Source of the DNA: Microbacterium sp. SZ1
GTDB lineage: Bacteria; Actinomycetota; Actinomycetes; Actinomycetales; Microbacteriaceae
DNA: 64,000 nucleotides
Assembly (NCBI RefSeq): GCF_002362255.1
Contig: NZ_LPVV01000006.1
Location: 1-64,000, forward strand
Reading direction: 5' to 3'
Positions 1 to 64,000 of this stretch are shown here, one piece after another. The notes below the pieces were generated by a model. The model saw nothing but the letters and a program-made list of their open reading frames with translations, had not been told where the DNA came from and did no database searches. The stretch's first letter is position 1. Each line of letters begins with the position of its first letter. Both the position numbers and the translations under genes were made by a program.

Positions 1-40
1 CCGCAGGGTCCTCTCGTTCTCAGTCGGTACAGACGATCCG

Positions 41-127
41 TCAGTTGCCGGGACCGTAGAGGTCCCAGAGGATCTGCGCGTCGCAGGTCTGCCACCACGG
101 GTCGTCGAAGGGCGGGAACTCGAACAT
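41..127 (-). CDS. small 28-residue protein, unknown function
   Basis: A short reading frame starts at an ATG (127) preceded by a strong Shine-Dalgarno AAGGAG five bases upstream, better than that of many large genes here. The frame can be extended upstream to 250 (69 residues), but the extension has no comparable ribosome site, so I chose the short form. The product opens MFEFPPFDDPWWQ and is rich in Trp, Phe, Asp and Pro, with one Cys and no membrane segment. I do not recognise it. It could be a genuine small protein, a leader peptide, or the tail of regulation for something left of the window. Confidence 0.4.
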   Translation of the reverse strand: MFEFPPFDDPWWQTCDAQILWDLYGPGN

Positions 128-326
128 GAGGACTCCTTGTATCGGATAGCCACCGGTCAGGGTGACGCTGAGCGGCCACGCTCTGCAGCCGGCACTCGGT
201 CCACGGTAGGTCGGCGCCGCAGACCGCTCAATGGATCCAGCGCCGAGCATGCCGATACTCCGGAATGCCTAATTCCCGCCTGATCCGCCGGACAGCACGC
301 TCGCGTCGCCGAAACCCCCGGAAATC

Positions 327-370
327 GCCGAGACCCCCTCCTGCCGACGTCGGCAGAAGGGGGTCTCGGC
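327..370. terminator. 22-bp-arm inverted repeat downstream of purH
   Basis: Arms 327-348 and 349-370 are complementary except for one position and meet with no loop sequence beyond the central GACGTC. It lies 35 bases past the purH stop and probably ends that transcript. A third partial copy of one arm (GGGGTCTCGGCG) follows at 379-390. Confidence 0.6.
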
Positions 371-404
371 GCGAATGAGGGGTCTCGGCGAAGAAATCCC
401 GGAA

Positions 405-2012
405 TCAGTGGAAGAAGTGACGCTCCCCGGTGAAGAACATCGTCACGCCGGCCTTGCGCGCGGCGTCGACGACTTCCTCGTCGCGCACCGATCCGCCCGG
501 CTGCACGATCGCCGTGATGCCAGCGTCGATGAGCACCTGCGGACCGTCCGCGAAGGGGAAGAAGGCGTCGGATGCCGCGACCGACCCGGCCGCGCGATCA
601 CCGGCGCGCTCGACGGCGAGACGGCAGGAGTCCACCCGGTTGACCTGGCCCATGCCGACGCCGACCGTCGCGTTGTCCTTCGCGAGCACGATCGCGTTCG
701 ACTTCACGGCGCGGCAGGCCTTCCACGCGAAGATGAGGTTCTCCATCTCCTCGTCGCTCGGACGCTCGCCCGACACGAGCTCCCAGTTCTTCGCGACCGA
801 GCCGATGTCGTCGGGGAACCGGTCGGCGTCCTGCAGCAGCAATCCGCCCGAGACGAGGCGCACGTCCATCCGCTCCTGCTGCCAGTCGGCGGGCAGCTGC
901 AGCAGACGCAGGTTCTTCTTGGCCTTGAACACCTCGAGCGCGGCCGGCTCGAACGACGGCGCCACGATCACCTCGGTGAAGATGTCCTTGAGGTTCTCGG
1001 CCATCTTCAGGGTGACGGTGCCGTTCGCGGCGATCACACCGCCGTATGCCGAGACCGGGTCGCACTCGTGGGCGCGCAGGTGGGCGCTGGCGATCGGATC
1101 GAGGGCGTTCGGGGCGGTCGTCGCGATACCGCAGGGGTTCGCGTGCTTGATGATCGCCACGGCCGGCTTGACCATGTCGTACGCGGCGCGCAGCGCAGCA
1201 TCTGCGTCGACGTAGTTGTTGTACGACATCTCCTTGCCCTGCAGCTGCGTGGCCTGAGCGATGCCGTGGCCGCCGGATCGCGTGTAGATCGCGCCGCGCT
1301 GGTGCGAGTTCTCGCCGTAGCGGAGCGTCGCGAGCCGCTCGGCCTGGATCGTGAGGTGCGCGGGCAGGTCGTCGCCGTCGCTCAGCGTGCCCTCCGCGAA
1401 CCACGACGCGACGGCGGTGTCGTAGGCCGCCGTGTGGGCGAAGGCGCGCGCCGCGAGCTCGCGCCGCTGGATGAGCCCGGTACCACCCTCTTCGATCGCG
1501 CGGATGATGCCGGGGTACGACTGCGGCGAGACGACGATCGCGACGTTGGCGTGGTTCTTCGCCGCGGCGCGGACCATCGCCGGGCCGCCGATGTCGATCT
1601 GCTCGACGACGTCGTCGCCCTCGGCGCCCGAGGCGACGGTCTCGACGAACGGGTAGAGGTTGACGACGACGAGCTCGAACGGCTCGATGCCGAGCTCGGC
1701 GAGCTGACGCTCATGGTCCTCGAGGCGCAGGTCTGCGAGCACGGCGCCGTGCACCTTCGGGTGCAGCGTCTTCACGCGACCGTCGAGCATCTCGGCGACA
1801 CCCGTCACCGCCGCGACGTCGGTCACGTCGTAGCCCGCGTCCCGGATCGCGGCGGCGGTCGAGCCGGTCGACACGATCTCGACGCCGGCGTCGGCCAGCG
1901 CCTTCGCGAGCACCAGCAGGTCGGTCTTGTCGCTCACCGAGACGAGTGCACGGCGGATGCGGACGGTGTCGCGGTCGCGGTACAACGAGTGGTCGTGGCG
2001 GGGGCCGGCCAT
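405..2012 (-). CDS. purH: bifunctional AICAR transformylase / IMP cyclohydrolase PurH
   Basis: Catalyses the last two steps of purine biosynthesis: formylation of AICAR with 10-formyl-THF, then ring closure to IMP. The 535-residue product has the usual length. The N-terminal MGS-like cyclohydrolase fold begins around residue 20 ([21 protein letters not shown]). The transformylase part carries the KHANPCGIA motif. The ATG at 2012 was chosen because AAGGAG sits 6 bases upstream and the N-terminus then matches the family; an open frame extends 94 codons further but reads through the purN coding region. It lies 55 bases behind purN and is transcribed with it. The spacer contains a short direct repeat (CTGCGAGAG twice, 2025-2053). 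Confidence 0.96.
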
Positions 2013-2067
2013 GAGGTGCTCCTTCTGCGAGAGATCGTGATGCTGCGAGAGGTCGTGCGTGATGGGT

Positions 2068-2649
2068 TCAGGAGGTGAGCGACAGCTCACCGGTCGCGAT
2101 GCGGCGCACCACGTCGATGAGCAGGCGCCGCTCGACGGGCTTGATGCGCTCGTGGAGGGTGTGCTCGGTGTCGCCGTCGAGCACCGGCACGCGCTCTTGA
2201 GCGAGGATGGGGCCGGTGTCGACGCCGTCGTCGACGACGATGACGCTCGCGCCGGTCTCGGAGACACCTGCGGCCAGCGCATCGCGCACGCCATGGGCTC
2301 CGGGGAACTCGGGCAGGTACGCGGGGTGCGTGTTGATGAGGCGCGGTGAGTACGCGGCGACCAGGTCGTGCGGCAGCAGTCGCATCAGACCGCTCAGCAC
2401 CACGAGGTCGGGGCTCCAGACGGCGAGCTGGTTCCCCAGCTCCTCTCCCCAGGCCTCCCGGCTCTCGTGCTCGTGCCACGGGACGGTGAAGCTGGGGATT
2501 CCGAACTCCTCGGCGTGCGCGAGACCGTCGGCCTGCCGGTCGGCTCCGACGACGACGACCCGTGCGGGGAAATCGGGGTCACGAGCGGCCTCGAGAAGGG
2601 CACGAAGATTCGAGCCGGTGCCCGAGATGAGAACGGCGACCGTGAGCAC
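2068..2649 (-). CDS. purN: phosphoribosylglycinamide formyltransferase PurN
   Basis: Transfers a formyl group from 10-formyl-THF to GAR, the third step of purine biosynthesis. The 193 residues are a normal family length. Visible are the phosphate-binding GTGSNLRAL (10-18) and the catalytic triad Asn106, His108 and Asp144 ([13 protein letters not shown]), in the same numbering as the E. coli enzyme. The start is GTG. A -10-like TAGACT (2661-2656) ends exactly 6 bases before it, so a leaderless mRNA is likely. It sits 43 bases after the DUF6350 gene and before purH, an arrangement common in actinobacteria. Confidence 0.96.
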
Positions 2650-2692
2650 GCGCCCAGTCTACCCGGGGCCTCGCACCACCCCCGACCGCGAG

Positions 2693-4102
2693 TCAGGCGA
2701 GCGGATCGGCGGGATCCCGGCGCGGCAGACGGAATCCTGCCGGGTCCCCGGAGGGGTCGGGATCGGTCGACGACGAGCGGTTCTGGTCCTCCCACGCGCG
2801 ACGGTCGGAGTCGTCCCACGAGATCGCGACTCCGTCGTCGGAAGAGGGGTCGGATGCCGTCATCGCAGCCATCCACCGGTCGGTGCGCTCCTCGGCGACC
2901 TCGTCGCGGTGGCGGGGAGACAGCAGCAGGATCGCCGCACCCAGCATCACCTCTCCGCCCAGCGCGAGCGCGAACGGAAGCGGTGCGGGTCCGGCTTCCG
3001 TGAGGCGGCCCGGCCCGATCGACCCCGAGGCGAGGACGGCGGCGAGGGCCGCCACGATGGCCGTCACGACGCCCACACCGACCGCGATGACCGCACGAGG
3101 GGCAGTGTGTAGCGGGGTCCCCTCCCACACGAGTCGCGAGCGCACGGCCCATCCGGCGAACGCGCCGGCGCCGATCGGGAGCAGCACGACGATCAGCATC
3201 CAGATCGTGGTGTTCTCGGGGAGCAGTCCGAACACGGGGATACCCGGCACGATTCCAAGCTGCGTGCCGGCGGGTGAGACGGCCGAGCCCACACCCACCG
3301 AGAATCCGGGGCCGGCGATCCACGACGTGGCCCACACGAGCATCGTGGGCAGGTAGGCGAGCTGGCCGAGGGTGATCACGGTGGCGCCGAGGCCGTCCAC
3401 CCGTGCCGCCTGGAACAGGGCGACGACCTCGCCTCCTCTGACGAGCGTGAGGATCGCGAGCGCGAGTCCGGCGATCGCGGTGATCGTCACGACGGCGAAC
3501 GCCCCTCCACGAGCGATGGAAGCCGGCACCGGACCCCAGCCGCCCCACGAGTCGACGACGTCGTGCACCCGGTCGACGATGCCCCCGTCGCCGTCCTGCC
3601 AGGCGATGCGCACCGCGCCGACGGACGCGCCCACCAGGTACACCGCCGGAGGCAGGGCGATGGCGAGGAGCAGCGGCGTCTCGGCGGCGGCGATGCGGCC
3701 CGTGAAAGCGACAGCCGCCGCGATCACCGCCATGGCCACGGTGCCGGAGGCGACGCCGAGCACCCACGCTCCAGCTCGGGCGGCACGCGCGCCGGAGCGC
3801 GCGGCGAACAGCAGGGTGAACAGGAGGAAGGCGAGCGGTGTCACCGACAGCGTGAAGACCGCGGCATCCGGGGCGACGCCCGCAGCCCGCAGGACCTCGG
3901 TGCCGATCTCGATGTCGACGGGAGCGCCGTGGCCGTACTGCCACAGGGTGCCGGCGAGCGGCCACAGCGCTCCCCAGTCGGCCGTCGCACCGAACGCCAG
4001 CGTCCAGAGCAGGGTGAGCGGCGCCAGAAGCGCCGCGAGCCCGACGGCCGCCGCGATGGCGGCGTCGAAAGCGGCGAGGAGCGCGACGAGGAGGCGTTGC
4101 AT
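2693..4102 (-). CDS. DUF6350 family multi-pass membrane protein
   Basis: A 469-residue integral membrane protein with about ten hydrophobic segments and a hydrophilic acidic C-terminal tail of about 70 residues. Genes of this family (DUF6350, as I recall it) regularly precede purN-purH in actinobacteria, but no function is established. The start at 4102 gives a classic N-terminus, MQRLLVALLAAFDAAIAAA. It is divergent from the purine permease, with 91 bases between the two starts. A link to purine metabolism is suggested only by position. Confidence 0.8.
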   Translation of the reverse strand: MQRLLVALLAAFDAAIAAAVGLAALLAPLTLLWTLAFGATADWGALWPLAGTLWQYGHGAPVDIEIGTEVLRAAGVAPDAAVFTLSVTPLAFLLFTLLFAARSGARAARAGAWVLGVASGTVAMAVIAAAVAFTGRIAAAETPLLLAIALPPAVYLVGASVGAVRIAWQDGDGGIVDRVHDVVDSWGGWGPVPASIARGGAFAVVTITAIAGLALAILTLVRGGEVVALFQAARVDGLGATVITLGQLAYLPTMLVWATSWIAGPGFSVGVGSAVSPAGTQLGIVPGIPVFGLLPENTTIWMLIVVLLPIGAGAFAGWAVRSRLVWEGTPLHTAPRAVIAVGVGVVTAIVAALAAVLASGSIGPGRLTEAGPAPLPFALALGGEVMLGAAILLLSPRHRDEVAEERTDRWMAAMTASDPSSDDGVAISWDDSDRRAWEDQNRSSSTDPDPSGDPAGFRLPRRDPADPLA

Positions 4103-4193
4103 GACGTTTCGAGACTACGACGAGAAGCCCGCCGTCGCCCGCGGGCGCGCGCGAGGCGGCGGACGCGATATCGTCTCCTCCGGAGGTTTCCCG

Positions 4194-5651
4194 ATGTCAA
4201 CTGCCCCGTCCCTCACCGCCTCGAAGACCGAACCGGCGAGCGCGCTCGACCGCTTCTTCGAGATCAGCAAGCGCGGTTCCACCCTCGGCACCGAGATCCG
4301 AGGTGGTCTGGTGACGTTCGTCACCATGGCCTACATCGTGATCCTCAACCCGATCATCCTGTCCGGTTCCGCCGACGTCGCCGGGAACTCGCTCGACTTC
4401 AGCGCCGTCGGCGCCGCCACGGCCCTCACCGCCGGCATCATGACGATCCTCTTCGGTGTCATCACGCGTCTGCCGTTCGGCTTCGCTGCTGGTCTCGGCA
4501 TCAACGCGTTCGTCGCGTTCTCGGTCGTCGGCCAGGTCACGTGGCCCGAGGCCATGGCGCTCGTGATGATCAACGGTGTCGTGATCGTGCTGCTCGCCGT
4601 CACCGGCCTGCGCAAGATGATCTTCGACGCCGTGCCGTTCCAGCTCAAGATCGCGATCACGGTCGGCATCGGTCTGTTCATCGCCTTCATCGGCTTCGTG
4701 AACTCCGGCTTCGTCACCGCGACCGGTTCGGCATCCCCGCCCGTCGGCCTGGGCGTCGGCGGATCCGTCGCCACCGTCCCGACGGTGCTGTTCATCGTGA
4801 CCCTGATCGTCACCGGCATCCTCGTGGCACGCAAGGTCAAGGGCGGGCTGCTCATCGGCCTCGTCTCGGGCACCGTGCTCGCCGTGATCGTCGAGGCGAT
4901 CTGGCACCTGGGCGCCGCCGCCGACGGCAACGCGGGCGGGTGGGGCCTCACGGTGCCCGAACTCTCGGGTGCGCCGTTCAGCCTGCCGGACCTGAGCCTG
5001 GTCGGTGCCGTCGACTTCGGCTTCGACCTGAGCAAGGTCAGCCTCGTCGCGATCGTCATGATCGTCTTCACGCTCGTGTTCTCGAACTTCTTCGACGCCA
5101 TGGGCACCATGACCGGCCTCGCCAAGGAGGCCGACCTGGCCGACGAGAAGGGCGACTTCCCCCGCATCAAGTCGGCGCTGGTCGTCGAGGGCGTCGGCGC
5201 GATCGTCGGCGGCGGAACCTCGTCGTCGTCGAGCACCGTGTTCATCGAGTCGGGCGCAGGCATCGGCGAGGGCGCTCGCACCGGATTCGCGAACGTCATC
5301 ACCGGCGCGATGTTCCTGCTGGCGATGTTCCTCACGCCGCTCACCTCGATCGTGCCGACCGAGATCGCGGCCGCGGCGCTCGTGATCGTTGGTGCGATGA
5401 TGATGGCTCAGATCAAGTACATCGATCTCACGGACTTCAGCGTGCTGCTGCCGGTCTTCCTCACGGTCACGGTGATGCCGCTCACCTACTCGATCGCGAA
5501 CGGCATCGGCGCGGGCTTCGTGAGCTGGGTGCTCGTGCAGGCCCTCTCCGGCAAGGCGAAGCGCATCAGCCCGCTGCTGTGGATCGTCGCGGCAGGGTTC
5601 GTGCTCTTCTTCGCCCGCGGCCCGATCGAGGCGCTGTTCGGCGTCGCCTGA
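4194..5651 (+). CDS. NCS2 / AzgA-type purine nucleobase permease
   Basis: A 485-residue, roughly 14-TM transporter of the AzgA branch of the NCS2 superfamily, which imports adenine, guanine or hypoxanthine by proton symport. The sequence shows the AzgA hallmarks TEIRGGLVTFVTMAYI near the N-terminus and NFFDAMGTMTGLA in the middle. CGGAGG lies 7 bases before the ATG at 4194 and fixes the start; the frame is open further upstream but overlaps the divergent gene. Its place opposite the purine genes suggests salvage of bases. The exact substrate cannot be told from sequence. Confidence 0.9.
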   Translation: MSTAPSLTASKTEPASALDRFFEISKRGSTLGTEIRGGLVTFVTMAYIVILNPIILSGSADVAGNSLDFSAVGAATALTAGIMTILFGVITRLPFGFAAGLGINAFVAFSVVGQVTWPEAMALVMINGVVIVLLAVTGLRKMIFDAVPFQLKIAITVGIGLFIAFIGFVNSGFVTATGSASPPVGLGVGGSVATVPTVLFIVTLIVTGILVARKVKGGLLIGLVSGTVLAVIVEAIWHLGAAADGNAGGWGLTVPELSGAPFSLPDLSLVGAVDFGFDLSKVSLVAIVMIVFTLVFSNFFDAMGTMTGLAKEADLADEKGDFPRIKSALVVEGVGAIVGGGTSSSSSTVFIESGAGIGEGARTGFANVITGAMFLLAMFLTPLTSIVPTEIAAAALVIVGAMMMAQIKYIDLTDFSVLLPVFLTVTVMPLTYSIANGIGAGFVSWVLVQALSGKAKRISPLLWIVAAGFVLFFARGPIEALFGVA

Positions 5652-5660
5652 TCCGCGACG

Positions 5661-5700
5661 ACGAAGAGGGGCGGATGCTGCGGCATCCGCCCCTCTTCGT
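5661..5700. terminator. perfect 18-bp hairpin after the purine permease
   Basis: Arms 5661-5678 and 5683-5700 are perfectly complementary around a TGCG loop. The stem carries GGGGCGGATGC, the core shared with hairpins at 52646 and 58581. There is no clear T-tract. Confidence 0.75.
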
Positions 5701-5733
5701 GTCTGCACGCCGCAGATCGCGGCACCGGGGCAT

Positions 5734-5769
5734 GAGAAAGGCCCCGGGGTGGAGCCCGGGGCCTTCTCG
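5734..5769. terminator. hairpin terminator downstream of sucD
   Basis: GAGAA(A)GGCCCCGGG pairs with CCCGGGGCCTTCTC around a short loop, with one bulged A. It lies just past the sucD stop and reads best as the sucCD terminator. Confidence 0.75.
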
Positions 5770-5783
5770 AACAGCTTAGCGCG

Positions 5784-6698
<915 letters not shown>

Positions 6699-6704
6699 TC
6701 AGTC

Positions 6705-7871
6705 TCAGGCGTTGGCGAGCTCGGCGGCCTTGTCGGCGCCCTCGTCCATCGTGGCGGCCAGGGTGACGAGCGGGTGCGCGTACTCCGCGAGGATCGCGCG
6801 ACCCTCCTCGACGCGGTTGCCGTCGAGGCGCACGACGAGCGGCTTGGAGGCCGCGGAGCCGAGGGTCTCGAGGGCGCCCTTGATGCCGTTCGCGACGGCG
6901 TCGCAGGCGGTGATGCCGCCGAAGACGTTCACGAAGACGCTCTTGACCTGCGGGTCGCCGAGAATGACATCGAGGCCGTTGGCCATGACCTCTGCCGAGG
7001 CTCCCCCACCGATGTCGAGGAAGTTCGCCGGCTTGACGCCGTTGTGATTCTCGCCGGCGTAGGCGACGACATCGAGCGTCGACATGACGAGCCCGGCGCC
7101 GTTGCCGATGATGCCGACCTCGCCGTCGAGCTTCACGTAGTTGAGGCCCGACTTCTTGGCCTTGGCCTCGAGCGGGTCGGCGGCGTCCTTGTCCTCGAGC
7201 TCCTCGTGCTCCGGGTGACGGATCTCAGAGGCGTTGTCGTCGAGCGTGACCTTGCCGTCGAGGGCGATGATGTCGCCCTCCTCGGTGCGGACGAGCGGGT
7301 TGACCTCGACGAGAGTCGCGTCCTCGCCCTTGTAGACGTCGAACAGCTTCACGAAGACGTCGGAGACCTTCTCGACGAGGTCCTCGGGGAAGTTCGCCGC
7401 GCGGGCGATCTCGACGGCCTTCTCCTTGTCGATACCCGTGAGCGGGTTGACCTCGACGCGTGCCAGGGCCTCGGGACGCTCGACCGCGAGCTCCTCGATC
7501 TCCATACCGCCCTCGACCGAGCAGAGGCTCAGGTACGAGCGGTTGGCGCGGTCGAGCAGCACGGAGAAGTAGAACTCCTCGGCGATGCGCGCACCCTGCG
7601 CGACCATGACGCGCTTGACCACGTGGCCCTTGATGTCGAGACCGAGGATGGCCTTGGCCGCCTCGTACGCCTCGTCGGGGGTCTTGGCGACCTTGACGCC
7701 GCCCGCCTTGCCACGGCCGCCGGTCTTCACCTGAGCCTTGACGACGACCACTCCGCCGATCTTCTCGGCCGCCGCCCTCACCTCCTCAGGGGTGTCCGCG
7801 ACGATGCCGGCGAGGACCGGCACTCCGTACTTCTCGAAAACGTCTCGTGCCTGGTACTCGTACAGATCCAC
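6705..7871 (-). CDS. sucC: succinyl-CoA ligase, beta subunit
   Basis: The ADP-forming beta subunit (388 residues) has an ATP-grasp nucleotide-binding N-terminus ([18 protein letters not shown]) and a CoA-ligase C-terminal half containing [14 protein letters not shown]. It pairs with SucD downstream to interconvert succinyl-CoA and succinate with substrate-level phosphorylation. Translation starts at GTG (7871), preceded by GAAGGA. The 140-base upstream region holds overlapping palindromes at 7907-7926 and a possible -10 TAGGCT at 7942-7937, so transcription is probably controlled by a DNA-binding regulator. Confidence 0.97.
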
Positions 7872-7906
7872 TGTGGTTCCTTCACTGGGCTGCTGTCTGG
7901 TAATTC

Positions 7907-7926
7907 TCTCGATGTCGAGACATCGA
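7907..7926. promoter_or_regulatory. two overlapping palindromes in the sucC leader
   Basis: TCTCGA-TG-TCGAGA (7907-7920) overlaps TCGATGTC-GA-GACATCGA (7909-7926). Both lie between a possible -10 TAGGCT (7942-7937, reverse strand) and the sucC start, about where transcription would begin. The first resembles the TCTTGAYRTCAAGA-type palindrome that I recall ahead of central-metabolism genes in actinobacteria. The regulator is not identified. Confidence 0.5.
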
Positions 7927-7999
7927 CCAGTCCCCCAGCCTACTACCTCGGCCTGAGCGCCCCGGAGCGCGGAAACCGCTGGCGCGCGCTCGGAGGTTC

Positions 8000-8005
8000 T
8001 AGGCT
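8000..8005 (+). promoter_or_regulatory. -10 box of the leaderless tetR gene
   Basis: TAGGCT is followed by exactly 6 bases and then the ATG at 8012, so transcription would begin at or next to the start codon. The GGAGG at 7992-7996 is too far from the start to be its ribosome site. Confidence 0.5.
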
Positions 8006-8011
8006 TTCGCT

Positions 8012-8674
8012 ATGCGAGACTTCTCCGATTCGCGCGACGCCGTCGTCGCCGCAGCACTCGAGCTCTTCCAGGCGCAGGGCTTCGACCAGACCTCCGTGGA
8101 GCAGATCGCGAAGGCCGCCGGGGTCTCCCGCTCGACGTTCTTCCGCCAGTTCGGCGGCAAGGAGGACGTCGTGTTCGCCGACCACGAGGTCATGCTCGGC
8201 CAGCTCCGCGAGTATCTCGCCGAGGGGCACGACGACCCGTGGGGCGCCGTCTGCGCGGCATCCGAGTCGGTCTTCGCGCATTTCGCCCGCGACCCGGAGC
8301 TGGCCCGCCGCCGCTATCAGGTGGTGCGCCAGGTGCCGGTGCTGCGCGAGCGCGAGATCATCACGGTCTTCCGATACGAGCGCCTCTTCGACGACTACCT
8401 GCGCACCGCGTTGCCCGGAGTGGACCCGCTGGATGCCGTCGGCTTCGCCGCCCTGGTCACCGCAGTGCACAACCACGTGCTGCGGCAGCTGCTCCGCGGC
8501 AAGAAGAAGGTGCCGCTGTCGACGCTGCAGACCGCCCTCGCCGACGCACGGCGTCGCTACGGCGTGCCGGCGGAGGCGGAGACGGGCGCACCCGACGACG
8601 TCGTGGTCGCCGTCTTCCCCCGGTCGATGCCGGTTGCGGAGATCACCCGCCGCCTTCGCTCGCAGCTGGACTGA
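8012..8674 (+). CDS. TetR/AcrR family transcriptional regulator
   Basis: A 220-residue one-component repressor. The helix-turn-helix is around residues 27-47 (TSVEQIAKAAGVSRSTFF), followed by a diverged all-helical ligand-binding domain typical of TetR proteins. It is followed 96 bases later, in the same direction, by an acyl-CoA dehydrogenase with an imperfect inverted repeat in its promoter. The simplest reading is a repressor of fatty or dicarboxylic acid catabolism that responds to an acyl-CoA, but the ligand is inference. Confidence 0.9.
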   Translation: MRDFSDSRDAVVAAALELFQAQGFDQTSVEQIAKAAGVSRSTFFRQFGGKEDVVFADHEVMLGQLREYLAEGHDDPWGAVCAASESVFAHFARDPELARRRYQVVRQVPVLREREIITVFRYERLFDDYLRTALPGVDPLDAVGFAALVTAVHNHVLRQLLRGKKKVPLSTLQTALADARRRYGVPAEAETGAPDDVVVAVFPRSMPVAEITRRLRSQLD

Positions 8675-8727
8675 CTCGCGGGCTTCGCGCACCGCCCGGC
8701 GCTTCGCTCGCTCGCCTTCGTGAAACC

Positions 8728-8750
8728 GAGTACCGAGGAGTACGATACTC
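8728..8750 (+). promoter_or_regulatory. candidate TetR operator over the acyl-CoA dehydrogenase promoter
   Basis: GAGTAC (8728-8733) and ATACTC (8745-8750) form inverted arms with one mismatch. A second GAGTAC (8738-8743) makes a 10-base direct repeat. A -10-like TACGAT (8741-8746) lies inside. The ATG of the next gene is 20 bases downstream, after GAAGGAG. Confidence 0.45.
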
Positions 8751-8770
8751 AGGTCCACGAAGGAGTCCCC

Positions 8771-10006
8771 ATGAGCACTGCAGCCTCCCCCCTCCCCGGC
8801 GAGCGCGTCGCCTCGTACGACATCACCGCCCGACAGGACAGCGACTACTACGCGGTCTTCGCCGACATCCCGGATGCCGACCGCGCGGCCTGGGACCGCG
8901 CGAAGGCGTACATCGACGAGGTCGGGCCGCAGATGGCCGACGCCTGGGACCGCGCCGAGTACCCGCTCGACGCCGCCCGCCGCATGGGCGAGATGGACCT
9001 CGTCGTGGACGGGATCGACCATCCGTCTCTCACGCACCTCTCTCCGCTCGCGGCGGGGCTGGTGAACATGGAGATCTCCCGGGGCGACGGATCGCTCGGC
9101 ACCGTGCTCGCCGTGCAGGGCGGTCTCGCACTGCGCACTCTCGCACTGTTCGGCTCGCCCGCACAGCAGGAGCGCTGGCTGACGGCACTCGCCGACGGCT
9201 CCGTGCTGGGCTCGTTCGCCCTGACCGAGCCCGACCACGGCTCCGACTCCGTGTCGCTCGAGACGGTCGCCCGTCGCGACGGCGACGAGTGGGTCCTCCG
9301 TGGCGCGAAGAAGTGGATCGGCAACGGCGCCTCCGGCGGCATCACGTTCGTCTGGGCGCGCGTCGACGACGAGTCGGACGAGGGGCACGGCTCGGTGCGG
9401 TGCTTCCTCGTGGAGCAGGAGACGCCCGGATACGCGGGCACGGCGATCCGGGGCAAGGCATCGCTGCGAGCGATCCACCAGGCGCACATCCGCCTCGACG
9501 ACGTTCGCGTGCCGCTCGACGCCGTGCTCCCGGGAACGAAGAGCTTCAAGGACGCGTCCACCGTCCTCTACGCGACGCGCTCCGGCGTCGCCTGGTCGGC
9601 CCTCGGCCACGCGACCGCCTGCTACGAGGCCGCCCTCGCCTACGCCAAGACGCGGGTGCAGTTCGGCAAGCCTCTCGCCGGGTTCCAGATGGTGCAGGAG
9701 CGGCTGACGCACATGCTCGAGGACCTCACCGCGATGCAGCTGTACTGCCGCCGCCTGGCCGACCTCGAAACGGCGGGCGAGCTCCGGCCCACACAGGCGT
9801 CGCTCGCGAAGTTCCACAACACCCGCGCGGCGCGGCGGGTGGCGGCGACCGCGCGCGATCTGCTCGGCGGCAACGGCATCCTGCTGGAGTACGGCGTGAT
9901 GCAGCACATGGCAGACATCGAGGCCATCCACACCTACGAGGGCACCGAGAGCGTGCAGGCCCTGCTTCTCGGCCGTGACATCACCGGGAAGAGCGCGTTC
10001 GCCTGA
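8771..10006 (+). CDS. acyl-CoA dehydrogenase, glutaryl-CoA-dehydrogenase-like
   Basis: A 411-residue FAD-dependent acyl-CoA dehydrogenase. FAD and substrate segments are visible: SFALTEPDHGSDS, the KKWIGNG loop, RVQFGKPLAGFQMVQ and LLGGNGI. The catalytic base is Glu390 in HTYEGTES, the position used by glutaryl-CoA dehydrogenase and its relatives rather than that of medium-chain enzymes. The start at 8771 follows GAAGGAG by 5 bases. Substrate could be glutaryl-CoA or another short acyl-CoA. It is probably controlled by the TetR protein upstream. A small GC hairpin (10010-10025) follows the stop. Confidence 0.9.
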   Translation: MSTAASPLPGERVASYDITARQDSDYYAVFADIPDADRAAWDRAKAYIDEVGPQMADAWDRAEYPLDAARRMGEMDLVVDGIDHPSLTHLSPLAAGLVNMEISRGDGSLGTVLAVQGGLALRTLALFGSPAQQERWLTALADGSVLGSFALTEPDHGSDSVSLETVARRDGDEWVLRGAKKWIGNGASGGITFVWARVDDESDEGHGSVRCFLVEQETPGYAGTAIRGKASLRAIHQAHIRLDDVRVPLDAVLPGTKSFKDASTVLYATRSGVAWSALGHATACYEAALAYAKTRVQFGKPLAGFQMVQERLTHMLEDLTAMQLYCRRLADLETAGELRPTQASLAKFHNTRAARRVAATARDLLGGNGILLEYGVMQHMADIEAIHTYEGTESVQALLLGRDITGKSAFA

Positions 10007-10009
10007 CCC

Positions 10010-10025
10010 CTCGCCCGAGGGCGAG
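10010..10025. terminator. short hairpin between convergent genes
   Basis: CTCGCCC-GA-GGGCGAG forms a 7-bp stem directly after the acyl-CoA dehydrogenase stop. It is too short for confidence. Confidence 0.3.
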
Positions 10026-10043
10026 CGACATGCGACGGATGCG

Positions 10044-10529
10044 TCAGTCGCAGCCGCAGCCGCCGGCGGGCGTCTTCACCATGAAGCACACATCGCACAC
10101 GCCGTAGTCCCGCTCGACGGGCTTCGGCGTCGCGGCGACGCGCGGTGCGGCGGCCGCGCGCGGCGTCGACGACCGCTTGGCCTTCACCGGAGTGATCGGG
10201 CGGAACTCGCTCGGGTGCGTGACGTAGAAGAACGGCGCACGACCCTCGCTCGCCCGCAGGCGCAGCGGCGTCGACCCGACGACGACGACCTCGTCCTCGG
10301 TGAAGCCGTTCGTGTAGGTCTTGCCGATGTGCAGGCTGACGCCGTCGCCGCGACGGATCGCCTCGATGTAGCGGCCGCGGTCGATGTAGGAGGAGATGCC
10401 GACGGCATCCATGATCGCCGTGATGAACTCGTGGTTCTCCTCGGCGATGCGGTGAGCGCGGAGCGCCTCGCGGAGCGATCGGTACGGACGGGAGGTGCCG
10501 GTGGGGGTCGGGCCCTGGACTTCGTTCAT
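10044..10529 (-). CDS. uncharacterised protein with C-terminal cysteine cluster
   Basis: A 161-residue soluble protein I do not recognise. Residues 1-110 look folded (mixed alpha/beta). They are followed by an Ala/Pro/Lys linker and a C-terminal cluster CDVCFMVKTPAGGCGCD in which four Cys (CxxC ... CxC) could bind a metal. The gene diverges from the FAD oxidoreductase with only 41 bases between starts, so the two probably share a regulatory region. The start is preceded by GGAGGAG, but at a spacing of only about 2 bases, so the exact start is uncertain. Confidence 0.7.
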   Translation of the reverse strand: MNEVQGPTPTGTSRPYRSLREALRAHRIAEENHEFITAIMDAVGISSYIDRGRYIEAIRRGDGVSLHIGKTYTNGFTEDEVVVVGSTPLRLRASEGRAPFFYVTHPSEFRPITPVKAKRSSTPRAAAAPRVAATPKPVERDYGVCDVCFMVKTPAGGCGCD

Positions 10530-10570
10530 CTCCTCCAGGATCTCACGTTCCGACGTGGAAGACTGGCGGC

Positions 10571-12019
10571 ATGGTTCGCGCGACGATCATCGGATCCGGT
10601 CCGAACGGCCTCGCGGCGGGGGTCTCCCTCGCCCGAGCCGGCTACGAGGTGCGCGTGCTCGAAGCCGCGGACACGATCGGCGGCGGCGTCCGCAGTGCCG
10701 AGACCACGCTTCCCGGGTTCGTGCACGACATCTGCTCGGCCGTGCACCCCGCCGCGCTGTCGTCGCCCTTCTTCCAGGCGTTCGGCCTGGCCGACCGCAT
10801 CGACTGGATCGTGCCGGAGATCTCCTACGCCCACCCGCTCGACGGCGGCCGTGCCGGCGTCGCCTGGCGCGACATCGAGAAGACCGCTGCCGGACTGGGC
10901 GTCGACGGGAAGGCCTGGCTCGCGCTGCTGCGCCCGTTGAGTCGGCACATCGACGGCGTCGTCGACTTCACCGGGAATCAGATGCTGCGGATCCCCCGCG
11001 AACCGCTCACGGCGCTGCGCTTCGGCCTGCGCATGATCGACCAGGGCACGCCCTTCGCCGACCTCTCGTTCCGCACCGACGAGGCAGCCGGGCTCATCTC
11101 CGGCGTGCTCGCCCATGCCCCGGCGCGGATGCCGTCGCTCGCCGCCTCCGCCGCCGGGTTGCTGCTCGCCGCAGCGGGACACGCGGGCGGCTGGATGTAC
11201 CCCCGCGGCGGAGCGCAGCGCATCGCCGACGCCATGGTCGCCGACATCGAGGCGCACGGCGGCTCGGTCGAGTCGGGCGTGCATGTCACCGATCTCGGCG
11301 ATCTCGACTGGGGCGACCCGGATGCCGGCGACCTGCTTCTGCTCAACACGTCGCCGCGCCTGCTGCTCACCCACCCCGACATTCCGAGCCGCTACGCCCG
11401 AGCGATCCAGGGGTACCGGTACGGGGCCGCCGCCGCCAAGGTCGACTTCGCGCTCGACGGACCGATCCCCTGGACGAATCCCGACGTGGCGCAGGCGCCG
11501 ACCGTGCACCTCGGCGGCACCAGAGCCGAGGTCGCGGCGAGCGAGAACGCCGTCGCCCGCGGCCGGGTCAGCGACCGTCCGTACGTGCTCACCGTGCAAC
11601 CGTCGGTCTTCGACCCGACCCGCGCCCCCGAGGGCAAGGCGGTGCTGTGGGCGTACATCCATGTGCCGGCGAACTCCGACCTCGACGCGACCGAGCTCAT
11701 CACGCGGCAGGTCGAGCGCTTCGCGCCGGGGTTCCGCGACAGGATCCTCGCGCATCACTCGGTTCCGGCCTCCGCGCGGGAGGCGGTGAACCCCGCAGAG
11801 ATCGGCGGCGACATCCTCGGCGGCGCCTTCACGATCCCGCAGGCCGTCCGGCGTCCGGTGCTCAGCACCGCGCCCTGGCGCACCCCGATGCGCGGCGTAT
11901 ACCTCGCCTCGTCATCGACCCCGCCGGGCCCCGGCGTGAACGGGCTGGCGGGATGGCACGCCGCGCGCACCGCCCTCGCGGACGCCGGTGAGCGAGCCAC
12001 CCTCGCCGACCTGTTCTAG
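10571..12019 (+). CDS. phytoene-dehydrogenase-like FAD oxidoreductase
   Basis: A 482-residue flavoprotein of the NAD(P)/FAD-dependent, phytoene-desaturase-related family (CrtI/COG1233 type). The dinucleotide-binding motif GSGPNGLAAGVSLARAG lies at 8-24, followed by EAADTIGGGVRS. The C-terminal FAD-binding segment SSSTPPGPGVNGLAGWHAAR closes the fold. No carotenoid genes are nearby, so its substrate is unknown. An AAGACT box exactly 6 bases before the ATG suggests a leaderless mRNA. Confidence 0.85.
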   Translation: MVRATIIGSGPNGLAAGVSLARAGYEVRVLEAADTIGGGVRSAETTLPGFVHDICSAVHPAALSSPFFQAFGLADRIDWIVPEISYAHPLDGGRAGVAWRDIEKTAAGLGVDGKAWLALLRPLSRHIDGVVDFTGNQMLRIPREPLTALRFGLRMIDQGTPFADLSFRTDEAAGLISGVLAHAPARMPSLAASAAGLLLAAAGHAGGWMYPRGGAQRIADAMVADIEAHGGSVESGVHVTDLGDLDWGDPDAGDLLLLNTSPRLLLTHPDIPSRYARAIQGYRYGAAAAKVDFALDGPIPWTNPDVAQAPTVHLGGTRAEVAASENAVARGRVSDRPYVLTVQPSVFDPTRAPEGKAVLWAYIHVPANSDLDATELITRQVERFAPGFRDRILAHHSVPASAREAVNPAEIGGDILGGAFTIPQAVRRPVLSTAPWRTPMRGVYLASSSTPPGPGVNGLAGWHAARTALADAGERATLADLF

Positions 12020-12078
12020 CAGGGCCACTGCGCGCCAGCCCCTTCTGCCGCGACCCGTTCCCGGGCCAGGATGGGTCC

Positions 12079-13122
12079 ATGCGCTACGAGATCCCCGCTC
12101 CCATGCTCGCCAAGGCGGCGGCATCCGTCCCCGACCCCGCGAAGACGACCGGCGGCTTGCTGTTCGAGCCGAAGTGGGACGGATTCCGCGGCCTGATCGC
12201 GTGGGACGGCGAGACGGTCGAGATCGGCTCCCGGGGCGCGAAACCGCTCACCCGCTACTTCCCCGAACTCGTCGAAGCGATCCCCGAGCTCCTCCCGGGT
12301 CCCTGCCTGCTCGACGGCGAGATCGTCGTCGCGACCGGCCGTGAAGGTGCGCAACGACTCGACTGGGAGGCGCTGAGCCAGCGCATCCATCCGGCCGCGT
12401 CCCGCGTCGCGAAGCTGGCGGCCGAGACGCCCGCTATGTTCATCGCCTTCGACCTGCTGGCCGAGGGCGACGACGATCTGCTGCAGTCGCCCTTCCGAGA
12501 GCGCCGTGACCGCCTGGAAGCGCTGATGGCGAAGGTCGAGCACCCGCTGCACATCACCCGCACCACCACCGATCGCGACGCGGCCGTCCGCTGGCTCGCC
12601 GAGTTCGAAGGTGCGGGACTCGACGGCGTCGTCGCGAAGCCGCTGGATCAGCCCTATGCGCCGGGCAAGCGCACCCTCATCAAGGTCAAGCACGCGCGCT
12701 CCGCCGATGTCGTGGCGCTCGGCTACCGCATCCACAAGTCGGGCAGCGGCGTCGGGTCGTTGCTGGTCGGCCTCTACGACGCCGACGGGCGACTGCACCA
12801 GGTCGGTGGCGTCGCCGCGTGGAGCGACAAGCGTCGGCAGGAGCTCGTCGACGAGCTCGCTCCGCTGGTCGAGCGCGACGAGGACGGCGCCGCGGTGACG
12901 GGTGAGAGCGAGCGCTCACGGTTCAGCGGCTCCAAGGACGTGTCGTTCGTGCGGCTGCGCCCGGAGCGGGTGCTCGAGGTGCGGTATGACCAGCTCGAGG
13001 GCGACCGGTTCCGCCACACCGTGCAGTTCGAGCGCTGGCGGCCCGACCGCGACGCGCGCTCGTGCACCTACGACCAGCTCGACACCGTCGCCGGATACGA
13101 CCTCGCCGACGTGATCGGCTGA
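12079..13122 (+). CDS. ligC: ATP-dependent DNA ligase, LigC type
   Basis: A 347-residue ATP-dependent ligase. The adenylated Lys is K32 in EPKWDGFRG (motif I). Later motifs DGEIV (III), DGVVAKP (IV) and IKVKH (V) are followed by an OB-fold C-terminal domain, and nothing is appended. Size and order match the LigC enzymes that act in actinobacterial end-joining and base-excision repair. It is convergent (23 bases) with a separate LigD-type polymerase, which supports a repair role. A CAGGAT box lies 6 bases before the ATG. No ku gene is in the window. Confidence 0.9.
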   Translation: MRYEIPAPMLAKAAASVPDPAKTTGGLLFEPKWDGFRGLIAWDGETVEIGSRGAKPLTRYFPELVEAIPELLPGPCLLDGEIVVATGREGAQRLDWEALSQRIHPAASRVAKLAAETPAMFIAFDLLAEGDDDLLQSPFRERRDRLEALMAKVEHPLHITRTTTDRDAAVRWLAEFEGAGLDGVVAKPLDQPYAPGKRTLIKVKHARSADVVALGYRIHKSGSGVGSLLVGLYDADGRLHQVGGVAAWSDKRRQELVDELAPLVERDEDGAAVTGESERSRFSGSKDVSFVRLRPERVLEVRYDQLEGDRFRHTVQFERWRPDRDARSCTYDQLDTVAGYDLADVIG

Positions 13123-13145
13123 GGCGCGGCATCCGGCACCCGCCT

Positions 13146-14198
13146 TCAGTCGCCGGTCGGCGCGCCGTTCTCGTCCCAGTTCGCAGCGACCTTCTTGCTC
13201 GGCTGCACGCGCGGCGGCTCACCGGGCATCTTCGGGAACTCGGGAGGGAACGGCAGCTCGCCGAGCCCGTCGGCCTTGTCCCGCTCCCACCACTCGAGCA
13301 GGGTGTCGATGCGTCCAGGCGACGCCTGCTTCTCGGCCCACGGGTCGCCGATCTCGTCGAGCCGCTTCGGGATGCTGCGCACGGTGAACTGCGATGGATC
13401 CAGATCGTCGAGCTCATCCCAGTGGACCGGCGTCGACACCGTCGCCTTCGGCAGAGCGCGCGGGCTGTAGGCACCCGCCATCGTGCGGTCGCGATTCGCC
13501 TGGTTGAAGTCGACGAAGATCCGCTCTCCGCGCTCCTCCTTCCACCAGTTGGTGGTCACCTGCTCCGGCATCCGGCGCTCCAGCTCGCGACCGGCAGCGA
13601 TCACCGCATGTCGCACGTCGAGGAACTCGTGCGTCGGCTCGATGGGCGCGAAGACGTGGAGGCCGCGGTTGCCGCTCGTCTTCGCGAACGCCTCGAGACC
13701 GGCCTCGCGCAACACGGTCCGCAGCTCGTGGGCGGCGGTCACGGCATCCGCGAAGTCCGTACCCGGCTGCGGGTCGAGGTCGATGCGCAGCTCGATCGGA
13801 TTGTCAGGGTCGGTCGCGAGCGACGCCCACGGGTGGAACACGATCGTGTTCATCTGCGCGGCCCACACGATCGCGCTCGGGCGGTTCAGCACGATCTGCG
13901 GATGCCGTCGCCCGCTGTTGTAGGTCAGCGTCACCGCGTCGACGAAGTCAGGCGTGCCCTTCGGCGGGTTCTTCGAGAAGAAGCCCTCGCTGCCGACGCC
14001 GTCGCGGAACCGCTCCAAGGAGACAGGACGGTTGCCGTTGGCCGCGAGGAACGGCACGCTGGCGAGCTGGAAGTACTCGGCCAGCTCCGCCTTGGTGATG
14101 CCGACTTCGGGCCACACGACCCGGTTCGGGCTCGACAGTGCGACCTCGCGCTCTCCATCCGGATCGACGACGGTCAGGGTCACGCGTTCGGAGGCCAT
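13146..14198 (-). CDS. LigD-type NHEJ polymerase (PolDom / primase-polymerase)
   Basis: A 350-residue stand-alone homologue of the polymerase domain of LigD, an archaeo-eukaryotic-primase-fold enzyme that fills gaps with ribo- or deoxyribonucleotides during end joining. Metal-binding Asp140 and Asp142 (RIDLDPQ) and the nucleotide-binding SGNRGLH (175-181) are intact. There is no ligase or phosphoesterase domain. It faces the LigC gene tail to tail. TAGGGT (14210-14205) lies exactly 6 bases before the ATG, suggesting a leaderless transcript. Confidence 0.92.
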   Translation of the reverse strand: MASERVTLTVVDPDGEREVALSSPNRVVWPEVGITKAELAEYFQLASVPFLAANGNRPVSLERFRDGVGSEGFFSKNPPKGTPDFVDAVTLTYNSGRRHPQIVLNRPSAIVWAAQMNTIVFHPWASLATDPDNPIELRIDLDPQPGTDFADAVTAAHELRTVLREAGLEAFAKTSGNRGLHVFAPIEPTHEFLDVRHAVIAAGRELERRMPEQVTTNWWKEERGERIFVDFNQANRDRTMAGAYSPRALPKATVSTPVHWDELDDLDPSQFTVRSIPKRLDEIGDPWAEKQASPGRIDTLLEWWERDKADGLGELPFPPEFPKMPGEPPRVQPSKKVAANWDENGAPTGD

Positions 14199-14285
14199 GC
14201 TCCGACCCTAGAGCGCGAGCGAGACGCGCGGAACCCCCGGCGAGGCAGGCCGGGCGCCATGCGGCCGGCCCGGTCGGGTCGTGCG

Positions 14286-15533
14286 TCAGTCGCCCACGTC
14301 GACCGCGAGCACCAGCACCGGCGCGAGCGCGTCGCGCTCGATGAGCAGCGTCGGTCCCGCGGGGTCCAGGATCACACCGGCCATCTCGGGATGTCCGGCG
14401 AACAGCTTGGCGAGCTGCTCGGGCTCGAACGGCAGCGGACGGTCGCCTCGACCGAGCGCCAGCACCTCGAGCGGGTGCGAGAACAGCTGCAGGAACCGCT
14501 TGCCGTCGGCCGTCTGCGCCTCCGCGATGCCGGGCTGGCCGGTTCCGGTGCCGTCGTTCACCGCCACCCACATGCGTTTGGTGGCGAGCGCCTGACCGAG
14601 CTTCGCCGCAGTGTCCTGCTCCCGCGGCTGGGCGAGCAGTGACTTCACCGTCATCTCGACGTCGGCCTGCTCGAGTGCCTTCTCGAGGAGCTCGGTCGGG
14701 AAGACGACGCGGTGCGGCGCGGAGGCGTTGTCGACGATGAGCCCGGCGAAATCGCCCGCGACGACCTGCTGCAGCACCGATGTCACCGGCTGGGCGACGG
14801 CCGAGGTCGCGGTGGGGTCCGTCTCCAGCTGCACGGAGTCGCGCACGGCGCCCGCGGAGCTGAAGGCGAGCATGAACTGCCGGTCGCCATCGCGCACGAC
14901 CGCGACCGAGAGCGGCTTGCCCTCGCTGATCTGGGCGCGCGCATCGCCGTTCACCCGGATGTACAGGTGCGCCTGCAGCGCCTGGCGCAGCACGCCCAGG
15001 AGCTGCTCGTTCGTGGCACCCTGCTCGATCTGCGCGAGGGCCTGACGGAGCAGGACGTTGTCCTTCATGCCGGGAACCGTCTCGGTCTGCTCCGGCGGCA
15101 GCGCGGGCGCGAGCGGCAGTCGGCGCTCGGTCTGGGCATCGCCGGGCTGCTGAGCCGGGGCTCCCCCGAAGGCGGGCGCGACGGGAGCCGTGGATGCCGG
15201 AGTCGAGGCAGAGGGTGCGGCGTTCGGGTCGGGCAGCGAGACCTCGGGTCCGGCCTGCGCGCCGACGCCGCGGAAGGCCTGCACGGAGATGCCGACGGCG
15301 GGCGCTGCCTCCTCGACGGGAGCGTCCTCCGGGGCAGCGGCTACCCCTTCGGCGCCGGTCGCGGCGGTCGAGTCGGATGCGATGCCGGTGGCGTTCTGCG
15401 GATCGACCGTCGCGCCGTCGCGCGCCTGCGGCGCGGTGCCGTCGGCCTCGTCGGCGGAAAGGGTCGCGTCTGCCTCGGTCTGGTCGGCGACGACGTCGTC
15501 AGCGGACTTCTTGCGGCGGGAGAACAGGGCCAT
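14286..15533 (-). CDS. SseB family protein with long disordered N-terminus
   Basis: A 415-residue protein. Residues 1 to about 165 are low complexity (Ala, Asp, Glu, Pro, Thr), preceded by the basic MALFSRRKKS. About 170-410 form two SseB-like domains. SseB was first described as a type III secretion factor, but the actinobacterial members are of unknown function. The gene starts 26 bases behind pcrA and is probably cotranscribed; a TAGGCT box 7 bases before the ATG may give it its own start. Confidence 0.75.
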   Translation of the reverse strand: MALFSRRKKSADDVVADQTEADATLSADEADGTAPQARDGATVDPQNATGIASDSTAATGAEGVAAAPEDAPVEEAAPAVGISVQAFRGVGAQAGPEVSLPDPNAAPSASTPASTAPVAPAFGGAPAQQPGDAQTERRLPLAPALPPEQTETVPGMKDNVLLRQALAQIEQGATNEQLLGVLRQALQAHLYIRVNGDARAQISEGKPLSVAVVRDGDRQFMLAFSSAGAVRDSVQLETDPTATSAVAQPVTSVLQQVVAGDFAGLIVDNASAPHRVVFPTELLEKALEQADVEMTVKSLLAQPREQDTAAKLGQALATKRMWVAVNDGTGTGQPGIAEAQTADGKRFLQLFSHPLEVLALGRGDRPLPFEPEQLAKLFAGHPEMAGVILDPAGPTLLIERDALAPVLVLAVDVGD

Positions 15534-15559
15534 ATCAGCCAGCCTAACCCGCGACCCCG

Positions 15560-18010
15560 CTAGATCTTCTCGATCGGCGCGACCTTGATCAGCAGCTTCT
15601 TCTGCCCGGCGGAATCGAAGCGCACGTGCGCGATCCGCTTCGCGCCCTCGCCCGTGACGGCATCCACTCGACCCTCTCCGAAGTCGGAGTGGCGGATGCG
15701 GTCGCCCGCCGTCAGCTCGAGGTCGCCGTTGTCGCGCATCTTCGCCGTGACGCGGTTCGGGAACTTGTCCATCGCAGTCGAGAGGGGCTTCAGTGAGTCG
15801 CTGCCGGGCAGCGGCTTCACACCGAAGCGGTCACCCGATCCGCCGAACCCGCCGCCGCCTCGTCGAGCGTTCAGAGCGCGAGACTGCGTACCGCCGCGCG
15901 AGTTCACGTCGCCAGGCGACTGCCGCCAGTCGATCAGTCCGGCCGGGATCTCCTGCAGGAACCGGCTCGGCATCGCGACCGAGACCTCGCCGAACTGGGC
16001 GCGCGTCATAGCGAGCGACAGGTGCAGGCGCTTCCGTGCGCGCGTGATGCCGACGTAGAAGAGACGGCGCTCCTCCTGCGGCCCGCCCGGCTCGCCCGCC
16101 GAGATGCGGTGCGGGATGAGGTCCTCCTCGACTCCCGTCACGAAGACCGCGTCGTACTCGAGCCCCTTCGCGGTGTGCATCGTCATGAGCGACACGGTGC
16201 CCGACTCGTCGTCGAGGTCGTCGGCATCCGACACCAGCGCCACCTCGGTGAGGAAGTCGACGATCGTGCCCTCCGGGTTGTTCCGCGCGAAGTCCCTCGC
16301 GACCGCGACGAACTCGTCGAGGTTCTCGACCCGCGCCTCGTCCTGAGGGTCGCGGCTCGCGCGCAGAGCGTCGAGGTACCCGCTCTTCGACAGCAGCACG
16401 CTGAGGCCGTCGGCGACGGAAGTCGGCGGCGGCACCTCCCCCGATGCGGGAAGCATGATCTCGGTCGCCTCGGCGAGCGTCGCGTCGAGCTGCGCGATGG
16501 CCGCCTGGATCTTCGGCCCCACCCCGAGCTGACCTGGCACCGACAGCGCCTGACGGAAGGTGATGTCGTGGTCCTCCGCGAACCGCGCGATCGCGGTCTC
16601 GGTCACGTCGCCGATGCCGCGGCGAGGCTTGTTGAGGATGCGGCGCACCGCCATCTCGTCAGCCGGGTTCGCGACCGCCACGAGGTATGCGAGCGCGTCC
16701 TTGATCTCGGCGCGCTCGTAGAACTTCGTGCCGCCCATGATCTTGTACGGCACAGCGGAGCGGATGAAGATCTCCTCCAGCGCACGCGACTGCGAATTCG
16801 TGCGGTAGAAGACAGCGATCTCGGAGTACGGCATTCCGGCGCGTCGCAGCGCCTCGATCTCATCGGCGACGAACTGGGCCTCGTCGTGCTGCGAGTACCC
16901 GGTGAAGCCGATGACCTTGTCGCCGTCTCCCTTGTCGCTCCAGAGCTTCTTGTCCTTGCGGTCGAAGTTGTTGCCGATGACCGAGTTCGCCGCGGAGAGG
17001 ATGTTCTGCGTCGAACGATAGTTCTGCTCGAGCAGCACCACCTTGGCTCCGGGGAAGTCGCGCTCGAACTCGCTGATGTTGCGGATGTCGGCGCCGCGGA
17101 ACGCGTAGATCGACTGGTCGGAGTCGCCGACCACTGTCAGCGATGCACCCTCGAGCTCCGGCGTCGTCTCGGGCTCGAAGATCATCATGCCGTTCGAGGC
17201 ATACGGGTCGGGGGCGTCTCCGGAGACGGGGCGCGTCAGCTCGTGGATGAGCGCGTACTGCGCGTGGTTCGTGTCCTGGTACTCGTCGACGAGCACGTGC
17301 CGGAACCGCCGACGATAGGTGTCGGCCACCTGCGGGAAGGCGCGGAACAGGTACACCGTCTGACCGATGAGGTCGTCGAAGTCGAACGCGTTCGCCTTCT
17401 GCAGCTGTCGCTGATAGTCGGTGAAGAGCTCGACGAAGATGCGTTCCGCGGGATCGCTCATGTTCGCCTGGCGTGCGTACGCCTCGGCATCCGACAGTTC
17501 GTTCTTGAGCTTCGAGATGCGCCCCTGCACCGACGCCGGAGTGAGACCGTACGCGTCGGCCTCGTGCTCCTTGACCAGACGCTTGATGAGGGCGCGCGAG
17601 TCGCCCGAGTCGTAGATCGTGAACGACTTCGTGAATCCGAACTGCTGCGCTTCGCGACGCAGGATGCGCACGCACGCCGAGTGGAACGTCGAGATCCACA
17701 TTCCGCGGGCCGCCTCGCCGACGATGCCCTCGACGCGCTCGCGCATCTCGCCCGCGGCCTTGTTCGTGAACGTGATCGCGAGGATCTGGCTCGGCCATGC
17801 TTCGCGAGAACGGAGTAGCGAGGCGATGCGACGCGTGAGCACGCTGGTCTTGCCCGAGCCGGCGCCCGCGACGATCAGCAGCGCGGGGCCGCGATAGGTG
17901 ACGGCCTCGAGCTGCTGGGGGTTGAGGCCGGCGAGGAGGTCGTCCTGACCCTGCTCCCCGGTGGAGCGCGGGCCGACGGATCCGGGAACGATGAGGGGGG
18001 CTTCGGTCAT
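15560..18010 (-). CDS. pcrA: ATP-dependent DNA helicase PcrA (UvrD family)
   Basis: An 816-residue superfamily-1A 3'-5' helicase used in nucleotide excision repair, replication and removal of RNA polymerase. Walker A is GAGSGKT (49-55), Walker B is VDEYQDTN, and further motifs include TFTNKAAGEM, GDSDQSIYAFRGAD and TMHTAKGLEYDAVF. The C-terminus carries the Tudor-like RNA-polymerase-interaction domain (GDRIRHSDFGEGRV to the end). The start at 18010 gives a normal N-terminus. The SseB gene follows. Confidence 0.96.
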   Translation of the reverse strand: MTEAPLIVPGSVGPRSTGEQGQDDLLAGLNPQQLEAVTYRGPALLIVAGAGSGKTSVLTRRIASLLRSREAWPSQILAITFTNKAAGEMRERVEGIVGEAARGMWISTFHSACVRILRREAQQFGFTKSFTIYDSGDSRALIKRLVKEHEADAYGLTPASVQGRISKLKNELSDAEAYARQANMSDPAERIFVELFTDYQRQLQKANAFDFDDLIGQTVYLFRAFPQVADTYRRRFRHVLVDEYQDTNHAQYALIHELTRPVSGDAPDPYASNGMMIFEPETTPELEGASLTVVGDSDQSIYAFRGADIRNISEFERDFPGAKVVLLEQNYRSTQNILSAANSVIGNNFDRKDKKLWSDKGDGDKVIGFTGYSQHDEAQFVADEIEALRRAGMPYSEIAVFYRTNSQSRALEEIFIRSAVPYKIMGGTKFYERAEIKDALAYLVAVANPADEMAVRRILNKPRRGIGDVTETAIARFAEDHDITFRQALSVPGQLGVGPKIQAAIAQLDATLAEATEIMLPASGEVPPPTSVADGLSVLLSKSGYLDALRASRDPQDEARVENLDEFVAVARDFARNNPEGTIVDFLTEVALVSDADDLDDESGTVSLMTMHTAKGLEYDAVFVTGVEEDLIPHRISAGEPGGPQEERRLFYVGITRARKRLHLSLAMTRAQFGEVSVAMPSRFLQEIPAGLIDWRQSPGDVNSRGGTQSRALNARRGGGGFGGSGDRFGVKPLPGSDSLKPLSTAMDKFPNRVTAKMRDNGDLELTAGDRIRHSDFGEGRVDAVTGEGAKRIAHVRFDSAGQKKLLIKVAPIEKI

Positions 18011-18071
18011 GGCCTTAAGAGTCTAGGCGTCGCCACCGACACCGGGAGCCGGGGTCCGGGGGCCTGCCCAC

Positions 18072-18106
18072 GAGACGGGCGGGTGCGTTCGCACCTCGCC
18101 CGCCTC
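18072..18106 (-). terminator. hairpin terminator of the lamin-tail gene
   Basis: CGGGCGGGTGCG (18076-18087) pairs with CGCACCTCGCCCG around TT, with a one-base bulge, just past the stop at 18114. Confidence 0.6.
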
Positions 18107-18113
18107 GCGCATG

Positions 18114-21100
18114 TCAGATCGTTCGACGACGGCGCCGCACGGCCACGGCGCCCGCTCCGAGGAGCGCGATCGCGAACAGGATGCCGAGCGTCGGCACCTC
18201 CGCGCCCGTCACCGCGAGTGCGCCCGTGGCCGTGATGCGGATGTCGGCCCAGCCGATCAGTGCGCCGGAGTCGGAGTACACCGCGATCCGGTGGGCGCCC
18301 AGCGCGGCATCCGATGGAATCACGACCGAGAAGGTGCCGGCGGCCGATGCCGTGCCGCTCGCGAGCAGCACCGGGTCGGAGTACATCCACACCGCGATCC
18401 GCTCCCCCGCGTGGTCGCCGCGGACCGACACCGTGACGGTCTCGCCGCGCGCGGCCGTGCTCGGGTTCACCGTCACGCCGTTGCGGTTGTCATCCGTCAG
18501 CGCAGAGCCCGGCAGAGGCGGAGTCTGACCACCGGGGGTCTCCCCGCCCGGGTTCTCGCCGCCGGGGTTCACCGCGGCCGGCAGCGTGCCCACGCGCAGG
18601 GCCTCGGAGGCGAAGCCGTCCGCGAACCACCACACCGGTCGCTGGCCGTTCACCGCGAGCGACGCGGGCGCGGTGGCGAAGCCCTCGTTGTTGATGTCCG
18701 GCATGCCCGCGGGACGCGCGTAGTGCGCGATCCCCGGCGCGTTCGTGCCGTTCAGCGTGATCTGGGCCGAGCGCCCGCCACATCCGTCGTCGCACACCGC
18801 CCACAGCACGCCGAGCACGCTGTCGTAGTCCAGCGCCATGACTCCCGCCAGTCTCGGCGCGATCTCCGAGACGAGCACGGCCGACCCGTCGCCGTTCAGC
18901 GCGAACGCGTACACGTGGCCGTTGTCCTCGACCGCGACGAGGAACAGCCCGTCACCGTGCCCCGAGTAGTCGGCCGGGTCGTAGGCCGCGCCCGTGTTCT
19001 GATCGAACAGCTTCCCGGCGAGCGCCGAGTCCGGCACCCACTGGACCGCTTCCATGCCGAGGTTCGCTCCCACCGCCGGCAGCTGCGACGTGAGGTCCCA
19101 CTCCTGCTCGGCGACCAGGTCGCCGGCCGCGGCCTCAGGGTCGACCTTCAGCACGGTGTTCTGGTTCACGCCCTTCGCGCTGTTGTCGCGCTCCGAGGCG
19201 ACGTACACGAAGCCGTCGCCGTCGACCGTGATGCCCTCGGTGTCGGGCCCGGCGGCGGAGGGATTCGCCGCATCCTTCTGGAAGCGCACGCGCTTGCCCG
19301 CCTCCCAGCCGGAGATCGTCGAGAACGACCCGTCCGCGTGCGCGTCGAGCTTCCAGATTCGACCCTCCCCGTTGTCGACGGCCCACAGGATCGCGCCGTC
19401 GGCGGTCTCCTGCACGTCGAGGCCGGAGCTGTCCTCGAGGAACGTCGGTGCGGTGTCGAGCACCCGCACCTCGGCCGAACCCGGCCACGGCGAGACCGCG
19501 ATCTCACCGGCGCACACGTTCGCCTCGCCCTTGGTGTCCTTCGCGGTGCTCGCGAACGGTCCGGTCGTGTCGGGGCAGCGACCCCAGGTCGTGGCCGCGT
19601 GACCGGCGCCCCAGGTGGTGGAGTCGACCAGCAGGTCGCCGTCGAAGACCCGCACGGCGTCTCCGTCGCCGAGTCCGAACCCGAGCTGGGCGCGCTCGAT
19701 CACGAGGTAGCCGCCCGCCGCGATCGTCGTTCCCGCCGGAATGGCGTAGGAGTGCGCGTCGTCGTCGTCCTTCACGACGACGCCTGACACGTCGAGCACG
19801 GCATCCGTCGGGTTCACGAGCTCGACCCAGTCGTCGGGCGATCCGCCGTCCGACTCGACCTCGTTGATGCGCACGGGGTTGCCGCACGCATTGCGCAGAC
19901 CCTTCGTGGAGACGGCGATGTCGACGATGTCGCCGGTGCCGTCGGCACAACGCGCCAGCACCCCGGCGGCATGCGCCGCGTATGCGTGCTCGTCGACCGT
20001 GTTGCCGTTCGCGTCGCGCAGGGTCGCGGTATCGCCGTTGCCCAGACCGAAGACGAAGTGCGTCGGCTGGTCGAACACGAAGTAGGCGCCGGGCGCGAGG
20101 ACCGTGCCCGCAGGCAGCGGAGTGGCCTCGTCGGCGTGACCGACGGGGTCGTCGTCCATGACCGTCCAGCCGGAGATGTCCACGGGCGTGATGCCGACGT
20201 TCACGACCTCGATCCAGTCGGTCGTGTCGCCGTTCGACTCGATCTCGTTGATCACGACGTCCGGGACCACGCAGGAGTTCGCAGCGCCCTGGGTCGCGTG
20301 GGCGAGGGCGAACACGCCCGCGCCGTCGGGGCAGCGGGCGAAGGTGGCCGCGACGAAGTCGCCGTCGATCGCGGCGTGACCGGTCCAGGGCAGGGTGTCG
20401 TCGATGATCGTGCCCGTGGCATCGAACAGGCGGATGCGGTCGGCGCTGCCGATGCCGATCGGCTCGCGGAACGGCGCCTCGACGCCGCCGACCATGCCGA
20501 CGGACGCCTCGTCCACGACGAGGAACTCGCCGGCTCCGATCGTCGTGCCGGGGAGGAACTGCCACCGGTGGTCGTCGGAGTTGTCGCGGATCTCGTAGCC
20601 CGAGATGTCGAGGACCTCGTCGCCCGGGTTGTAGAACTCCACCCAGTCAGCCGGCTGCGAGTCGACCTCGTTGATGACGATCGATCCGGCGACCGGCGCG
20701 TTCGACGGGAACACGTTCGCCACTCCCTTGGTGGGCTCGGCCGTGGTCGCCCACTCGACGGCGCCGTCGACATCGCGCGCGCCCCACGTCGCGGTGGCGT
20801 GCCCCGTCCACGAGGTCTCGTCGACGATGGCGCCGAGCGGGTCGAACAGGCGCACCTGGTCGTCCTTGCCGAGCCCGAAGTCGAACTGCCCGACGCCCGA
20901 GCCGGAGTCCAACTGGTCGATCGCGAGATACGCGCCGGCTGCGACGACCGTGCCCTCGGGGAAGGTGTACGAATTCCCGTCGCTGTTGTCCTTCACGACG
21001 AAGCCGCCGAGATCGACCTCGGTCCCCGAGGTGTTCAGGAACTCGATCCAGTCGCCGGGGACGCCCCCGTCGGACTCGACCTCGTTGATGCGGATGCCGG

Positions 21101-21197
21101 ATTCGGCGCCGGTGGCGGACAGGGGGACGGCGAGCAGTGCGGCGGCGCCGAGCGCGCCGACCGTGGTGATCGCCGCCGCGGAACGCAGGCGGGACAT
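18114..21197 (-). CDS. sortase-anchored surface protein: four lamin-tail domains plus beta-propeller
   Basis: A 1027-residue exported protein. A signal peptide (about 1-30, ending PLSATGA) is followed by four lamin-tail domain (LTD) copies, each opening INEVES or INEVDS/INEIES with DWIEF/DWVEL a few residues later. Next comes a roughly 300-residue region resembling an esterase-like/phytase-type propeller (SSGLDVQETADG, DTEGITVDGDGFVYVASER). Then follow a Gly/Pro linker, an Ig-like domain and a sorting signal: LAVTG, a hydrophobic helix and RRRRR. LAXTG is the class E sortase motif of high-GC actinobacteria, so the protein should be linked to the cell wall. AGGAG precedes the ATG at 21197. Function is unknown; LTDs occur with secreted nucleases and phosphoesterases. 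Confidence 0.85.
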   Translation of the reverse strand: MSRLRSAAAITTVGALGAAALLAVPLSATGAESGIRINEVESDGGVPGDWIEFLNTSGTEVDLGGFVVKDNSDGNSYTFPEGTVVAAGAYLAIDQLDSGSGVGQFDFGLGKDDQVRLFDPLGAIVDETSWTGHATATWGARDVDGAVEWATTAEPTKGVANVFPSNAPVAGSIVINEVDSQPADWVEFYNPGDEVLDISGYEIRDNSDDHRWQFLPGTTIGAGEFLVVDEASVGMVGGVEAPFREPIGIGSADRIRLFDATGTIIDDTLPWTGHAAIDGDFVAATFARCPDGAGVFALAHATQGAANSCVVPDVVINEIESNGDTTDWIEVVNVGITPVDISGWTVMDDDPVGHADEATPLPAGTVLAPGAYFVFDQPTHFVFGLGNGDTATLRDANGNTVDEHAYAAHAAGVLARCADGTGDIVDIAVSTKGLRNACGNPVRINEVESDGGSPDDWVELVNPTDAVLDVSGVVVKDDDDAHSYAIPAGTTIAAGGYLVIERAQLGFGLGDGDAVRVFDGDLLVDSTTWGAGHAATTWGRCPDTTGPFASTAKDTKGEANVCAGEIAVSPWPGSAEVRVLDTAPTFLEDSSGLDVQETADGAILWAVDNGEGRIWKLDAHADGSFSTISGWEAGKRVRFQKDAANPSAAGPDTEGITVDGDGFVYVASERDNSAKGVNQNTVLKVDPEAAAGDLVAEQEWDLTSQLPAVGANLGMEAVQWVPDSALAGKLFDQNTGAAYDPADYSGHGDGLFLVAVEDNGHVYAFALNGDGSAVLVSEIAPRLAGVMALDYDSVLGVLWAVCDDGCGGRSAQITLNGTNAPGIAHYARPAGMPDINNEGFATAPASLAVNGQRPVWWFADGFASEALRVGTLPAAVNPGGENPGGETPGGQTPPLPGSALTDDNRNGVTVNPSTAARGETVTVSVRGDHAGERIAVWMYSDPVLLASGTASAAGTFSVVIPSDAALGAHRIAVYSDSGALIGWADIRITATGALAVTGAEVPTLGILFAIALLGAGAVAVRRRRRTI

Positions 21198-21263
21198 GGG
21201 TCTCCTGAAGGGATGCAGACGGGTGTCACCCCAGACCACCGAGTGCGGTTTGCCGCACGGCAT

Positions 21264-21287
21264 CCTTCCGGTGCACGGAAGGTGAAC
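21264..21287 (-). promoter_or_regulatory. repeat elements upstream of the lamin-tail gene
   Basis: On the reverse strand GTTCACC and GTGCACC stand 11 bases apart, the spacing of actinobacterial PhoP boxes. The same stretch also reads as a palindrome CCTTCCG-gtgca-CGGAAGG (21264-21282). Either could be a regulator site. Confidence 0.25.
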
Positions 21288-21343
21288 GCGGGGTTGCCAT
21301 TGCTCGCGACAGCCGAACGGCGCCGGCGAAGGTCTGCGGACCC

Positions 21344-22330
21344 TCAGCCGCGGAAGAACGCCACCCCGAGGTCGGGGTGATCGACGAAGACGCCGTCGAC
21401 ACCGGTGCGCGCGATCACGTCCCACTCGGCTTCGTAGTCGCCGAAGGCCTCCTTGCCGCCCGCACCGCGGAACTCCTTTGCGAGGAACCGATTCTCCGGT
21501 CGGCACGTCCAGGTGAACACCGTCAGCCCCCGCGCATGAGCATCGGCCACGATCGTGTTGCCCTTCTCGAGCAGCATCTTCTTGTCGACGCTGATGCCGT
21601 CGACCGATCCGATCAGCGCGTCGAGCCCACGCGGAGTGACAGTCGCCGCGTAGGTCGGCGCGTGCATCCCGTGCGTCACGACCAGATCGTACGGGCTCCC
21701 GCCCGCCTCGATCAGGTAGACGTAGGACGCGGGGACGCCACGGTCTCGCAACTCCCCCAGCACCGTCGACTCGAACGACTCGACGATGAGCGGCAGCTGG
21801 CCCTCGCTCCAGCCGGCGGCCCGTAGTTCCGCGGCGATGAGGGGCGCCAGCGGCATCCCGATGCTCGTGAAGTAGGTGGCGTGCTTCACCTCGAGCACCA
21901 CCCCGATCTCGCGCCCGTGCTCGCTCGACCCCTCGCGCACGATGTCGAGAACGTCGACGAGCCGCAGGATCGGCTGGGCACCGTCGAAGCTCGCGCTCGA
22001 CGGGCGCACATCGGAGAGCCGCTCGCGACTGCGCAGCGTCGACAGCTCATCCCAGGTGAAATCCTCGGTGAACCAGCCGGTCAGCGCCTCGCCGTCGATC
22101 CGCTTGGTCGTCTTGCGATCCGCGAACTCCGGATGCTGCGCCACATCCGTCGTCCCGGAGATCTCGTTCTCGTGGCGGACGATGAGCACGCCGTCCTTCG
22201 TGGCCACGACGTCGGGTTCGACCGCATCCACCCCCATCGCGAGCGCGAGCTCGTACGACGACCGCGTGTGCTCCGGTCGGTAGCCGGGGGCACCGCGATG
22301 CCCGATGACGAGGGGAGAATTCCTGGGCAC
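21344..22330 (-). CDS. glycerophosphodiester phosphodiesterase
   Basis: A 328-residue GDPD-fold enzyme that hydrolyses glycerophosphodiesters to sn-glycerol-3-phosphate and an alcohol. Family residues are visible: His11-Arg12 (HRGAPG), Glu38 and Asp40 (VEPD) and His53 (VRHE). No signal peptide is present, so it is probably cytoplasmic. The GTG at 22330 was chosen because it places HRG at residue 11 and follows TACGCT by exactly 6 bases (leaderless pattern); the frame is open 68 codons further without support. Confidence 0.9.
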   Translation of the reverse strand: MPRNSPLVIGHRGAPGYRPEHTRSSYELALAMGVDAVEPDVVATKDGVLIVRHENEISGTTDVAQHPEFADRKTTKRIDGEALTGWFTEDFTWDELSTLRSRERLSDVRPSSASFDGAQPILRLVDVLDIVREGSSEHGREIGVVLEVKHATYFTSIGMPLAPLIAAELRAAGWSEGQLPLIVESFESTVLGELRDRGVPASYVYLIEAGGSPYDLVVTHGMHAPTYAATVTPRGLDALIGSVDGISVDKKMLLEKGNTIVADAHARGLTVFTWTCRPENRFLAKEFRGAGGKEAFGDYEAEWDVIARTGVDGVFVDHPDLGVAFFRG

Positions 22331-22417
22331 GCTCTCAGCGTAGAACACGCGCGCGACACGCCAGGGCGGGTATCGTGGAGGAAAGCGACCTACAACCCCT
22401 TTGGAGTGAGGCCCACC

Positions 22418-23347
22418 ATGAGCAATTTCGCTTTCAACAACCCGGCGTTCCAGCAGCAGGATCCGCGGAACGTCGCGACCTACCCCGGGGCTCCGCAGGG
22501 CGCTCAGGGTGCGCAGGCCGCCTCGTTCCAGCACGGGACGATGGATGCCGCCGCGAACGCGCAGCTGGAGGGCATGTACGCCGCTCCGCCGGCCGGCGCC
22601 ATCGAGACCGACCGCATGTCGGTCGAGGACACGGTCTGGAAGACCGCCGGTCTCTTCGCCATCCTCCTCGTCACCGCCGCTGTCGGCTGGTTCCTGACCC
22701 TCGGCGGCGTCGCAGCCCCCGTGCAGAACCCCTACGACCGGTTCGAGCCGAACCTCCTTCCGTGGGTCGTCGGCGCCCTCGGCGGTTTCGTGCTCGCGAT
22801 GGTGATCTCGTTCACCTCGCGCAAGAAGGTCCGTCCCGCGCTGATCTTCGCCTACGCGGCATTCGAGGGTCTCTTCATCGGAGGCATCTCGGCGTTCTTC
22901 GAGGTCCTGTACCCCGGCATCGTCTTCCAGGCGACGCTCGCCACGGTCTCGGTCGTCGGTGTCACCCTGGCTCTCTTCGCGAGCGGCAAGATCCGCGCGA
23001 CGAAGAAGGCCACGAAGATCTTCATGATCGCGCTGGTCGGCTACCTCGTCTTCTCGCTCATCAACGTCATCCTGACCTGGACCGGCGTGCTGGGTGAAGG
23101 CGCGGCGTTCGGTCTGCTGAGCAAGGTCGAGATCCTCGGCATCCCGCTCGGTGTCATCATCGGCGTCCTCGTCGTCATCATGGCCGCGTACTCGCTGGTG
23201 CTCGACTTCGACCAGATCCAGCAGGGCGTGCGCAACGGCGCTCCCCGCACCTACGGCTGGCTCGGCGCCTTCGGCATCATGGTCACGGTCGTCTGGCTGT
23301 ACGTCGAGATCCTGCGCATCATCGCGATCGTCCGGGGCAACAACTGA
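22418..23347 (+). CDS. Bax inhibitor-1 / YccA-like membrane protein
   Basis: A 309-residue protein. About 85 residues of hydrophilic N-terminus (Gln/Ala/Pro rich) precede seven TM segments, typical of the actinobacterial BaxI_1 family (related to E. coli YccA). Members are thought to act as ion channels or modulators of membrane proteolysis; the role in actinobacteria is untested. Translation starts at 22418 after GGAG (22402-22405), and a TATCGT box at 22371-22376 could be its -10. A clear terminator follows. Confidence 0.88.
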   Translation: MSNFAFNNPAFQQQDPRNVATYPGAPQGAQGAQAASFQHGTMDAAANAQLEGMYAAPPAGAIETDRMSVEDTVWKTAGLFAILLVTAAVGWFLTLGGVAAPVQNPYDRFEPNLLPWVVGALGGFVLAMVISFTSRKKVRPALIFAYAAFEGLFIGGISAFFEVLYPGIVFQATLATVSVVGVTLALFASGKIRATKKATKIFMIALVGYLVFSLINVILTWTGVLGEGAAFGLLSKVEILGIPLGVIIGVLVVIMAAYSLVLDFDQIQQGVRNGAPRTYGWLGAFGIMVTVVWLYVEILRIIAIVRGNN

Positions 23348-23361
23348 CCGCAGCGCTCACG

Positions 23362-23394
23362 AAAGGCCCGTCTCCTCAGGGAGGCGGGCCTTTT
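23362..23394 (+). terminator. rho-independent terminator of the Bax inhibitor gene
   Basis: AAAGGCCCGTCTCC pairs with GGAGGCGGGCCTTT around TCAG, with one G-T wobble, ending in TTTT. Confidence 0.85.
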
Positions 23395-23504
23395 GCCATA
23401 CTCGGGACGAGAAACGCAAGGGGTTGCAGGGTTTTCTCAGCAAAGGCACGCTGGTTAACACGAAGCCCCGGCACCCCGGGGCTCCCGATTTATAGGAGCT
23501 GACC

Positions 23505-23777
23505 ATGAGTTTTCTCGGCTTTCTTCTTCTCGGCCTCATCGCCGGAGCCATCGCCAAGCTGATCCTTCCGGGCAAGCAGGGCGGCGGCTGGTTCGTGACC
23601 CTTCTGCTCGGCGTCGTGGGCGCCCTGCTCGGCGGCTGGCTCGGCGGTCTGATCCTGAACCGCCCGCTCACCGAGTTCTGGGACCTCGGCACCTGGCTCC
23701 TCGCCATCGGCGGTTCGATCATCGTGCTGCTGATCTACGGCCTGATCGTCGGACGCGGCAACAAGTCGCGCGCCTGA
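23505..23777 (+). CDS. GlsB/YeaQ/YmgE family membrane protein
   Basis: A 90-residue protein with three TM segments and the family's glycine-rich turn (GLIAGAIAKLILPG, then LLGVVGALLGGWLGG). The family (transglycosylase-associated) is often stress- or envelope-induced; its biochemical role is unknown. GGAGCTGACC leads into the ATG at 23505. A small GC-rich hairpin (23464-23482) lies in the leader. It stands alone between two terminators. Confidence 0.9.
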   Translation: MSFLGFLLLGLIAGAIAKLILPGKQGGGWFVTLLLGVVGALLGGWLGGLILNRPLTEFWDLGTWLLAIGGSIIVLLIYGLIVGRGNKSRA

Positions 23778-23802
23778 CACCAGCCGCGCGAGCGGCGACG
23801 CA

Positions 23803-23837
23803 GAGAACCCCCTCGGATCATCCGAGGGGGTTTTCTC
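23803..23837. terminator. bidirectional terminator
   Basis: GAGAACCCCCTCGGA pairs with TCCGAGGGGGTTTTCTC. It has a T-run on the forward side and an A/T-rich base on the other, between convergent glsB and the sigma-factor gene. Confidence 0.85.
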
Positions 23838-23841
23838 GTGT

Positions 23842-25134
23842 TCAGGCTCCCGATGCCTTCGCCTCCAGCAGCGCACGCTCCCGGTCGTTACCCGCGAGTG
23901 CTGCGGCCGTCGCGAACTCGCTTCGCGCCTCCGAGTCTCGGCCGAGGCGCAGCAGCAACTCGCCTCTCGTCGCGGGCAGCAGGTGGTACCCACGGAGGGC
24001 GCCGGATGCCGAGAGCTCGTCGATGATGCGTAGCGCGGATGCCGGACCGGTGGCCATCGCGACCGCCGCCGCCCGGTTGAGCTCGACGACGGGCGACGGC
24101 GCGATGCGCCCGAGCGCCTCGTACAGCAGGACGATGCGATCCCAGTCGGTCTCCTCGACCGACGTCGCCACGGCATGGCATTCGGCGATCGCCGCCTGCA
24201 GCCCGTAGGCGCCGCGCCCCCTGCCGCGCGCGTCAGCCTCCGCGAGAGCTGCTCGACCCCGCGCGATGCGGCCGCGGTCCCAGCGACCGCGGTCCTGATC
24301 GGTGAGCAGCACCGGATCGCCGTTCCTGTCGGCCCGGGCGGGGAAGCGCGCGGCCGTGAGCTCCATGAGAGCAAGCAGGCCGAGCGCATCCCTTTCCGCC
24401 GGCATGAGAGCGGTCAGGACGCGGGTGAGACGGATCGCCTCGATACTGAGCTCCGGGCGCATCCAGTCGGCGCCGCTGGATGCCGAGTGCCCCTCGTTGA
24501 AGATGAGATAGAGAACGCCGAGGATCGCCCCGAGACGGTCGGCGCGCTCCTCGCGCGGAGGCAGTTCGAACGGCGCTCTCGCTGCCGCAAGGGTCTTCTT
24601 CGCGCGAACGATGCGCTGCTGCACGGTCGCCGTCGGCACGAGGAACGCTCGTGCGATCTCCTCGCTCGACAGGCCGCCGACGACACGCAGCGTGAGCGCG
24701 ACCTGCGCCTCACGGGACAGCACCGGGTGGCACGAGATGAAGATCAGCCGCAGCACGTCGTCGTCGACGGCATCCGGGTCCCAGGGCAGTGCGTCGACCG
24801 CCTCGTCCTGCTCGCGCTCGAGGTCGTGCGCGAGGGCGGCGATCCGGTCGTCGAGGCGCTCCCTGCGCCGCCACCCGTCGACGGCCTTGCGCTTCGCCAC
24901 CGCCGTGAGCCAGGCCGCGCCGTTGCGCGGCACGCCGTCGACCGGCCACTGCCGGAGTGCGTCGAGGACCGCCTCCTGCGCGAGATCCTCCGCCAGACCG
25001 AAGTCGCCGACCAGGCGCGTGAGCGTGGCGACGATCTTCGCGGACTCGATGCGCCACACAGCGGCGACGGCGCGCTCCGCTGCGTCCCCACCGGGGGCGA
25101 TGCGCGCCGTCTCGCTGTCGTGAGGGTCGGTCAT
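23842..25134 (-). CDS. ECF RNA polymerase sigma factor, ECF42 type
   Basis: A 430-residue extracytoplasmic-function sigma factor with an attached C-terminal domain. Sigma2 spans about 30-95 (DFGLAEDLAQEAVLDALRQW) and sigma4 about 130-185 (LSSEEIARAFLVPTATVQQR). The remaining 240 residues are the helical DUF6596/TPR-like extension that defines ECF42. In that group no anti-sigma gene is present, and control is thought to involve the extension. The ATG lies one base after the stop of the DGPF gene, so the two are translated together, exactly the conserved ECF42-DGPF pairing. Confidence 0.93.
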   Translation of the reverse strand: MTDPHDSETARIAPGGDAAERAVAAVWRIESAKIVATLTRLVGDFGLAEDLAQEAVLDALRQWPVDGVPRNGAAWLTAVAKRKAVDGWRRRERLDDRIAALAHDLEREQDEAVDALPWDPDAVDDDVLRLIFISCHPVLSREAQVALTLRVVGGLSSEEIARAFLVPTATVQQRIVRAKKTLAAARAPFELPPREERADRLGAILGVLYLIFNEGHSASSGADWMRPELSIEAIRLTRVLTALMPAERDALGLLALMELTAARFPARADRNGDPVLLTDQDRGRWDRGRIARGRAALAEADARGRGRGAYGLQAAIAECHAVATSVEETDWDRIVLLYEALGRIAPSPVVELNRAAAVAMATGPASALRIIDELSASGALRGYHLLPATRGELLLRLGRDSEARSEFATAAALAGNDRERALLEAKASGA

Positions 25135-25135
25135 G

Positions 25136-25561
25136 TCACTGCTGGGCGCGCTGCGCCTGCTCCTCGCGCCAGCCCGCTTCCTTCTCGATCCACTCGTTCT
25201 CGGCCGGGAAGTCGGAGGCGTCGGTCACCCGCCGCACCTCGAGGAACGATCCCTTGCCGAGCGGCGCGCGGCGGGCCCACTCGGCTGCCTCCTCACGGCT
25301 GGACACCTCGAGGATCCAGAAGCCGTTGAACAACTCCTTCGTCTCGCCGTAGGGACCGTCGGTGATGAGCGGGGTCTCGGTACTGAAGTCGACGACGAAC
25401 CCCTCGGCGGCATCTGTCAGGCCTTCGCCGGCGGCCAGTACGCCGGCCTTCATCATCGACTCGTTGTACTTCCCCATGGCCTCGATGACCTGCTCGAACG
25501 GCATCTCCTTGTACGCCTCGACGGCCTCATCGGTCGCGCGCATGATCAGCATGTACTTCAT
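25136..25561 (-). CDS. YCII/DGPF-domain protein, partner of the ECF42 sigma factor
   Basis: A 141-residue small protein with the YCII-related fold. The DGPF signature is present as ITDGPYGETKE, and MKYMLIMRATDEA is the usual N-terminus. AGGAG lies 6 bases before the ATG at 25561. DGPF proteins are the regular targets and neighbours of ECF42 sigma factors; their activity is unproven. The stop codon is separated by one base from the sigma-factor start. Confidence 0.92.
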   Translation of the reverse strand: MKYMLIMRATDEAVEAYKEMPFEQVIEAMGKYNESMMKAGVLAAGEGLTDAAEGFVVDFSTETPLITDGPYGETKELFNGFWILEVSSREEAAEWARRAPLGKGSFLEVRRVTDASDFPAENEWIEKEAGWREEQAQRAQQ

Positions 25562-25685
25562 GATGTTCTCCTGTTCGGTGGGGCCGGGATTCGACCCTCT
25601 CATTGAAGACGTCGAACGGGAACGACACGGATCGACATCGCCCCGAGATTTTCTCGAAGTCGTTTCGTGCGCGCTCCGGGCGCGC

Positions 25686-26624
25686 TCAGCTCAGGGCGTC
25701 GACGGCCGTGCGGATGGCGTCGGCCGAGGCTCTCAGCAGTCCGAGTTCGCGTTCGTCCATGGGGGTCTCGCCGAGCGGTACCGCCCCTGCCGCTCCCACC
25801 ACCGACGGCACCGACAGCGCGATGCCCTCGATGCCGTACTCGCCGCCCAGCACTGTCGAGACCGGGAGAACGGCTCGCTCGTCGCGCAGCACGGCCTCGG
25901 CGATGCGGGCGCAGCTCACCCCGATCGCGAGGTTCGTCGCGCCCTTGCCCTGGATGACCGTGTACGCGGCGTCGCGCACCTCGATGGCGATGCGGTCGAG
26001 CTCCTCGGCGGTGAACGGCTCGTCCGCGGGCCAGTCGAGGATCGGCACCGAGCCGATCGTCGCGTTCGACCACAGCGGGAACTCTGTGTCACCGTGCTCG
26101 CCCACGATGTCGGCGTGCACGCTCGCGGTGCTCACCCGGGCGCGGTGCGCGAGGCGCCACCGCAGGCGAGACGTGTCGAGAACGGTGCCGGACCCGAACA
26201 CGCGGTGCGGCGGGAGCCCCGTCACGCGCTGCGCGACGACCGTCATGACGTCGGCGGGATTCGTGACCATGAGGAAGACGGCATCCGGAGCGCGTTCGAC
26301 CAGCTGCGGCAGAAGGCTCTCCAGGAGGCGGGCGTTCGTGCTCGCGAGTTCCATGCGGGTCTGCCCCGGCTGCTGCTTGGCGCCGGCCGTCACCACCACC
26401 ACGTCGCTGCCGTCGACGACCGAGAGATCAGACCCTCCGCTCACGGCCGCCGAGGTGAACTGCGTGCCGTGCGCGAGGTCGAGCACCTCGGCATCCACCT
26501 TCGCCGTCGCGATGTCGTAGAGCGCGACCTCCGCCGCACTCCCCCGGATCAGCGCCGCGTACGCGACGCTCACCCCCACGCTTCCCGCACCGATCACCGT
26601 GAGCTTCGTTCGCGCTGTCGTCAT
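25686..26624 (-). CDS. ldh: L-lactate dehydrogenase family protein
   Basis: A 312-residue NAD-dependent enzyme of the LDH/MDH superfamily. NAD site GAGSVG lies at 12-17. Catalytic residues are Arg90, Arg153 and His177 (GEHGDTEFP). The specificity position in KQQPGQTR is Gln84, not Arg, which favours pyruvate/lactate over oxaloacetate/malate. A CAGGAT box stands 6 bases before the ATG at 26624 (leaderless pattern). It lies downstream of the guaA terminator, so it has its own transcript. Confidence 0.9.
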   Translation of the reverse strand: MTTARTKLTVIGAGSVGVSVAYAALIRGSAAEVALYDIATAKVDAEVLDLAHGTQFTSAAVSGGSDLSVVDGSDVVVVTAGAKQQPGQTRMELASTNARLLESLLPQLVERAPDAVFLMVTNPADVMTVVAQRVTGLPPHRVFGSGTVLDTSRLRWRLAHRARVSTASVHADIVGEHGDTEFPLWSNATIGSVPILDWPADEPFTAEELDRIAIEVRDAAYTVIQGKGATNLAIGVSCARIAEAVLRDERAVLPVSTVLGGEYGIEGIALSVPSVVGAAGAVPLGETPMDERELGLLRASADAIRTAVDALS

Positions 26625-26649
26625 ACGGCCATCCTGCCCGAAGACACGA

Positions 26650-26686
26650 GAACGGGCACGGACCGTTCTTCGGCCCGTGCCCGTTC
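26650..26686 (-). terminator. guaA terminator hairpin
   Basis: GAACGGGCACGG (26650-26661) pairs with CCCGTGCCCGTTC (26674-26686), with an extra inner CCG/CGG pair around TTCTT. It lies just past the guaA stop. Confidence 0.7.
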
Positions 26687-26713
26687 AGCGTCAACGGCGG
26701 AGGAGCATCCCGC

Positions 26714-28300
26714 TCACTCCCACTCGATGGTCCCCGGCGGCTTCGACGTCACGTCGAGCACGACGCGGTTGACGTCGCGGACGCTGTTCGTGATGCGGTT
26801 CGAGATCTTCGACAGCACGTCGTACGGCAGGCGCGTCCAGTCGGCGGTCATGGCGTCCTCACTGGAGACGGGACGCAGCACGATCGGGTGCCCGTAGGTG
26901 CGGCCGTCACCCTGCACGCCCACCGAGCGGACGTCGGCGAGCAGCACGACGGGGCACTGCCAGATCTCCTGGTCGAGTCCCGCCTTGGTGAGCTCCTCGC
27001 GGGCGATGGCGTCCGCCTCGCGCAGGATCTCGAGGCGGTCCTTCGTGACCTCGCCGATGATGCGGATGCCGAGACCGGGCCCCGGGAACGGCTGACGGCC
27101 GACGATCGCTTCGGGGATGCCGAGCTCGCGGCCGATCGCCCGCACCTCGTCTTTGAAAAGGGCACGCAGCGGTTCGATGAGCTCGAAGTCGAGGTCGTCG
27201 GGAAGACCGCCGACATTGTGGTGCGACTTGATGTTCGCGGTGCCCGCGCCGCCGCCGGACTCGACGACGTCGGGGTACAGCGTGCCCTGCACGAGGAACT
27301 TGACCGGGGCGCCGCCCGAGGCCTTCGCCTCGGCGACCAGGTCGAGCTGCACCTTCTCGAACGCGCGGATGAACTCGCGGCCGATGATCTTGCGCTTCTC
27401 CTCGGGGTCGGTCACACCCGCGAGGTGGCCGAGGAACGTGTCGGCCGCGTCGACCGTGATGAGTCGCACCCCGGTGGACTCGACATAGTCCTTCTCGACC
27501 TGCTCCCGCTCGCCCTTGCGGAGAAGACCGTGGTCGACGAACACCGCGGTGAGCTGGTCGCCGATCGCCTTGTGCACGAGCGCCGTCGACACGGCCGAGT
27601 CGACGCCGCCCGACAGCGCGGAGATGACGCGGGCGTCGCCCACCTGCTCGCGGATGCGCTCGACCTGCTCGGCGATCACGTTGTCGGGGTTCCAGTCCGA
27701 AGCCAGACCGGCGCCCTTGTGCAGGAAGTTCTCGAGCACGCGCTGGCCGTGGTCGGAGTGCTTGACCTCGGGGTGCCACTGCACGCCGTAGAACCGACGC
27801 TCCTCATCGGCGAAGGCGGCGACCTTCGTGGCCTCTGTGGTCGCGAGCACCTCGAAGCCCTCGGGGGCCGTCGCGACCTGGTCGCCGTGGCTCATCCAGA
27901 CGTTCTGCTCGTTCGGCTGACCGCCGAGCAGCGTGCCGCCGTCGCCGGAGATGACGGCATCCGTCGCACCGTACTCGCGGAGGCCGGTGTGCGCGACCTC
28001 TCCCCCGAGCGTCTGCGCCATGTACTGGAAGCCGTAGCAGATGCCGAGCGTCGGGACGCCGAGGTCGAACACCGCCGGGTCGAGCCGCGGAGCGCCCTCC
28101 TCGTACACCGAGGACGGACCGCCCGACAGGATGATCGCAACGGGGTTCTTCTCGGCGATCTCGGCGGCGGTCGCGGTGTGCGGCACGATCTCGCTGTAGA
28201 CGCCGGCCTCGCGGACGCGGCGGGCGATCAGCTGCGCGTACTGCGCGCCGAAGTCGACGACGAGCGCAGGGCGCTGCTGGGTCTCGGTCTGTTCGGTCAC
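26714..28300 (-). CDS. guaA: GMP synthase (glutamine-hydrolysing)
   Basis: Converts XMP to GMP with glutamine and ATP. The 528 residues hold a class I glutamine amidotransferase domain (nucleophile Cys in [11 protein letters not shown], His-Glu in QWHPEV), an ATP-pyrophosphatase domain (SGGVDSAVS) and the C-terminal dimerisation domain ending KPPGTIEWE. Translation starts at GTG, which overlaps the stop of the DUF3817 gene (GTGA), so the two are coupled. guaB and guaB3 are elsewhere in the window, covering the guanine branch. Confidence 0.97.
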
Positions 28301-28767
28301 CGGGCACCTTCCGTGGCGGGGGCGGAGGCCTCAGCGGCCTCCCGAGTAGCGAGGTAGGCCTTGACGTCGCGGGCGACGACGGCCTCCATGAAGAACGACA
28401 GCAGCGGGATGACGCCGCCGAGGGCGAGGAGGATGAACCGCAGGAACGGCCACCGCATCAGGCTCCACATGCGGAAGCACGCGAAGAGGTAGACGACGTA
28501 GAACCAGCCGTGGGCGACGAGGATGCCGAGCGACAGATTGAACCCGTCACCGGTCGACTCGAGCCCCTCCGGACCCTCGACGACCTGCGCGAACCAGAGC
28601 GGCCCGCCGGAGCCACCAGCGAAGAGCTCGAGGTGGATCGGCGTGTACTTCAGCACCATCTCGGCGACCAGCAGGAGCAGCATGACTCCCGTGATGATCG
28701 ATGCGATCTGGTAGAACTTCAACGCACCACGGATCGCCGGAAAGCTGGCGACTTTCGGTTCGGGCAT
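28297..28767 (-). CDS. DUF3817 membrane protein
   Basis: A 156-residue protein with three or four TM segments of the DUF3817 family ([35 protein letters not shown]). It is a frequent neighbour of guaA in actinobacteria. Function is unknown. Its stop overlaps the GTG of guaA. TAGACT (28779-28774) stands exactly 6 bases before the ATG, so this box may begin a leaderless DUF3817-guaA transcript; a GGAGG also occurs but only one base from the ATG. Confidence 0.85.
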
Positions 28768-28815
28768 GCCTCCAGTCTAGTCGGCGCCGATCGGCGCCTC
28801 ACGGAGAGGAAGATG

Positions 28816-28857
28816 CTGGTCTGGTCAAGCTGACCAGACCAGGGGTATCCTGGCACC
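28816..28857 (+). promoter_or_regulatory. operator and promoter of the toxin-antitoxin pair
   Basis: A perfect 12-bp inverted repeat (28816-28827 and 28831-28842, spacer AGC) is built from repeated CTGGTCTGGTCA. TATCCT (28846-28851) serves as the -10 and is followed by 6 bases and the ATG, so the mRNA is probably leaderless. The operator covers the expected -35 and spacer, the usual place for autoregulation by a Phd-type antitoxin. Confidence 0.75.
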
Positions 28858-29133
28858 ATGACGACGACCGTGAACGTGCAGGACGCCAAGACCCGGCTGT
28901 CCGAACTGCTCCGACGGGTCCAGTCGGGCGAGGACGTCGTGATCGCGCGCGCAGGCACGCCGATCGCGCGGATGACCGCGGCGACGCCGCCCCGGCGATC
29001 CCTCGAGGCCGCGCTGCTTCCCGAGATCCCGCCGATTCCGGCGGACGCCCTGCTTGCCGATGCGACCGCAGCAGAACTCGCCGACTGGGAGGGCGACGAC
29101 GCCGACGACCCGCTCACCTCGGCGCGATCGTGA
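28858..29133 (+). CDS. Phd/YefM-family antitoxin
   Basis: A 91-residue antitoxin. Residues 1-50 form the Phd DNA-binding fold (TVNVQDAKTRLSELLRRVQSGEDVVIARAGTPIA is the region, at about 4-37). The acidic C-terminal half would wrap the toxin. It presumably represses its own promoter through the palindrome just upstream. The last codons overlap the start of the PIN toxin (GTGA). Confidence 0.9.
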   Translation: MTTTVNVQDAKTRLSELLRRVQSGEDVVIARAGTPIARMTAATPPRRSLEAALLPEIPPIPADALLADATAAELADWEGDDADDPLTSARS

Positions 29134-29525
29134 GCGCCTATCTGCTCGACACGCACGTGGTGCTGTGGCTGGCGACCGATCCGGAGCGCGTCCCGAGGAC
29201 CCTCCGCGCCCGGCTCACCGAGGCCGAGTCGGTGTATGTGTCAGCGGCCAGCCCTTACGAGATCGCGCAGAAGACCCGGCTGGGGCGCCTGCCGCACGGG
29301 GGCCGCGTGCTGACGCGATGGCAGCCCTTGATGCAGCTGCTGTTCGCGACCGAGCTCCCGCTGAGCACCGCGCACATGCGCGCCGCCGGCGAGCTCGCGT
29401 GGGAGCATCGCGACCCGTTCGACCGGATGCTGGTGGCGCAGGCGCAGCTCGACGGGCTGATCCTGGTCACCGCCGACGAACGGATTCTCGAGTACCCCGA
29501 GGTATCGTGCGCCGAGTGGACGTGA
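29130..29525 (+). CDS. PIN-domain toxin (VapC-like ribonuclease)
   Basis: A 131-residue PIN domain of the group whose members begin LLDTHVVLW. Acidic metal-binding residues are visible: Asp7 (LLDTH), Glu in SPYEIA, Asp in HRDPFDRM and Asp in TADERI. Such toxins cleave tRNA or other RNA when the antitoxin is lost. Translation starts at GTG overlapping the antitoxin stop. It is complete and not obviously decayed. The convergent manA gene ends 9 bases away. Confidence 0.9.
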   Translation: MSAYLLDTHVVLWLATDPERVPRTLRARLTEAESVYVSAASPYEIAQKTRLGRLPHGGRVLTRWQPLMQLLFATELPLSTAHMRAAGELAWEHRDPFDRMLVAQAQLDGLILVTADERILEYPEVSCAEWT

Positions 29526-29534
29526 TCGCCGCCG

Positions 29535-30518
29535 CTATGGCGCGGGTGGCCGGGCTATCAGCAGCTCACCCGCACCGATGACGTTGATCGCGCCGGCGCC
29601 GTGCGGCACCACCAGGGTGCTCCCCGCGCCGACCGCGTCCGAGCCGACGGTGAGCGCACCGCTCGCCACCACCGCGATCGAGAACCCCTCTTCGATCACC
29701 GCCTCGCCGTCGACCGGCATCCGCTCGAGTCGGAAGTAGCGACCGGCATCCGAAGGGAACACGGACCCGGATGCCGGGGCGGCGCCTACGAGCGTGCGCA
29801 CCTCGTCCGCGGAACGCGACCGGCGGTTCACGGCGTCGAGCGCCACGTCGAAGCCCAGGCCGAGGTGCCCGAGCGCGGGGCCGTCGATCGCGAACCCCTC
29901 CCACTCGAGCAGAATGGACAGATCCTCCGGCTGCTGGAGCTCGAGCAGCAGCACGCCCTCCCCGATCGCGTGCAGCTCGCCCGGCGGCACCCAGACGACG
30001 TCGCCCGGCCCCACATCGACCGCGTGCAGGAGTCCGAGCAGGGCCTCCACGTCCTGCCTCTCGACGAGGTCGGCCAGCTCGGCGGCCCCGACGTCGCGCC
30101 GCAGCCCGACGTGCACCGTGCCGCCCCGCAGGATGTACCAGGCCTCGGCCTTGCCGTGCGCACGGCCCAGGTGCGATGCGGCGAAGTCGTCGTGCGGATG
30201 CGCGTGCACCGGCAGCCGCTGACCGGCGTCCAGCAGCTTCACGAGCAGGCGGGTGTCGGCTCCCCAGCGACGCACGTGCTCCTCGCCCAGCCACTCCACC
30301 GGGTCGGCCTGGACGGCATCGCGAAGCAGTCGACCGTCGGGCAGACGCGTGAGTCCGAGCTCGGGCTCGCCGTTGACCGTGGTGGTCGATCCGATCCAGT
30401 CCTCCGGCTCGCGCGGAGCGCTGCCGGACTCGCCGCGGAACGCGCTGATGCGCGCACCCCCGCGGTAGAAGCGCTCTGCGGGGCGATTCGACGGGAGGAT
30501 CACCGGTCGGGACATCAT
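29535..30518 (-). CDS. manA: mannose-6-phosphate isomerase, class I (ManA-like)
   Basis: A 327-residue cupin-type phosphomannose isomerase. Zn ligands can be placed in LPVHAHPHDD, KAEAWYIL and GELHAIG. Class I members interconvert mannose-6-P and fructose-6-P. It is the last gene of the sugar island, and its ATG overlaps the stop of the kinase gene by four bases (ATGA). A second in-frame ATG follows directly, but AGGAG spacing favours 30518. In this setting it may act on a related hexose phosphate rather than on mannose-6-P. Confidence 0.85.
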   Translation of the reverse strand: MMSRPVILPSNRPAERFYRGGARISAFRGESGSAPREPEDWIGSTTTVNGEPELGLTRLPDGRLLRDAVQADPVEWLGEEHVRRWGADTRLLVKLLDAGQRLPVHAHPHDDFAASHLGRAHGKAEAWYILRGGTVHVGLRRDVGAAELADLVERQDVEALLGLLHAVDVGPGDVVWVPPGELHAIGEGVLLLELQQPEDLSILLEWEGFAIDGPALGHLGLGFDVALDAVNRRSRSADEVRTLVGAAPASGSVFPSDAGRYFRLERMPVDGEAVIEEGFSIAVVASGALTVGSDAVGAGSTLVVPHGAGAINVIGAGELLIARPPAP

Positions 30519-31828
30519 GCTCTCTCCTGCTCGGGTTCTTGCTGCTCGCGCTCGTGCTGCGGCTCCTGCTGCTCCGGGTCGTGATCCTGCTCGCCGACGA
30601 CCCCGGCCAGGAAACCGCCGACGAAGGTGTCGCCGAGTCCGATCGTGGTGGGGGTCGCGACGTCGAGGTCGAAGGCCGGAACGCCGGCCGCCCCTGCGAG
30701 ACGCTGTTCGACGGACGCGACGACCGCCGCTCCGCCGCTGTGCTGCGGCATCCCCTGGGTCTGGTCCACGTCTGAGGCGGTCAGGGCGTCGCCGACGCGG
30801 TACCGCGTGGCCGCCACGACGACCGCGCTCGCGAGAGCGGCCCGGTGGCGATACGCCGACTCCCCCACCGCGATCGCCCAGTACCGGGTGTGCACGACCA
30901 GGGTCGCCGCGGGGACGATCTCGCGCACGTCGGCCAGCGCTCTTGCGACGTCGTCGGCGTCGAGCAGGTCGACACCGCGTCCCAGATACTCCTGCAGCTC
31001 GTCCTCGTTCATGCCGTACACGTCGATGAGGGGCAGCAGCCGTGACCGCACCGTGGCGGCGAACTCGCGGGTGTAGAACCCCGCATCCTCGTAGTACACG
31101 AGCGCCTCCGGGGGCAGCGACGCCATCGCGGCGCGCACGTCGTCGAGCCGCTGCTCGAGCAGGTCGTGGTCCTGCATCGTGTTGAAGCCCGAGACGAGGA
31201 ACACGCGCGCCCGCGCGAGCTCGTCGGCCAGAGCGGGCGCGATCACCATGACCCGATTCGGCGCGTCGTTCGCGAAGATGAGGCGGTTCGACGCGGGAGC
31301 GACGATGACGCCATCGCCGAGCTGCACGCGCGTCCCCGCCGGGTACTGCACGATCAGATGAGGGTCCAGGGTGTCCTCCGCCGCCGACGAGACGTACGTG
31401 ATCGCGGGTGGGAGAAGGCGGCGCACCGTGTCGTCGATGCTCACCAGATGCTGGACGCTGGGGATGCCGAGCGCATCCAGCACGAGGCCGGCGCGCACCC
31501 CTGTGCCGCCGAGCGTCACAGCGAAGGAGAAGTGGGCGGCGAAGCGCTCGATGATGTCGGACGACGCGACGAACCGCTCCGCCCCTGCGCCCGAGTCGAC
31601 GAACGCCAGGACCGTGACGAGCAGCGACCGCTCGTCGACGATCGGCGCCATGGTGGTGAGCTCGTTGCGCCGCACGCCGTGCTCCCGTGCGAGGCGCTCG
31701 ATCACCGCGGCATCCCATGTCAGCTCGTAGTCGACGGTGCCGCCGAGTCCCAGCACGAGCGTGCCTCCCGCGACCCCGGCGGATCCGTCGCGAGCGCGAG
31801 AAGCCGTTTCGTCCACGACGCCGATCAT
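30515..31828 (-). CDS. ADP-dependent phosphofructokinase/glucokinase family protein
   Basis: A 437-residue ribokinase-fold kinase most like the ADP-dependent PFK/glucokinase family (PF04587), best known from archaea. Visible are TLGGTGVRAG (substrate/lid region), VSGFNTMQD, GMNEDELQEYLG and the catalytic-base motif as TIGLGDTF (GLGD, where most kinases have GAGD). The last 25 residues are an odd Glu/Gln/His-rich tail (EQQEPQHEREQQEPEQE), beyond the family fold. Its place between an aldolase and an isomerase suggests it phosphorylates a ketose phosphate for aldol cleavage. Phosphate donor and substrate are inference. Confidence 0.7.
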   Translation of the reverse strand: MIGVVDETASRARDGSAGVAGGTLVLGLGGTVDYELTWDAAVIERLAREHGVRRNELTTMAPIVDERSLLVTVLAFVDSGAGAERFVASSDIIERFAAHFSFAVTLGGTGVRAGLVLDALGIPSVQHLVSIDDTVRRLLPPAITYVSSAAEDTLDPHLIVQYPAGTRVQLGDGVIVAPASNRLIFANDAPNRVMVIAPALADELARARVFLVSGFNTMQDHDLLEQRLDDVRAAMASLPPEALVYYEDAGFYTREFAATVRSRLLPLIDVYGMNEDELQEYLGRGVDLLDADDVARALADVREIVPAATLVVHTRYWAIAVGESAYRHRAALASAVVVAATRYRVGDALTASDVDQTQGMPQHSGGAAVVASVEQRLAGAAGVPAFDLDVATPTTIGLGDTFVGGFLAGVVGEQDHDPEQQEPQHEREQQEPEQERA

Positions 31829-31842
31829 CCCCCGTCCGCCGC

Positions 31843-32706
31843 TCAGTACAGCGACGCCTTGCCGTCGGCGCCGAACAGCTCGATCTTCTCGGCAGCCGTC
31901 GCCTTCATGGCCTTGAGCGCCTCCGGCTGGATCGCGTTCGGCTCGCGCAGACGGCGGTCGGTGCCGAGCACCTCGCGCATGCGGTCGTGGTACGAGACCT
32001 TGATGTCGCTGGAGATGTTGATCTTGTTGACGCCGAGCTCGACCGCGCGGCGCAGCTCGGCATCCGGATTCGACGATCCGCCGTGCAGCACGAGCGGGAT
32101 CTTCACGGCCGCCTTGATCTGCTCGAGCAGGTCGTGGCGCAGCTCGGGGTTCTTGTCGCTCGGGTACAGGCCGTGCGAGGTGCCGATCGCGATCGCCAGG
32201 CTGTCGACGCCGGTCTCCTCGACGAAGCGCACCGCGTCATCCGGGTTCGTGTAGATGATCTCCGCCGCGCCCGACTCGCCGTAGCTGTCGTTCGCGCCGA
32301 TGGTGCCCAGTTCGCCCTCGACCTGGATGCCCGCGGCATGCGCGGCCTCGACGACCTTGCGCGTGATCGCCACGTTCTGGTCGAAGGGCTCGAGCGAGGC
32401 GTCGATCATCACCGACGTGAAGCCGGCGTGGATCGCCCGGATGATCTGCTCGTAGCTGCCGCCGTGGTCCCAGTGGATCGCCACCGGCACGCTCGACCGG
32501 TGCGCGCGGGAGTGCATGGCGGGGATCAGGTCGGTCGTGATGTGCGACACCTCGTCGGGGTGGATCGCGATGATGACCGGAGCGGCCTTCTCCTCGCTGA
32601 TGTCCATGACGCCGTTGAACATCGCCCAGTCGCTGATGTTGAAGGCCGGGATGGCGAAGTCATGCGCGTTGGCGACGTCGAGGATGGATTTGCCGGTGTA
32701 GAGCAC
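31843..32706 (-). CDS. class II ketose-bisphosphate aldolase
   Basis: A 287-residue Zn-dependent aldolase of the fructose/tagatose-bisphosphate family. Metal-binding residues lie in IHWDHGGS, in TSHGLYPSD and in LVLHGGSS, and phosphate binding in NKINISSDI. It would split a ketose-1,6-bisphosphate into DHAP and an aldehyde phosphate. Translation starts at GTG (32706) after AGGAG. It lies between the ABC permease genes and the kinase, in the same direction with short gaps. Whether the substrate is fructose- or tagatose-bisphosphate cannot be told. Confidence 0.9.
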   Translation of the reverse strand: MLYTGKSILDVANAHDFAIPAFNISDWAMFNGVMDISEEKAAPVIIAIHPDEVSHITTDLIPAMHSRAHRSSVPVAIHWDHGGSYEQIIRAIHAGFTSVMIDASLEPFDQNVAITRKVVEAAHAAGIQVEGELGTIGANDSYGESGAAEIIYTNPDDAVRFVEETGVDSLAIAIGTSHGLYPSDKNPELRHDLLEQIKAAVKIPLVLHGGSSNPDAELRRAVELGVNKINISSDIKVSYHDRMREVLGTDRRLREPNAIQPEALKAMKATAAEKIELFGADGKASLY

Positions 32707-32752
32707 TTGTGTTTCTCCTGTTTCGTGATGGTCGTGAAAGGTCGCGCGGGAC

Positions 32753-33616
32753 TCAGCTCTTGACGGACCCGGCCGTGAGTCCGCTGATGAAGTACCGCTG
32801 GAAGAAGAGGAAGAGGATCAGCACCGGGATCGACCCGAGCACGCTCATCGCCATGATCTGGTTCCAGTCGTACGAGTGCTGGCCCATGAGGAGCTGGATG
32901 CCGATCGGCACCGTGCGCATGTCGATCGACCGCGTCAGAGTGAGGGCGAAGAGGTACTCGTTCCAGGCGATCATGAACGTGTAGATGCCGACCGAGACGA
33001 TGCCCGGTACCGAGATCGGGACGAGGATGCGCCAGAGCGCCGTCATGGAGCCGGCCCCGTCGACGCGGACGGCCTCGTCGAGCTCCTTCGGGAGCGTGTT
33101 GAAGTACCCGGTCATCATGATGATCGCGTAGGGCAGCGTGAACACCATATACGTGAGGATCAGGCCCGCGTACGAGTTGTAGAGTCCGAGTGCGACCATG
33201 AGCCCGAAGTACGGGATCAGCAGCGTGATCGGCGGAACTGCCTGCACACTCACGATGACCACGTTGAGGATGCGCTTGCCCCGGAACTCGAAGCGGCTGA
33301 ACGCGTAGGCCGCCTGGATCGCGACGAGCAGCGTGAGAATCGTCACGGAGCCGGCGACGACGTAGCTGTTCAGGAAGAACCGCATCGTCTCCGGGTTCGT
33401 GAAGATCGCGACGTACGCGTCGAACGAGAACGTGTCGGTGATGAGTCGCGGCGGAAGCTCGAAGATCTGCGTGTTCGACTTGAACGAGCTCGACAGCATC
33501 CAGAGCACGGGCCCGGCGGCGAACACCGCGCCGAGGATCAGCGCGACGATCAGGCCGGACTTCGCGAGACGGTGGGTCCGTGCAGGCCGGCGCCCGGTGT
33601 CGACGGTGAGAGCCAT
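32753..33616 (-). CDS. sugar ABC transporter permease (MalG type)
   Basis: A 287-residue inner-membrane permease with six TM segments and the EAA loop EAVRVDGAGSM that docks on the ATPase. MalG-type permeases pair with MalF-type partners. It starts 2 bases after the stop of the upstream permease. No ATPase gene is in the island; such importers in actinobacteria usually share one MsmK/MsiK-like ATPase encoded elsewhere. Confidence 0.93.
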   Translation of the reverse strand: MALTVDTGRRPARTHRLAKSGLIVALILGAVFAAGPVLWMLSSSFKSNTQIFELPPRLITDTFSFDAYVAIFTNPETMRFFLNSYVVAGSVTILTLLVAIQAAYAFSRFEFRGKRILNVVIVSVQAVPPITLLIPYFGLMVALGLYNSYAGLILTYMVFTLPYAIIMMTGYFNTLPKELDEAVRVDGAGSMTALWRILVPISVPGIVSVGIYTFMIAWNEYLFALTLTRSIDMRTVPIGIQLLMGQHSYDWNQIMAMSVLGSIPVLILFLFFQRYFISGLTAGSVKS

Positions 33617-33618
33617 GA

Positions 33619-34542
33619 TCAGTCCCTCGCTTTCTGGTGGCGGACGTAGAAGACGGCGAGGACCATCGACATCAGCAGCACGAGCACGGCGGAGGTCGCG
33701 GCGAGCGAGAAGTCGTACTTGGCGAACGCGAGCTTGTAGGTGAAGGTGCTGAGCACCTCGGTGACGTCGATCGGACCGCCGCCCGTCGTCATCCAGATCA
33801 GGGCGAACTGCTGTGAGGTCCAGATGAGGTCGAGCAGCACGAGGCTGATGATGATCGGGCGCAGCTGGGGGATCGTGACGTTCCAGAACCGCTGCACGGC
33901 ATTCGCGCCATCGACCCGCGCGGCTTCGTGGAGGTCGGCCGGCACGCCCTGGAGACCCGCCAGCAAGCTGACCATGAAGAACGGGTATCCCGCCCAGATG
34001 TTGATGAAGATGATGGTGCCGAGCGCGAGCTGCGGCGAGGCCAGCCACTCGATGTCGGTGTTGAGCAGGAAGTTGATGACGCCGTTCGGCGCGAGGAGCA
34101 TGCGCCACAGGACGGCGATGACCGCGACCGTGAACAGCCACGGGAGCACGTACAGCGCCCGGAAGATCGACCGCGAGAACCGGCCGAGCAGCGGGCTGTT
34201 GAGCATCATCGCGAAGGCGAGGCCCAGCACGAGGTGCGCCGCGACGCTCGTCACCGTGAAGAGGATCGTATTGCCCGTGGCCTTCCAGAACCCGGAGTCG
34301 GACAGGATCTCCACGTAGTTCGCGATGCCGACGAACTCGGGCGACTTGTTCAGGATCACGTTGTCCTGGAACGAGTAGCCGATGACCATCACGATCGGGA
34401 CGATCATGAGGACGAACAGCAGGATGATCGTCGGCGACAGGAAGCCGTACGACTCGGTCGTCTTGCGCAGCTGCCGCCGGCGCCGCGACGGGGCGACCCC
34501 GGTGACGATCACCTCGGTGTCGTCGGACAGTTTCAGGCTCAT
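33619..34542 (-). CDS. sugar ABC transporter permease (MalF type)
   Basis: A 307-residue permease with six TM segments and the EAA loop EAARVDGANAVQ. The ATG at 34542 is preceded by AAGGAG at a long spacing (11 bases); an upstream in-frame start at 34578 is possible and would add 12 residues. It sits between the binding protein and the MalG-type permease. Confidence 0.92.
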   Translation of the reverse strand: MSLKLSDDTEVIVTGVAPSRRRRQLRKTTESYGFLSPTIILLFVLMIVPIVMVIGYSFQDNVILNKSPEFVGIANYVEILSDSGFWKATGNTILFTVTSVAAHLVLGLAFAMMLNSPLLGRFSRSIFRALYVLPWLFTVAVIAVLWRMLLAPNGVINFLLNTDIEWLASPQLALGTIIFINIWAGYPFFMVSLLAGLQGVPADLHEAARVDGANAVQRFWNVTIPQLRPIIISLVLLDLIWTSQQFALIWMTTGGGPIDVTEVLSTFTYKLAFAKYDFSLAATSAVLVLLMSMVLAVFYVRHQKARD

Positions 34543-34625
34543 GGGAACCGGTGCTCCTTGGTTGGTCGGGTGCCGCACCGCCGCTGCGGTGCGGCACCCC
34601 GTTCATGCGGGAGTCTGGAGGAGCG

Positions 34626-35921
34626 TCAGAACTCCGCCATCCACGACTCCTGCGCCTTCTTCAGCGCGTCGTCGATCGACTGCTGGCCGTCGAACGCGGA
34701 CTGCAGCTGCTCGCCGAGCTGGCGCATCAGGTCCTCCGCGACGGGCAGACCCGTGAACTCGTTGGCGGGGTAGCCGGCCTGGTAGATCTCGAACGCCTTC
34801 GCGAAGAGCTCGTCGTCGTTCACGAAGTCCGGAACCGACTCGGAGTTGCCGGGGAACGCCTTCGCCATGGTCGACAGCTCCGAGTTCGTCTCCTGGCTCA
34901 TGAGGAACTCCACGAGCTTGAACGCGGCCTCTTTGTGCTCGCTGTTCTCGGCGACCCCGATGCCCCAGGACGCGTAGGGGATGCCACGCTCGCCGTCGTA
35001 CCCGTCCTCGGCGGGGATCGCCGAGATCGAGAACTGCAGGTCGGGGTTCGACTCGCGGATCAGGTTGATGTGCGCGAGGGAGTCGATCATCATGCCGACG
35101 CGGCCGTTGGTGAACTCCTCGACCTTGTCCTGCTCCTTCATCGTGAAGGAGCCGGAGGCGATCACGCCGTCGTCCCACAGACCGCCGATGTAGTCGATCG
35201 CCGAGGTCACGTCGTCGTTGGTGAGGTCGGGCTGACCGTCCTTCAGCATCGAGCCGCCGGAGGCCCACACCCACGACATGACGTCGTTCTGCACGCCGTT
35301 GGGCGCCTCGAGCGAAAGCGGGAGCACCCAGCCGGAGACGTCACCGCCGAGAGCGGTCACCTTGGCTGCGGCATCCGCGAACTCGCTGCGCGTGGCAGGC
35401 GGAGCCGTCACGCCCGCGTCGGCGAGAAGGGTGTCGTTCGTGAACATCGGGTAGACGAAGTTCACGACGGGGATCATGTAGGTGCTGCCGTCGACCTGGA
35501 TCTGGCTGGCCAGCTCGCCGTCGTCGTAGTCGTACTCCTTCATGAGCTCGGTCAGGTCGGCGATCACGCCCTGCGAGGCGAAGTCGTTGACCCAGGCGCC
35601 GTCGAGGCCGACGACGTCGGGCATGGTGCCTGACGCCGCGCCGGCGAAGAGCTGCTCCTTGGTCGAGGCGTACGGTCCACTGACCAGATCGACCGTGATG
35701 CCGGGGTTCTCGTCTTCGAACTTGTCAATGAGTGCTCGGAACTCGCCGTCGGGCAGCTCGGGCTCCCACCACTGGGCGAACTCGATCGTGACATCGCCGC
35801 CGTCCGCGCCGTTGTCACCGGAACCGCCGGATGAGCATCCGGCCACGGCCAGCACCGTCAGAGCTGCGGTCGCTGCGCCGGCGAGCTTCAGGGTGCGTCG
35901 CCCACGTCCTGCTGTGATCAT
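34626..35921 (-). CDS. sugar ABC transporter substrate-binding lipoprotein
   Basis: A 431-residue extracellular binding protein (family 1, MalE-like). It has a lipoprotein signal peptide with lipobox LAVAGC and then a Ser/Gly/Asp linker. The mature part shows IEFAQWWEPELPDGEF and SGPYASTKEQLFAG. It delivers sugar to the two permeases downstream. GAGGAG lies 5 bases before the ATG at 35921. Transcription probably begins at the promoter in 35987-36015. Confidence 0.93.
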   Translation of the reverse strand: MITAGRGRRTLKLAGAATAALTVLAVAGCSSGGSGDNGADGGDVTIEFAQWWEPELPDGEFRALIDKFEDENPGITVDLVSGPYASTKEQLFAGAASGTMPDVVGLDGAWVNDFASQGVIADLTELMKEYDYDDGELASQIQVDGSTYMIPVVNFVYPMFTNDTLLADAGVTAPPATRSEFADAAAKVTALGGDVSGWVLPLSLEAPNGVQNDVMSWVWASGGSMLKDGQPDLTNDDVTSAIDYIGGLWDDGVIASGSFTMKEQDKVEEFTNGRVGMMIDSLAHINLIRESNPDLQFSISAIPAEDGYDGERGIPYASWGIGVAENSEHKEAAFKLVEFLMSQETNSELSTMAKAFPGNSESVPDFVNDDELFAKAFEIYQAGYPANEFTGLPVAEDLMRQLGEQLQSAFDGQQSIDDALKKAQESWMAEF

Positions 35922-36150
35922 CACTTCTCCTCTTCGAGATCGTGCCGCATCACGCGCCTCAGTGCTTGTTCATGCGGTTTTAAGCAATGTTATGCCGGAG
36001 TGTGCTGTTGCGCAAGGGTTTTTCACGAAGGTTGTACGTGGTTGTTCTTCTGCAACGCCGCGATGAACCCCGGAATCACGCAGAAGTCGCGAGTGCGGCT
36101 TTCTGCCGAAATCTGCCGCTATCTGTGACGGGTGTGCTAGAGATGGGGGC
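35922..36150. promoter_or_regulatory. divergent control region of the sugar island
   Basis: 229 bases with clearly lower GC than the genes. The reverse strand has TTGCGC-N17-TAACAT (36015-35987) for the importer operon. Inverted arms TGCTT / AAGCA (35963-35986) lie where its transcript would begin and could bind the DeoR protein. Towards the deoR gene, the sequence CTAGAGATGGGGGC leads into its ATG and may be a leaderless -10. Confidence 0.5.
35987..36015 (-). promoter_or_regulatory. promoter of the sugar importer operon
   Basis: TTGCGC (-35), a 17-base spacer and TAACAT (-10), about 60 bases before the binding-protein start. Confidence 0.5.
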
Positions 36151-36951
36151 ATGGAAGCACGCGCATCCTCGAAACGACGTCTCCCCGCCGGTCGCAAGGC
36201 CGACCTCGCCGCCTACGTCGAGCACGAAGGCGAGGTCACGGTGGGCGGCCTCGCCGAGCACTTCGGCGTCTCGATCGACACGATCAGACGAGACCTCGAC
36301 CAGCTCGACCGGGAGGGCGTGGTGATCCGCACCCACGGCGGGGCGGTGAGCCCCGAGGGGCAGCTGAAGGACCGCGCACTCGACGTACGACTGCGGATGC
36401 AGACCGAGGAGAAGGAGAAGATCGCGCGGCTCGCGGCCGGGCTCATCGACGACGGCGCCGTGGTCATGCTCAATGCCGGCACGACGACCCTCGCGGTCGC
36501 TCGGGCGCTGCGGAACCACCGCGACCTGACGATCGCGACGAACAACCTCCGCATCCCGGCGGAGATCTCTCCCTCCGCGTTCCGCGACCTCTACGTCTTC
36601 GGCGGCGCCGTGCGCGCCATCACGCAGGCGACCACCGGGCCCGTGGCGTTCACGATGACCCCGGGCGGGCCGGAGGTCGACATCCGCTGCGATCTCGCTC
36701 TCATCGCGGTCGGCGCGGTCGACGAGGAGGGTTTCTCGACCTCGAACCTGGGTGACGCGACGATGATGGCCGAGATGATCCAGCGGGCGGAGCGCACCGC
36801 GATCCTCGCCGACTCGTCGAAGTTCGGCCGGCGGCTCTTCGCCCAGGTCACAACGCTCGACCGCGTCGACTACGTAGTGACCGACTCGCCGCCCGCCCCG
36901 GCGTTCGCGACCGCGCTTGCCCAGGCCGAGGTCCAGCTCCTCACCCCCTGA
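36151..36951 (+). CDS. DeoR/GlpR family repressor of the sugar island
   Basis: A 266-residue regulator. The N-terminal winged helix-turn-helix (VTVGGLAEHFGVSIDTIRRD, about 28-47) has the family signature, and the C-terminal DeoR sugar-phosphate sensor domain shows MLNAGTTTLAVARAL. These proteins repress sugar operons until a phosphorylated sugar intermediate binds. It is transcribed away from the importer operon, so it most likely controls the island and itself. The inducer would be an intermediate of the kinase/aldolase pathway (inference). Confidence 0.93.
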   Translation: MEARASSKRRLPAGRKADLAAYVEHEGEVTVGGLAEHFGVSIDTIRRDLDQLDREGVVIRTHGGAVSPEGQLKDRALDVRLRMQTEEKEKIARLAAGLIDDGAVVMLNAGTTTLAVARALRNHRDLTIATNNLRIPAEISPSAFRDLYVFGGAVRAITQATTGPVAFTMTPGGPEVDIRCDLALIAVGAVDEEGFSTSNLGDATMMAEMIQRAERTAILADSSKFGRRLFAQVTTLDRVDYVVTDSPPAPAFATALAQAEVQLLTP

Positions 36952-36963
36952 GCCCGGACACGA

Positions 36964-36996
36964 GGGAGGCCGCCGGGATCTCTCCCGCCGGCCTCC
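36964..36996. terminator. hairpin between deoR and the nuclease gene
   Basis: GGAGGCCGCCGGGA pairs with TCCCGCCGGCCTCC around TCTC with one mismatch, and serves two convergent genes. Confidence 0.7.
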
Positions 36997-37019
36997 GCCC
37001 GCGTCATCCGATCAGCGGA

Positions 37020-40000
37020 TCAGAACCACCCGGTGATGAGGTCCCAGATCCAGTCGATGATGCCACCGATGATCCCGCCGATTCCGCCGGCGCGGTTCAC
37101 GGTGACCTGGGCCGTCGCCGCATCCCCGTCGGCCTGCGAGACGACCACCGTGTACTTGCCCGGCTGCGTGTTCTTCGGAACCGTCACGCTCGTCGAGAAG
37201 GTTCCGTCGGCGGTGACCTGCACGGTGCCGACCTGGATCGGCTTGCCCTTCTTCGGCTCGAGCACGACCGTCAGGGTCTCGCCCGGCTCGAAGTCCGCGC
37301 CGGTGATGCGCAGCTTCTTGCCCGCGGCGACCTTCGAGTCGGTCGTGATCGCGCCGGCGAACTCCTCGGGCTCCTCACCCGAGATCGTGAACGGCACCTG
37401 CACGGTCGTACCGGTCGACGGAACCGTGACCGTGAGCGGCTGCTCCCCGAACACGCCAGAGGGAACCGTGAAGGTCAGCGACGCGCGCCCGACCTCGTCG
37501 GTCGTGTCGACGATCGTCGGATCCACGGTGCCCACGGCGACCTGCGTGCCGCCGAGCGACAGCGTCACCTCCCCGGGCGCCGCCTCGCCGCCGCTGAACG
37601 CCAGCGAGGACAGTGCGACGGTGACCTGATCGCCGGCGGTGTAGCCGTCGGCATCCGGAGCACTCACCGTGACACCGACCGCGCGCTGCGCGAGGTCGGG
37701 CGTCGCGGTCTTGTTCGCGTCGAACCAGTCGACCATCGACTGCAGGTCGATCTTGCCGGTGTCGCGCTTGCCCGTGCCCTCGCGGAAGGTGAAGAAGTTG
37801 TCTCCACCCGCGGCGAGGAACGAGTTCGCGGCGACCGTGTAGCTCGCCGACGGGTCGATCGGTGTGCCGTCCAGCGCGATCGAGGTGATGCGCGAACCCT
37901 GCGCCGCGGTCGGGTCGTACGTGTAGACGAGCCCCTCCGAGACACCCAGCTTGAGGAACGGTCGCGCCGCACCCGCCGGCTGCCACTGCTCCTCGAGCAC
38001 GCCCTTCAGCTGCGTGCCGGTCAGCGTCAGCGTGACCAGCGTGTTGGCGAACGGCTGCACCGTCGCCGCCTCACGGTACGTGACGTTGCCCGCCGGATCG
38101 TTCGCATTCGACGACGCGTACGTGAGGTTGGCGCGGATCCCGCCCGGGTTCATGAGCGCGATGTCCGCACCCGTGGACCACTTCTGCACGTCGGCGACGA
38201 AGTTGCCGATCGTCGACTCGCCACCGCGGTTCTCCGACCCGTTCGCCTGACGGGCGCGGTTGAAGTCCGCGGTGATGTCGCCGACCTTGACGGCGCCGAG
38301 CACGTCGGCGTCGGCCTTCGCCTTGGCGACGATGTCGGCGACCTCCGGAACGGCCGGGTACAGCGGCTGCCCGTTGGCGGTGAGCGGCTTGATCTGGTTG
38401 GTGATCGAGAGCAGCTCCTTCGTCTTCGGGTCGACCTGGATGTTCATCAGCCCGAGGTTCTCGCCGTACTGACCGGCCGAGATCACGGGGCGACCGTCGA
38501 TCACGTGGTTGTAGGCGAGGTGCGTGTGCGCCGAGACGATCGCGTCGACATCCTCATCCACTCCGTAGACGATCTCGCCGAGAGGCGTCTCCGGGGTGAT
38601 GCTCGACAATTCGACGCTGGCCGCGCCCTCGTGCACGAGCAGGATGACGACGTCCGCCTCGCCGTTGGACTCATCCCCGTCGCGCAGGTCGTCGGCCACG
38701 GCGTTCACCGAGTCGACGATGCTGCGCACCTCGAGGTCGGCGATCCCCTCCGGCGAGACCAGCGAGTCGAGGTCCTCGGTGACGGCGCCGACGAATCCGA
38801 CGCGCACGCCGTCGAGCTCCTTGACCCAGGCCGGGGCGAGCGCAGGCTCGCCCGTCTCAGTGAGGAACACGTTCGACGAGATGTACTCCCAGTCCGCGCG
38901 GTCCTGCACGCGATCGCGCAGATCCTCCCAGCCCTGGTCGAACTCGTGGTTGCCCGCCGCGCTGACGTCGAGACCGGCCGCGTTGAGCGCGTCGATCGTC
39001 GGGTTGTCGTCGTTGATGAAGGAGGTGAACGTCGACGCGCCGATCAGGTCGCCGACACCGGCGAAGATCGTGTTCGGGTTCGCCTCGCGGAACTGCTTGA
39101 CGGCTCCCGCGACCACCGCGGCACCGGCGGCTGCGCCGTCGGCCTCGATGCGGCCGTGGAAGTCGTTCATCGTGACGACGTCGATGCTCACCGGCGGGAC
39201 GTCCGAGGAGACGCCGACGATGATCGGGTCATGGTCGCTCGACCGGAACGGGGTGCCGGCCTCGGTGGCTCCGAACGCGTAGCCGCGGTCGCTCCACTCC
39301 GGCGAGTTGATGCTCCAGACACCCGCGCCCGTGATCGAGGCGGCGAGAGACGGCGACGCGAGCACGTGGTCGAGTGAGCCGAGCTCGCCGTCGAACGAGT
39401 AGGTGTGCTGCCCCGGTGCCTTCTCCGGTGCGACGTCGCTCCAGCCCGCGCTCGTGAAGACGTCGATCGGGTCTTCCTTGGCATAGGCGTTGAAGTCGCC
39501 GATCAGCAGGATGTCGCTGCTGCCGGTCTTCTCCTCGATTGTCGCGGTGAAGCCCTTGAGCGAGTTCGCCTGAGCCACGCGGTCGGCGTTGAAGAAGCCC
39601 TGGCCGTCGGCCGGCTCCGCTCCGCCGCCCTCGGGGGCCGACTTCGACTTGAAGTGGTTCGCGACGACGGTCACGGTGCGGCCGTCGATGTCGAACGCCT
39701 GGGCGATCGGCTCGCGAGCGTTGCCCCACACGGTCTCGTCGGTGACGGTGAGGCTGTCGCCGACGGTGGACACGTCATCCTTCTTGTAGATGATGGCGCT
39801 CGTGATGAAGTCGGTCGTGGCCGCGTTGTTCAGGGCCGCCGGAGTGCGGACGTAGTCCCACACGTCTGCGCCTGCAGCGTCGTTGAGACCGTCCACGAGA
39901 TCGGCGAGCGCCTCGTCGAGCGAGCCGCCCAGCTTGATGGAGTTCTCGATCTCCATGAGCGAGACGATCTCGGCATCGAGCCCGTTGATGGCCGCGACGA

Positions 40001-41654
40001 TCTTCGACTTCTGGATCGCGAACTGCGCGGCGTTCGCCGCACCGCGCGCGTTGGAGTTCTCGCTCTTCAGCGTCGTGAAGTAATTGAAGACGTTGAACGA
40101 CGCGACCTGCACGTCACCGCCGACCTCCGGAGCCGACTCGACGCGCGGGTTGGTCGCCTCGAAGCCGACCTTGGCGGCCTCGGGTGAGGTGCTGTCGATC
40201 GGGACGACCGGCTGCAGACGCCAGTCGTCGAAGCCGTACGACAGCACGTAGCCGTTGTCGCGGAAGTCGACGGTGTCGCCGTTGCGCACCACCAGGTCCT
40301 TCGTGAAGTACGGCTGGTCGTTCGGGTGGCCGTTGTTGGTCACCTGGATGGACCAGCCGTCGTCGAGCAGCAGCCTGTTCGCGCGGTTGGCCGCCGCGAT
40401 CGCCGCCGCCTCTGCGCCCGGACGCGCGAGCTCGGTGCTCTTCACGTTCAGGTCGGCCCCGGCGTTCAGCCAGAGGGTGCCGAAATTGTAGAGCTGGTGG
40501 CTCGAGGCGACACGGTAGGTGCCGGTGGGAGCGACGAGCATGCTCTCGTACTGCTCACGGTCGGCACCGACCGCGGTGTCGGGCAGAGGCGTGACCGCCG
40601 GGACACCCACGCCCGCCTGGACGACCGAGATGCCGGTGAGGGATGCCGGGTTGATCTGCGTCTGGCCGAAGTACTCGCTCACGGAGCCGGTGACCGACAC
40701 GAGGTCGCCGATCGCGAGCGTCGGAGCGAGAGCGTTCAGGAAGACGAAGACGCCGTCGGACGCCCCGGGCGTCGCGTCGGTTTCGCCACCCGAACCCTGC
40801 GTCTGGATCACGATGCCCTTGTAGCCGCCGGTGCGGTAGTCGGCCGTCACGACGCCCTCGACCGTCACCGTCTGGCCGTTGAGCGGCGAGACGTCGGTCG
40901 TGCCCTGCACCTCGGCGATCGACACCTTCGCGGGGTCGGTACCCGGCTCCTCGGGCTCCTCCGAGCCCCCGCCGGAGTTCTGCGGGGTGATCGTGGCCGA
41001 GAGCGCGAAGTCGACGCTGTTGTCGTCGGTGTCCGCACCGTTCGCACGGTTCAGCGACTTCACGTCGGTGTTGCCGGCGGGAGCCGGAGCGGCCTTGGTC
41101 TCGAAGGTGTTCGAGGTGCCGTAGCCGAGCACGTCGATCACACCGTCGACGCCGGTCACCGATCCCGGCGTGAGGGCCACTGCCGCGGTGCCCTTCACGA
41201 GCGCGAGGGTGCCGGCGCTTCCGCTCGGGTTGAGGTTGCCCGTCGCGTCGGGTGCGGGCAGTGCCGCACCGTTGCCGCCGTTGCTGCCGCCCTGCACGAG
41301 GTAGTGCCCGCCGGCGGGGATGCTGCCGCTCAGCGGTGCGACGCCGTTGGCGTTGCCCGTGCCGGTCGCCGACCGGTACTGCAGCGAGAGGCCGTCGAGC
41401 GCGACCGGAGCGTCGGTCGGGTTGTAGAGCTCGACGAACTTGTTCGTGTACGCGGCCCCGGCGCTGCCTCCGGACAGGTACGCCTCGTTGATGACGACCC
41501 CCGTCCCTGCGACATCGGCGGAGGCGGGCGTCGCGATGAGGGCGCTGGCGCCCAGAGCTGCGACGCAGGTGGCGGCGAGGGCGCCGAGACGCCCCCGGCT
41601 TCTGCGATCGGACCGGGGAACCTCGCGGTTCGCGGCGTCGGAAGCGGACATCAT
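37020..41654 (-). CDS. giant secreted nuclease: lamin-tail, ExeM-type endonuclease and 5'-nucleotidase
   Basis: A 1544-residue exported protein. In order: signal peptide (about 20-46); lamin-tail domain; OB-fold nuclease-associated domain (about 240-340); endonuclease/exonuclease/phosphatase domain (about 510-810: VASFNVFNYF, GDFNAYAKED, SDHDP). Then come a metallophosphatase/5'-nucleotidase domain (about 825-1080: TMNDFHGRI, GNHEFDQGW, SAHTHLAYNH), its C-terminal domain (about 1130-1280: NPGGIRANL), and two Ig/IPT-like domains. It ends in a short aromatic stretch, IIDWIWDLITGWF, with no sortase motif. One chain could thus cut extracellular DNA and then dephosphorylate the nucleotides to nucleosides and phosphate. 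GAGGAG precedes 41654; a second ATG follows at once. Confidence 0.9.
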   Translation of the reverse strand: MMSASDAANREVPRSDRRSRGRLGALAATCVAALGASALIATPASADVAGTGVVINEAYLSGGSAGAAYTNKFVELYNPTDAPVALDGLSLQYRSATGTGNANGVAPLSGSIPAGGHYLVQGGSNGGNGAALPAPDATGNLNPSGSAGTLALVKGTAAVALTPGSVTGVDGVIDVLGYGTSNTFETKAAPAPAGNTDVKSLNRANGADTDDNSVDFALSATITPQNSGGGSEEPEEPGTDPAKVSIAEVQGTTDVSPLNGQTVTVEGVVTADYRTGGYKGIVIQTQGSGGETDATPGASDGVFVFLNALAPTLAIGDLVSVTGSVSEYFGQTQINPASLTGISVVQAGVGVPAVTPLPDTAVGADREQYESMLVAPTGTYRVASSHQLYNFGTLWLNAGADLNVKSTELARPGAEAAAIAAANRANRLLLDDGWSIQVTNNGHPNDQPYFTKDLVVRNGDTVDFRDNGYVLSYGFDDWRLQPVVPIDSTSPEAAKVGFEATNPRVESAPEVGGDVQVASFNVFNYFTTLKSENSNARGAANAAQFAIQKSKIVAAINGLDAEIVSLMEIENSIKLGGSLDEALADLVDGLNDAAGADVWDYVRTPAALNNAATTDFITSAIIYKKDDVSTVGDSLTVTDETVWGNAREPIAQAFDIDGRTVTVVANHFKSKSAPEGGGAEPADGQGFFNADRVAQANSLKGFTATIEEKTGSSDILLIGDFNAYAKEDPIDVFTSAGWSDVAPEKAPGQHTYSFDGELGSLDHVLASPSLAASITGAGVWSINSPEWSDRGYAFGATEAGTPFRSSDHDPIIVGVSSDVPPVSIDVVTMNDFHGRIEADGAAAGAAVVAGAVKQFREANPNTIFAGVGDLIGASTFTSFINDDNPTIDALNAAGLDVSAAGNHEFDQGWEDLRDRVQDRADWEYISSNVFLTETGEPALAPAWVKELDGVRVGFVGAVTEDLDSLVSPEGIADLEVRSIVDSVNAVADDLRDGDESNGEADVVILLVHEGAASVELSSITPETPLGEIVYGVDEDVDAIVSAHTHLAYNHVIDGRPVISAGQYGENLGLMNIQVDPKTKELLSITNQIKPLTANGQPLYPAVPEVADIVAKAKADADVLGAVKVGDITADFNRARQANGSENRGGESTIGNFVADVQKWSTGADIALMNPGGIRANLTYASSNANDPAGNVTYREAATVQPFANTLVTLTLTGTQLKGVLEEQWQPAGAARPFLKLGVSEGLVYTYDPTAAQGSRITSIALDGTPIDPSASYTVAANSFLAAGGDNFFTFREGTGKRDTGKIDLQSMVDWFDANKTATPDLAQRAVGVTVSAPDADGYTAGDQVTVALSSLAFSGGEAAPGEVTLSLGGTQVAVGTVDPTIVDTTDEVGRASLTFTVPSGVFGEQPLTVTVPSTGTTVQVPFTISGEEPEEFAGAITTDSKVAAGKKLRITGADFEPGETLTVVLEPKKGKPIQVGTVQVTADGTFSTSVTVPKNTQPGKYTVVVSQADGDAATAQVTVNRAGGIGGIIGGIIDWIWDLITGWF

Positions 41655-41737
41655 CGGTGTTGTCTCCTCGGTTTCATCGGGCGACGGCTCTCGTGGAGCC
41701 ACGGCTGCGCACCCTCACAGCCGGCGCACATGATGCG

Positions 41738-41766
41738 AGCTTATGAAGGCCCTCCGACATCATCAA
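41738..41766 (-). promoter_or_regulatory. promoter of the secreted nuclease gene
   Basis: TTGATG, a 17-base spacer and TAAGCT lie about 84 bases before the start. The 235-base gap to the SURF1 gene is otherwise non-coding, and its centre is AT-richer than the surroundings. Confidence 0.5.
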
Positions 41767-41889
41767 CGGAGTTTTCCCATTGGTCACCGAGCGCTAACCG
41801 AATGGCTCGAAGGCACCCCTGACAAAGGTGGAATATCGAAGCGCCGGTCGCTCGGATGCGCGGCGACGCCTGCGCGGATGCGCGGAGGA

Positions 41890-42690
41890 TCAGACGGGCT
41901 CGGGTGCCGCGGCCTCTTCGAACTCCTCCACCTCGCGCTCCCACGCGTCCTTCGCGAGGCGGTACCAGAGGTAGAAGGCGAAGCCGGCGAAGATCGCCCA
42001 CTCGGCGGCGTAGAACACGTTCAGCCAGTTGACCGGTGACTGCTCGGCGGGTGCGGGAGAGGCGATATCCGTGAGTCCGGCCGACGCCGTGGACGACGCG
42101 AGATAGGGCCGGTACATCTCGAGCCCCTCGACGTCGTGCCACGTGCTCAGCAACGCGGCCGGCGACATCCGGTCGATGCGGTGGGGGTCGTCCTCGGGCG
42201 GCACGGACGGACCCTCGTCGGAGATGATCCGTCCGGTGACCTCGACGATCGAGCCGTCGGCGCCGCGGTTCAGGGTCGCTACCGCATCCTCCGCGGCATC
42301 CCGGTCAGCGGTCCAGCCGATCGCGACGGCGATCGACGTCTTCTCGGCGACGCGCAGCTGGCCGGTGACCCAGTAGCCGGGGACGTCGTCGTTGAACCGG
42401 CTCGACACGATCACGAAGTCGTCGGCGACCCAGGTGCCGGAGGTCTCCACGCGCTGTCCGACGAGCGGCTCGGGGAGGTACTCCCCCGGCTCGACCACAT
42501 CGGTGAGCGGACGGACGTTCTCCGTCGCTCCCGCAGGCGGCGGATCCGTCTCGATCGCCCGCTCCAGCTGCCACTGACCGAGCCACGCGAACACCCCGGC
42601 GACGATCAGGCACAGCACGAGCATCCCGATCCAGCGCCCGCGGAGCATGACCTCGCGGAGGGTGGGCGGGAAGAGAGCCGGGGATGTCAC
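41890..42690 (-). CDS. SURF1 family protein (cytochrome oxidase assembly)
   Basis: A 266-residue membrane protein with the SURF1 layout. One TM lies near the N-terminus (IGMLVLCLIVAGVFAWLGQWQLERA region, about 22-46), a large extracytoplasmic domain opens VGQRVETSGTW, and a second TM follows NWLNVFYAAEW near the C-terminus. Family members help assemble the haem a/copper centre of aa3-type oxidase. The start is uncertain: GTG 42690 (17 bases after guaB3) gives the fuller N-terminus, ATG 42648 is the alternative. Confidence 0.88.
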   Translation of the reverse strand: MTSPALFPPTLREVMLRGRWIGMLVLCLIVAGVFAWLGQWQLERAIETDPPPAGATENVRPLTDVVEPGEYLPEPLVGQRVETSGTWVADDFVIVSSRFNDDVPGYWVTGQLRVAEKTSIAVAIGWTADRDAAEDAVATLNRGADGSIVEVTGRIISDEGPSVPPEDDPHRIDRMSPAALLSTWHDVEGLEMYRPYLASSTASAGLTDIASPAPAEQSPVNWLNVFYAAEWAIFAGFAFYLWYRLAKDAWEREVEEFEEAAAPEPV

Positions 42691-42706
42691 GGTGATGCGC
42701 GGGACC

Positions 42707-43828
42707 TCAGGCCTCGTACGGGGCGAGCACGACCTCGACGCGCTGGAACTCCTTGAGGTCGGAGTACCCGGTGGTCGCCATCGACTTGCGCAGCGCGCCG
42801 ATGAGGTTCGCGGTGCCGTCGGCGACCGGCGCGGGACCGTACAGGATCTCCTCGAGCGTGCCGATGCCCCCGACCTCGACGCGGCGACCGCGCGGAAGCT
42901 GGGGGTGGTGAGCCTCGGGCCCCCAGTGGAATCCCTGGCCGGGCGCGTCTGTGGCTCGCGCGAGCGCGACGCCGAGCATGACGGCATCCGCGCCCATGGC
43001 GAGCGCCTTCACGATGTCACCCGAGGTGCCGACGCCACCGTCGGCGATCACGTGCACGTAGCGGCCGCCCGACTCGTCGAGGTAGTCGCGCCGCGCTGCG
43101 GCGACATCGGAGACGGCCGTCGCCATCGGAGCGTGGATGCCGAGGGTCGCGCGCGTCGTCGACGCCGCTCCCCCGCCGAAGCCCACCAGCACGCCCGCGG
43201 CGCCCGTGCGCATGAGATGCAGAGCGGCGGTGTACGTGGCCGCGCCGCCGACGATCACGGGCACGTCGAGGTCGTAGATGAACTTCTTCAGGTTGAGCGG
43301 CTCGTCGACGCTCGAGACGTGCTCGGCCGACACGGTCGTGCCGCGGATGACGAACAGGTCGACACCGGCCGCCGCGACCGTGTCGTAGAACTGCTGGGTG
43401 CGCTGCGGGGTGAGCGAACCGGCGACCGTGACGCCGGCCTCGCGGATCTCGGCCAGACGACGTGTGATCAGCTCGGGCTTGATCGGCTCGGAGTACAGCT
43501 GCTGCATGCGCACCGTCGCGGAGTCGCCGGCGAGTCCCGCGATCTCGGCGAGCAGCGGCTCCGGGTCCTCATAGCGGGTCCACAGGCCCTCGAGATCCAG
43601 GACGCCGAGTCCACCGAGCTGCCCCAGCATGATGGCGGTGCGCGGGCTCACGACGGAGTCCATCGGCGCACCGAGCACGGGGATGTCGAAGCCGAACGCG
43701 TCGATCGTCCAGGCGGTCGACACGTCCTCCGGGTTGCGTGTGCGCCGTGACGGCACCACCGCGATGTCGTCGAACGTGTATGCGCGGCGCGCGCGCTTGC
43801 CTCGGCCGAGCTCGATCTCCATGGTCAC
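42707..43828 (-). CDS. guaB3: GuaB3 family IMP dehydrogenase-related protein
   Basis: A 373-residue TIM-barrel of the actinobacterial GuaB3 group: IMPDH-like but without CBS domains. The catalytic loop that reads GPGSICTTR in true IMPDH (as in guaB at 53280) is GFGGGAASTTR here, so the nucleophilic Cys is absent. Whether the enzyme acts on IMP, GMP or another nucleotide is not established for this group to my knowledge. GTG 43828 follows TAGTCT by exactly 6 bases (leaderless pattern); ATG 43822 would shorten it by two residues. SURF1 follows. Confidence 0.92.
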   Translation of the reverse strand: MTMEIELGRGKRARRAYTFDDIAVVPSRRTRNPEDVSTAWTIDAFGFDIPVLGAPMDSVVSPRTAIMLGQLGGLGVLDLEGLWTRYEDPEPLLAEIAGLAGDSATVRMQQLYSEPIKPELITRRLAEIREAGVTVAGSLTPQRTQQFYDTVAAAGVDLFVIRGTTVSAEHVSSVDEPLNLKKFIYDLDVPVIVGGAATYTAALHLMRTGAAGVLVGFGGGAASTTRATLGIHAPMATAVSDVAAARRDYLDESGGRYVHVIADGGVGTSGDIVKALAMGADAVMLGVALARATDAPGQGFHWGPEAHHPQLPRGRRVEVGGIGTLEEILYGPAPVADGTANLIGALRKSMATTGYSDLKEFQRVEVVLAPYEA

Positions 43829-43883
43829 CCCACCAGACTACCCGGCGCGCACGACGGCCGATTGCGGGGGGATGCCGGGGCCG

Positions 43884-45572
43884 TCACCGCGCGCGGACGA
43901 CGCGCCGCTCGTCCCAGACCGGCTCGTCGGCCTCGTACACCCGACCGTCGGACCCGAAGACGAGGAACCGGTCGAACGACCTCGCGAACCACCGGTCGTG
44001 AGTCACGGCCAGCACCGTTCCCTCGAACCGGGTGAGTGCGTCCTCCAGCGCCTCGGCCGACTCGAGGTCGAGGTTGTCCGTCGGCTCGTCGAGCAGCAGC
44101 AGCGTGGCACCCGAGAGCTCGAGCAGCAGCACCTGGAACCGCGCCTGCTGCCCGCCGGACAGCGACTCGAACGTCTGCTGCGCCTGCCGCACGAGGCCGT
44201 ACCTGTCGAGCGCTGAGCTCGCGGCATCCCGGGGCATCCCCGCCCGGCGTTCGTCGCCGCGGTGCAGGATCTCGAGCAGGGTGCGCCCGACGAACTCGGG
44301 ATGCGCATGCGTCTGCGCGAAGAGGCCGGGCACGACGCGCGCGCCCAGCACCGCTGCTCCGGTGTGTGCGACCTCGGACAGCTGATCCCTCGTCGACGTG
44401 ACGTGCCCGAGGCTCGGATCGGGGTCGCTGCCGCCGCGGGCCAGCAGCCGCAGGAAGTGGGACTTGCCCGACCCGTTCGACCCGAGAACGGCTACGCGGT
44501 CGCCGTACCAGACCTCGACATCGAAGGGCTGCATGAGCCCGGTCAGCTCCAACCGATCAGCCACGACCGCGCGCTTGCCGGTGCGCGAGCCGCGCAGCCG
44601 CATGTCGAAGTCCTGCGCGGGCGGGCGCTCCTGCGGCGGACCCGCGTCTTCGAACCGGCGGAGACGCGTCTGCGCGGCCTGGTACCGCGATGCGAAGCCG
44701 TCGTTCGCCGAGGCCTTCACCTTCAGGGTCGCGACGAGCACGAGCAGCTTCTCATGCTGTTCGTCCCACCGCCGGCGCAGCTCGTCGAGGCGATCCATCC
44801 GGTCGGCACGGGCCTGGTGGTACGTGGCGAAACCGCCGCCGTGCACCCATGCCGTTGCACCCGCCCCGCCGGGCTCGAGGGTCACGAGGCGGTCGACGGC
44901 GCGGGCGAGCAGCTCTCGGTCGTGGGACACGAGCAGTACCGTCTTCGGCGTCTGCCGCAGCTGCTCCTCGAGCCAGCGCTTGGTCGGCACGTCGAGGTAG
45001 TTGTCCGGCTCGTCGAGCAGGAGCACCTCGTCGGGCCCACGGAGCAGGGCCTCGAGCGCAAGCCGCTTCTGCTCACCGCCCGAGAGCGTCGTCAGATCGC
45101 GGTAGCGCGCCCTGACGTACGGGACGCCGAGCGCGGCGACCGTGCACTGGTCCCAGACGGTCTCGTGCTCGTACCCGCCGGCGTCGGCGTACTCGGCGAT
45201 CGCCGCGGCGTAAGCCATCTGCGTATCGTGCTCGTCGCGCTCGATCAGCGCGTTCTCGGCGGCCTCGAGGGCCTGCGCTGCGTGCCGGATGCGGGCGGGC
45301 GCGACGCGCACGAGCAGGTCCTGCACCGTCTCGCCGGCCTCGCCGTGTCCGACGAACTGATCCATGACGCCGAGGCCGCCATCGATCGTCACGACTCCGG
45401 CATCCGCCGTCTGATCGCCCCGGATGATCCGCAGCAGCGTGGTCTTTCCCGCTCCGTTGGGCCCGATCAGTGCGCTCGTCGACCCGGAGCCGACGCGGAA
45501 CGTCACCTCGTCGAGCAGCGGTCTCCCGTCGGGCAGGGTCAGCGAGACCCCGGCGATGTCGATGTATCCCAC
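43884..45572 (-). CDS. ABC-F family ATPase
   Basis: A 562-residue soluble protein with two ABC ATPase halves and no membrane domain. Half one has GPNGAGKTT, LSGGEQKRLALE and LLLDEPDNYLD. Half two has GSNGSGKSH, LSGGQQARFQV and LLLDEPTDNLD. A charged linker between them is the usual ribosome-reaching P-site tip region. ABC-F proteins act on the ribosome, some giving antibiotic resistance; this sequence cannot be assigned to either role. Translation starts at GTG. Confidence 0.92.
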   Translation of the reverse strand: MGYIDIAGVSLTLPDGRPLLDEVTFRVGSGSTSALIGPNGAGKTTLLRIIRGDQTADAGVVTIDGGLGVMDQFVGHGEAGETVQDLLVRVAPARIRHAAQALEAAENALIERDEHDTQMAYAAAIAEYADAGGYEHETVWDQCTVAALGVPYVRARYRDLTTLSGGEQKRLALEALLRGPDEVLLLDEPDNYLDVPTKRWLEEQLRQTPKTVLLVSHDRELLARAVDRLVTLEPGGAGATAWVHGGGFATYHQARADRMDRLDELRRRWDEQHEKLLVLVATLKVKASANDGFASRYQAAQTRLRRFEDAGPPQERPPAQDFDMRLRGSRTGKRAVVADRLELTGLMQPFDVEVWYGDRVAVLGSNGSGKSHFLRLLARGGSDPDPSLGHVTSTRDQLSEVAHTGAAVLGARVVPGLFAQTHAHPEFVGRTLLEILHRGDERRAGMPRDAASSALDRYGLVRQAQQTFESLSGGQQARFQVLLLELSGATLLLLDEPTDNLDLESAEALEDALTRFEGTVLAVTHDRWFARSFDRFLVFGSDGRVYEADEPVWDERRVVRAR

Positions 45573-45590
45573 GGTGCGGGCCGTCCTTCC

Positions 45591-45626
45591 GCCCGCCTAG
45601 CGAGCCGACCAGAATATCAGGCGGGC
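45591..45626 (-). terminator. possible terminator of the seven-gene cluster
   Basis: GCCCGCCT and AGGCGGGC form an 8-bp stem around a 20-base loop just past the histidine kinase stop. Confidence 0.35.
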
Positions 45627-45639
45627 GACGCCCCGACGG

Positions 45640-47421
45640 TCACACCGTGCTCGCGACCACCTGCACGGCCTCGGTGCGCGGCGACGTCGGCAGGTACATC
45701 CGGAACTCCGTGCCGACGCCCTCCTTGCTCGTGACGTCCATCGACCCGCCGTGCGCGAGCACGATCGCCCGCGTGATCGTGAGCCCCAGGCCCACCCCGG
45801 GCACAGCGTTGCGCGTCGCCGTCGATGCGCGGAAGAAGCGGGTGAACAGCATCCCCTGCTCGTCTTCGGGGATGCCGAGCCCCGTGTCGCGGACGGCGAG
45901 CTCGACGCCGCCGTCGCGTTCACGGACGGAGGCGGTGACCCAGCCTCCGGACGGCGTGAACTTGACTGCGTTCGAAAGGAGATTGTCGAGCGCCTGTCCG
46001 ATGCGGCCGGGGTCGGCGATCGCGCGCACCGGTGTCGACGGAGTCTCCGCCACGAGCTCGACCCCTTCCCGCTGCGCGTGCGGCCCCGACGAGGCCACCG
46101 CGTTCCGCACGATCTCCGCGAGGTCGATCTCCGAGCGATCCAGCGGGAAGCGCCCCGACTCGACCTGGGCGGTGAAGAGCAGGTCGCCGACGAGGGTCAG
46201 CAGCCGCTGGGCGTTGCGCTCGATGATGCCGACGAACTCCTCCTGCTCCTCGGACAGCGGCTGCCCGGGGTCGTTGCGCAGCAGGTCGAGGAATCCGATG
46301 ATCGCGCTCAACGGCGTCCGCAGCTCGTGCGAGATCATCCCGACGAACTCGTCCTTCATGCGCGCGACCTCGACGGCGCGCGTCTCGTCGGTGAGCACCA
46401 GCAGATACCCCTGCGTCTCGCCGGTCGCGTCGCGACGCGGGCTGACGGTGACGCGGGCGGGGACCACGGTGCCGCCGGCCGTCGTGACGTCGATATCGCC
46501 CTCGATACTGCGCTCGGCCTCGGCTCTCGCGAAGAGCGCCTTGATGCCTGAGGGGAGGTCGGCCTCCGCCGCCGCGCACGGGGCGTCGCCGACGAGCTGC
46601 GTGAGCGCCGACACCGTGAAGAAGCGGTCGATGCGCACATCGTCGTGGGCCTCCTGGACCGACAGCCCCAGAAGTCGCACGGCGCCGGGATTCCACTCGG
46701 TCACGCGGCCGGTCAGATCGACCGCCACGACGGCCTGCACCGTGATCGACGCCCAGAGGCTCTGGAACGAGTCGAGCAGCTGACGATATTCGCGCTCCTT
46801 CTCCTGAAGTCGTTCGAGCACCAGCACGTTCTCGCTGAGCGCCGACGTCCGTTCGGCGACGAGCATCTCCGCCTGCTGCACGCGGAGGCGCTGCTGGCGG
46901 GAGAGCTCGTTGACGACCGCCGCGAGCGCGGAGAACACGAGCGGACCGACCACGCCGCGCAGCCAGTCGACCGAACTGCTCGGCGGCTCGGTGATGTACG
47001 GCATGAGCAGGGCGAACGAGGTCAGGGCGCCGACCGCGAACACGTAGCGGATGCCGGGGGCCGCGGCGATCCACACCACCGGAAGAAGCACGAGCGAGGT
47101 GAAGACCGATGTCGGTCCGCCGGTGCCCGCGCGGAAGAGACCGAGTCCGACGATGTCGATCATCGGGATGATGAGCACGATCCATCCGTCGTACACGCGG
47201 CGGGCGCTGAGGATGCCGGCGTGCACGGTCGCGAACAGCACGAGCAGCAGACCTGCCAGAGCGGCGTGGAAGTCAGTGAAGGGCAGGTCGGGGTGCAGCC
47301 AGCTGAACACGGCGGCGAGCGCGGCCGCGATCGCGGTCGGCGCCTGTTTGATCAACGGGCTCGGGTTGTCGAAGATCCCGTACCAGCTGTTCTCCGCCCG
47401 GCGGAGAGGCGTCGCGTTCAC
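45640..47421 (-). CDS. membrane sensor histidine kinase with PAS domain
   Basis: A 593-residue kinase. Six or so TM segments (about 28-172) carry no large outer domain, so it may sense the membrane itself. A coiled coil (about 173-215) leads to a PAS domain (about 216-350, VDLTGRVTEWNPGAVRLLG). The dimerisation/phosphoacceptor site His365 lies in ISHELRTP, and the ATPase region shows NLLSNAVKF, DTGLGIPEDE and GVGLGLTI. It is the last gene of the cluster, and its GTG overlaps the receiver stop (GTGA). Likely partners are the lone receiver next door and the REC domain of the deacetylase fusion. No DNA-binding output protein is in the locus. Confidence 0.93.
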   Translation of the reverse strand: MNATPLRRAENSWYGIFDNPSPLIKQAPTAIAAALAAVFSWLHPDLPFTDFHAALAGLLLVLFATVHAGILSARRVYDGWIVLIIPMIDIVGLGLFRAGTGGPTSVFTSLVLLPVVWIAAAPGIRYVFAVGALTSFALLMPYITEPPSSSVDWLRGVVGPLVFSALAAVVNELSRQQRLRVQQAEMLVAERTSALSENVLVLERLQEKEREYRQLLDSFQSLWASITVQAVVAVDLTGRVTEWNPGAVRLLGLSVQEAHDDVRIDRFFTVSALTQLVGDAPCAAAEADLPSGIKALFARAEAERSIEGDIDVTTAGGTVVPARVTVSPRRDATGETQGYLLVLTDETRAVEVARMKDEFVGMISHELRTPLSAIIGFLDLLRNDPGQPLSEEQEEFVGIIERNAQRLLTLVGDLLFTAQVESGRFPLDRSEIDLAEIVRNAVASSGPHAQREGVELVAETPSTPVRAIADPGRIGQALDNLLSNAVKFTPSGGWVTASVRERDGGVELAVRDTGLGIPEDEQGMLFTRFFRASTATRNAVPGVGLGLTITRAIVLAHGGSMDVTSKEGVGTEFRMYLPTSPRTEAVQVVASTV

Positions 47422-47768
47422 CGCGCGACCCCTCGGAGGATGCCGCGGAGGTCGGCTCCGACGATCGGCTTCGGCAGCGCGGCATCCGCCTCCGGATAGT
47501 CCGACGCGTCCAGCACCGAACTCACGATGAGGAAGCACTCGGGGAATCGCGTCCGCACGAGCCGGGCGCACTCGGCTCCCGTGATGCCGGGGAGCAGGAG
47601 GTCGACGACGGCCACGGCGGGAGAGATCGTGTCGAACGCGGCGATGGCGCTCTCGGCATCCGCCGCGGCGAAGACGTCGAATCCCTCCCGGTCGAGGTGG
47701 CGGCGCAGGAGTGCCGTCTGGTCGGCGCTGTCTTCGACCACGAGCGCGAGCGGCCGCCCGTTCGTCAC
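47418..47768 (-). CDS. single-domain response regulator
   Basis: A 116-residue receiver domain without output domain. Phospho-acceptor Asp56 lies in AVVDLLLPG, acidic Glu12-Asp13 in VVEDSAD, and Lys in ALPKPI; an SS pair replaces the usual Thr site (LIVSSVLDASD). Translation starts at GTG (47768), which overlaps the stop of the 46-residue peptide, and the stop overlaps the kinase start. Such lone receivers relay phosphate or bind partners directly; here it could link the kinase to the REC-PIG-L enzyme. Confidence 0.9.
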   Translation of the reverse strand: MTNGRPLALVVEDSADQTALLRRHLDREGFDVFAAADAESAIAAFDTISPAVAVVDLLLPGITGAECARLVRTRFPECFLIVSSVLDASDYPEADAALPKPIVGADLRGILRGVAR

Positions 47769-47905
47769 AGCAGCAGCTCCCGCACGATCACCACGACCAC
47801 GACGACGGCCAGTGAGAGGAGCGCCTGCCACACGAGGCGTCGCTCGCGCCGGGCATCCGTCGTGATCTCCTGCTCCTCCTCCGCGCGTGTGAGTGCATCG
47901 CTCAT
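47765..47905 (-). CDS. 46-residue single-pass membrane peptide
   Basis: A charged N-terminal half (ALTRAEEEQEITTDARRERR) is followed by one TM helix ending VVVVVVIVRELLL. The ATG at 47905 overlaps the glycosyltransferase stop (ATGA), and its stop overlaps the receiver start (GTGA). That tight packing argues it is translated. It is too short for family assignment. A small partner subunit of the glycosyltransferase or of the kinase is a reasonable guess. Confidence 0.7.
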   Translation of the reverse strand: MSDALTRAEEEQEITTDARRERRLVWQALLSLAVVVVVVIVRELLL

Positions 47906-49389
47906 GACTCGACCCGTCCGACCTTCTCGGTCTTGATCCATGCGGCGTCGGCGCGACGCCACTCCTTGATGTAGGAGTCCACGGTGATGGCGCACAGCAG
48001 CGAGCCGTATCCGCAGACGTAGAGCAGGAGTCCGGCGAAGAACCGCCCACCGGGGAGCTTCTCGACTGCACGGGCGAGCCAGATGCCGAGCATCGAGATC
48101 GGCCCCCACAGGTAGAAGCCGATCGCCCAGAGGATGCGCGTCTCGTCGTCGAGCGGGAGCCCGAGCGCGGCGAGCCCGTCTTCGAAGAGGCGCGGGAACA
48201 GCGCGATAGCCATGAGGAGGAGCGCTCCGATTCCCGGGAACATGAGCGCCTCCCGCCAGGACTGGCGGCCGATCCGCGGATCGAGCTGCACCGCGAACAG
48301 CATCGAGAACAGGTAGATGCACGCGGCGGAGATCCACATGAAGCGGAACACGAACTCCGCGATGTCGCTGTGCAGGAGCAGCAGCGCGAGCATCCCCGCC
48401 GCGGCGAGCAGCATGAACGCGGGCAGCAGCAGGATCGTGAACCACGCGAGGCCGAAGGCGAAGCTCCCGAGGTTGTGCTGGTCGCTCGGGCGAAACCACA
48501 GCCGCTTGTAGATCGACGTGAGCTGCACGTTCCCGCGCGCCCAGCGCAGGCGCTGTTTCCAGAGCGAGTCGATCGTGCGTGGCTCCTCCGCGAGTACGAC
48601 GGCATGGGGCTCGAAGATCATGCTGCGGCCCTTGAGCTGCCCCTCGAACGTCGTCATCGTGTCCTCGGCGAGGGTGCCGGTGGGGATGCGTCCGCCGATC
48701 GCCTCGAGGTTCGCGCGCGAGTGCAGCTGCGCCCCTCCGGCGAGGCACGCGACCGCGCCGCCGACGTTCTGCGTGCGCCGAGCCGACAGCTGTCCGATGA
48801 CGTACTCGATCGCGATGAACCGGGTCAGATAGTTGCGGTCGCGGCTGCCCTCGGCGATGTAGGCGGTGACCGCGCCGACCTTCTCGTCTGCGAGGTGGCG
48901 GCTGAGCTTGCGCAGCGAGTCGCGCGCGAAGATCACGTCGGCGTCCATGATGAGCACGGCCTCGGTCCACTCATCCGCGAGCACGACGTCGAGACCGTGA
49001 TTGAGCGTGTGCGCCTTGCCCTGCCCACCCTGCTCGCGGCGCAGATGCACCACGCGGCCGGGGTGGGCCTCGATCTTCGCCGCCACGACCGCCGGGGTGT
49101 CATCGGTCGAGGCATCGTCGATCACGAAGACCCGGAGCCGGTCGGCCGGGTATTCCAGCTGCAGCAGCCGCTCGATCGCCGGACCGAGCACGAGCGCCTC
49201 GTTCCACGCCGGGATGAGCACGGCGATGCGGGGATGATGCGGAGCGGCCTTGCCGTAGTGGTTGCGGAACGCGTGCACGGGCAGCAGGAGGAACTGCAGC
49301 CCGGTGTTGATCACCGGCAGCGTGCCGACGAGCACGCAGAGGATGAGCACGACGACCAGAGCTGTCTCGGCGGGGTTGAGGACGGGCAT
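47902..49389 (-). CDS. processive family-2 glycosyltransferase
   Basis: A 495-residue membrane glycosyltransferase. One or two TM at the N-terminus are followed by a cytoplasmic GT-A domain (IAVLIPAWNEA, VIDDASTDDT, acceptor DxD in IMDADVIF, EDTMTTFEGQL) with the processive QxxRW motif as QRLRW, then about five TM segments. The layout is that of PgaC/NodC/hyaluronan-synthase-like enzymes that build and export a polysaccharide. It is coupled to the PHP gene (TGATG). Together with a PIG-L deacetylase in the same operon, an N-acetyl-amino-sugar polymer is the most natural product (inference). Confidence 0.9.
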   Translation of the reverse strand: MPVLNPAETALVVVLILCVLVGTLPVINTGLQFLLLPVHAFRNHYGKAAPHHPRIAVLIPAWNEALVLGPAIERLLQLEYPADRLRVFVIDDASTDDTPAVVAAKIEAHPGRVVHLRREQGGQGKAHTLNHGLDVVLADEWTEAVLIMDADVIFARDSLRKLSRHLADEKVGAVTAYIAEGSRDRNYLTRFIAIEYVIGQLSARRTQNVGGAVACLAGGAQLHSRANLEAIGGRIPTGTLAEDTMTTFEGQLKGRSMIFEPHAVVLAEEPRTIDSLWKQRLRWARGNVQLTSIYKRLWFRPSDQHNLGSFAFGLAWFTILLLPAFMLLAAAGMLALLLLHSDIAEFVFRFMWISAACIYLFSMLFAVQLDPRIGRQSWREALMFPGIGALLLMAIALFPRLFEDGLAALGLPLDDETRILWAIGFYLWGPISMLGIWLARAVEKLPGGRFFAGLLLYVCGYGSLLCAITVDSYIKEWRRADAAWIKTEKVGRVES

Positions 49390-50099
49390 CAGACGCTCCG
49401 CCCGTCGAGGAGGGCGACGACGCCGTCGTAGCGACCCACGTCGGAGGCCTCATGGCTGTCGGTCGAGGCGACGACGACAGCTCCGGCATCCCGCAGCGCG
49501 TCGAGCAGCGCGCCGCCCGGGCAGCCCCATTTCTCGTTGACCTCGACGAGGGTGTCGGTCTCGGCTGCCGTGCGCGCCCAGCTCGCGATCCGCTCGGACC
49601 CGAGATCGTTCTCCGTCAGACCGATCTTCGGCAGGATCGAGAAGCAGTGCGCCAGCTGGTTGCCCGGGTGCCGCGTCATCGAGGCGTTCAGGGCGCTCAC
49701 GAGCTGATCGAGGACGTCGTCCGCCGCCCAGCCGGCTGAGATGCGCTCGCGCACCGCGGTCGGCCCGAGCGGACCGTCTTCGCCGGGGAACTGGTGGTCC
49801 GCGATGAGGATGCGGTCGATCCCGTCCGGGAGGAGGGGGATGTCGAGCTCGCCCGCGGCGTCGAGGATCTTCGCCTCCACGCCGGTGAGCACGTCGAGGC
49901 CGTCCGGCACGCGCAGCGCCCGGACAGCGGCGAGGTACTCGGGCACCCAGGCGGTGTCGCGCCGCACGTGGTCGACGAGTCGGAGAGTCGTCAGCCCCCG
50001 TTCGGCGGCCGCCGCGACGTTCTCCTCGAGGGTCGACACGGCGTCGTCCGAGAACGTGGAGTGCACGTGGTGGTCGCCGCGAAGCAGGTCGTGGATCAC
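49389..50099 (-). CDS. PHP-domain metal-dependent phosphoesterase
   Basis: A 236-residue PHP domain. Metal ligands are visible: HHVHST at 10-15 (HxH), VDHVRR, VEAKI, ADHQF and the closing STDSHE. This is close to histidinol-phosphatase-like PHP proteins in length. GTG 50099 overlaps the ATP-grasp stop (GTGA), and the stop overlaps the glycosyltransferase ATG (TGATG). It would hydrolyse a phosphate ester, perhaps of a sugar intermediate; substrate unknown. Confidence 0.88.
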   Translation of the reverse strand: MIHDLLRGDHHVHSTFSDDAVSTLEENVAAAAERGLTTLRLVDHVRRDTAWVPEYLAAVRALRVPDGLDVLTGVEAKILDAAGELDIPLLPDGIDRILIADHQFPGEDGPLGPTAVRERISAGWAADDVLDQLVSALNASMTRHPGNQLAHCFSILPKIGLTENDLGSERIASWARTAAETDTLVEVNEKWGCPGGALLDALRDAGAVVVASTDSHEASDVGRYDGVVALLDGRSV

Positions 50100-51085
50100 A
50101 GCTCGTCCTGGTGGCCGGCATGATCGGAGACGAGCACCTCGTCGACCTCGACGATGACGTCTTCGAGGAAGCGCACGGATGCGAGTTCCCGGAACGGCAC
50201 GGATGCGGGGATCTCGACTCCGAGGAACAGATCGGCCACGAGCGAGGGTATGTCGACGCCGGCCGCGATCGTCAGCGGCAGCGCGCCGGGGAACCGCGGG
50301 TTCACCTCGAGCAGCATCGCGCGTCCAGAGCGGTCGCGTCGCAACTGCACGTTCGCGACGCCGACGAGTCCGATGGCCTCCGCGACGGCGGTCGCGGTCT
50401 GTTCGAGCTCCTCGTCGTGCACCGTGCGGCCGGCGATGGCGACGCCCGAGTCGACGCGCGCGCGGGTGCGCGGCACCGCGGCGACGACACGACCCGAGGC
50501 ATCGGCGAGCACGTCGACCGAGTACTCCTCGCCGGGGAGGAACTCCTGCACGATCAATCCCTCGTCGACCGGCAGGGCTTCGAGCGCCGCACGGTCGGGG
50601 ATGAGGCGGATGCCGCGACTTCCCGCCCCCTGGCGAGGCTTGGCGAAAACGGGGAACTCCCACTCGGCGGCCAGCGCCTCGGGCCCTGCGAGCAGCGAAC
50701 GAGGGCTGCGCCCGGTCGATGCGCACCGCTTCGCGAGCACGTACTTGTCGAGTGCGGCGTGCAGCGTGTCCTCGGAGGGGGCGGCGAGCACGGCCGGAGC
50801 GAGCTCGTCGCGCCGGCCCGCGAGAGCTGTGAGCTCGACGTCGACCGTGGAGATCACGAGATCGAGTCGGTCGTCGCGCACCATCCGGGCGATCGCGGGG
50901 ACGAAGTCGTCGTCCCGCCCGGGTGGGACGAGTCGTCGCCGCTCGGGCGGGACGAGGTAGATGCCGCTGGCCCACCCGTCCATGTCGGCGGCGAACACCG
51001 TGAGGTCGTCGCGGCGGAGCAGTGAGCGGATCACCGCGACGCCGGCGGGGCCACCGGCACCGGTGACGAGGATGCGGGCGGTCAT
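50096..51085 (-). CDS. ATP-grasp domain protein (CarB-like ligase)
   Basis: A 329-residue ligase. It has an N-terminal Rossmann-like pre-ATP-grasp domain (ILVTGAGGPAGVAVIRSLL), central ATP-grasp subdomain (FPVFAKPRQGAGSRGI, VQEFLPGEEYSVDV) and Mg-binding end (MLLEVNPRFPG). ATP-grasp enzymes join a carboxylate, through an acyl phosphate, to an amine or thiol. In surface-polymer loci they often add amino acids to sugars. AGGAGG precedes the ATG at 51085, which overlaps the stop of the REC-PIG-L gene. Confidence 0.88.
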   Translation of the reverse strand: MTARILVTGAGGPAGVAVIRSLLRRDDLTVFAADMDGWASGIYLVPPERRRLVPPGRDDDFVPAIARMVRDDRLDLVISTVDVELTALAGRRDELAPAVLAAPSEDTLHAALDKYVLAKRCASTGRSPRSLLAGPEALAAEWEFPVFAKPRQGAGSRGIRLIPDRAALEALPVDEGLIVQEFLPGEEYSVDVLADASGRVVAAVPRTRARVDSGVAIAGRTVHDEELEQTATAVAEAIGLVGVANVQLRRDRSGRAMLLEVNPRFPGALPLTIAAGVDIPSLVADLFLGVEIPASVPFRELASVRFLEDVIVEVDEVLVSDHAGHQDEL

Positions 51086-52128
51086 CAACCCTCCTGCCTG
51101 GTGAGTTCGTGGGCTCCTATGAATTCAGCCGTCTCGCGCACGACTTCGAGCGGCTCGACGGCCGCTCCCCCTCCGAAGCGGGACCAGTAGCGCGCGGTCG
51201 CGGTGACGAAGCCGGGGTCGAGGTAGTCGCGCGTCGCGGTCTGAGAGGCGAAGCACTCGAGCAGCTGCAGCTTCTCTCCCAGGTAGTCGTCGATGCGCAC
51301 GAACCGCGTGGGACGGAAGTCGATCGTCGCAGACGGGCTCTGATAGCAGGCGACCGTGCCGACACGTCGCGTGGCGACGAGCGTCGCCTCGCTGACGGCT
51401 CGGTGATCCTGGTGACGATCGTGCTCGGAGTGCGTGTAGACGATGGTCGGCTGCACCTCGTTCACGACCTCTTCGATGAGCCGGACGGTGGTTCCGCCGC
51501 CGGAGATCTCGGTGTCGATGAGGTCTTTGAGGAAGAGGCGGGCGCCCAGCCGATCGGCCGAGGCGAGCGACTCGTGCTGCCGGCTGTCGGCGTCGCCTCC
51601 GCGCGAGCCGCGCGACAGCGTGAGGATCGTGACGGAGTCGCCGGCGCGGGCGTGCGCCGCGAGGATGCCGCCGACGCCGATCTCCACGTCGTCGGGGTGC
51701 GCGCCGATCGCGAGCACGACCTGCTTCGCGCGGCTGGCGGTCCGGCGAGCGCGGCCCTCCGCAGCGAGCCGCGTGACGGCCTCGACGAGTCGTACGTTGT
51801 CGAGGGGCTTGGTGAGGAACTCGTCGGCCTGAGCGCGGAGCGCTGAGACGGCGTACTCGACCGAGACGTGCGCGGTCATCACGATGACGGGCACGACGGG
51901 GTCGCGGCGTCGCAGCTCGGCGACGAGTTCGAGGCCGTCGAGGCCCGGCATCTCGATGTCGGTGACCACCACGTCGGGTTCGAACTCGGCGATGCGCTCG
52001 ACGGCGGTCAACCCGTCGCCGGCGGTGAGCACGACGCAGCCCGCTCGGCGTTCGAGCACCGTCTTGACCAGCAGAGCGACGTCGGGATCGTCGTCGACGA
52101 CGAGGACGCGGGGTGCATCGTCAGACAT
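51085..52128 (-). CDS. response-regulator receiver fused to PIG-L/LmbE deacetylase
   Basis: A 347-residue two-domain protein. Residues 5-120 are a receiver: Asp13-Asp14 (VVDDDPD), phospho-acceptor Asp57 (VVTDIEMPG), Thr in VMTAHV and Lys in TKPLD. From about 135 it is a PIG-L deacetylase with Zn motif AHPDDVEIG and the second motif HSEHDRHQDH. There is no frame break between them; the linker is 15-20 residues. PIG-L enzymes remove N-acetyl groups from amino sugars, so phosphorylation could switch a deacetylase directly. The ATG at 52128 follows GGAGAG by about 8 bases. It is the first gene of the cluster. Confidence 0.92.
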   Translation of the reverse strand: MSDDAPRVLVVDDDPDVALLVKTVLERRAGCVVLTAGDGLTAVERIAEFEPDVVVTDIEMPGLDGLELVAELRRRDPVVPVIVMTAHVSVEYAVSALRAQADEFLTKPLDNVRLVEAVTRLAAEGRARRTASRAKQVVLAIGAHPDDVEIGVGGILAAHARAGDSVTILTLSRGSRGGDADSRQHESLASADRLGARLFLKDLIDTEISGGGTTVRLIEEVVNEVQPTIVYTHSEHDRHQDHRAVSEATLVATRRVGTVACYQSPSATIDFRPTRFVRIDDYLGEKLQLLECFASQTATRDYLDPGFVTATARYWSRFGGGAAVEPLEVVRETAEFIGAHELTRQEG

Positions 52129-52223
52129 ATGCGGCTCTCCATGGGGATGTCCCCTGCCGGCGGGGACCGGCGATGCGCCACCGGAGGCCTTCTCCACCGG
52201 AAGCCCGAGGGGAAGTCGAGCGA

Positions 52224-52254
52224 GTATCCCTAAATATTGGCATATCAGGGATGC
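52224..52254. promoter_or_regulatory. AT-rich inverted repeat upstream of the cluster
   Basis: GTATCCCT (52224-52231) and AGGGATGC (52247-52254) are inverted arms with one mismatch around the AT-rich centre AAATATTGGCATATC. The stretch stands out in a GC-rich neighbourhood and lies about 100 bases before the first gene of the cluster. It is probably a promoter/operator; no exact -35/-10 pair is convincing. Confidence 0.45.
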
Positions 52255-52300
52255 GGGGGCGTCATCGCCCCGCGGCATCCCGCCTCATCCGCGGGCGGGT

Positions 52301-52615
52301 TCAGGATGCCGCGCGCGCCGCGCGCTTCTCCTGCTGGTAGACGCGGATCGCCTCGTACCGCTCGGCGGACCGCGCACGCCGCTTGTCAGCCTCTTGCTCG
52401 CGGTTCTTGGGAGGAGCCGGGGTCACGAGACCGTCGATGAGCTCCCTCGTCGCACGGGCGATCTCTTCGACGGCACGATCGAACACCTCCCGGTTCGCGC
52501 GGGACGGGGCGTTCGACCCCGAGATCTTGCGCACGAACTGCAGCGCGGCGTCATGGCATTCGTCGTCGGTGGCGGCCGGCTCGAGGTTGTTCAGGGGAAC
52601 GATGTTGCGGCACAT
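52301..52615 (-). CDS. DUF2277 family protein
   Basis: A 104-residue protein of the DUF2277 family, recognisable from the conserved opening MCRNIVPLNNLEP-ATDDE followed by AALQFVRKISG. It is helical, with a Lys/Arg-rich C-terminus. Function is unknown. TAGCGT (52627-52622) stands exactly 6 bases before the ATG, so a leaderless transcript is likely. It lies between guaB and the cluster and is transcribed in the same direction, but the gap to the cluster is about 170 bases. Confidence 0.88.
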   Translation of the reverse strand: MCRNIVPLNNLEPAATDDECHDAALQFVRKISGSNAPSRANREVFDRAVEEIARATRELIDGLVTPAPPKNREQEADKRRARSAERYEAIRVYQQEKRAARAAS

Positions 52616-52645
52616 ACCGGCACGCTACGCCGCGGTGTCGACATG

Positions 52646-52681
52646 CGGAAGGGGCGGATGCCGCAGCATCCGCCCCTTCCG
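52646..52681. terminator. perfect 16-bp hairpin after guaB
   Basis: Arms 52646-52661 and 52666-52681 are perfectly complementary around CGCA. The GGGGCGGATGC core is shared with hairpins at 5661 and 58581. Confidence 0.75.
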
Positions 52682-52704
52682 ACGAGCATCGTCGATCCGC
52701 GCGC

Positions 52705-54354
<1,650 letters not shown>

Positions 54355-54375
54355 TCACTGTGAGCAGATCGTGCC

Positions 54376-54405
54376 TTGGTCGAAACAGAGCCGACACATT
54401 ACGCT
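54376..54405 (+). promoter_or_regulatory. promoter of the liv transporter operon
   Basis: TTGGTC, an 18-base spacer and TACGCT lie about 67 bases before the livH start. The 264-base gap between guaB and livH also contains a weak hairpin (GTGCTCAC/GTGAGCA, about 54350-54366). Confidence 0.4.
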
Positions 54406-54471
54406 CATACCGTCGTACATCAAGGCCGATGAACACCCTGTCTTGGTCTGTGTACTGGACTGGGAGGTTCT

Positions 54472-55821
54472 GTGGGTCCGACGATCTCGGCGAAGCGAAG
54501 CGGAACGCGATGGGTCATCACCCTTCTCGCGTCGCTTCTCGCCCTTGCATTCCTGTGGCTGCAGCCACCCGCGTCGGCCTCGGCCGAGGAGACCGACGAC
54601 GGCCAGGAGATCACCGATTTCTACTTCGCCGGCGTGATCACCTTCGAGGACCAGCCCGTCGAAGGCGTCGTCATGACGATCGAGGGCAACGGTTTCGAAG
54701 GCGAGACCGAGACCGATGCCGAGGGCAAGTGGCGTCTGTACGTGCCGGAGAAGGAGAAGTACACCCTCACGGTCGATGAGGACACGCTGCCCGAGGGCGT
54801 GATCGTCGACGCCGCGCAGCTGCCGGAGGGCACACAGCCCATCGCCGGCACGACCGCGTCGTTCGAGGTCGAGTTCGGACTCACCGGCACCAAGATCACG
54901 AACCTCTTCCTCGGTGAAGGAGAGCGGGTCACCGTCACCTTCATCGACCAGCTGCTCTCCCGCCTCGTCGGCGGACTCAACTTCGGTCTGCTCCTCGCGC
55001 TCGCGTCGATGGGCGCCGCGCTCATCTACGGCACGACGCGACTGTCGAACTTCGCCCACGCCGAGATGGTCACGTGGGGCGGCCTGGTCGCGCTCGTCAC
55101 GACGAGCTTCTGGCACCTGCCTCTGTGGCTCGGCATCGCGGCGGCGGTGATCGGAGGCGGCCTCTTCGGCTGGGCGATGGATGCCGGACTGTGGCGTCCC
55201 CTGCGACGACGCGGACTCGGCGTCGTGCAGCTGATGATCGTCAGCATCGGACTCTCGCTCGCCCTGCGATACCTGTTCCAGTACTTCATCGGCGGCGGCA
55301 CCAGGCAGCTGCCCGGCGCGAGCCCCACGCCGATCCAGTTCGGCCCGATCTCGCTGTCGTACATCGACATGATCGCGATGTCGGTGAGCATCGTGGTGAT
55401 CCTCGGGGTCGCGTGGTTCCTCACCCGCACCCGCATCGGCAAGGCTACGCGCGCCATCTCCGACAACCCGCAGCTCGCCGCGGCATCCGGAATCGACGTC
55501 GATCGCGTCATCCGCATCGTGTGGATCCTCGCCGGTGTGCTCGCGGCGATCTCCGGCATCCTCTGGGCGTACTTCCGCCCCGGCGTGAAGTGGGACATGG
55601 GCATGCAGATGCTGCTGCTCATCTTCGCCGCCATCACGCTCGGCGGCCTGGGCACCGCCTTCGGCGCCCTGGTCGGATCGCTCATCGTCGGGATCGCGGT
55701 CGAGGTCTCGACCCTGTGGATCCCGTCGGACCTCAAGTACGCCAGCGCGCTCGTCGTCCTCATCGTCATCCTCCTGGTGAGGCCGCAGGGTCTGCTCGGA
55801 CGCAAGGAAAGGTTGGGCTGA
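54472..55821 (+). CDS. livH: branched-chain amino acid ABC permease LivH with extra N-terminal domain
   Basis: A 449-residue protein. The C-terminal 290 residues are a normal LivH permease (LNFGLLLALASMGAALIYGTTRLSNFAHAE region, KATRAISDNPQLAAASGI loop, LVRPQGLLG end). In front is a signal-peptide-like helix ending PASASAEE and about 100 residues of an Ig-like carboxypeptidase-regulatory-type domain (VEGVVMTIEGNGFEGETETDAEGKW region) that should sit outside the membrane. Most LivH proteins lack this. GTG 54472 follows GGGAGG. The first gene of livHMGF; it imports hydrophobic amino acids or a related solute such as urea. Confidence 0.9.
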   Translation: MGPTISAKRSGTRWVITLLASLLALAFLWLQPPASASAEETDDGQEITDFYFAGVITFEDQPVEGVVMTIEGNGFEGETETDAEGKWRLYVPEKEKYTLTVDEDTLPEGVIVDAAQLPEGTQPIAGTTASFEVEFGLTGTKITNLFLGEGERVTVTFIDQLLSRLVGGLNFGLLLALASMGAALIYGTTRLSNFAHAEMVTWGGLVALVTTSFWHLPLWLGIAAAVIGGGLFGWAMDAGLWRPLRRRGLGVVQLMIVSIGLSLALRYLFQYFIGGGTRQLPGASPTPIQFGPISLSYIDMIAMSVSIVVILGVAWFLTRTRIGKATRAISDNPQLAAASGIDVDRVIRIVWILAGVLAAISGILWAYFRPGVKWDMGMQMLLLIFAAITLGGLGTAFGALVGSLIVGIAVEVSTLWIPSDLKYASALVVLIVILLVRPQGLLGRKERLG

Positions 55822-55823
55822 CG

Positions 55824-56801
55824 ATGGACTTCGGAAGCATCTTCTCCAACACCGCGGTCTACCTGTTCAGCCCGGTCACGATCGCCTACGCGCTCGCGGC
55901 AACCGGGCTCGCGGTGCACTTCGGCTACGCCGGTCTGCTGAACTTCGGCATGGCGGCGTTCATGGCGGTCGGCGGCTACGGCTACGCCATCTCCGTGCTG
56001 TCGTTCGGTCTCCCCTGGTGGGTCGGCATGCTCATCGGCCTCGGCGGCGGAGCGCTGTTCGCGGTGCTCCTCGGCATCCCGACGCTGCGGCTGAGAGCCG
56101 ACTACCTCGCCATCGCCACCATCGCGGCGGGTGAGATCGTGCGCCTGCTCTTCACGACGCAGCTGTTCGACGAGTTCACGAACTCCGCCGACGGCCTCGC
56201 GCAGTACAACGGCGGATTCCGCGACGCGAACCCCTTCCCCACCGGAACCTACGGCTTCGGACCGTGGACCTACACGGCCAACGACCTGTGGAACCGCGTG
56301 TTCGGTGTGATCGTGCTGGCTCTCGCCGTGCTGGTCGTCTGGGCGCTCATGCGCAGCCCGTGGGGCCGCGTGCTCAAGGGCATCCGCGAGGACGAGGACG
56401 CCGTGCGCTCGCTCGGCAAGAACGTCTTCGCCTACAAGATGCAGGCCCTCGTGGTCGGCGGCATCATCGGCGCGGCGGGCGGCATCGTGTTCGTCCTCCC
56501 CTCCGCCGTCGTGCCGGGCAGCTACACGACCTCGCTGACGTTCTTCCTGTGGACGGTGCTCCTGCTCGGCGGTGCCGCGACGGTCTTCGGGCCGACGCTC
56601 GGCGCGATCCTCTTCTGGGTCGTGTTCGCGTTCCTCGCGAACCTGCTCCCGGCGATGGCCAAGGCAGACCTCCTGCCCATGTCCGACAGCCAGGCGTCGA
56701 CGCTGGTGTTCATCTTCGTCGGCATCGCCCTCATGCTGCTCGTGATCTTCCGCCCGCAGGGCATCCTCGGAGACAAGAGGGAGATGACCTTTGTCAAATG
56801 A
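55824..56801 (+). CDS. livM: branched-chain amino acid ABC permease LivM
   Basis: A 325-residue permease with 8-10 TM segments and the LivM motif GIREDEDAVRSLGKN facing the ATPases. It begins 2 bases after livH and overlaps livG by 11 bases. The C-terminus LVIFRPQGILG is the usual family end. It forms the channel with LivH. Confidence 0.94.
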   Translation: MDFGSIFSNTAVYLFSPVTIAYALAATGLAVHFGYAGLLNFGMAAFMAVGGYGYAISVLSFGLPWWVGMLIGLGGGALFAVLLGIPTLRLRADYLAIATIAAGEIVRLLFTTQLFDEFTNSADGLAQYNGGFRDANPFPTGTYGFGPWTYTANDLWNRVFGVIVLALAVLVVWALMRSPWGRVLKGIREDEDAVRSLGKNVFAYKMQALVVGGIIGAAGGIVFVLPSAVVPGSYTTSLTFFLWTVLLLGGAATVFGPTLGAILFWVVFAFLANLLPAMAKADLLPMSDSQASTLVFIFVGIALMLLVIFRPQGILGDKREMTFVK

Positions 56802-57801
56802 ACTGACCCCCGACGCCGGCGCCGAATCGGCCCCCGCGACGGGAAGCGTCCGACGTGCGAAGACGACCGGCCTCACGAAGGGCCCGGCCGCCCCCGGCGT
56901 CGCCAAGGTCGACCCCATCCTCGTGGTGGATGCCGTGCAGCGCCGCTTCGGCGGCCTCACCGCGGTCGACGTCGATCACCTCGAGATCCCGCGCGGTGCC
57001 ATCACCGCGCTGATCGGCCCGAACGGCGCCGGCAAGACGACCCTGTTCAACCTGCTCTGCGGTTTCGACAAGCCGAACAGCGGATCGTGGTCGTTCGACG
57101 GCAAGAACCTGTCGGGCGTGCCGTCGTTCAAGGTGGCGCGCATGGGCCAGGTGCGCACCTTCCAGCTCACCAAGTCGCTCTCGCTGCTGACCGTGCTCGA
57201 GAACATGAAGCTCGGAGCCCCCGGTCAGCGCGGCGAGGGCTTCTGGTCGAGTCTGTTCCCGTTCCTGTGGCGCAAGCAGGACCAGGAGATCGAGGTCAAG
57301 GCGCGCGAGCTGCTCACGCGGTTCAAGCTCGACGCCAAGGAGAAGGACTTCGCCGCCGCGCTCTCCGGCGGTCAGCGCAAGCTGCTCGAGATGGCCAGAG
57401 CGCTCATGAGCGACCCCACGCTCGTGATGCTCGACGAGCCGATGGCGGGTGTGAACCCGGCGCTGACGCAGTCGCTGCTCGACCACATCCTCGACCTCAA
57501 GGAGCAGGGCATGACCGTGCTCTTCGTCGAGCACGACATGCACATGGTGCGGCACATCGCCGACTGGGTCGTCGTGATGGCGGAGGGACGCGTCGTCGCG
57601 GAAGGCCCGCCCGAGGAGGTCATGGAGGACCCCGCCGTCGTCGACGCCTACTTGGGTGCGCACCAGGACGTCGATCTCGGCGCCGTCACCGGGCGCATCC
57701 CGGTGCTCGCCGACACCGCGGCCGTGAAACTGCGCGAGCAGATCGAGGCGGAGGCCGACGCAGAGCTGGCCGCCGAAGAGGCAGAGGAGGGACGCGCATG
57801 A
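56791..57801 (+). CDS. livG: branched-chain amino acid ABC ATPase LivG
   Basis: A 336-residue ATPase: Walker A GPNGAGKTT, signature LSGGQRKLLEMARAL, Walker B LVMLDEPMAGVNP. About 40 extra residues lie in front of the ABC domain, and an acidic Ala/Glu tail of about 30 follows it, longer than most LivG proteins. Translation starts at TTG inside the end of livM after GAGGGAG; no ATG in this frame fits better. Confidence 0.94.
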   Translation: MSNELTPDAGAESAPATGSVRRAKTTGLTKGPAAPGVAKVDPILVVDAVQRRFGGLTAVDVDHLEIPRGAITALIGPNGAGKTTLFNLLCGFDKPNSGSWSFDGKNLSGVPSFKVARMGQVRTFQLTKSLSLLTVLENMKLGAPGQRGEGFWSSLFPFLWRKQDQEIEVKARELLTRFKLDAKEKDFAAALSGGQRKLLEMARALMSDPTLVMLDEPMAGVNPALTQSLLDHILDLKEQGMTVLFVEHDMHMVRHIADWVVVMAEGRVVAEGPPEEVMEDPAVVDAYLGAHQDVDLGAVTGRIPVLADTAAVKLREQIEAEADAELAAEEAEEGRA

Positions 57802-58568
57802 GCGATGCGGCATCCGTGAACGGGACAGGCCCTGCGAACGATGACGTGGTCGTCGAGCTGAAGGACGTGCACGCCGGCTACCTGCCCGGCGTGAACATCC
57901 TCAACGGCGCGAACCTCATCGCCAGACAGGGCGAGCTGATCGGCATCATCGGCCCGAACGGCGCCGGGAAGTCGACGCTGCTCAAGGCGATCTTCGGACT
58001 CGTGAACGTGCGAGACGGCGACATCACCGTGAAGGGCGAGAGCATCGTCGGCCTCAAGGCCGACAAGCTCGTCAAGCGCGGGGTGGCGTTCGTACCGCAG
58101 ACGAACAACGTCTTCCCCTCGCTGTCGATCGAGGAGAACCTGCAGATGGGGCTCTACCAGAACCCCAAGGCATACGCCGAGCGGCTCGAGTTCGTCACCG
58201 GCATCTTCGCTGAACTCGGCAAGCGCCTCAAACAGCGCGCCGGATCGCTGTCCGGCGGTGAGCGCCAGATGGTCGCGATGTCGCGCGCTCTCATGATGGA
58301 CCCGTCGGTGCTGCTGCTCGACGAGCCGTCCGCCGGGCTCTCCCCCGTGCGTCAGGACGACGCGTTCATCCGCGTCTCCGACATCAACAAGGCCGGAGTG
58401 ACGACCATCATGGTCGAGCAGAACGCCCGCCGCTGCCTGCAGATCTGCGACCGCGGCTACGTGCTCGATCAGGGCCGCGACGCCTACGAGGGCACCGGTC
58501 GCGACCTGCTGAACGACCCGAAGGTCATCGGCCTGTACCTGGGCACCCTGGGCACGGACGCCGCCTGA
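57798..58568 (+). CDS. livF: branched-chain amino acid ABC ATPase LivF
   Basis: A 256-residue ATPase: Walker A GPNGAGKST, FVPQTNNVFPSLSIEENL, signature LSGGERQMVAMSRAL, Walker B LLLDEPSAGLSP. The ATG overlaps the livG stop (ATGA). It forms the second nucleotide-binding subunit with LivG. A terminator hairpin follows the stop at once. Confidence 0.95.
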   Translation: MSDAASVNGTGPANDDVVVELKDVHAGYLPGVNILNGANLIARQGELIGIIGPNGAGKSTLLKAIFGLVNVRDGDITVKGESIVGLKADKLVKRGVAFVPQTNNVFPSLSIEENLQMGLYQNPKAYAERLEFVTGIFAELGKRLKQRAGSLSGGERQMVAMSRALMMDPSVLLLDEPSAGLSPVRQDDAFIRVSDINKAGVTTIMVEQNARRCLQICDRGYVLDQGRDAYEGTGRDLLNDPKVIGLYLGTLGTDAA

Positions 58569-58580
58569 CGACCATGCGAC

Positions 58581-58614
58581 GAGAGGGGCGGATGCTGCGG
58601 CATCCGCCCCTCTC
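58581..58614. terminator. 15-bp hairpin after livF
   Basis: Arms 58581-58595 and 58600-58614 are perfectly paired around TGCG, with the shared GGGGCGGATGC core. Confidence 0.75.
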
Positions 58615-58624
58615 TCGTGCCTGC

Positions 58625-58720
58625 GAGCGCCGTTCCCCGGGTCGTCGAGCGAGCGGCGTTCCCCGGGTCGTCGAGCGAGCGCCGTTCCCTCGGGTCGTCG
58701 AGCGAGCGAAGCAAGACGAA
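58625..58720. repeat. three imperfect tandem units, 26-27 bp
   Basis: The unit GCGTTCCCCGGGTCGTC with GAGCGAGCG between copies occurs three times. The run closes with GAGCGAGCGAAGCAAGACG. It lies in the gap between convergent livF and the binding-protein gene. A related GAGCGAGCGAAGC motif, reversed, is at about 8700-8716. I believe this motif is common between genes in Microbacteriaceae; function unknown. Confidence 0.6.
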
Positions 58721-58755
58721 ACGCGCCGCACGCCCCTCCGCACACCTCGCGCATG

Positions 58756-58790
58756 ACGAAGGCCCCGGATGCTGCATCCGGGGCCTTCGT
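58756..58790. terminator. 17-bp bidirectional terminator
   Basis: Arms 58756-58772 and 58774-58790 are perfectly complementary around a single T. The tip is GGATGC-T-GCATCC. It separates convergent livF and the binding-protein gene. Confidence 0.75.
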
Positions 58791-58817
58791 GCGATCAGTC
58801 AGCGTGTGCTGGTGCGA

Positions 58818-60077
58818 TCAGTTGGTGCGCTCGATCATGTTGTCCGCACCGTACTTGTAGATGCCGATCGTGGCGCCCTGCGGGTCGCCGTTCTCGTCGA
58901 ACGTGACCTCGCCGGAGTAGCCGTCGTAGTCGGCCGTGCCGCCGTCGTTGATGATCTTGGCGCAGTCCGCGAACGTGGTGCACTTCTCCCCGTCACCGGA
59001 GCCGCCCGAGATCTCCTCCATCTTGGCCGCGATGTCCGCGCCCTCCGTGGAGCCTGCCGCGAGCGAGGCCAGAGCCACGAGCACGACGGCGTCGTAGGCC
59101 TCGGCCGCGTAGGTGAAGTCCTTCACCTCGGAGTTGCCCTCACCGGTCCAGTACGTCTGGAGGCGGTCGGTGAAGTCGTCCTCGAGCGCCGGACCGGCCT
59201 TGGTGCCCTGAGCGCCCTCGAGCGAGACGGGGATCTCGTCACCGTAGTCCGAGAGGTTTCCGTCGACCATGTAGAACTTGTCGGCCGAGATGCCGGCGTT
59301 CACCAGCAGCGGCGCGATGGTCTTGAACTGGTCGAACGAGACGATCGCGACGGCGTCGGGGTTCTGAGCCTTGATCGTCTCGACCTGGGCGTCGAACTGC
59401 GCGTCGCCGACGTTGAAGGACGCCTCGGCGACGACCTCGCCGCCGGTGCCCTCGAAGGTCTCCTTGATCGCAGCGTCGAGTCCGGTGCCGTACGCGTCGT
59501 TCTGGTAGATGATCCCCAGCGACTTCGCGCCGTCCTCGGCGATCAGGTTGCCGAGCACCTCGCCCTGCAGCAGGTCGCTCGGTGCGGTGCGGAAGTACAG
59601 TCCGTCATCGTCCCAGGTGGTGAAGTCGGGCGAGGTGTTCGACGCCGAGATCTGCAGGATGCCGGCGCTGACGTTTCCGTCGAGGATGAGCTTCGAGACA
59701 CCGGACGCCGCGGCGCCGACGATCGCGGAGACGCCCGCGCTCTGGAGCTTGGTGATCGAGGTCTCGTACGCCTTGGTGTCGGTGTCGCCCTCGTCCTCGG
59801 CGGTGAGGTCGATGGTGATGCCGGCGCCCGCGTCGTTGATCTCCTTCACGGCCAGGCCGACGCCCGACTCCATGGGCGGGCCGAGGAACGCGAGCGATCC
59901 GGTCTGCGGCAGCAGCGAGCCGAGCTTGAGGGTGAGGTCCTGGGCCGGCTTGTCGCCGCCGCCCGAGGGCTCCTCCGACGGCGAGCTGCTGCAGCCCGAG
60001 ATGACCAGCGCCGAGGCGCTGACGAGCGCGACCCCTGCGATGATCTTGGCGCTGCGCGAGCGCGTGAATACGGTCAT
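58818..60077 (-). CDS. livJ: branched-chain amino acid ABC substrate-binding lipoprotein
   Basis: A 419-residue lipoprotein: signal peptide with lipobox LVISGC, Ser/Gly/Glu linker, then a type I periplasmic-binding fold (KLGSLLPQTGSLAFLGPPM, IVGAAASGVS, YQNDAYGTGLDAAIKE). It is the natural partner of LivHMGF but lies convergent to them, with two hairpins in the 250-base gap, so its level can be set separately. GGGAG precedes the ATG at 60077; an upstream in-frame start (60116) lacks support. Confidence 0.92.
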   Translation of the reverse strand: MTVFTRSRSAKIIAGVALVSASALVISGCSSSPSEEPSGGGDKPAQDLTLKLGSLLPQTGSLAFLGPPMESGVGLAVKEINDAGAGITIDLTAEDEGDTDTKAYETSITKLQSAGVSAIVGAAASGVSKLILDGNVSAGILQISASNTSPDFTTWDDDGLYFRTAPSDLLQGEVLGNLIAEDGAKSLGIIYQNDAYGTGLDAAIKETFEGTGGEVVAEASFNVGDAQFDAQVETIKAQNPDAVAIVSFDQFKTIAPLLVNAGISADKFYMVDGNLSDYGDEIPVSLEGAQGTKAGPALEDDFTDRLQTYWTGEGNSEVKDFTYAAEAYDAVVLVALASLAAGSTEGADIAAKMEEISGGSGDGEKCTTFADCAKIINDGGTADYDGYSGEVTFDENGDPQGATIGIYKYGADNMIERTN

Positions 60078-60234
60078 GATGCTCCCTTGCGTGACTGGCC
60101 GTGGACTGTGGACCACGGTCGGATGATCTACACATTAGGTGCAGAACGCTTCCGGGAGGGGTCGGTAGTGTTTCGGTGCGTTAACGATCCGCTCGCACGC
60201 TTCCGAGGCGCACAGCGGGGGCGGTCTGGCAGTC

Positions 60235-61170
60235 TCAGACCGGCGCGACGGGCGTCCGGCGTCCGCGCCGCGCGGCCAGCAGCAGGTCGATCACGAACAC
60301 CGTGATCGCGACCCAGACCAGCACGAATCCGATCCAGCGTTCGATGGGCATCGGCTCGCCCAGCACGACGGCGCCGATGACGAACTGCATCACCGGGGTG
60401 ATGAACTGGATCATGCCGATCACGGCCAGGTCGATGCGCCGCGCTCCCGCGGCGAACAGCAGCAGCGGCACGGCGGTCGCGACTCCGGCGAACGCGAGAA
60501 GGACGGCGTGCCAGGCTCCGTTCTGGCCGAAGGTGAGCCCCTCGGGGGTCGTCGCGACGAGCACGAGCTGCACGACGGCGATGGGGATCAGCCAGAACGA
60601 CTCCAGCGTGAGGCCGCTCACGGCATCCACCGCCGGCCCGATCTTCTTCTTGATGAGGCCGTACAACCCGAAGGAGGCGGTGAGCGAGAGCGCGATCCAG
60701 GGGAAGTGGCCGTAGAGAACGACGATCACGACGACCGCGACCGCCGCGATGCCGATCGCGGTCCACTGCAGGCGTCGAATGCGCTCCTTCAGCACGAAGA
60801 CCCCGAGCAGGACCGTCGTGATCGGGTTGATGAAGTAGCCGAGGCTCGTCTCGATGACATTCTCCGACAGCGTGCCGATGAGGAACACCTGCCAGTTGAC
60901 GTAGATCAGGAGCCCGGCGACGGCGGTCCAGCCGAGCAGCCGAGGCTGCCGCAGAATGACGCCGAACGCCTTCCACCCGCGCGTCACCGTGAGCAGGATG
61001 ACGCAGAAGACGAGCGACAACAGGACTCGCCAGGCGACGACCTCCCACGGTCCGGTCGGGGCGAGCACCAGGAAGTAGAGCGGCAGCACGCCCCAGAGGA
61101 GATACGCTCCGCCCGCGTATGCGACCCCCGCTGTCTGAGTGGAGCGCGGGGCGGAGATCTCGGAGGTCAC
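60235..61170 (-). CDS. rarD: EamA/RarD family transporter
   Basis: A 311-residue protein with ten TM segments of the RarD branch of the drug/metabolite transporter superfamily. The opening GGAYLLWGVLPLYFLVL and WRVLLSLVFC are typical. Substrate is unknown (the E. coli relative was linked to chloramphenicol sensitivity). GTG 61170 follows TAGGGT (61182-61177) by exactly 6 bases, so the transcript is likely leaderless. Confidence 0.88.
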   Translation of the reverse strand: MTSEISAPRSTQTAGVAYAGGAYLLWGVLPLYFLVLAPTGPWEVVAWRVLLSLVFCVILLTVTRGWKAFGVILRQPRLLGWTAVAGLLIYVNWQVFLIGTLSENVIETSLGYFINPITTVLLGVFVLKERIRRLQWTAIGIAAVAVVVIVVLYGHFPWIALSLTASFGLYGLIKKKIGPAVDAVSGLTLESFWLIPIAVVQLVLVATTPEGLTFGQNGAWHAVLLAFAGVATAVPLLLFAAGARRIDLAVIGMIQFITPVMQFVIGAVVLGEPMPIERWIGFVLVWVAITVFVIDLLLAARRGRRTPVAPV

Positions 61171-61269
61171 CGCACAACCCTAGTCCCGGCCGAGCGGGCC
61201 CCCTGCTCGTTGCTCGGCCGCCTCACGAGAATGACAGGATTCGAACGCGCTGTGGCGAATGCAGAAAGA

Positions 61270-61294
61270 GCCCGGATGCGTGATGCATCCGGGC
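61270..61294 (-). terminator. groES terminator
   Basis: GCCCGGATGC and GCATCCGGGC form a 10-bp stem around GTGAT. On the groES strand a T-rich stretch (CTCTTTCTGC) follows. Confidence 0.75.
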
Positions 61295-61313
61295 CCTTCC
61301 GAGAGACGTCGTC

Positions 61314-61610
61314 TCAGCGGACGACGACCGCCAGAACGTCGCGAGCCGACAGGACGAGGAACTCGTCTGCGCCGAACTTCACCTCGGTGCCGCCGTACTT
61401 GCTGTAGAGCACGCGGTCGCCGACGGCGACGTCGAGCGGAACGCGGTTGCCGTTGTCGTCGATGCGGCCGGGGCCGACCGCCACGACCTCGCCCTCCTGG
61501 GGCTTCTCCTTGGCGGTGTCGGGGATGACCAGGCCACTAGCGGTGGTCTGCTCGGCCTCGACCTGCTTGATGACGATGCGGTCCTCGAGCGGCTTGATGG
61601 AAACCGACAC
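61314..61610 (-). CDS. groES: co-chaperonin GroES
   Basis: A 98-residue chaperonin cap. It opens [20 protein letters not shown], has the mobile loop with [19 protein letters not shown] in the middle and [11 protein letters not shown] near the end. It forms the lid on GroEL. Translation starts at GTG after GAGGT. No groEL gene follows: the next gene downstream is rarD, beyond a terminator. Two CIRCE elements in the promoter show HrcA control. Confidence 0.97.
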
Positions 61611-61650
61611 GGTCTACCTCTTCTTTCTTGACGCTGACACGAAAGACTTG

Positions 61651-61677
61651 TTCGCACTCTCAACCCGAGAGTGCTAA
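61651..61677 (-). promoter_or_regulatory. CIRCE element 1 (HrcA operator)
   Basis: TTCGCACTC-N9-GAGTGCTAA differs from the CIRCE consensus TTAGCACTC-N9-GAGTGCTAA at one base. It lies just downstream of the expected groES transcription start. Confidence 0.93.
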
Positions 61678-61682
61678 CTGCA

Positions 61683-61712
61683 AGTGTAGGCGGTCCGCTG
61701 GCACTCATGCAA
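61683..61712 (-). promoter_or_regulatory. groES promoter
   Basis: TTGCAT (61712-61707), an 18-base spacer and TACACT (61688-61683). The -35 lies in the centre of the second CIRCE element, so HrcA would block polymerase directly. Confidence 0.6.
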
Positions 61713-61724
61713 TGCGAGTGCCAA
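61698..61724 (-). promoter_or_regulatory. CIRCE element 2 (HrcA operator)
   Basis: CTGGCACTC-N9-GAGTGCCAA has the 9-base spacer and the GCACTC/GAGTGC core of CIRCE with symmetric changes at the outer bases. It overlaps the -35 of groES. Confidence 0.85.
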
Positions 61725-61768
61725 CGGCGCCGCGCGGCCCGTCGAGATCCGTCGCCTAAGCTGAGGGC

Positions 61769-62974
61769 GTGGAGATGTCGGAGTTGCGCGCACTGCTCAC
61801 CCCGGAAGGGCTCGGGCTCCTCGACGATCTGGGCCCCGTCGACCAGGTGGCCGACGTCGCGCGGACGGTCTCCCGCCTGCGATCGGCCGGCCACTCCCCC
61901 GATCTCGTCTCCGCGGTCGTCGGGCAGGCGCGGCTGCGCGCCAAGGCACACGCCAAGTTCGGCGAGTTCGCGGAGCGGATGCTGTTCACCCGCTCAGGGC
62001 TGGAGCAGGCGACGCGTCTCGGCGTCGCCGCGCGGCACGCCCAGCGTCTGCGCCGCGCGGGTATGACGTCCGTCGCCGACCTCGGTTGCGGGATCGGCGG
62101 CGACGCTCTCGCGTTCGCCGGCGCGGGCCTCGACGTCCACGCCGTCGACGCCGACGAGGTCACCGCCGCGATCGCCGCCTACAACCTCGCACCCTTCGGT
62201 GACTCCGCGCACGTCGAGCACGGAACGGCGGAGGAGAGCCTGCCCGCGACAGCCGACGGATTCGCCGTCTGGATGGATCCGGCTCGGCGCACCTCCGGTC
62301 ACAGCGAGACGAGGCGGGTGACCGCCGACGACTACTCTCCCTCGCTCGACTGGGCTTTCGCGGTCGCGGCGGAGCGCCCGACCGGCATCAAGCTCGGCCC
62401 CGGGCACGACCGCGACGCGCTGCCCGCCGACGCCGAGGCGCAGTGGGTCAGCGCCGACGGCAGCGTCGTGGAGCTCGTGCTCTGGAGCAACGCTCTCGCC
62501 CGCGAGGGCGTGCGTCGCGCGGCCCTGGTCATCCGCGGCGAGCGCTCCCACGAGCTGACCGCCGGAGCGGATGCTGAGGACGCCCCCGAGCGCGAGCTCG
62601 GCGCATTCCTGCACGAGCCCGACGGCGCCGTCATCCGCGCTCGACTGATCGGCGACGTCGCCCGGAGCCTGGAAGCCGGCATGCTCGACCAGCGCATCGC
62701 GTACCTGACCTCCGACGCCGCACTGACCAGCCCGTTCGTGCAGTCGTTCCGGGTGCGCGAGACCATGCCGGCGAACGCGAAGGCGATAAACGCCGTGCTC
62801 CGCGCTCAGGGCATCGGCGCCGTCGAGATCAAGAAGCGCGGCATGGACGTCGATCCGGCCGCCTTCAGGAAGAAGCTCACGCTGCGCGGCGATGCCTCCG
62901 CCACGCTCATCCTCACCCGCATCGGAGATCAGCGCCGCGCTATCCTCGCCGACCGCGTACCCGCTGCCGACTAG
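61769..62974 (+). CDS. class I SAM methyltransferase, THUMP-like C-terminus
   Basis: A 401-residue protein. A helical N-terminus (1-95) is followed by a Rossmann methyltransferase core with SAM motif VADLGCGIGGDALAF and acidic loop VDADEVTAAI. The motif IV region is WMDPARRT. A C-terminal THUMP-like domain ends with KKRGMDVDPAAF. This family is widespread in actinobacteria without a proven substrate; an RNA is likely. The GTG at 61769 follows TAAGCT by exactly 6 bases (leaderless); the ATG at 61775 is the alternative. It is divergent from groES. Confidence 0.85.
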   Translation: MEMSELRALLTPEGLGLLDDLGPVDQVADVARTVSRLRSAGHSPDLVSAVVGQARLRAKAHAKFGEFAERMLFTRSGLEQATRLGVAARHAQRLRRAGMTSVADLGCGIGGDALAFAGAGLDVHAVDADEVTAAIAAYNLAPFGDSAHVEHGTAEESLPATADGFAVWMDPARRTSGHSETRRVTADDYSPSLDWAFAVAAERPTGIKLGPGHDRDALPADAEAQWVSADGSVVELVLWSNALAREGVRRAALVIRGERSHELTAGADAEDAPERELGAFLHEPDGAVIRARLIGDVARSLEAGMLDQRIAYLTSDAALTSPFVQSFRVRETMPANAKAINAVLRAQGIGAVEIKKRGMDVDPAAFRKKLTLRGDASATLILTRIGDQRRAILADRVPAAD

Positions 62975-62975
62975 C

Positions 62976-64000
62976 TCAGCCCGCTCCTTCACTGGGGATC
63001 TCGACGAGGATCGGATCTCCGTACTCGCCGCCGAGCTCGATCGACGCCCCCTCCGCGTCCTGCGGCAGCCCCTGCTCGATGGTCAGGTACGGGTTCATCC
63101 AGTTCGTGAACCGGACGTGCAGCGACCACGTCACGGTGGTGCCGTCCGCGCCCGCCTCGACGCTCAGCGCGCGGATCTCGGCAGTGCTGTCCTGCGACGC
63201 CTGACATGCAGCCGCCTCGTCGGTGGCGTCGACGATCATGCAGCGCAGCATCCCTCCGCTCTGCGTGCCGTCGGCGGGCTTCTCCGCCACCCAGACCGGC
63301 TGGTCATGGAAGTACCCCACGATCGACAGGCTCGGGAGGTAGCCCTGGTCGACGAGCTCTTCTGCACGTTCACGATCCGGACCGTCGAACTGGCCGAGCA
63401 TCGAGTCCTGCGGCTCCCATCTCTGCACCCATGCGAGCGGCTCTCCGGTGGTGGCGCGCGCGAGCACCGCCGACACGGACGCGCCGTACGCGTCAGCCGG
63501 GTCATCGGGGTCGTCGACGGGCACCGACACCGACACGCTCAGCGCCATGTCGTCGAGGCCGTCGGTCGGCCGGCACTGCTCTTGCGATGCCTCGCCGACG
63601 TCGAGGATCACACACGTCTCGTCGGAACCGTCGCGCGTCGCGTACCAGACGACCGCGTCCTCATCCTCCGTGACGAGGCGTACGGAGCCGTCGTCGTACT
63701 TCCCCTCGGCCTGCAGCTCGAGACGTCGTTCCTGCTGACCGGCGGTGAGTGCCGATTCGACGCCCCCGCCACCGAACAACGCCCATCCCGCGGCCACCCC
63801 GGTGAGGATGAGAGCAGCGGATGCCGCAACGACGACTTTCACGTGGGAGCGCACGGCGGCGGCGAGCGCGGGGCGCGCAGGGACATCTTCTCCGTGGACC
63901 TCGTCACTGCCCGACGCGGGAGTAGGGCGCTGACCGGCTGAGTCCCGGGTGTCGTCGAGCGGAGCGGCCTGCAGCGGTACCGCGTCGATGAGGGGCTCGC
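62976..64000 (-). CDS. membrane-anchored protein of unknown function, cut by the window edge
   Basis: The frame stays open to the right edge, so the true start lies beyond 64000; the GTG at 63854 is internal. The visible 341 codons encode a Pro/Ala/Asp-rich cytoplasmic N-terminus of at least 48 residues, one TM helix (VKVVVAASAALILTGVAAGWALFGG region) and an outer domain of about 260 residues. The outer domain has four or more Cys that could form disulfides (ETCVILDV, QEQCRPTD, MLRCMIVD, AACQAS). I do not recognise the family. It ends one base after the methyltransferase stop on the opposite strand. Confidence 0.75.
   Translation of the reverse strand, partial: EPLIDAVPLQAAPLDDTRDSAGQRPTPASGSDEVHGEDVPARPALAAAVRSHVKVVVAASAALILTGVAAGWALFGGGGVESALTAGQQERRLELQAEGKYDDGSVRLVTEDEDAVVWYATRDGSDETCVILDVGEASQEQCRPTDGLDDMALSVSVSVPVDDPDDPADAYGASVSAVLARATTGEPLAWVQRWEPQDSMLGQFDGPDRERAEELVDQGYLPSLSIVGYFHDQPVWVAEKPADGTQSGGMLRCMIVDATDEAAACQASQDSTAEIRALSVEAGADGTTVTWSLHVRFTNWMNPYLTIEQGLPQDAEGASIELGGEYGDPILVEIPSEGAG

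Follow-up and report, generated by a model that had tools for sequence, protein, structure and literature searches.

A receiver-fused deacetylase in a seven-gene cluster of Microbacterium sp. SZ1 suggests a synthase-dependent polysaccharide system under predicted two-component control

What is made by a gene cluster that combines four kinds of biosynthetic enzyme with two receivers and a histidine kinase, and on what does its signal act? The question is raised by seven genes on the minus strand of a 64-kb stretch of Microbacterium sp. SZ1 DNA (hereafter the window; GC content 69%), which run from 52128 to 45640. Each of the six junctions is an overlap of 1-4 bases (Table 1), and all open reading frames and junctions agree with the initial annotation, which read the cluster as one unit making an amino-sugar polymer or glycoconjugate under phosphorelay control. 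No promoter-like or terminator-like sites were found in 45400-52800, a scan of little weight at 69% GC.

Table 1 Genes of the cluster and their junctions, in order of transcription
Feature	Position	Strand	Description
REC-PIG-L	51085..52128	(-)	347 aa; receiver (Asp57) fused to cytosolic PIG-L/LmbE-type de-N-acetylase
ATP-grasp ligase	50096..51085	(-)	329 aa; PF15632/PF02655
PHP-domain phosphoesterase	49389..50099	(-)	236 aa; GTG start; YcdX-related
GT2 membrane synthase	47902..49389	(-)	495 aa; motifs DD, DAD, ED, QRLRW
Small single-span peptide	47765..47905	(-)	46 aa; conserved partner of GT2
Single-domain (lone) receiver	47418..47768	(-)	116 aa; Asp56; accessory
Membrane sensor histidine kinase	45640..47421	(-)	593 aa; N-terminal TM region, PAS, HisKA (His365), HATPase_c
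Junction REC-PIG-L/ATP-grasp	51085	(-)	TGATG, 1 base
Junction ATP-grasp/PHP		(-)	GTGA, 4 bases
Junction PHP/GT2		(-)	TGATG, 1 base
Junction GT2/peptide		(-)	ATGA, 4 bases
Junction peptide/lone receiver		(-)	GTGA, 4 bases
Junction lone receiver/kinase		(-)	GTGA, 4 bases

Pfam searches assigned Response_reg and PIG-L to the fusion protein, ATPgrasp_Ter and ATP-grasp_3 to the ligase, PHP to the phosphoesterase, Glyco_tranf_2_3 to GT2, Response_reg to the lone receiver, and PAS, HisKA and HATPase_c to the kinase, while the 46-residue peptide matched no Pfam family. None of the seven proteins showed a DNA-binding domain in these searches, as had been annotated. The window proteins carry His365 of the kinase, Asp56 of the lone receiver, Asp57 and the motifs HPDD (144-147) and HQDH (239-242) of REC-PIG-L, the DD/DAD/ED/QRLRW set of GT2 and the HxH, H, E, H, H, DxH series of PHP, all of which we take to be catalytic or metal residues of their families. 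These active-site motifs are mostly invariant in aligned relatives, the exceptions being the receivers of two loci (L045 and L047). A whole-genome search found this to be the only PIG-L protein of the genome. Gene order and overlaps were found again in relatives from other actinobacterial families, consistent with the proposed single unit, and this recurrence, together with a control for the small peptide (below), indicates that the arrangement is more than chance.

We searched 297 genomes of the order with REC-PIG-L and found relatives spanning the receiver and PIG-L, or most of both, in 17 (own genome included); weaker rows of this search were receivers alone or PIG-L alone. A scan of one genome per named species (84,980 species; best 80 loci kept, no census) gave at least 80 loci. 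Listed among them were Microbacterium, Leucobacter, Leifsonia, Cellulomonas, Blastococcus, Thermoleophilia, Ilumatobacteraceae and Myxococcales, together with Lysobacterales, Marinicella, Burkholderiales, Legionella and Rhodospirillales. The initial annotation had named confinement to one or two strains as the observation that would speak against it; relatives clearly extend further, to Thermoleophilia, Myxococcota and Proteobacteria. The GT2 family, with membership cut at E 1e-60, occurs in 14/297 genomes of the order and in 3/13 of the genus. PIG-L, ATP-grasp and PHP genes adjoin GT2 in all 14 of these order genomes, matching the co-occurrence that the initial annotation had put forward as a check. 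One of the 14 (G004/L050) has a PIG-L without receiver. Among 396 genomes sampled from the phylum, three carry the GT2 family (own included), and the other two both have the whole cluster. These counts, 14/297 and 3/396 with neighbours kept, describe a system that is rare but cohesive. A quick PIG-L domain tree groups the window with other Microbacterium clusters. Cellulomonas-type clusters, among them L040, L041 and L043, have no lone receiver, which makes it an accessory; PHP and GT2 are gone from the cluster of L042.

Motifs and structural modelling both point to GT2 as a processive-type membrane synthase, with processivity as a prediction. The processive-type motifs are invariant in 28 of 28 alignment rows. 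The predicted structure (pLDDT 90, pTM 0.88) matched an archaeal mannosyltransferase (6yv7) best by E-value among PDB entries, followed by hyaluronan, cellulose and chitin synthases, aligned at full length over ~500 columns. Among NCBIfam models, PgaC/IcaA scored highest at 120 bits, far under their cut-off of 422.3, and further matches were HpnI and a mannosyltransferase. At 39 of 45 GT2 loci, the start of a small one-span peptide lies close to the end of GT2, with a 4-base overlap in 35 of these, and no such peptide was found at the other 6; the 45 loci are related by descent and do not represent 45 independent cases. As a control, such a peptide follows 46 of 863 genes longer than 200 aa, GT2 genes included.

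The proteobacterial clusters gain a protein that combines TPR repeats with a barrel at its C terminus, present at ten loci (L078, L081, L082, L088, L089, L091, L093, L094, L125 and L142). We built its profile from seven of the ten, and L088, L094 and L142 then matched well. The match at the Myxococcales locus L087 was weaker (156 bits), with none in L140 of the same genome; L103 (59 bits) and L130 (39 bits) probably owe their matches only to the TPR repeats, and the actinobacterial stretches gave no match. The predicted structure (pLDDT 84.8, pTM 0.63) contains 11 helices and 16 strands and matched BcsC, the cellulose channel, first in the PDB, then OmpG and FadL; PelB, a channel for exopolysaccharide, came sixth. 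As modelled, the arrangement corresponds to synthase-dependent exopolysaccharide secretion, and export is predicted for the present genome by way of its Gram-negative relatives. Because these relatives carry a BcsC/PelB-like outer-membrane protein, the annotated "polymer or glycoconjugate" now leans towards a synthase-dependent polymer; its amino-sugar chemistry gained support by comparison.

Because the PIG-L, ATP-grasp and PHP proteins have no predicted membrane segment, they should act before extrusion. Actinobacterial clusters with GT2 have PHP, as do L125 and the surroundings of L087, and a His-phosphatase (His_Phos_1) occurs instead at L081, L088, L089, L091, L093 and L094, assigned by Pfam on L088 and L089 only and by a profile built from all six, at the same position. 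The two were never found together in one stretch, and neither was within reach at L078 and L082. A sister cluster (L098, L099, L101, L105, L106 and L114; Pfam on L098 and L106, the remainder by tblastn) brings together PIG-L, ATP-grasp and a more weakly matching GT2 relative, along with an HAD enzyme and a UDP-GlcNAc 2-epimerase, the latter matching WecB above cut-off. Gene content thus indicates one slot filled by unrelated phosphatase families (PHP, His_Phos_1 and HAD), and a phosphatase step seems to be required. The HAD enzyme and epimerase of the sister cluster point to UDP-amino-sugar chemistry. ATP-grasp would join a further group, probably an amino acid, to the freed amine. Separately, Occultella and Serinicoccus clusters contain a protein of 500-603 aa for which a glycoside hydrolase identity gained no support: the two tested had no Pfam or NCBIfam match, and no PDB match was better than E 0.09.

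We then compared receivers and kinases across loci. At 61 distinct REC-PIG-L loci, the acceptor Asp and the Lys are kept in 53 and the receiver is degenerate in 8. A kinase lies in the fetched stretch at 45/53 intact-receiver loci versus 0/8 degenerate ones (Fisher p 4e-6, with loci related); the other 8 of the 53 have no kinase in reach, some stretches being short. Near receiver-less PIG-L loci, a kinase was found in 4 of 36, leaving out L079, which ends at a contig edge. This comparison supports the annotated tie between kinase and receiver-deacetylase. Receiver degeneration needs four changes on the PIG-L tree, and there are three independent pairs, in which the kinase never changes in the opposite direction, a sign test too small to reach significance. 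The receiver-kinase link rests on three to four independent events and is not significant by independent contrasts. The cluster has an intact His kinase and, on an enzyme, a receiver with its phosphorylatable residue, as a two-component system with enzymatic output should; phosphotransfer is a prediction. A role of PHP within the phosphorelay (SixA-like) is unlikely, as 7 of the 8 kinase-less loci with degenerate receivers keep PHP or the His-phosphatase. The eighth, L048, has neither.

REC-PIG-L also occurs apart from the synthase. At eight loci (L036, L037, L044, L069, L071, L073, L074 and L084), REC-PIG-L and a kinase lie in a stretch without the main ATP-grasp/GT2 set. REC-PIG-L directly adjoins the kinase at L036 and L037, where the other enzymes are absent, and one or two lone receivers lie between them at L069, L071 and L073. 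Weak relatives of both ATP-grasp and GT2 are nearby at L044 and L074. Gene neighbourhoods without the main set show that the kinase goes with REC-PIG-L. Four genomes that keep both (G292, G220, G299 and G300) yielded neither GT2 nor ATP-grasp of this family in genome-wide searches. The annotated proposal that the signal acts on the deacetylase gains from the company of the kinase, but these four genomes, like the clusters without a lone receiver, stand against its simple reading. The deacetylase can work apart from the polymer synthase and may also serve a substrate unrelated to GT2. Two Leifsonia clusters (L058 and L090) have no GT2 of their own, and their genomes carry it at another place. 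The same holds for the genomes to which L076, L087, L091 and L125 belong; the L084 and L086 genomes yielded no GT2.

Several known systems share parts of this composition. PNAG systems (PgaABCD/IcaADBC) have a small membrane partner (PgaD/IcaD), deacetylation and, in Gram-negatives, a TPR-barrel exporter. All three features recur here, the exporter in the Gram-negative relatives, and PgaC/IcaA are the top NCBIfam models of the window GT2, although their sub-threshold score rejects PNAG proper. The PNAG deacetylase is an exported NodB-type enzyme, whereas the present one is a cytosolic PIG-L protein bearing a receiver, with ATP-grasp and a phosphatase added; Pfam found no NodB-type deacetylase domain among the seven proteins. 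To our knowledge, a cytosolic deacetylase is unusual among synthase-dependent systems. Cellulose (Bcs) and Pel systems resemble this one in that the exporter model matches BcsC first and PelB as well, and in the alignment of GT2 with BcsA. A c-di-GMP receptor is frequent but not universal in synthase-dependent systems. Unlike in Bcs and Pel, no PilZ was found by Pfam in the seven proteins, nor GGDEF or EAL, and control here is apparently by phosphorelay rather than c-di-GMP. In E. coli K-12, the yaiS-yaiP-yaiX-yaiO stretch is a distant relative whose products carry no more than putative annotations: the PIG-L part is matched by YaiS (115 bits) and GT2 by YaiP (48 bits), and YaiO is annotated as an outer-membrane protein. 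It differs in having no receiver and no ATP-grasp, with an acyltransferase (IS2-interrupted) in place. YaiO as a TPR-barrel orthologue was unsupported (E 0.12 against the TPR-barrel model).

Control of synthase-dependent pathways is frequently exerted via c-di-GMP (PMC12802240). The nearest published mechanism found is EpsW-EpsZ of Myxococcus xanthus, described in the same paper, in which the transferase that begins a Wzx/Wzy pathway is stimulated by a receiver not fused to it (PMC12802240). As proposed here, that receiver acts directly on an exopolysaccharide enzyme and not through gene regulation; it differs in being a separate single-domain regulator of a phosphoglycosyl transferase, and the words deacetylase and PIG-L are absent from the main text (PMC12802240). 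In the Lipocone paper (PMC12419801), the terms PIG-L and LmbE do not occur. Searches of open PMC papers, judged by titles and the starts of abstracts, listed no description of REC-PIG-L or of this gene set, in line with the initial annotation, which knew of no such system. It is apparently an undescribed variant of synthase-dependent polysaccharide systems in which a deacetylase is fused to a receiver.

How would such a system operate? We propose a synthase-dependent exopolysaccharide system under post-translational two-component control, a reading to which we give about an even chance. GT2 and its one-span partner would polymerise and extrude an amino-sugar polymer. PIG-L, ATP-grasp and PHP would most likely act before polymerisation, on a sugar-nucleotide precursor or a cytosolic primer: PIG-L would free the amine of an N-acetylhexosamine, ATP-grasp would add another group, and the phosphatase would strip phosphate from an intermediate. 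The membrane kinase would sense a signal and phosphorylate the receiver fused to the deacetylase, altering deacetylase activity, and the free receiver would form a second branch, either serving as a phosphate sink or regulating GT2 directly.

The enzymes could also be arranged otherwise. Mycothiol-like logic comprises glycosyl transfer, dephosphorylation, PIG-L deacetylation and ATP-driven amino-acid ligation, and the four enzyme types of the cluster fit it, so that the product could be a glycolipid or small glycoconjugate in place of a polymer, with GT2 forming a single bond on a metabolite or lipid. REC-PIG-L shares the PIG-L family with the bacillithiol and mycothiol deacetylases BshB1, MshB and Mca, and BshB1 is its best PIG-L-type NCBIfam match (86.6 bits). 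The HpnI and mannosyltransferase matches of GT2 and the occurrence of REC-PIG-L without GT2 also suit such a pathway. It accounts poorly, however, for a GT2 with every processive-type motif kept and full-length alignment to HAS, BcsA and Chs, and for Gram-negative relatives with an outer-membrane TPR barrel. Mycothiol or bacillithiol biosynthesis itself was rejected: the BshB1 match lies below its cut-off of 182.5, MshC stays under its cut-off in a search of the genome (263 against 485 bits), and MshB and Mca are not among the best 25 NCBIfam families listed. We consider a small-molecule product unlikely, if still a serious candidate.

Alternatively, the kinase and receivers might act mainly elsewhere, for instance on a distant transcription regulator, with the PIG-L receiver a docking or dimerisation module and the locus an ordinary exopolysaccharide cluster with a co-transcribed two-component system. 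Lineages with no kinase nearby still carry degenerate receivers on PIG-L, which suggests that the receiver fold may be structural. Conservation of the acceptor Asp and Lys at 53/61 loci argues against this, as do a kinase that adjoins REC-PIG-L even where other biosynthetic genes are absent and a cluster without a DNA-binding domain; we regard it as unlikely too.

The proposed exopolysaccharide system can be taken one step further. Tentatively, and with doubt about the full statement, the cluster may specify a secreted polymer, so far undescribed and made across Actinomycetota and Proteobacteria, whose amino sugars are re-acylated and probably aminoacylated, with a phosphorelay switching the monomer deacetylase in place of c-di-GMP acting on the synthase. 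If true, a widespread system whose sensor kinase acts on a deacetylase through a fused receiver would add to the known routes of direct control, and would change polymer chemistry as well as amount. The cluster would then offer a defined pathway of four enzymes and a small, conserved partner in the membrane, open to testing in harmless soil actinobacteria.

A sister gene set combines PIG-L, GT2 and ATP-grasp genes with those for WecB (UDP-GlcNAc 2-epimerase) and a HAD phosphatase. It is carried by Actinoplanes and Geodermatophilus and, in the case of L098, by an acidimicrobiial MAG. The ATP-grasp proteins of loci L106 and L099 carry a fused exosortase/archaeosortase domain (TIGR04178, over cut-off).

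Features at loci related to the window cluster (L-numbers, stretches from other genomes)
Feature	Locus	Coordinates	Position
Sister cluster	L106	9441-15924	
Sister cluster	L099	5415-10693	
Sister cluster	L098, L101, L105, L114		
Conserved 500-603 aa protein	L095	14244-15746	3' of GT2
Conserved 500-603 aa protein	L096	14385-16196	3' of GT2
Conserved 500-603 aa protein	L046	11598-13100	3' of GT2
Conserved 500-603 aa protein	L047	12090-13898	3' of GT2
FAD-binding gene (PF01565)	L043	4026-5426	immediately 3' of kinase, Cellulomonas-type cluster
562-aa ORF	window	43884-45572	cluster's strand, 67 bases 3' of cluster
Large ORF, IgGFc_binding domain	L087	6036-9674	adjoins REC-PIG-L
Large ORF, IgGFc_binding domain	L125	11110-13566	adjoins REC-PIG-L
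Four histidine kinases	L073	9425-17368	after REC-PIG-L

The conserved protein encoded near GT2 occurs in clusters whose receivers are degenerate. It begins with a hydrophobic, signal-peptide-like stretch; the L045 and L047 copies had no Pfam or NCBIfam match, and PDB comparison gave no convincing relative.

ORFs close in size to the L043 FAD-binding gene are present in the Cellulomonas-type clusters L040, L041 and L042 (PF01565 was checked for L043 alone). The 562-aa ORF behind the window cluster, which by eye looks like an ABC-F ATPase, has equal-length counterparts after the kinase in L032, L033 and L052.

The IgGFc_binding ORFs belong to one myxobacterium and one proteobacterium. At L073, all four kinases match the window-kinase model within 8 kb, interspersed with lone receivers, and the array follows REC-PIG-L without the other enzymes.

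In the window genome just one PIG-L protein is encoded and no sequence reaches the MshC cut-off, so this Microbacterium probably makes no mycothiol.
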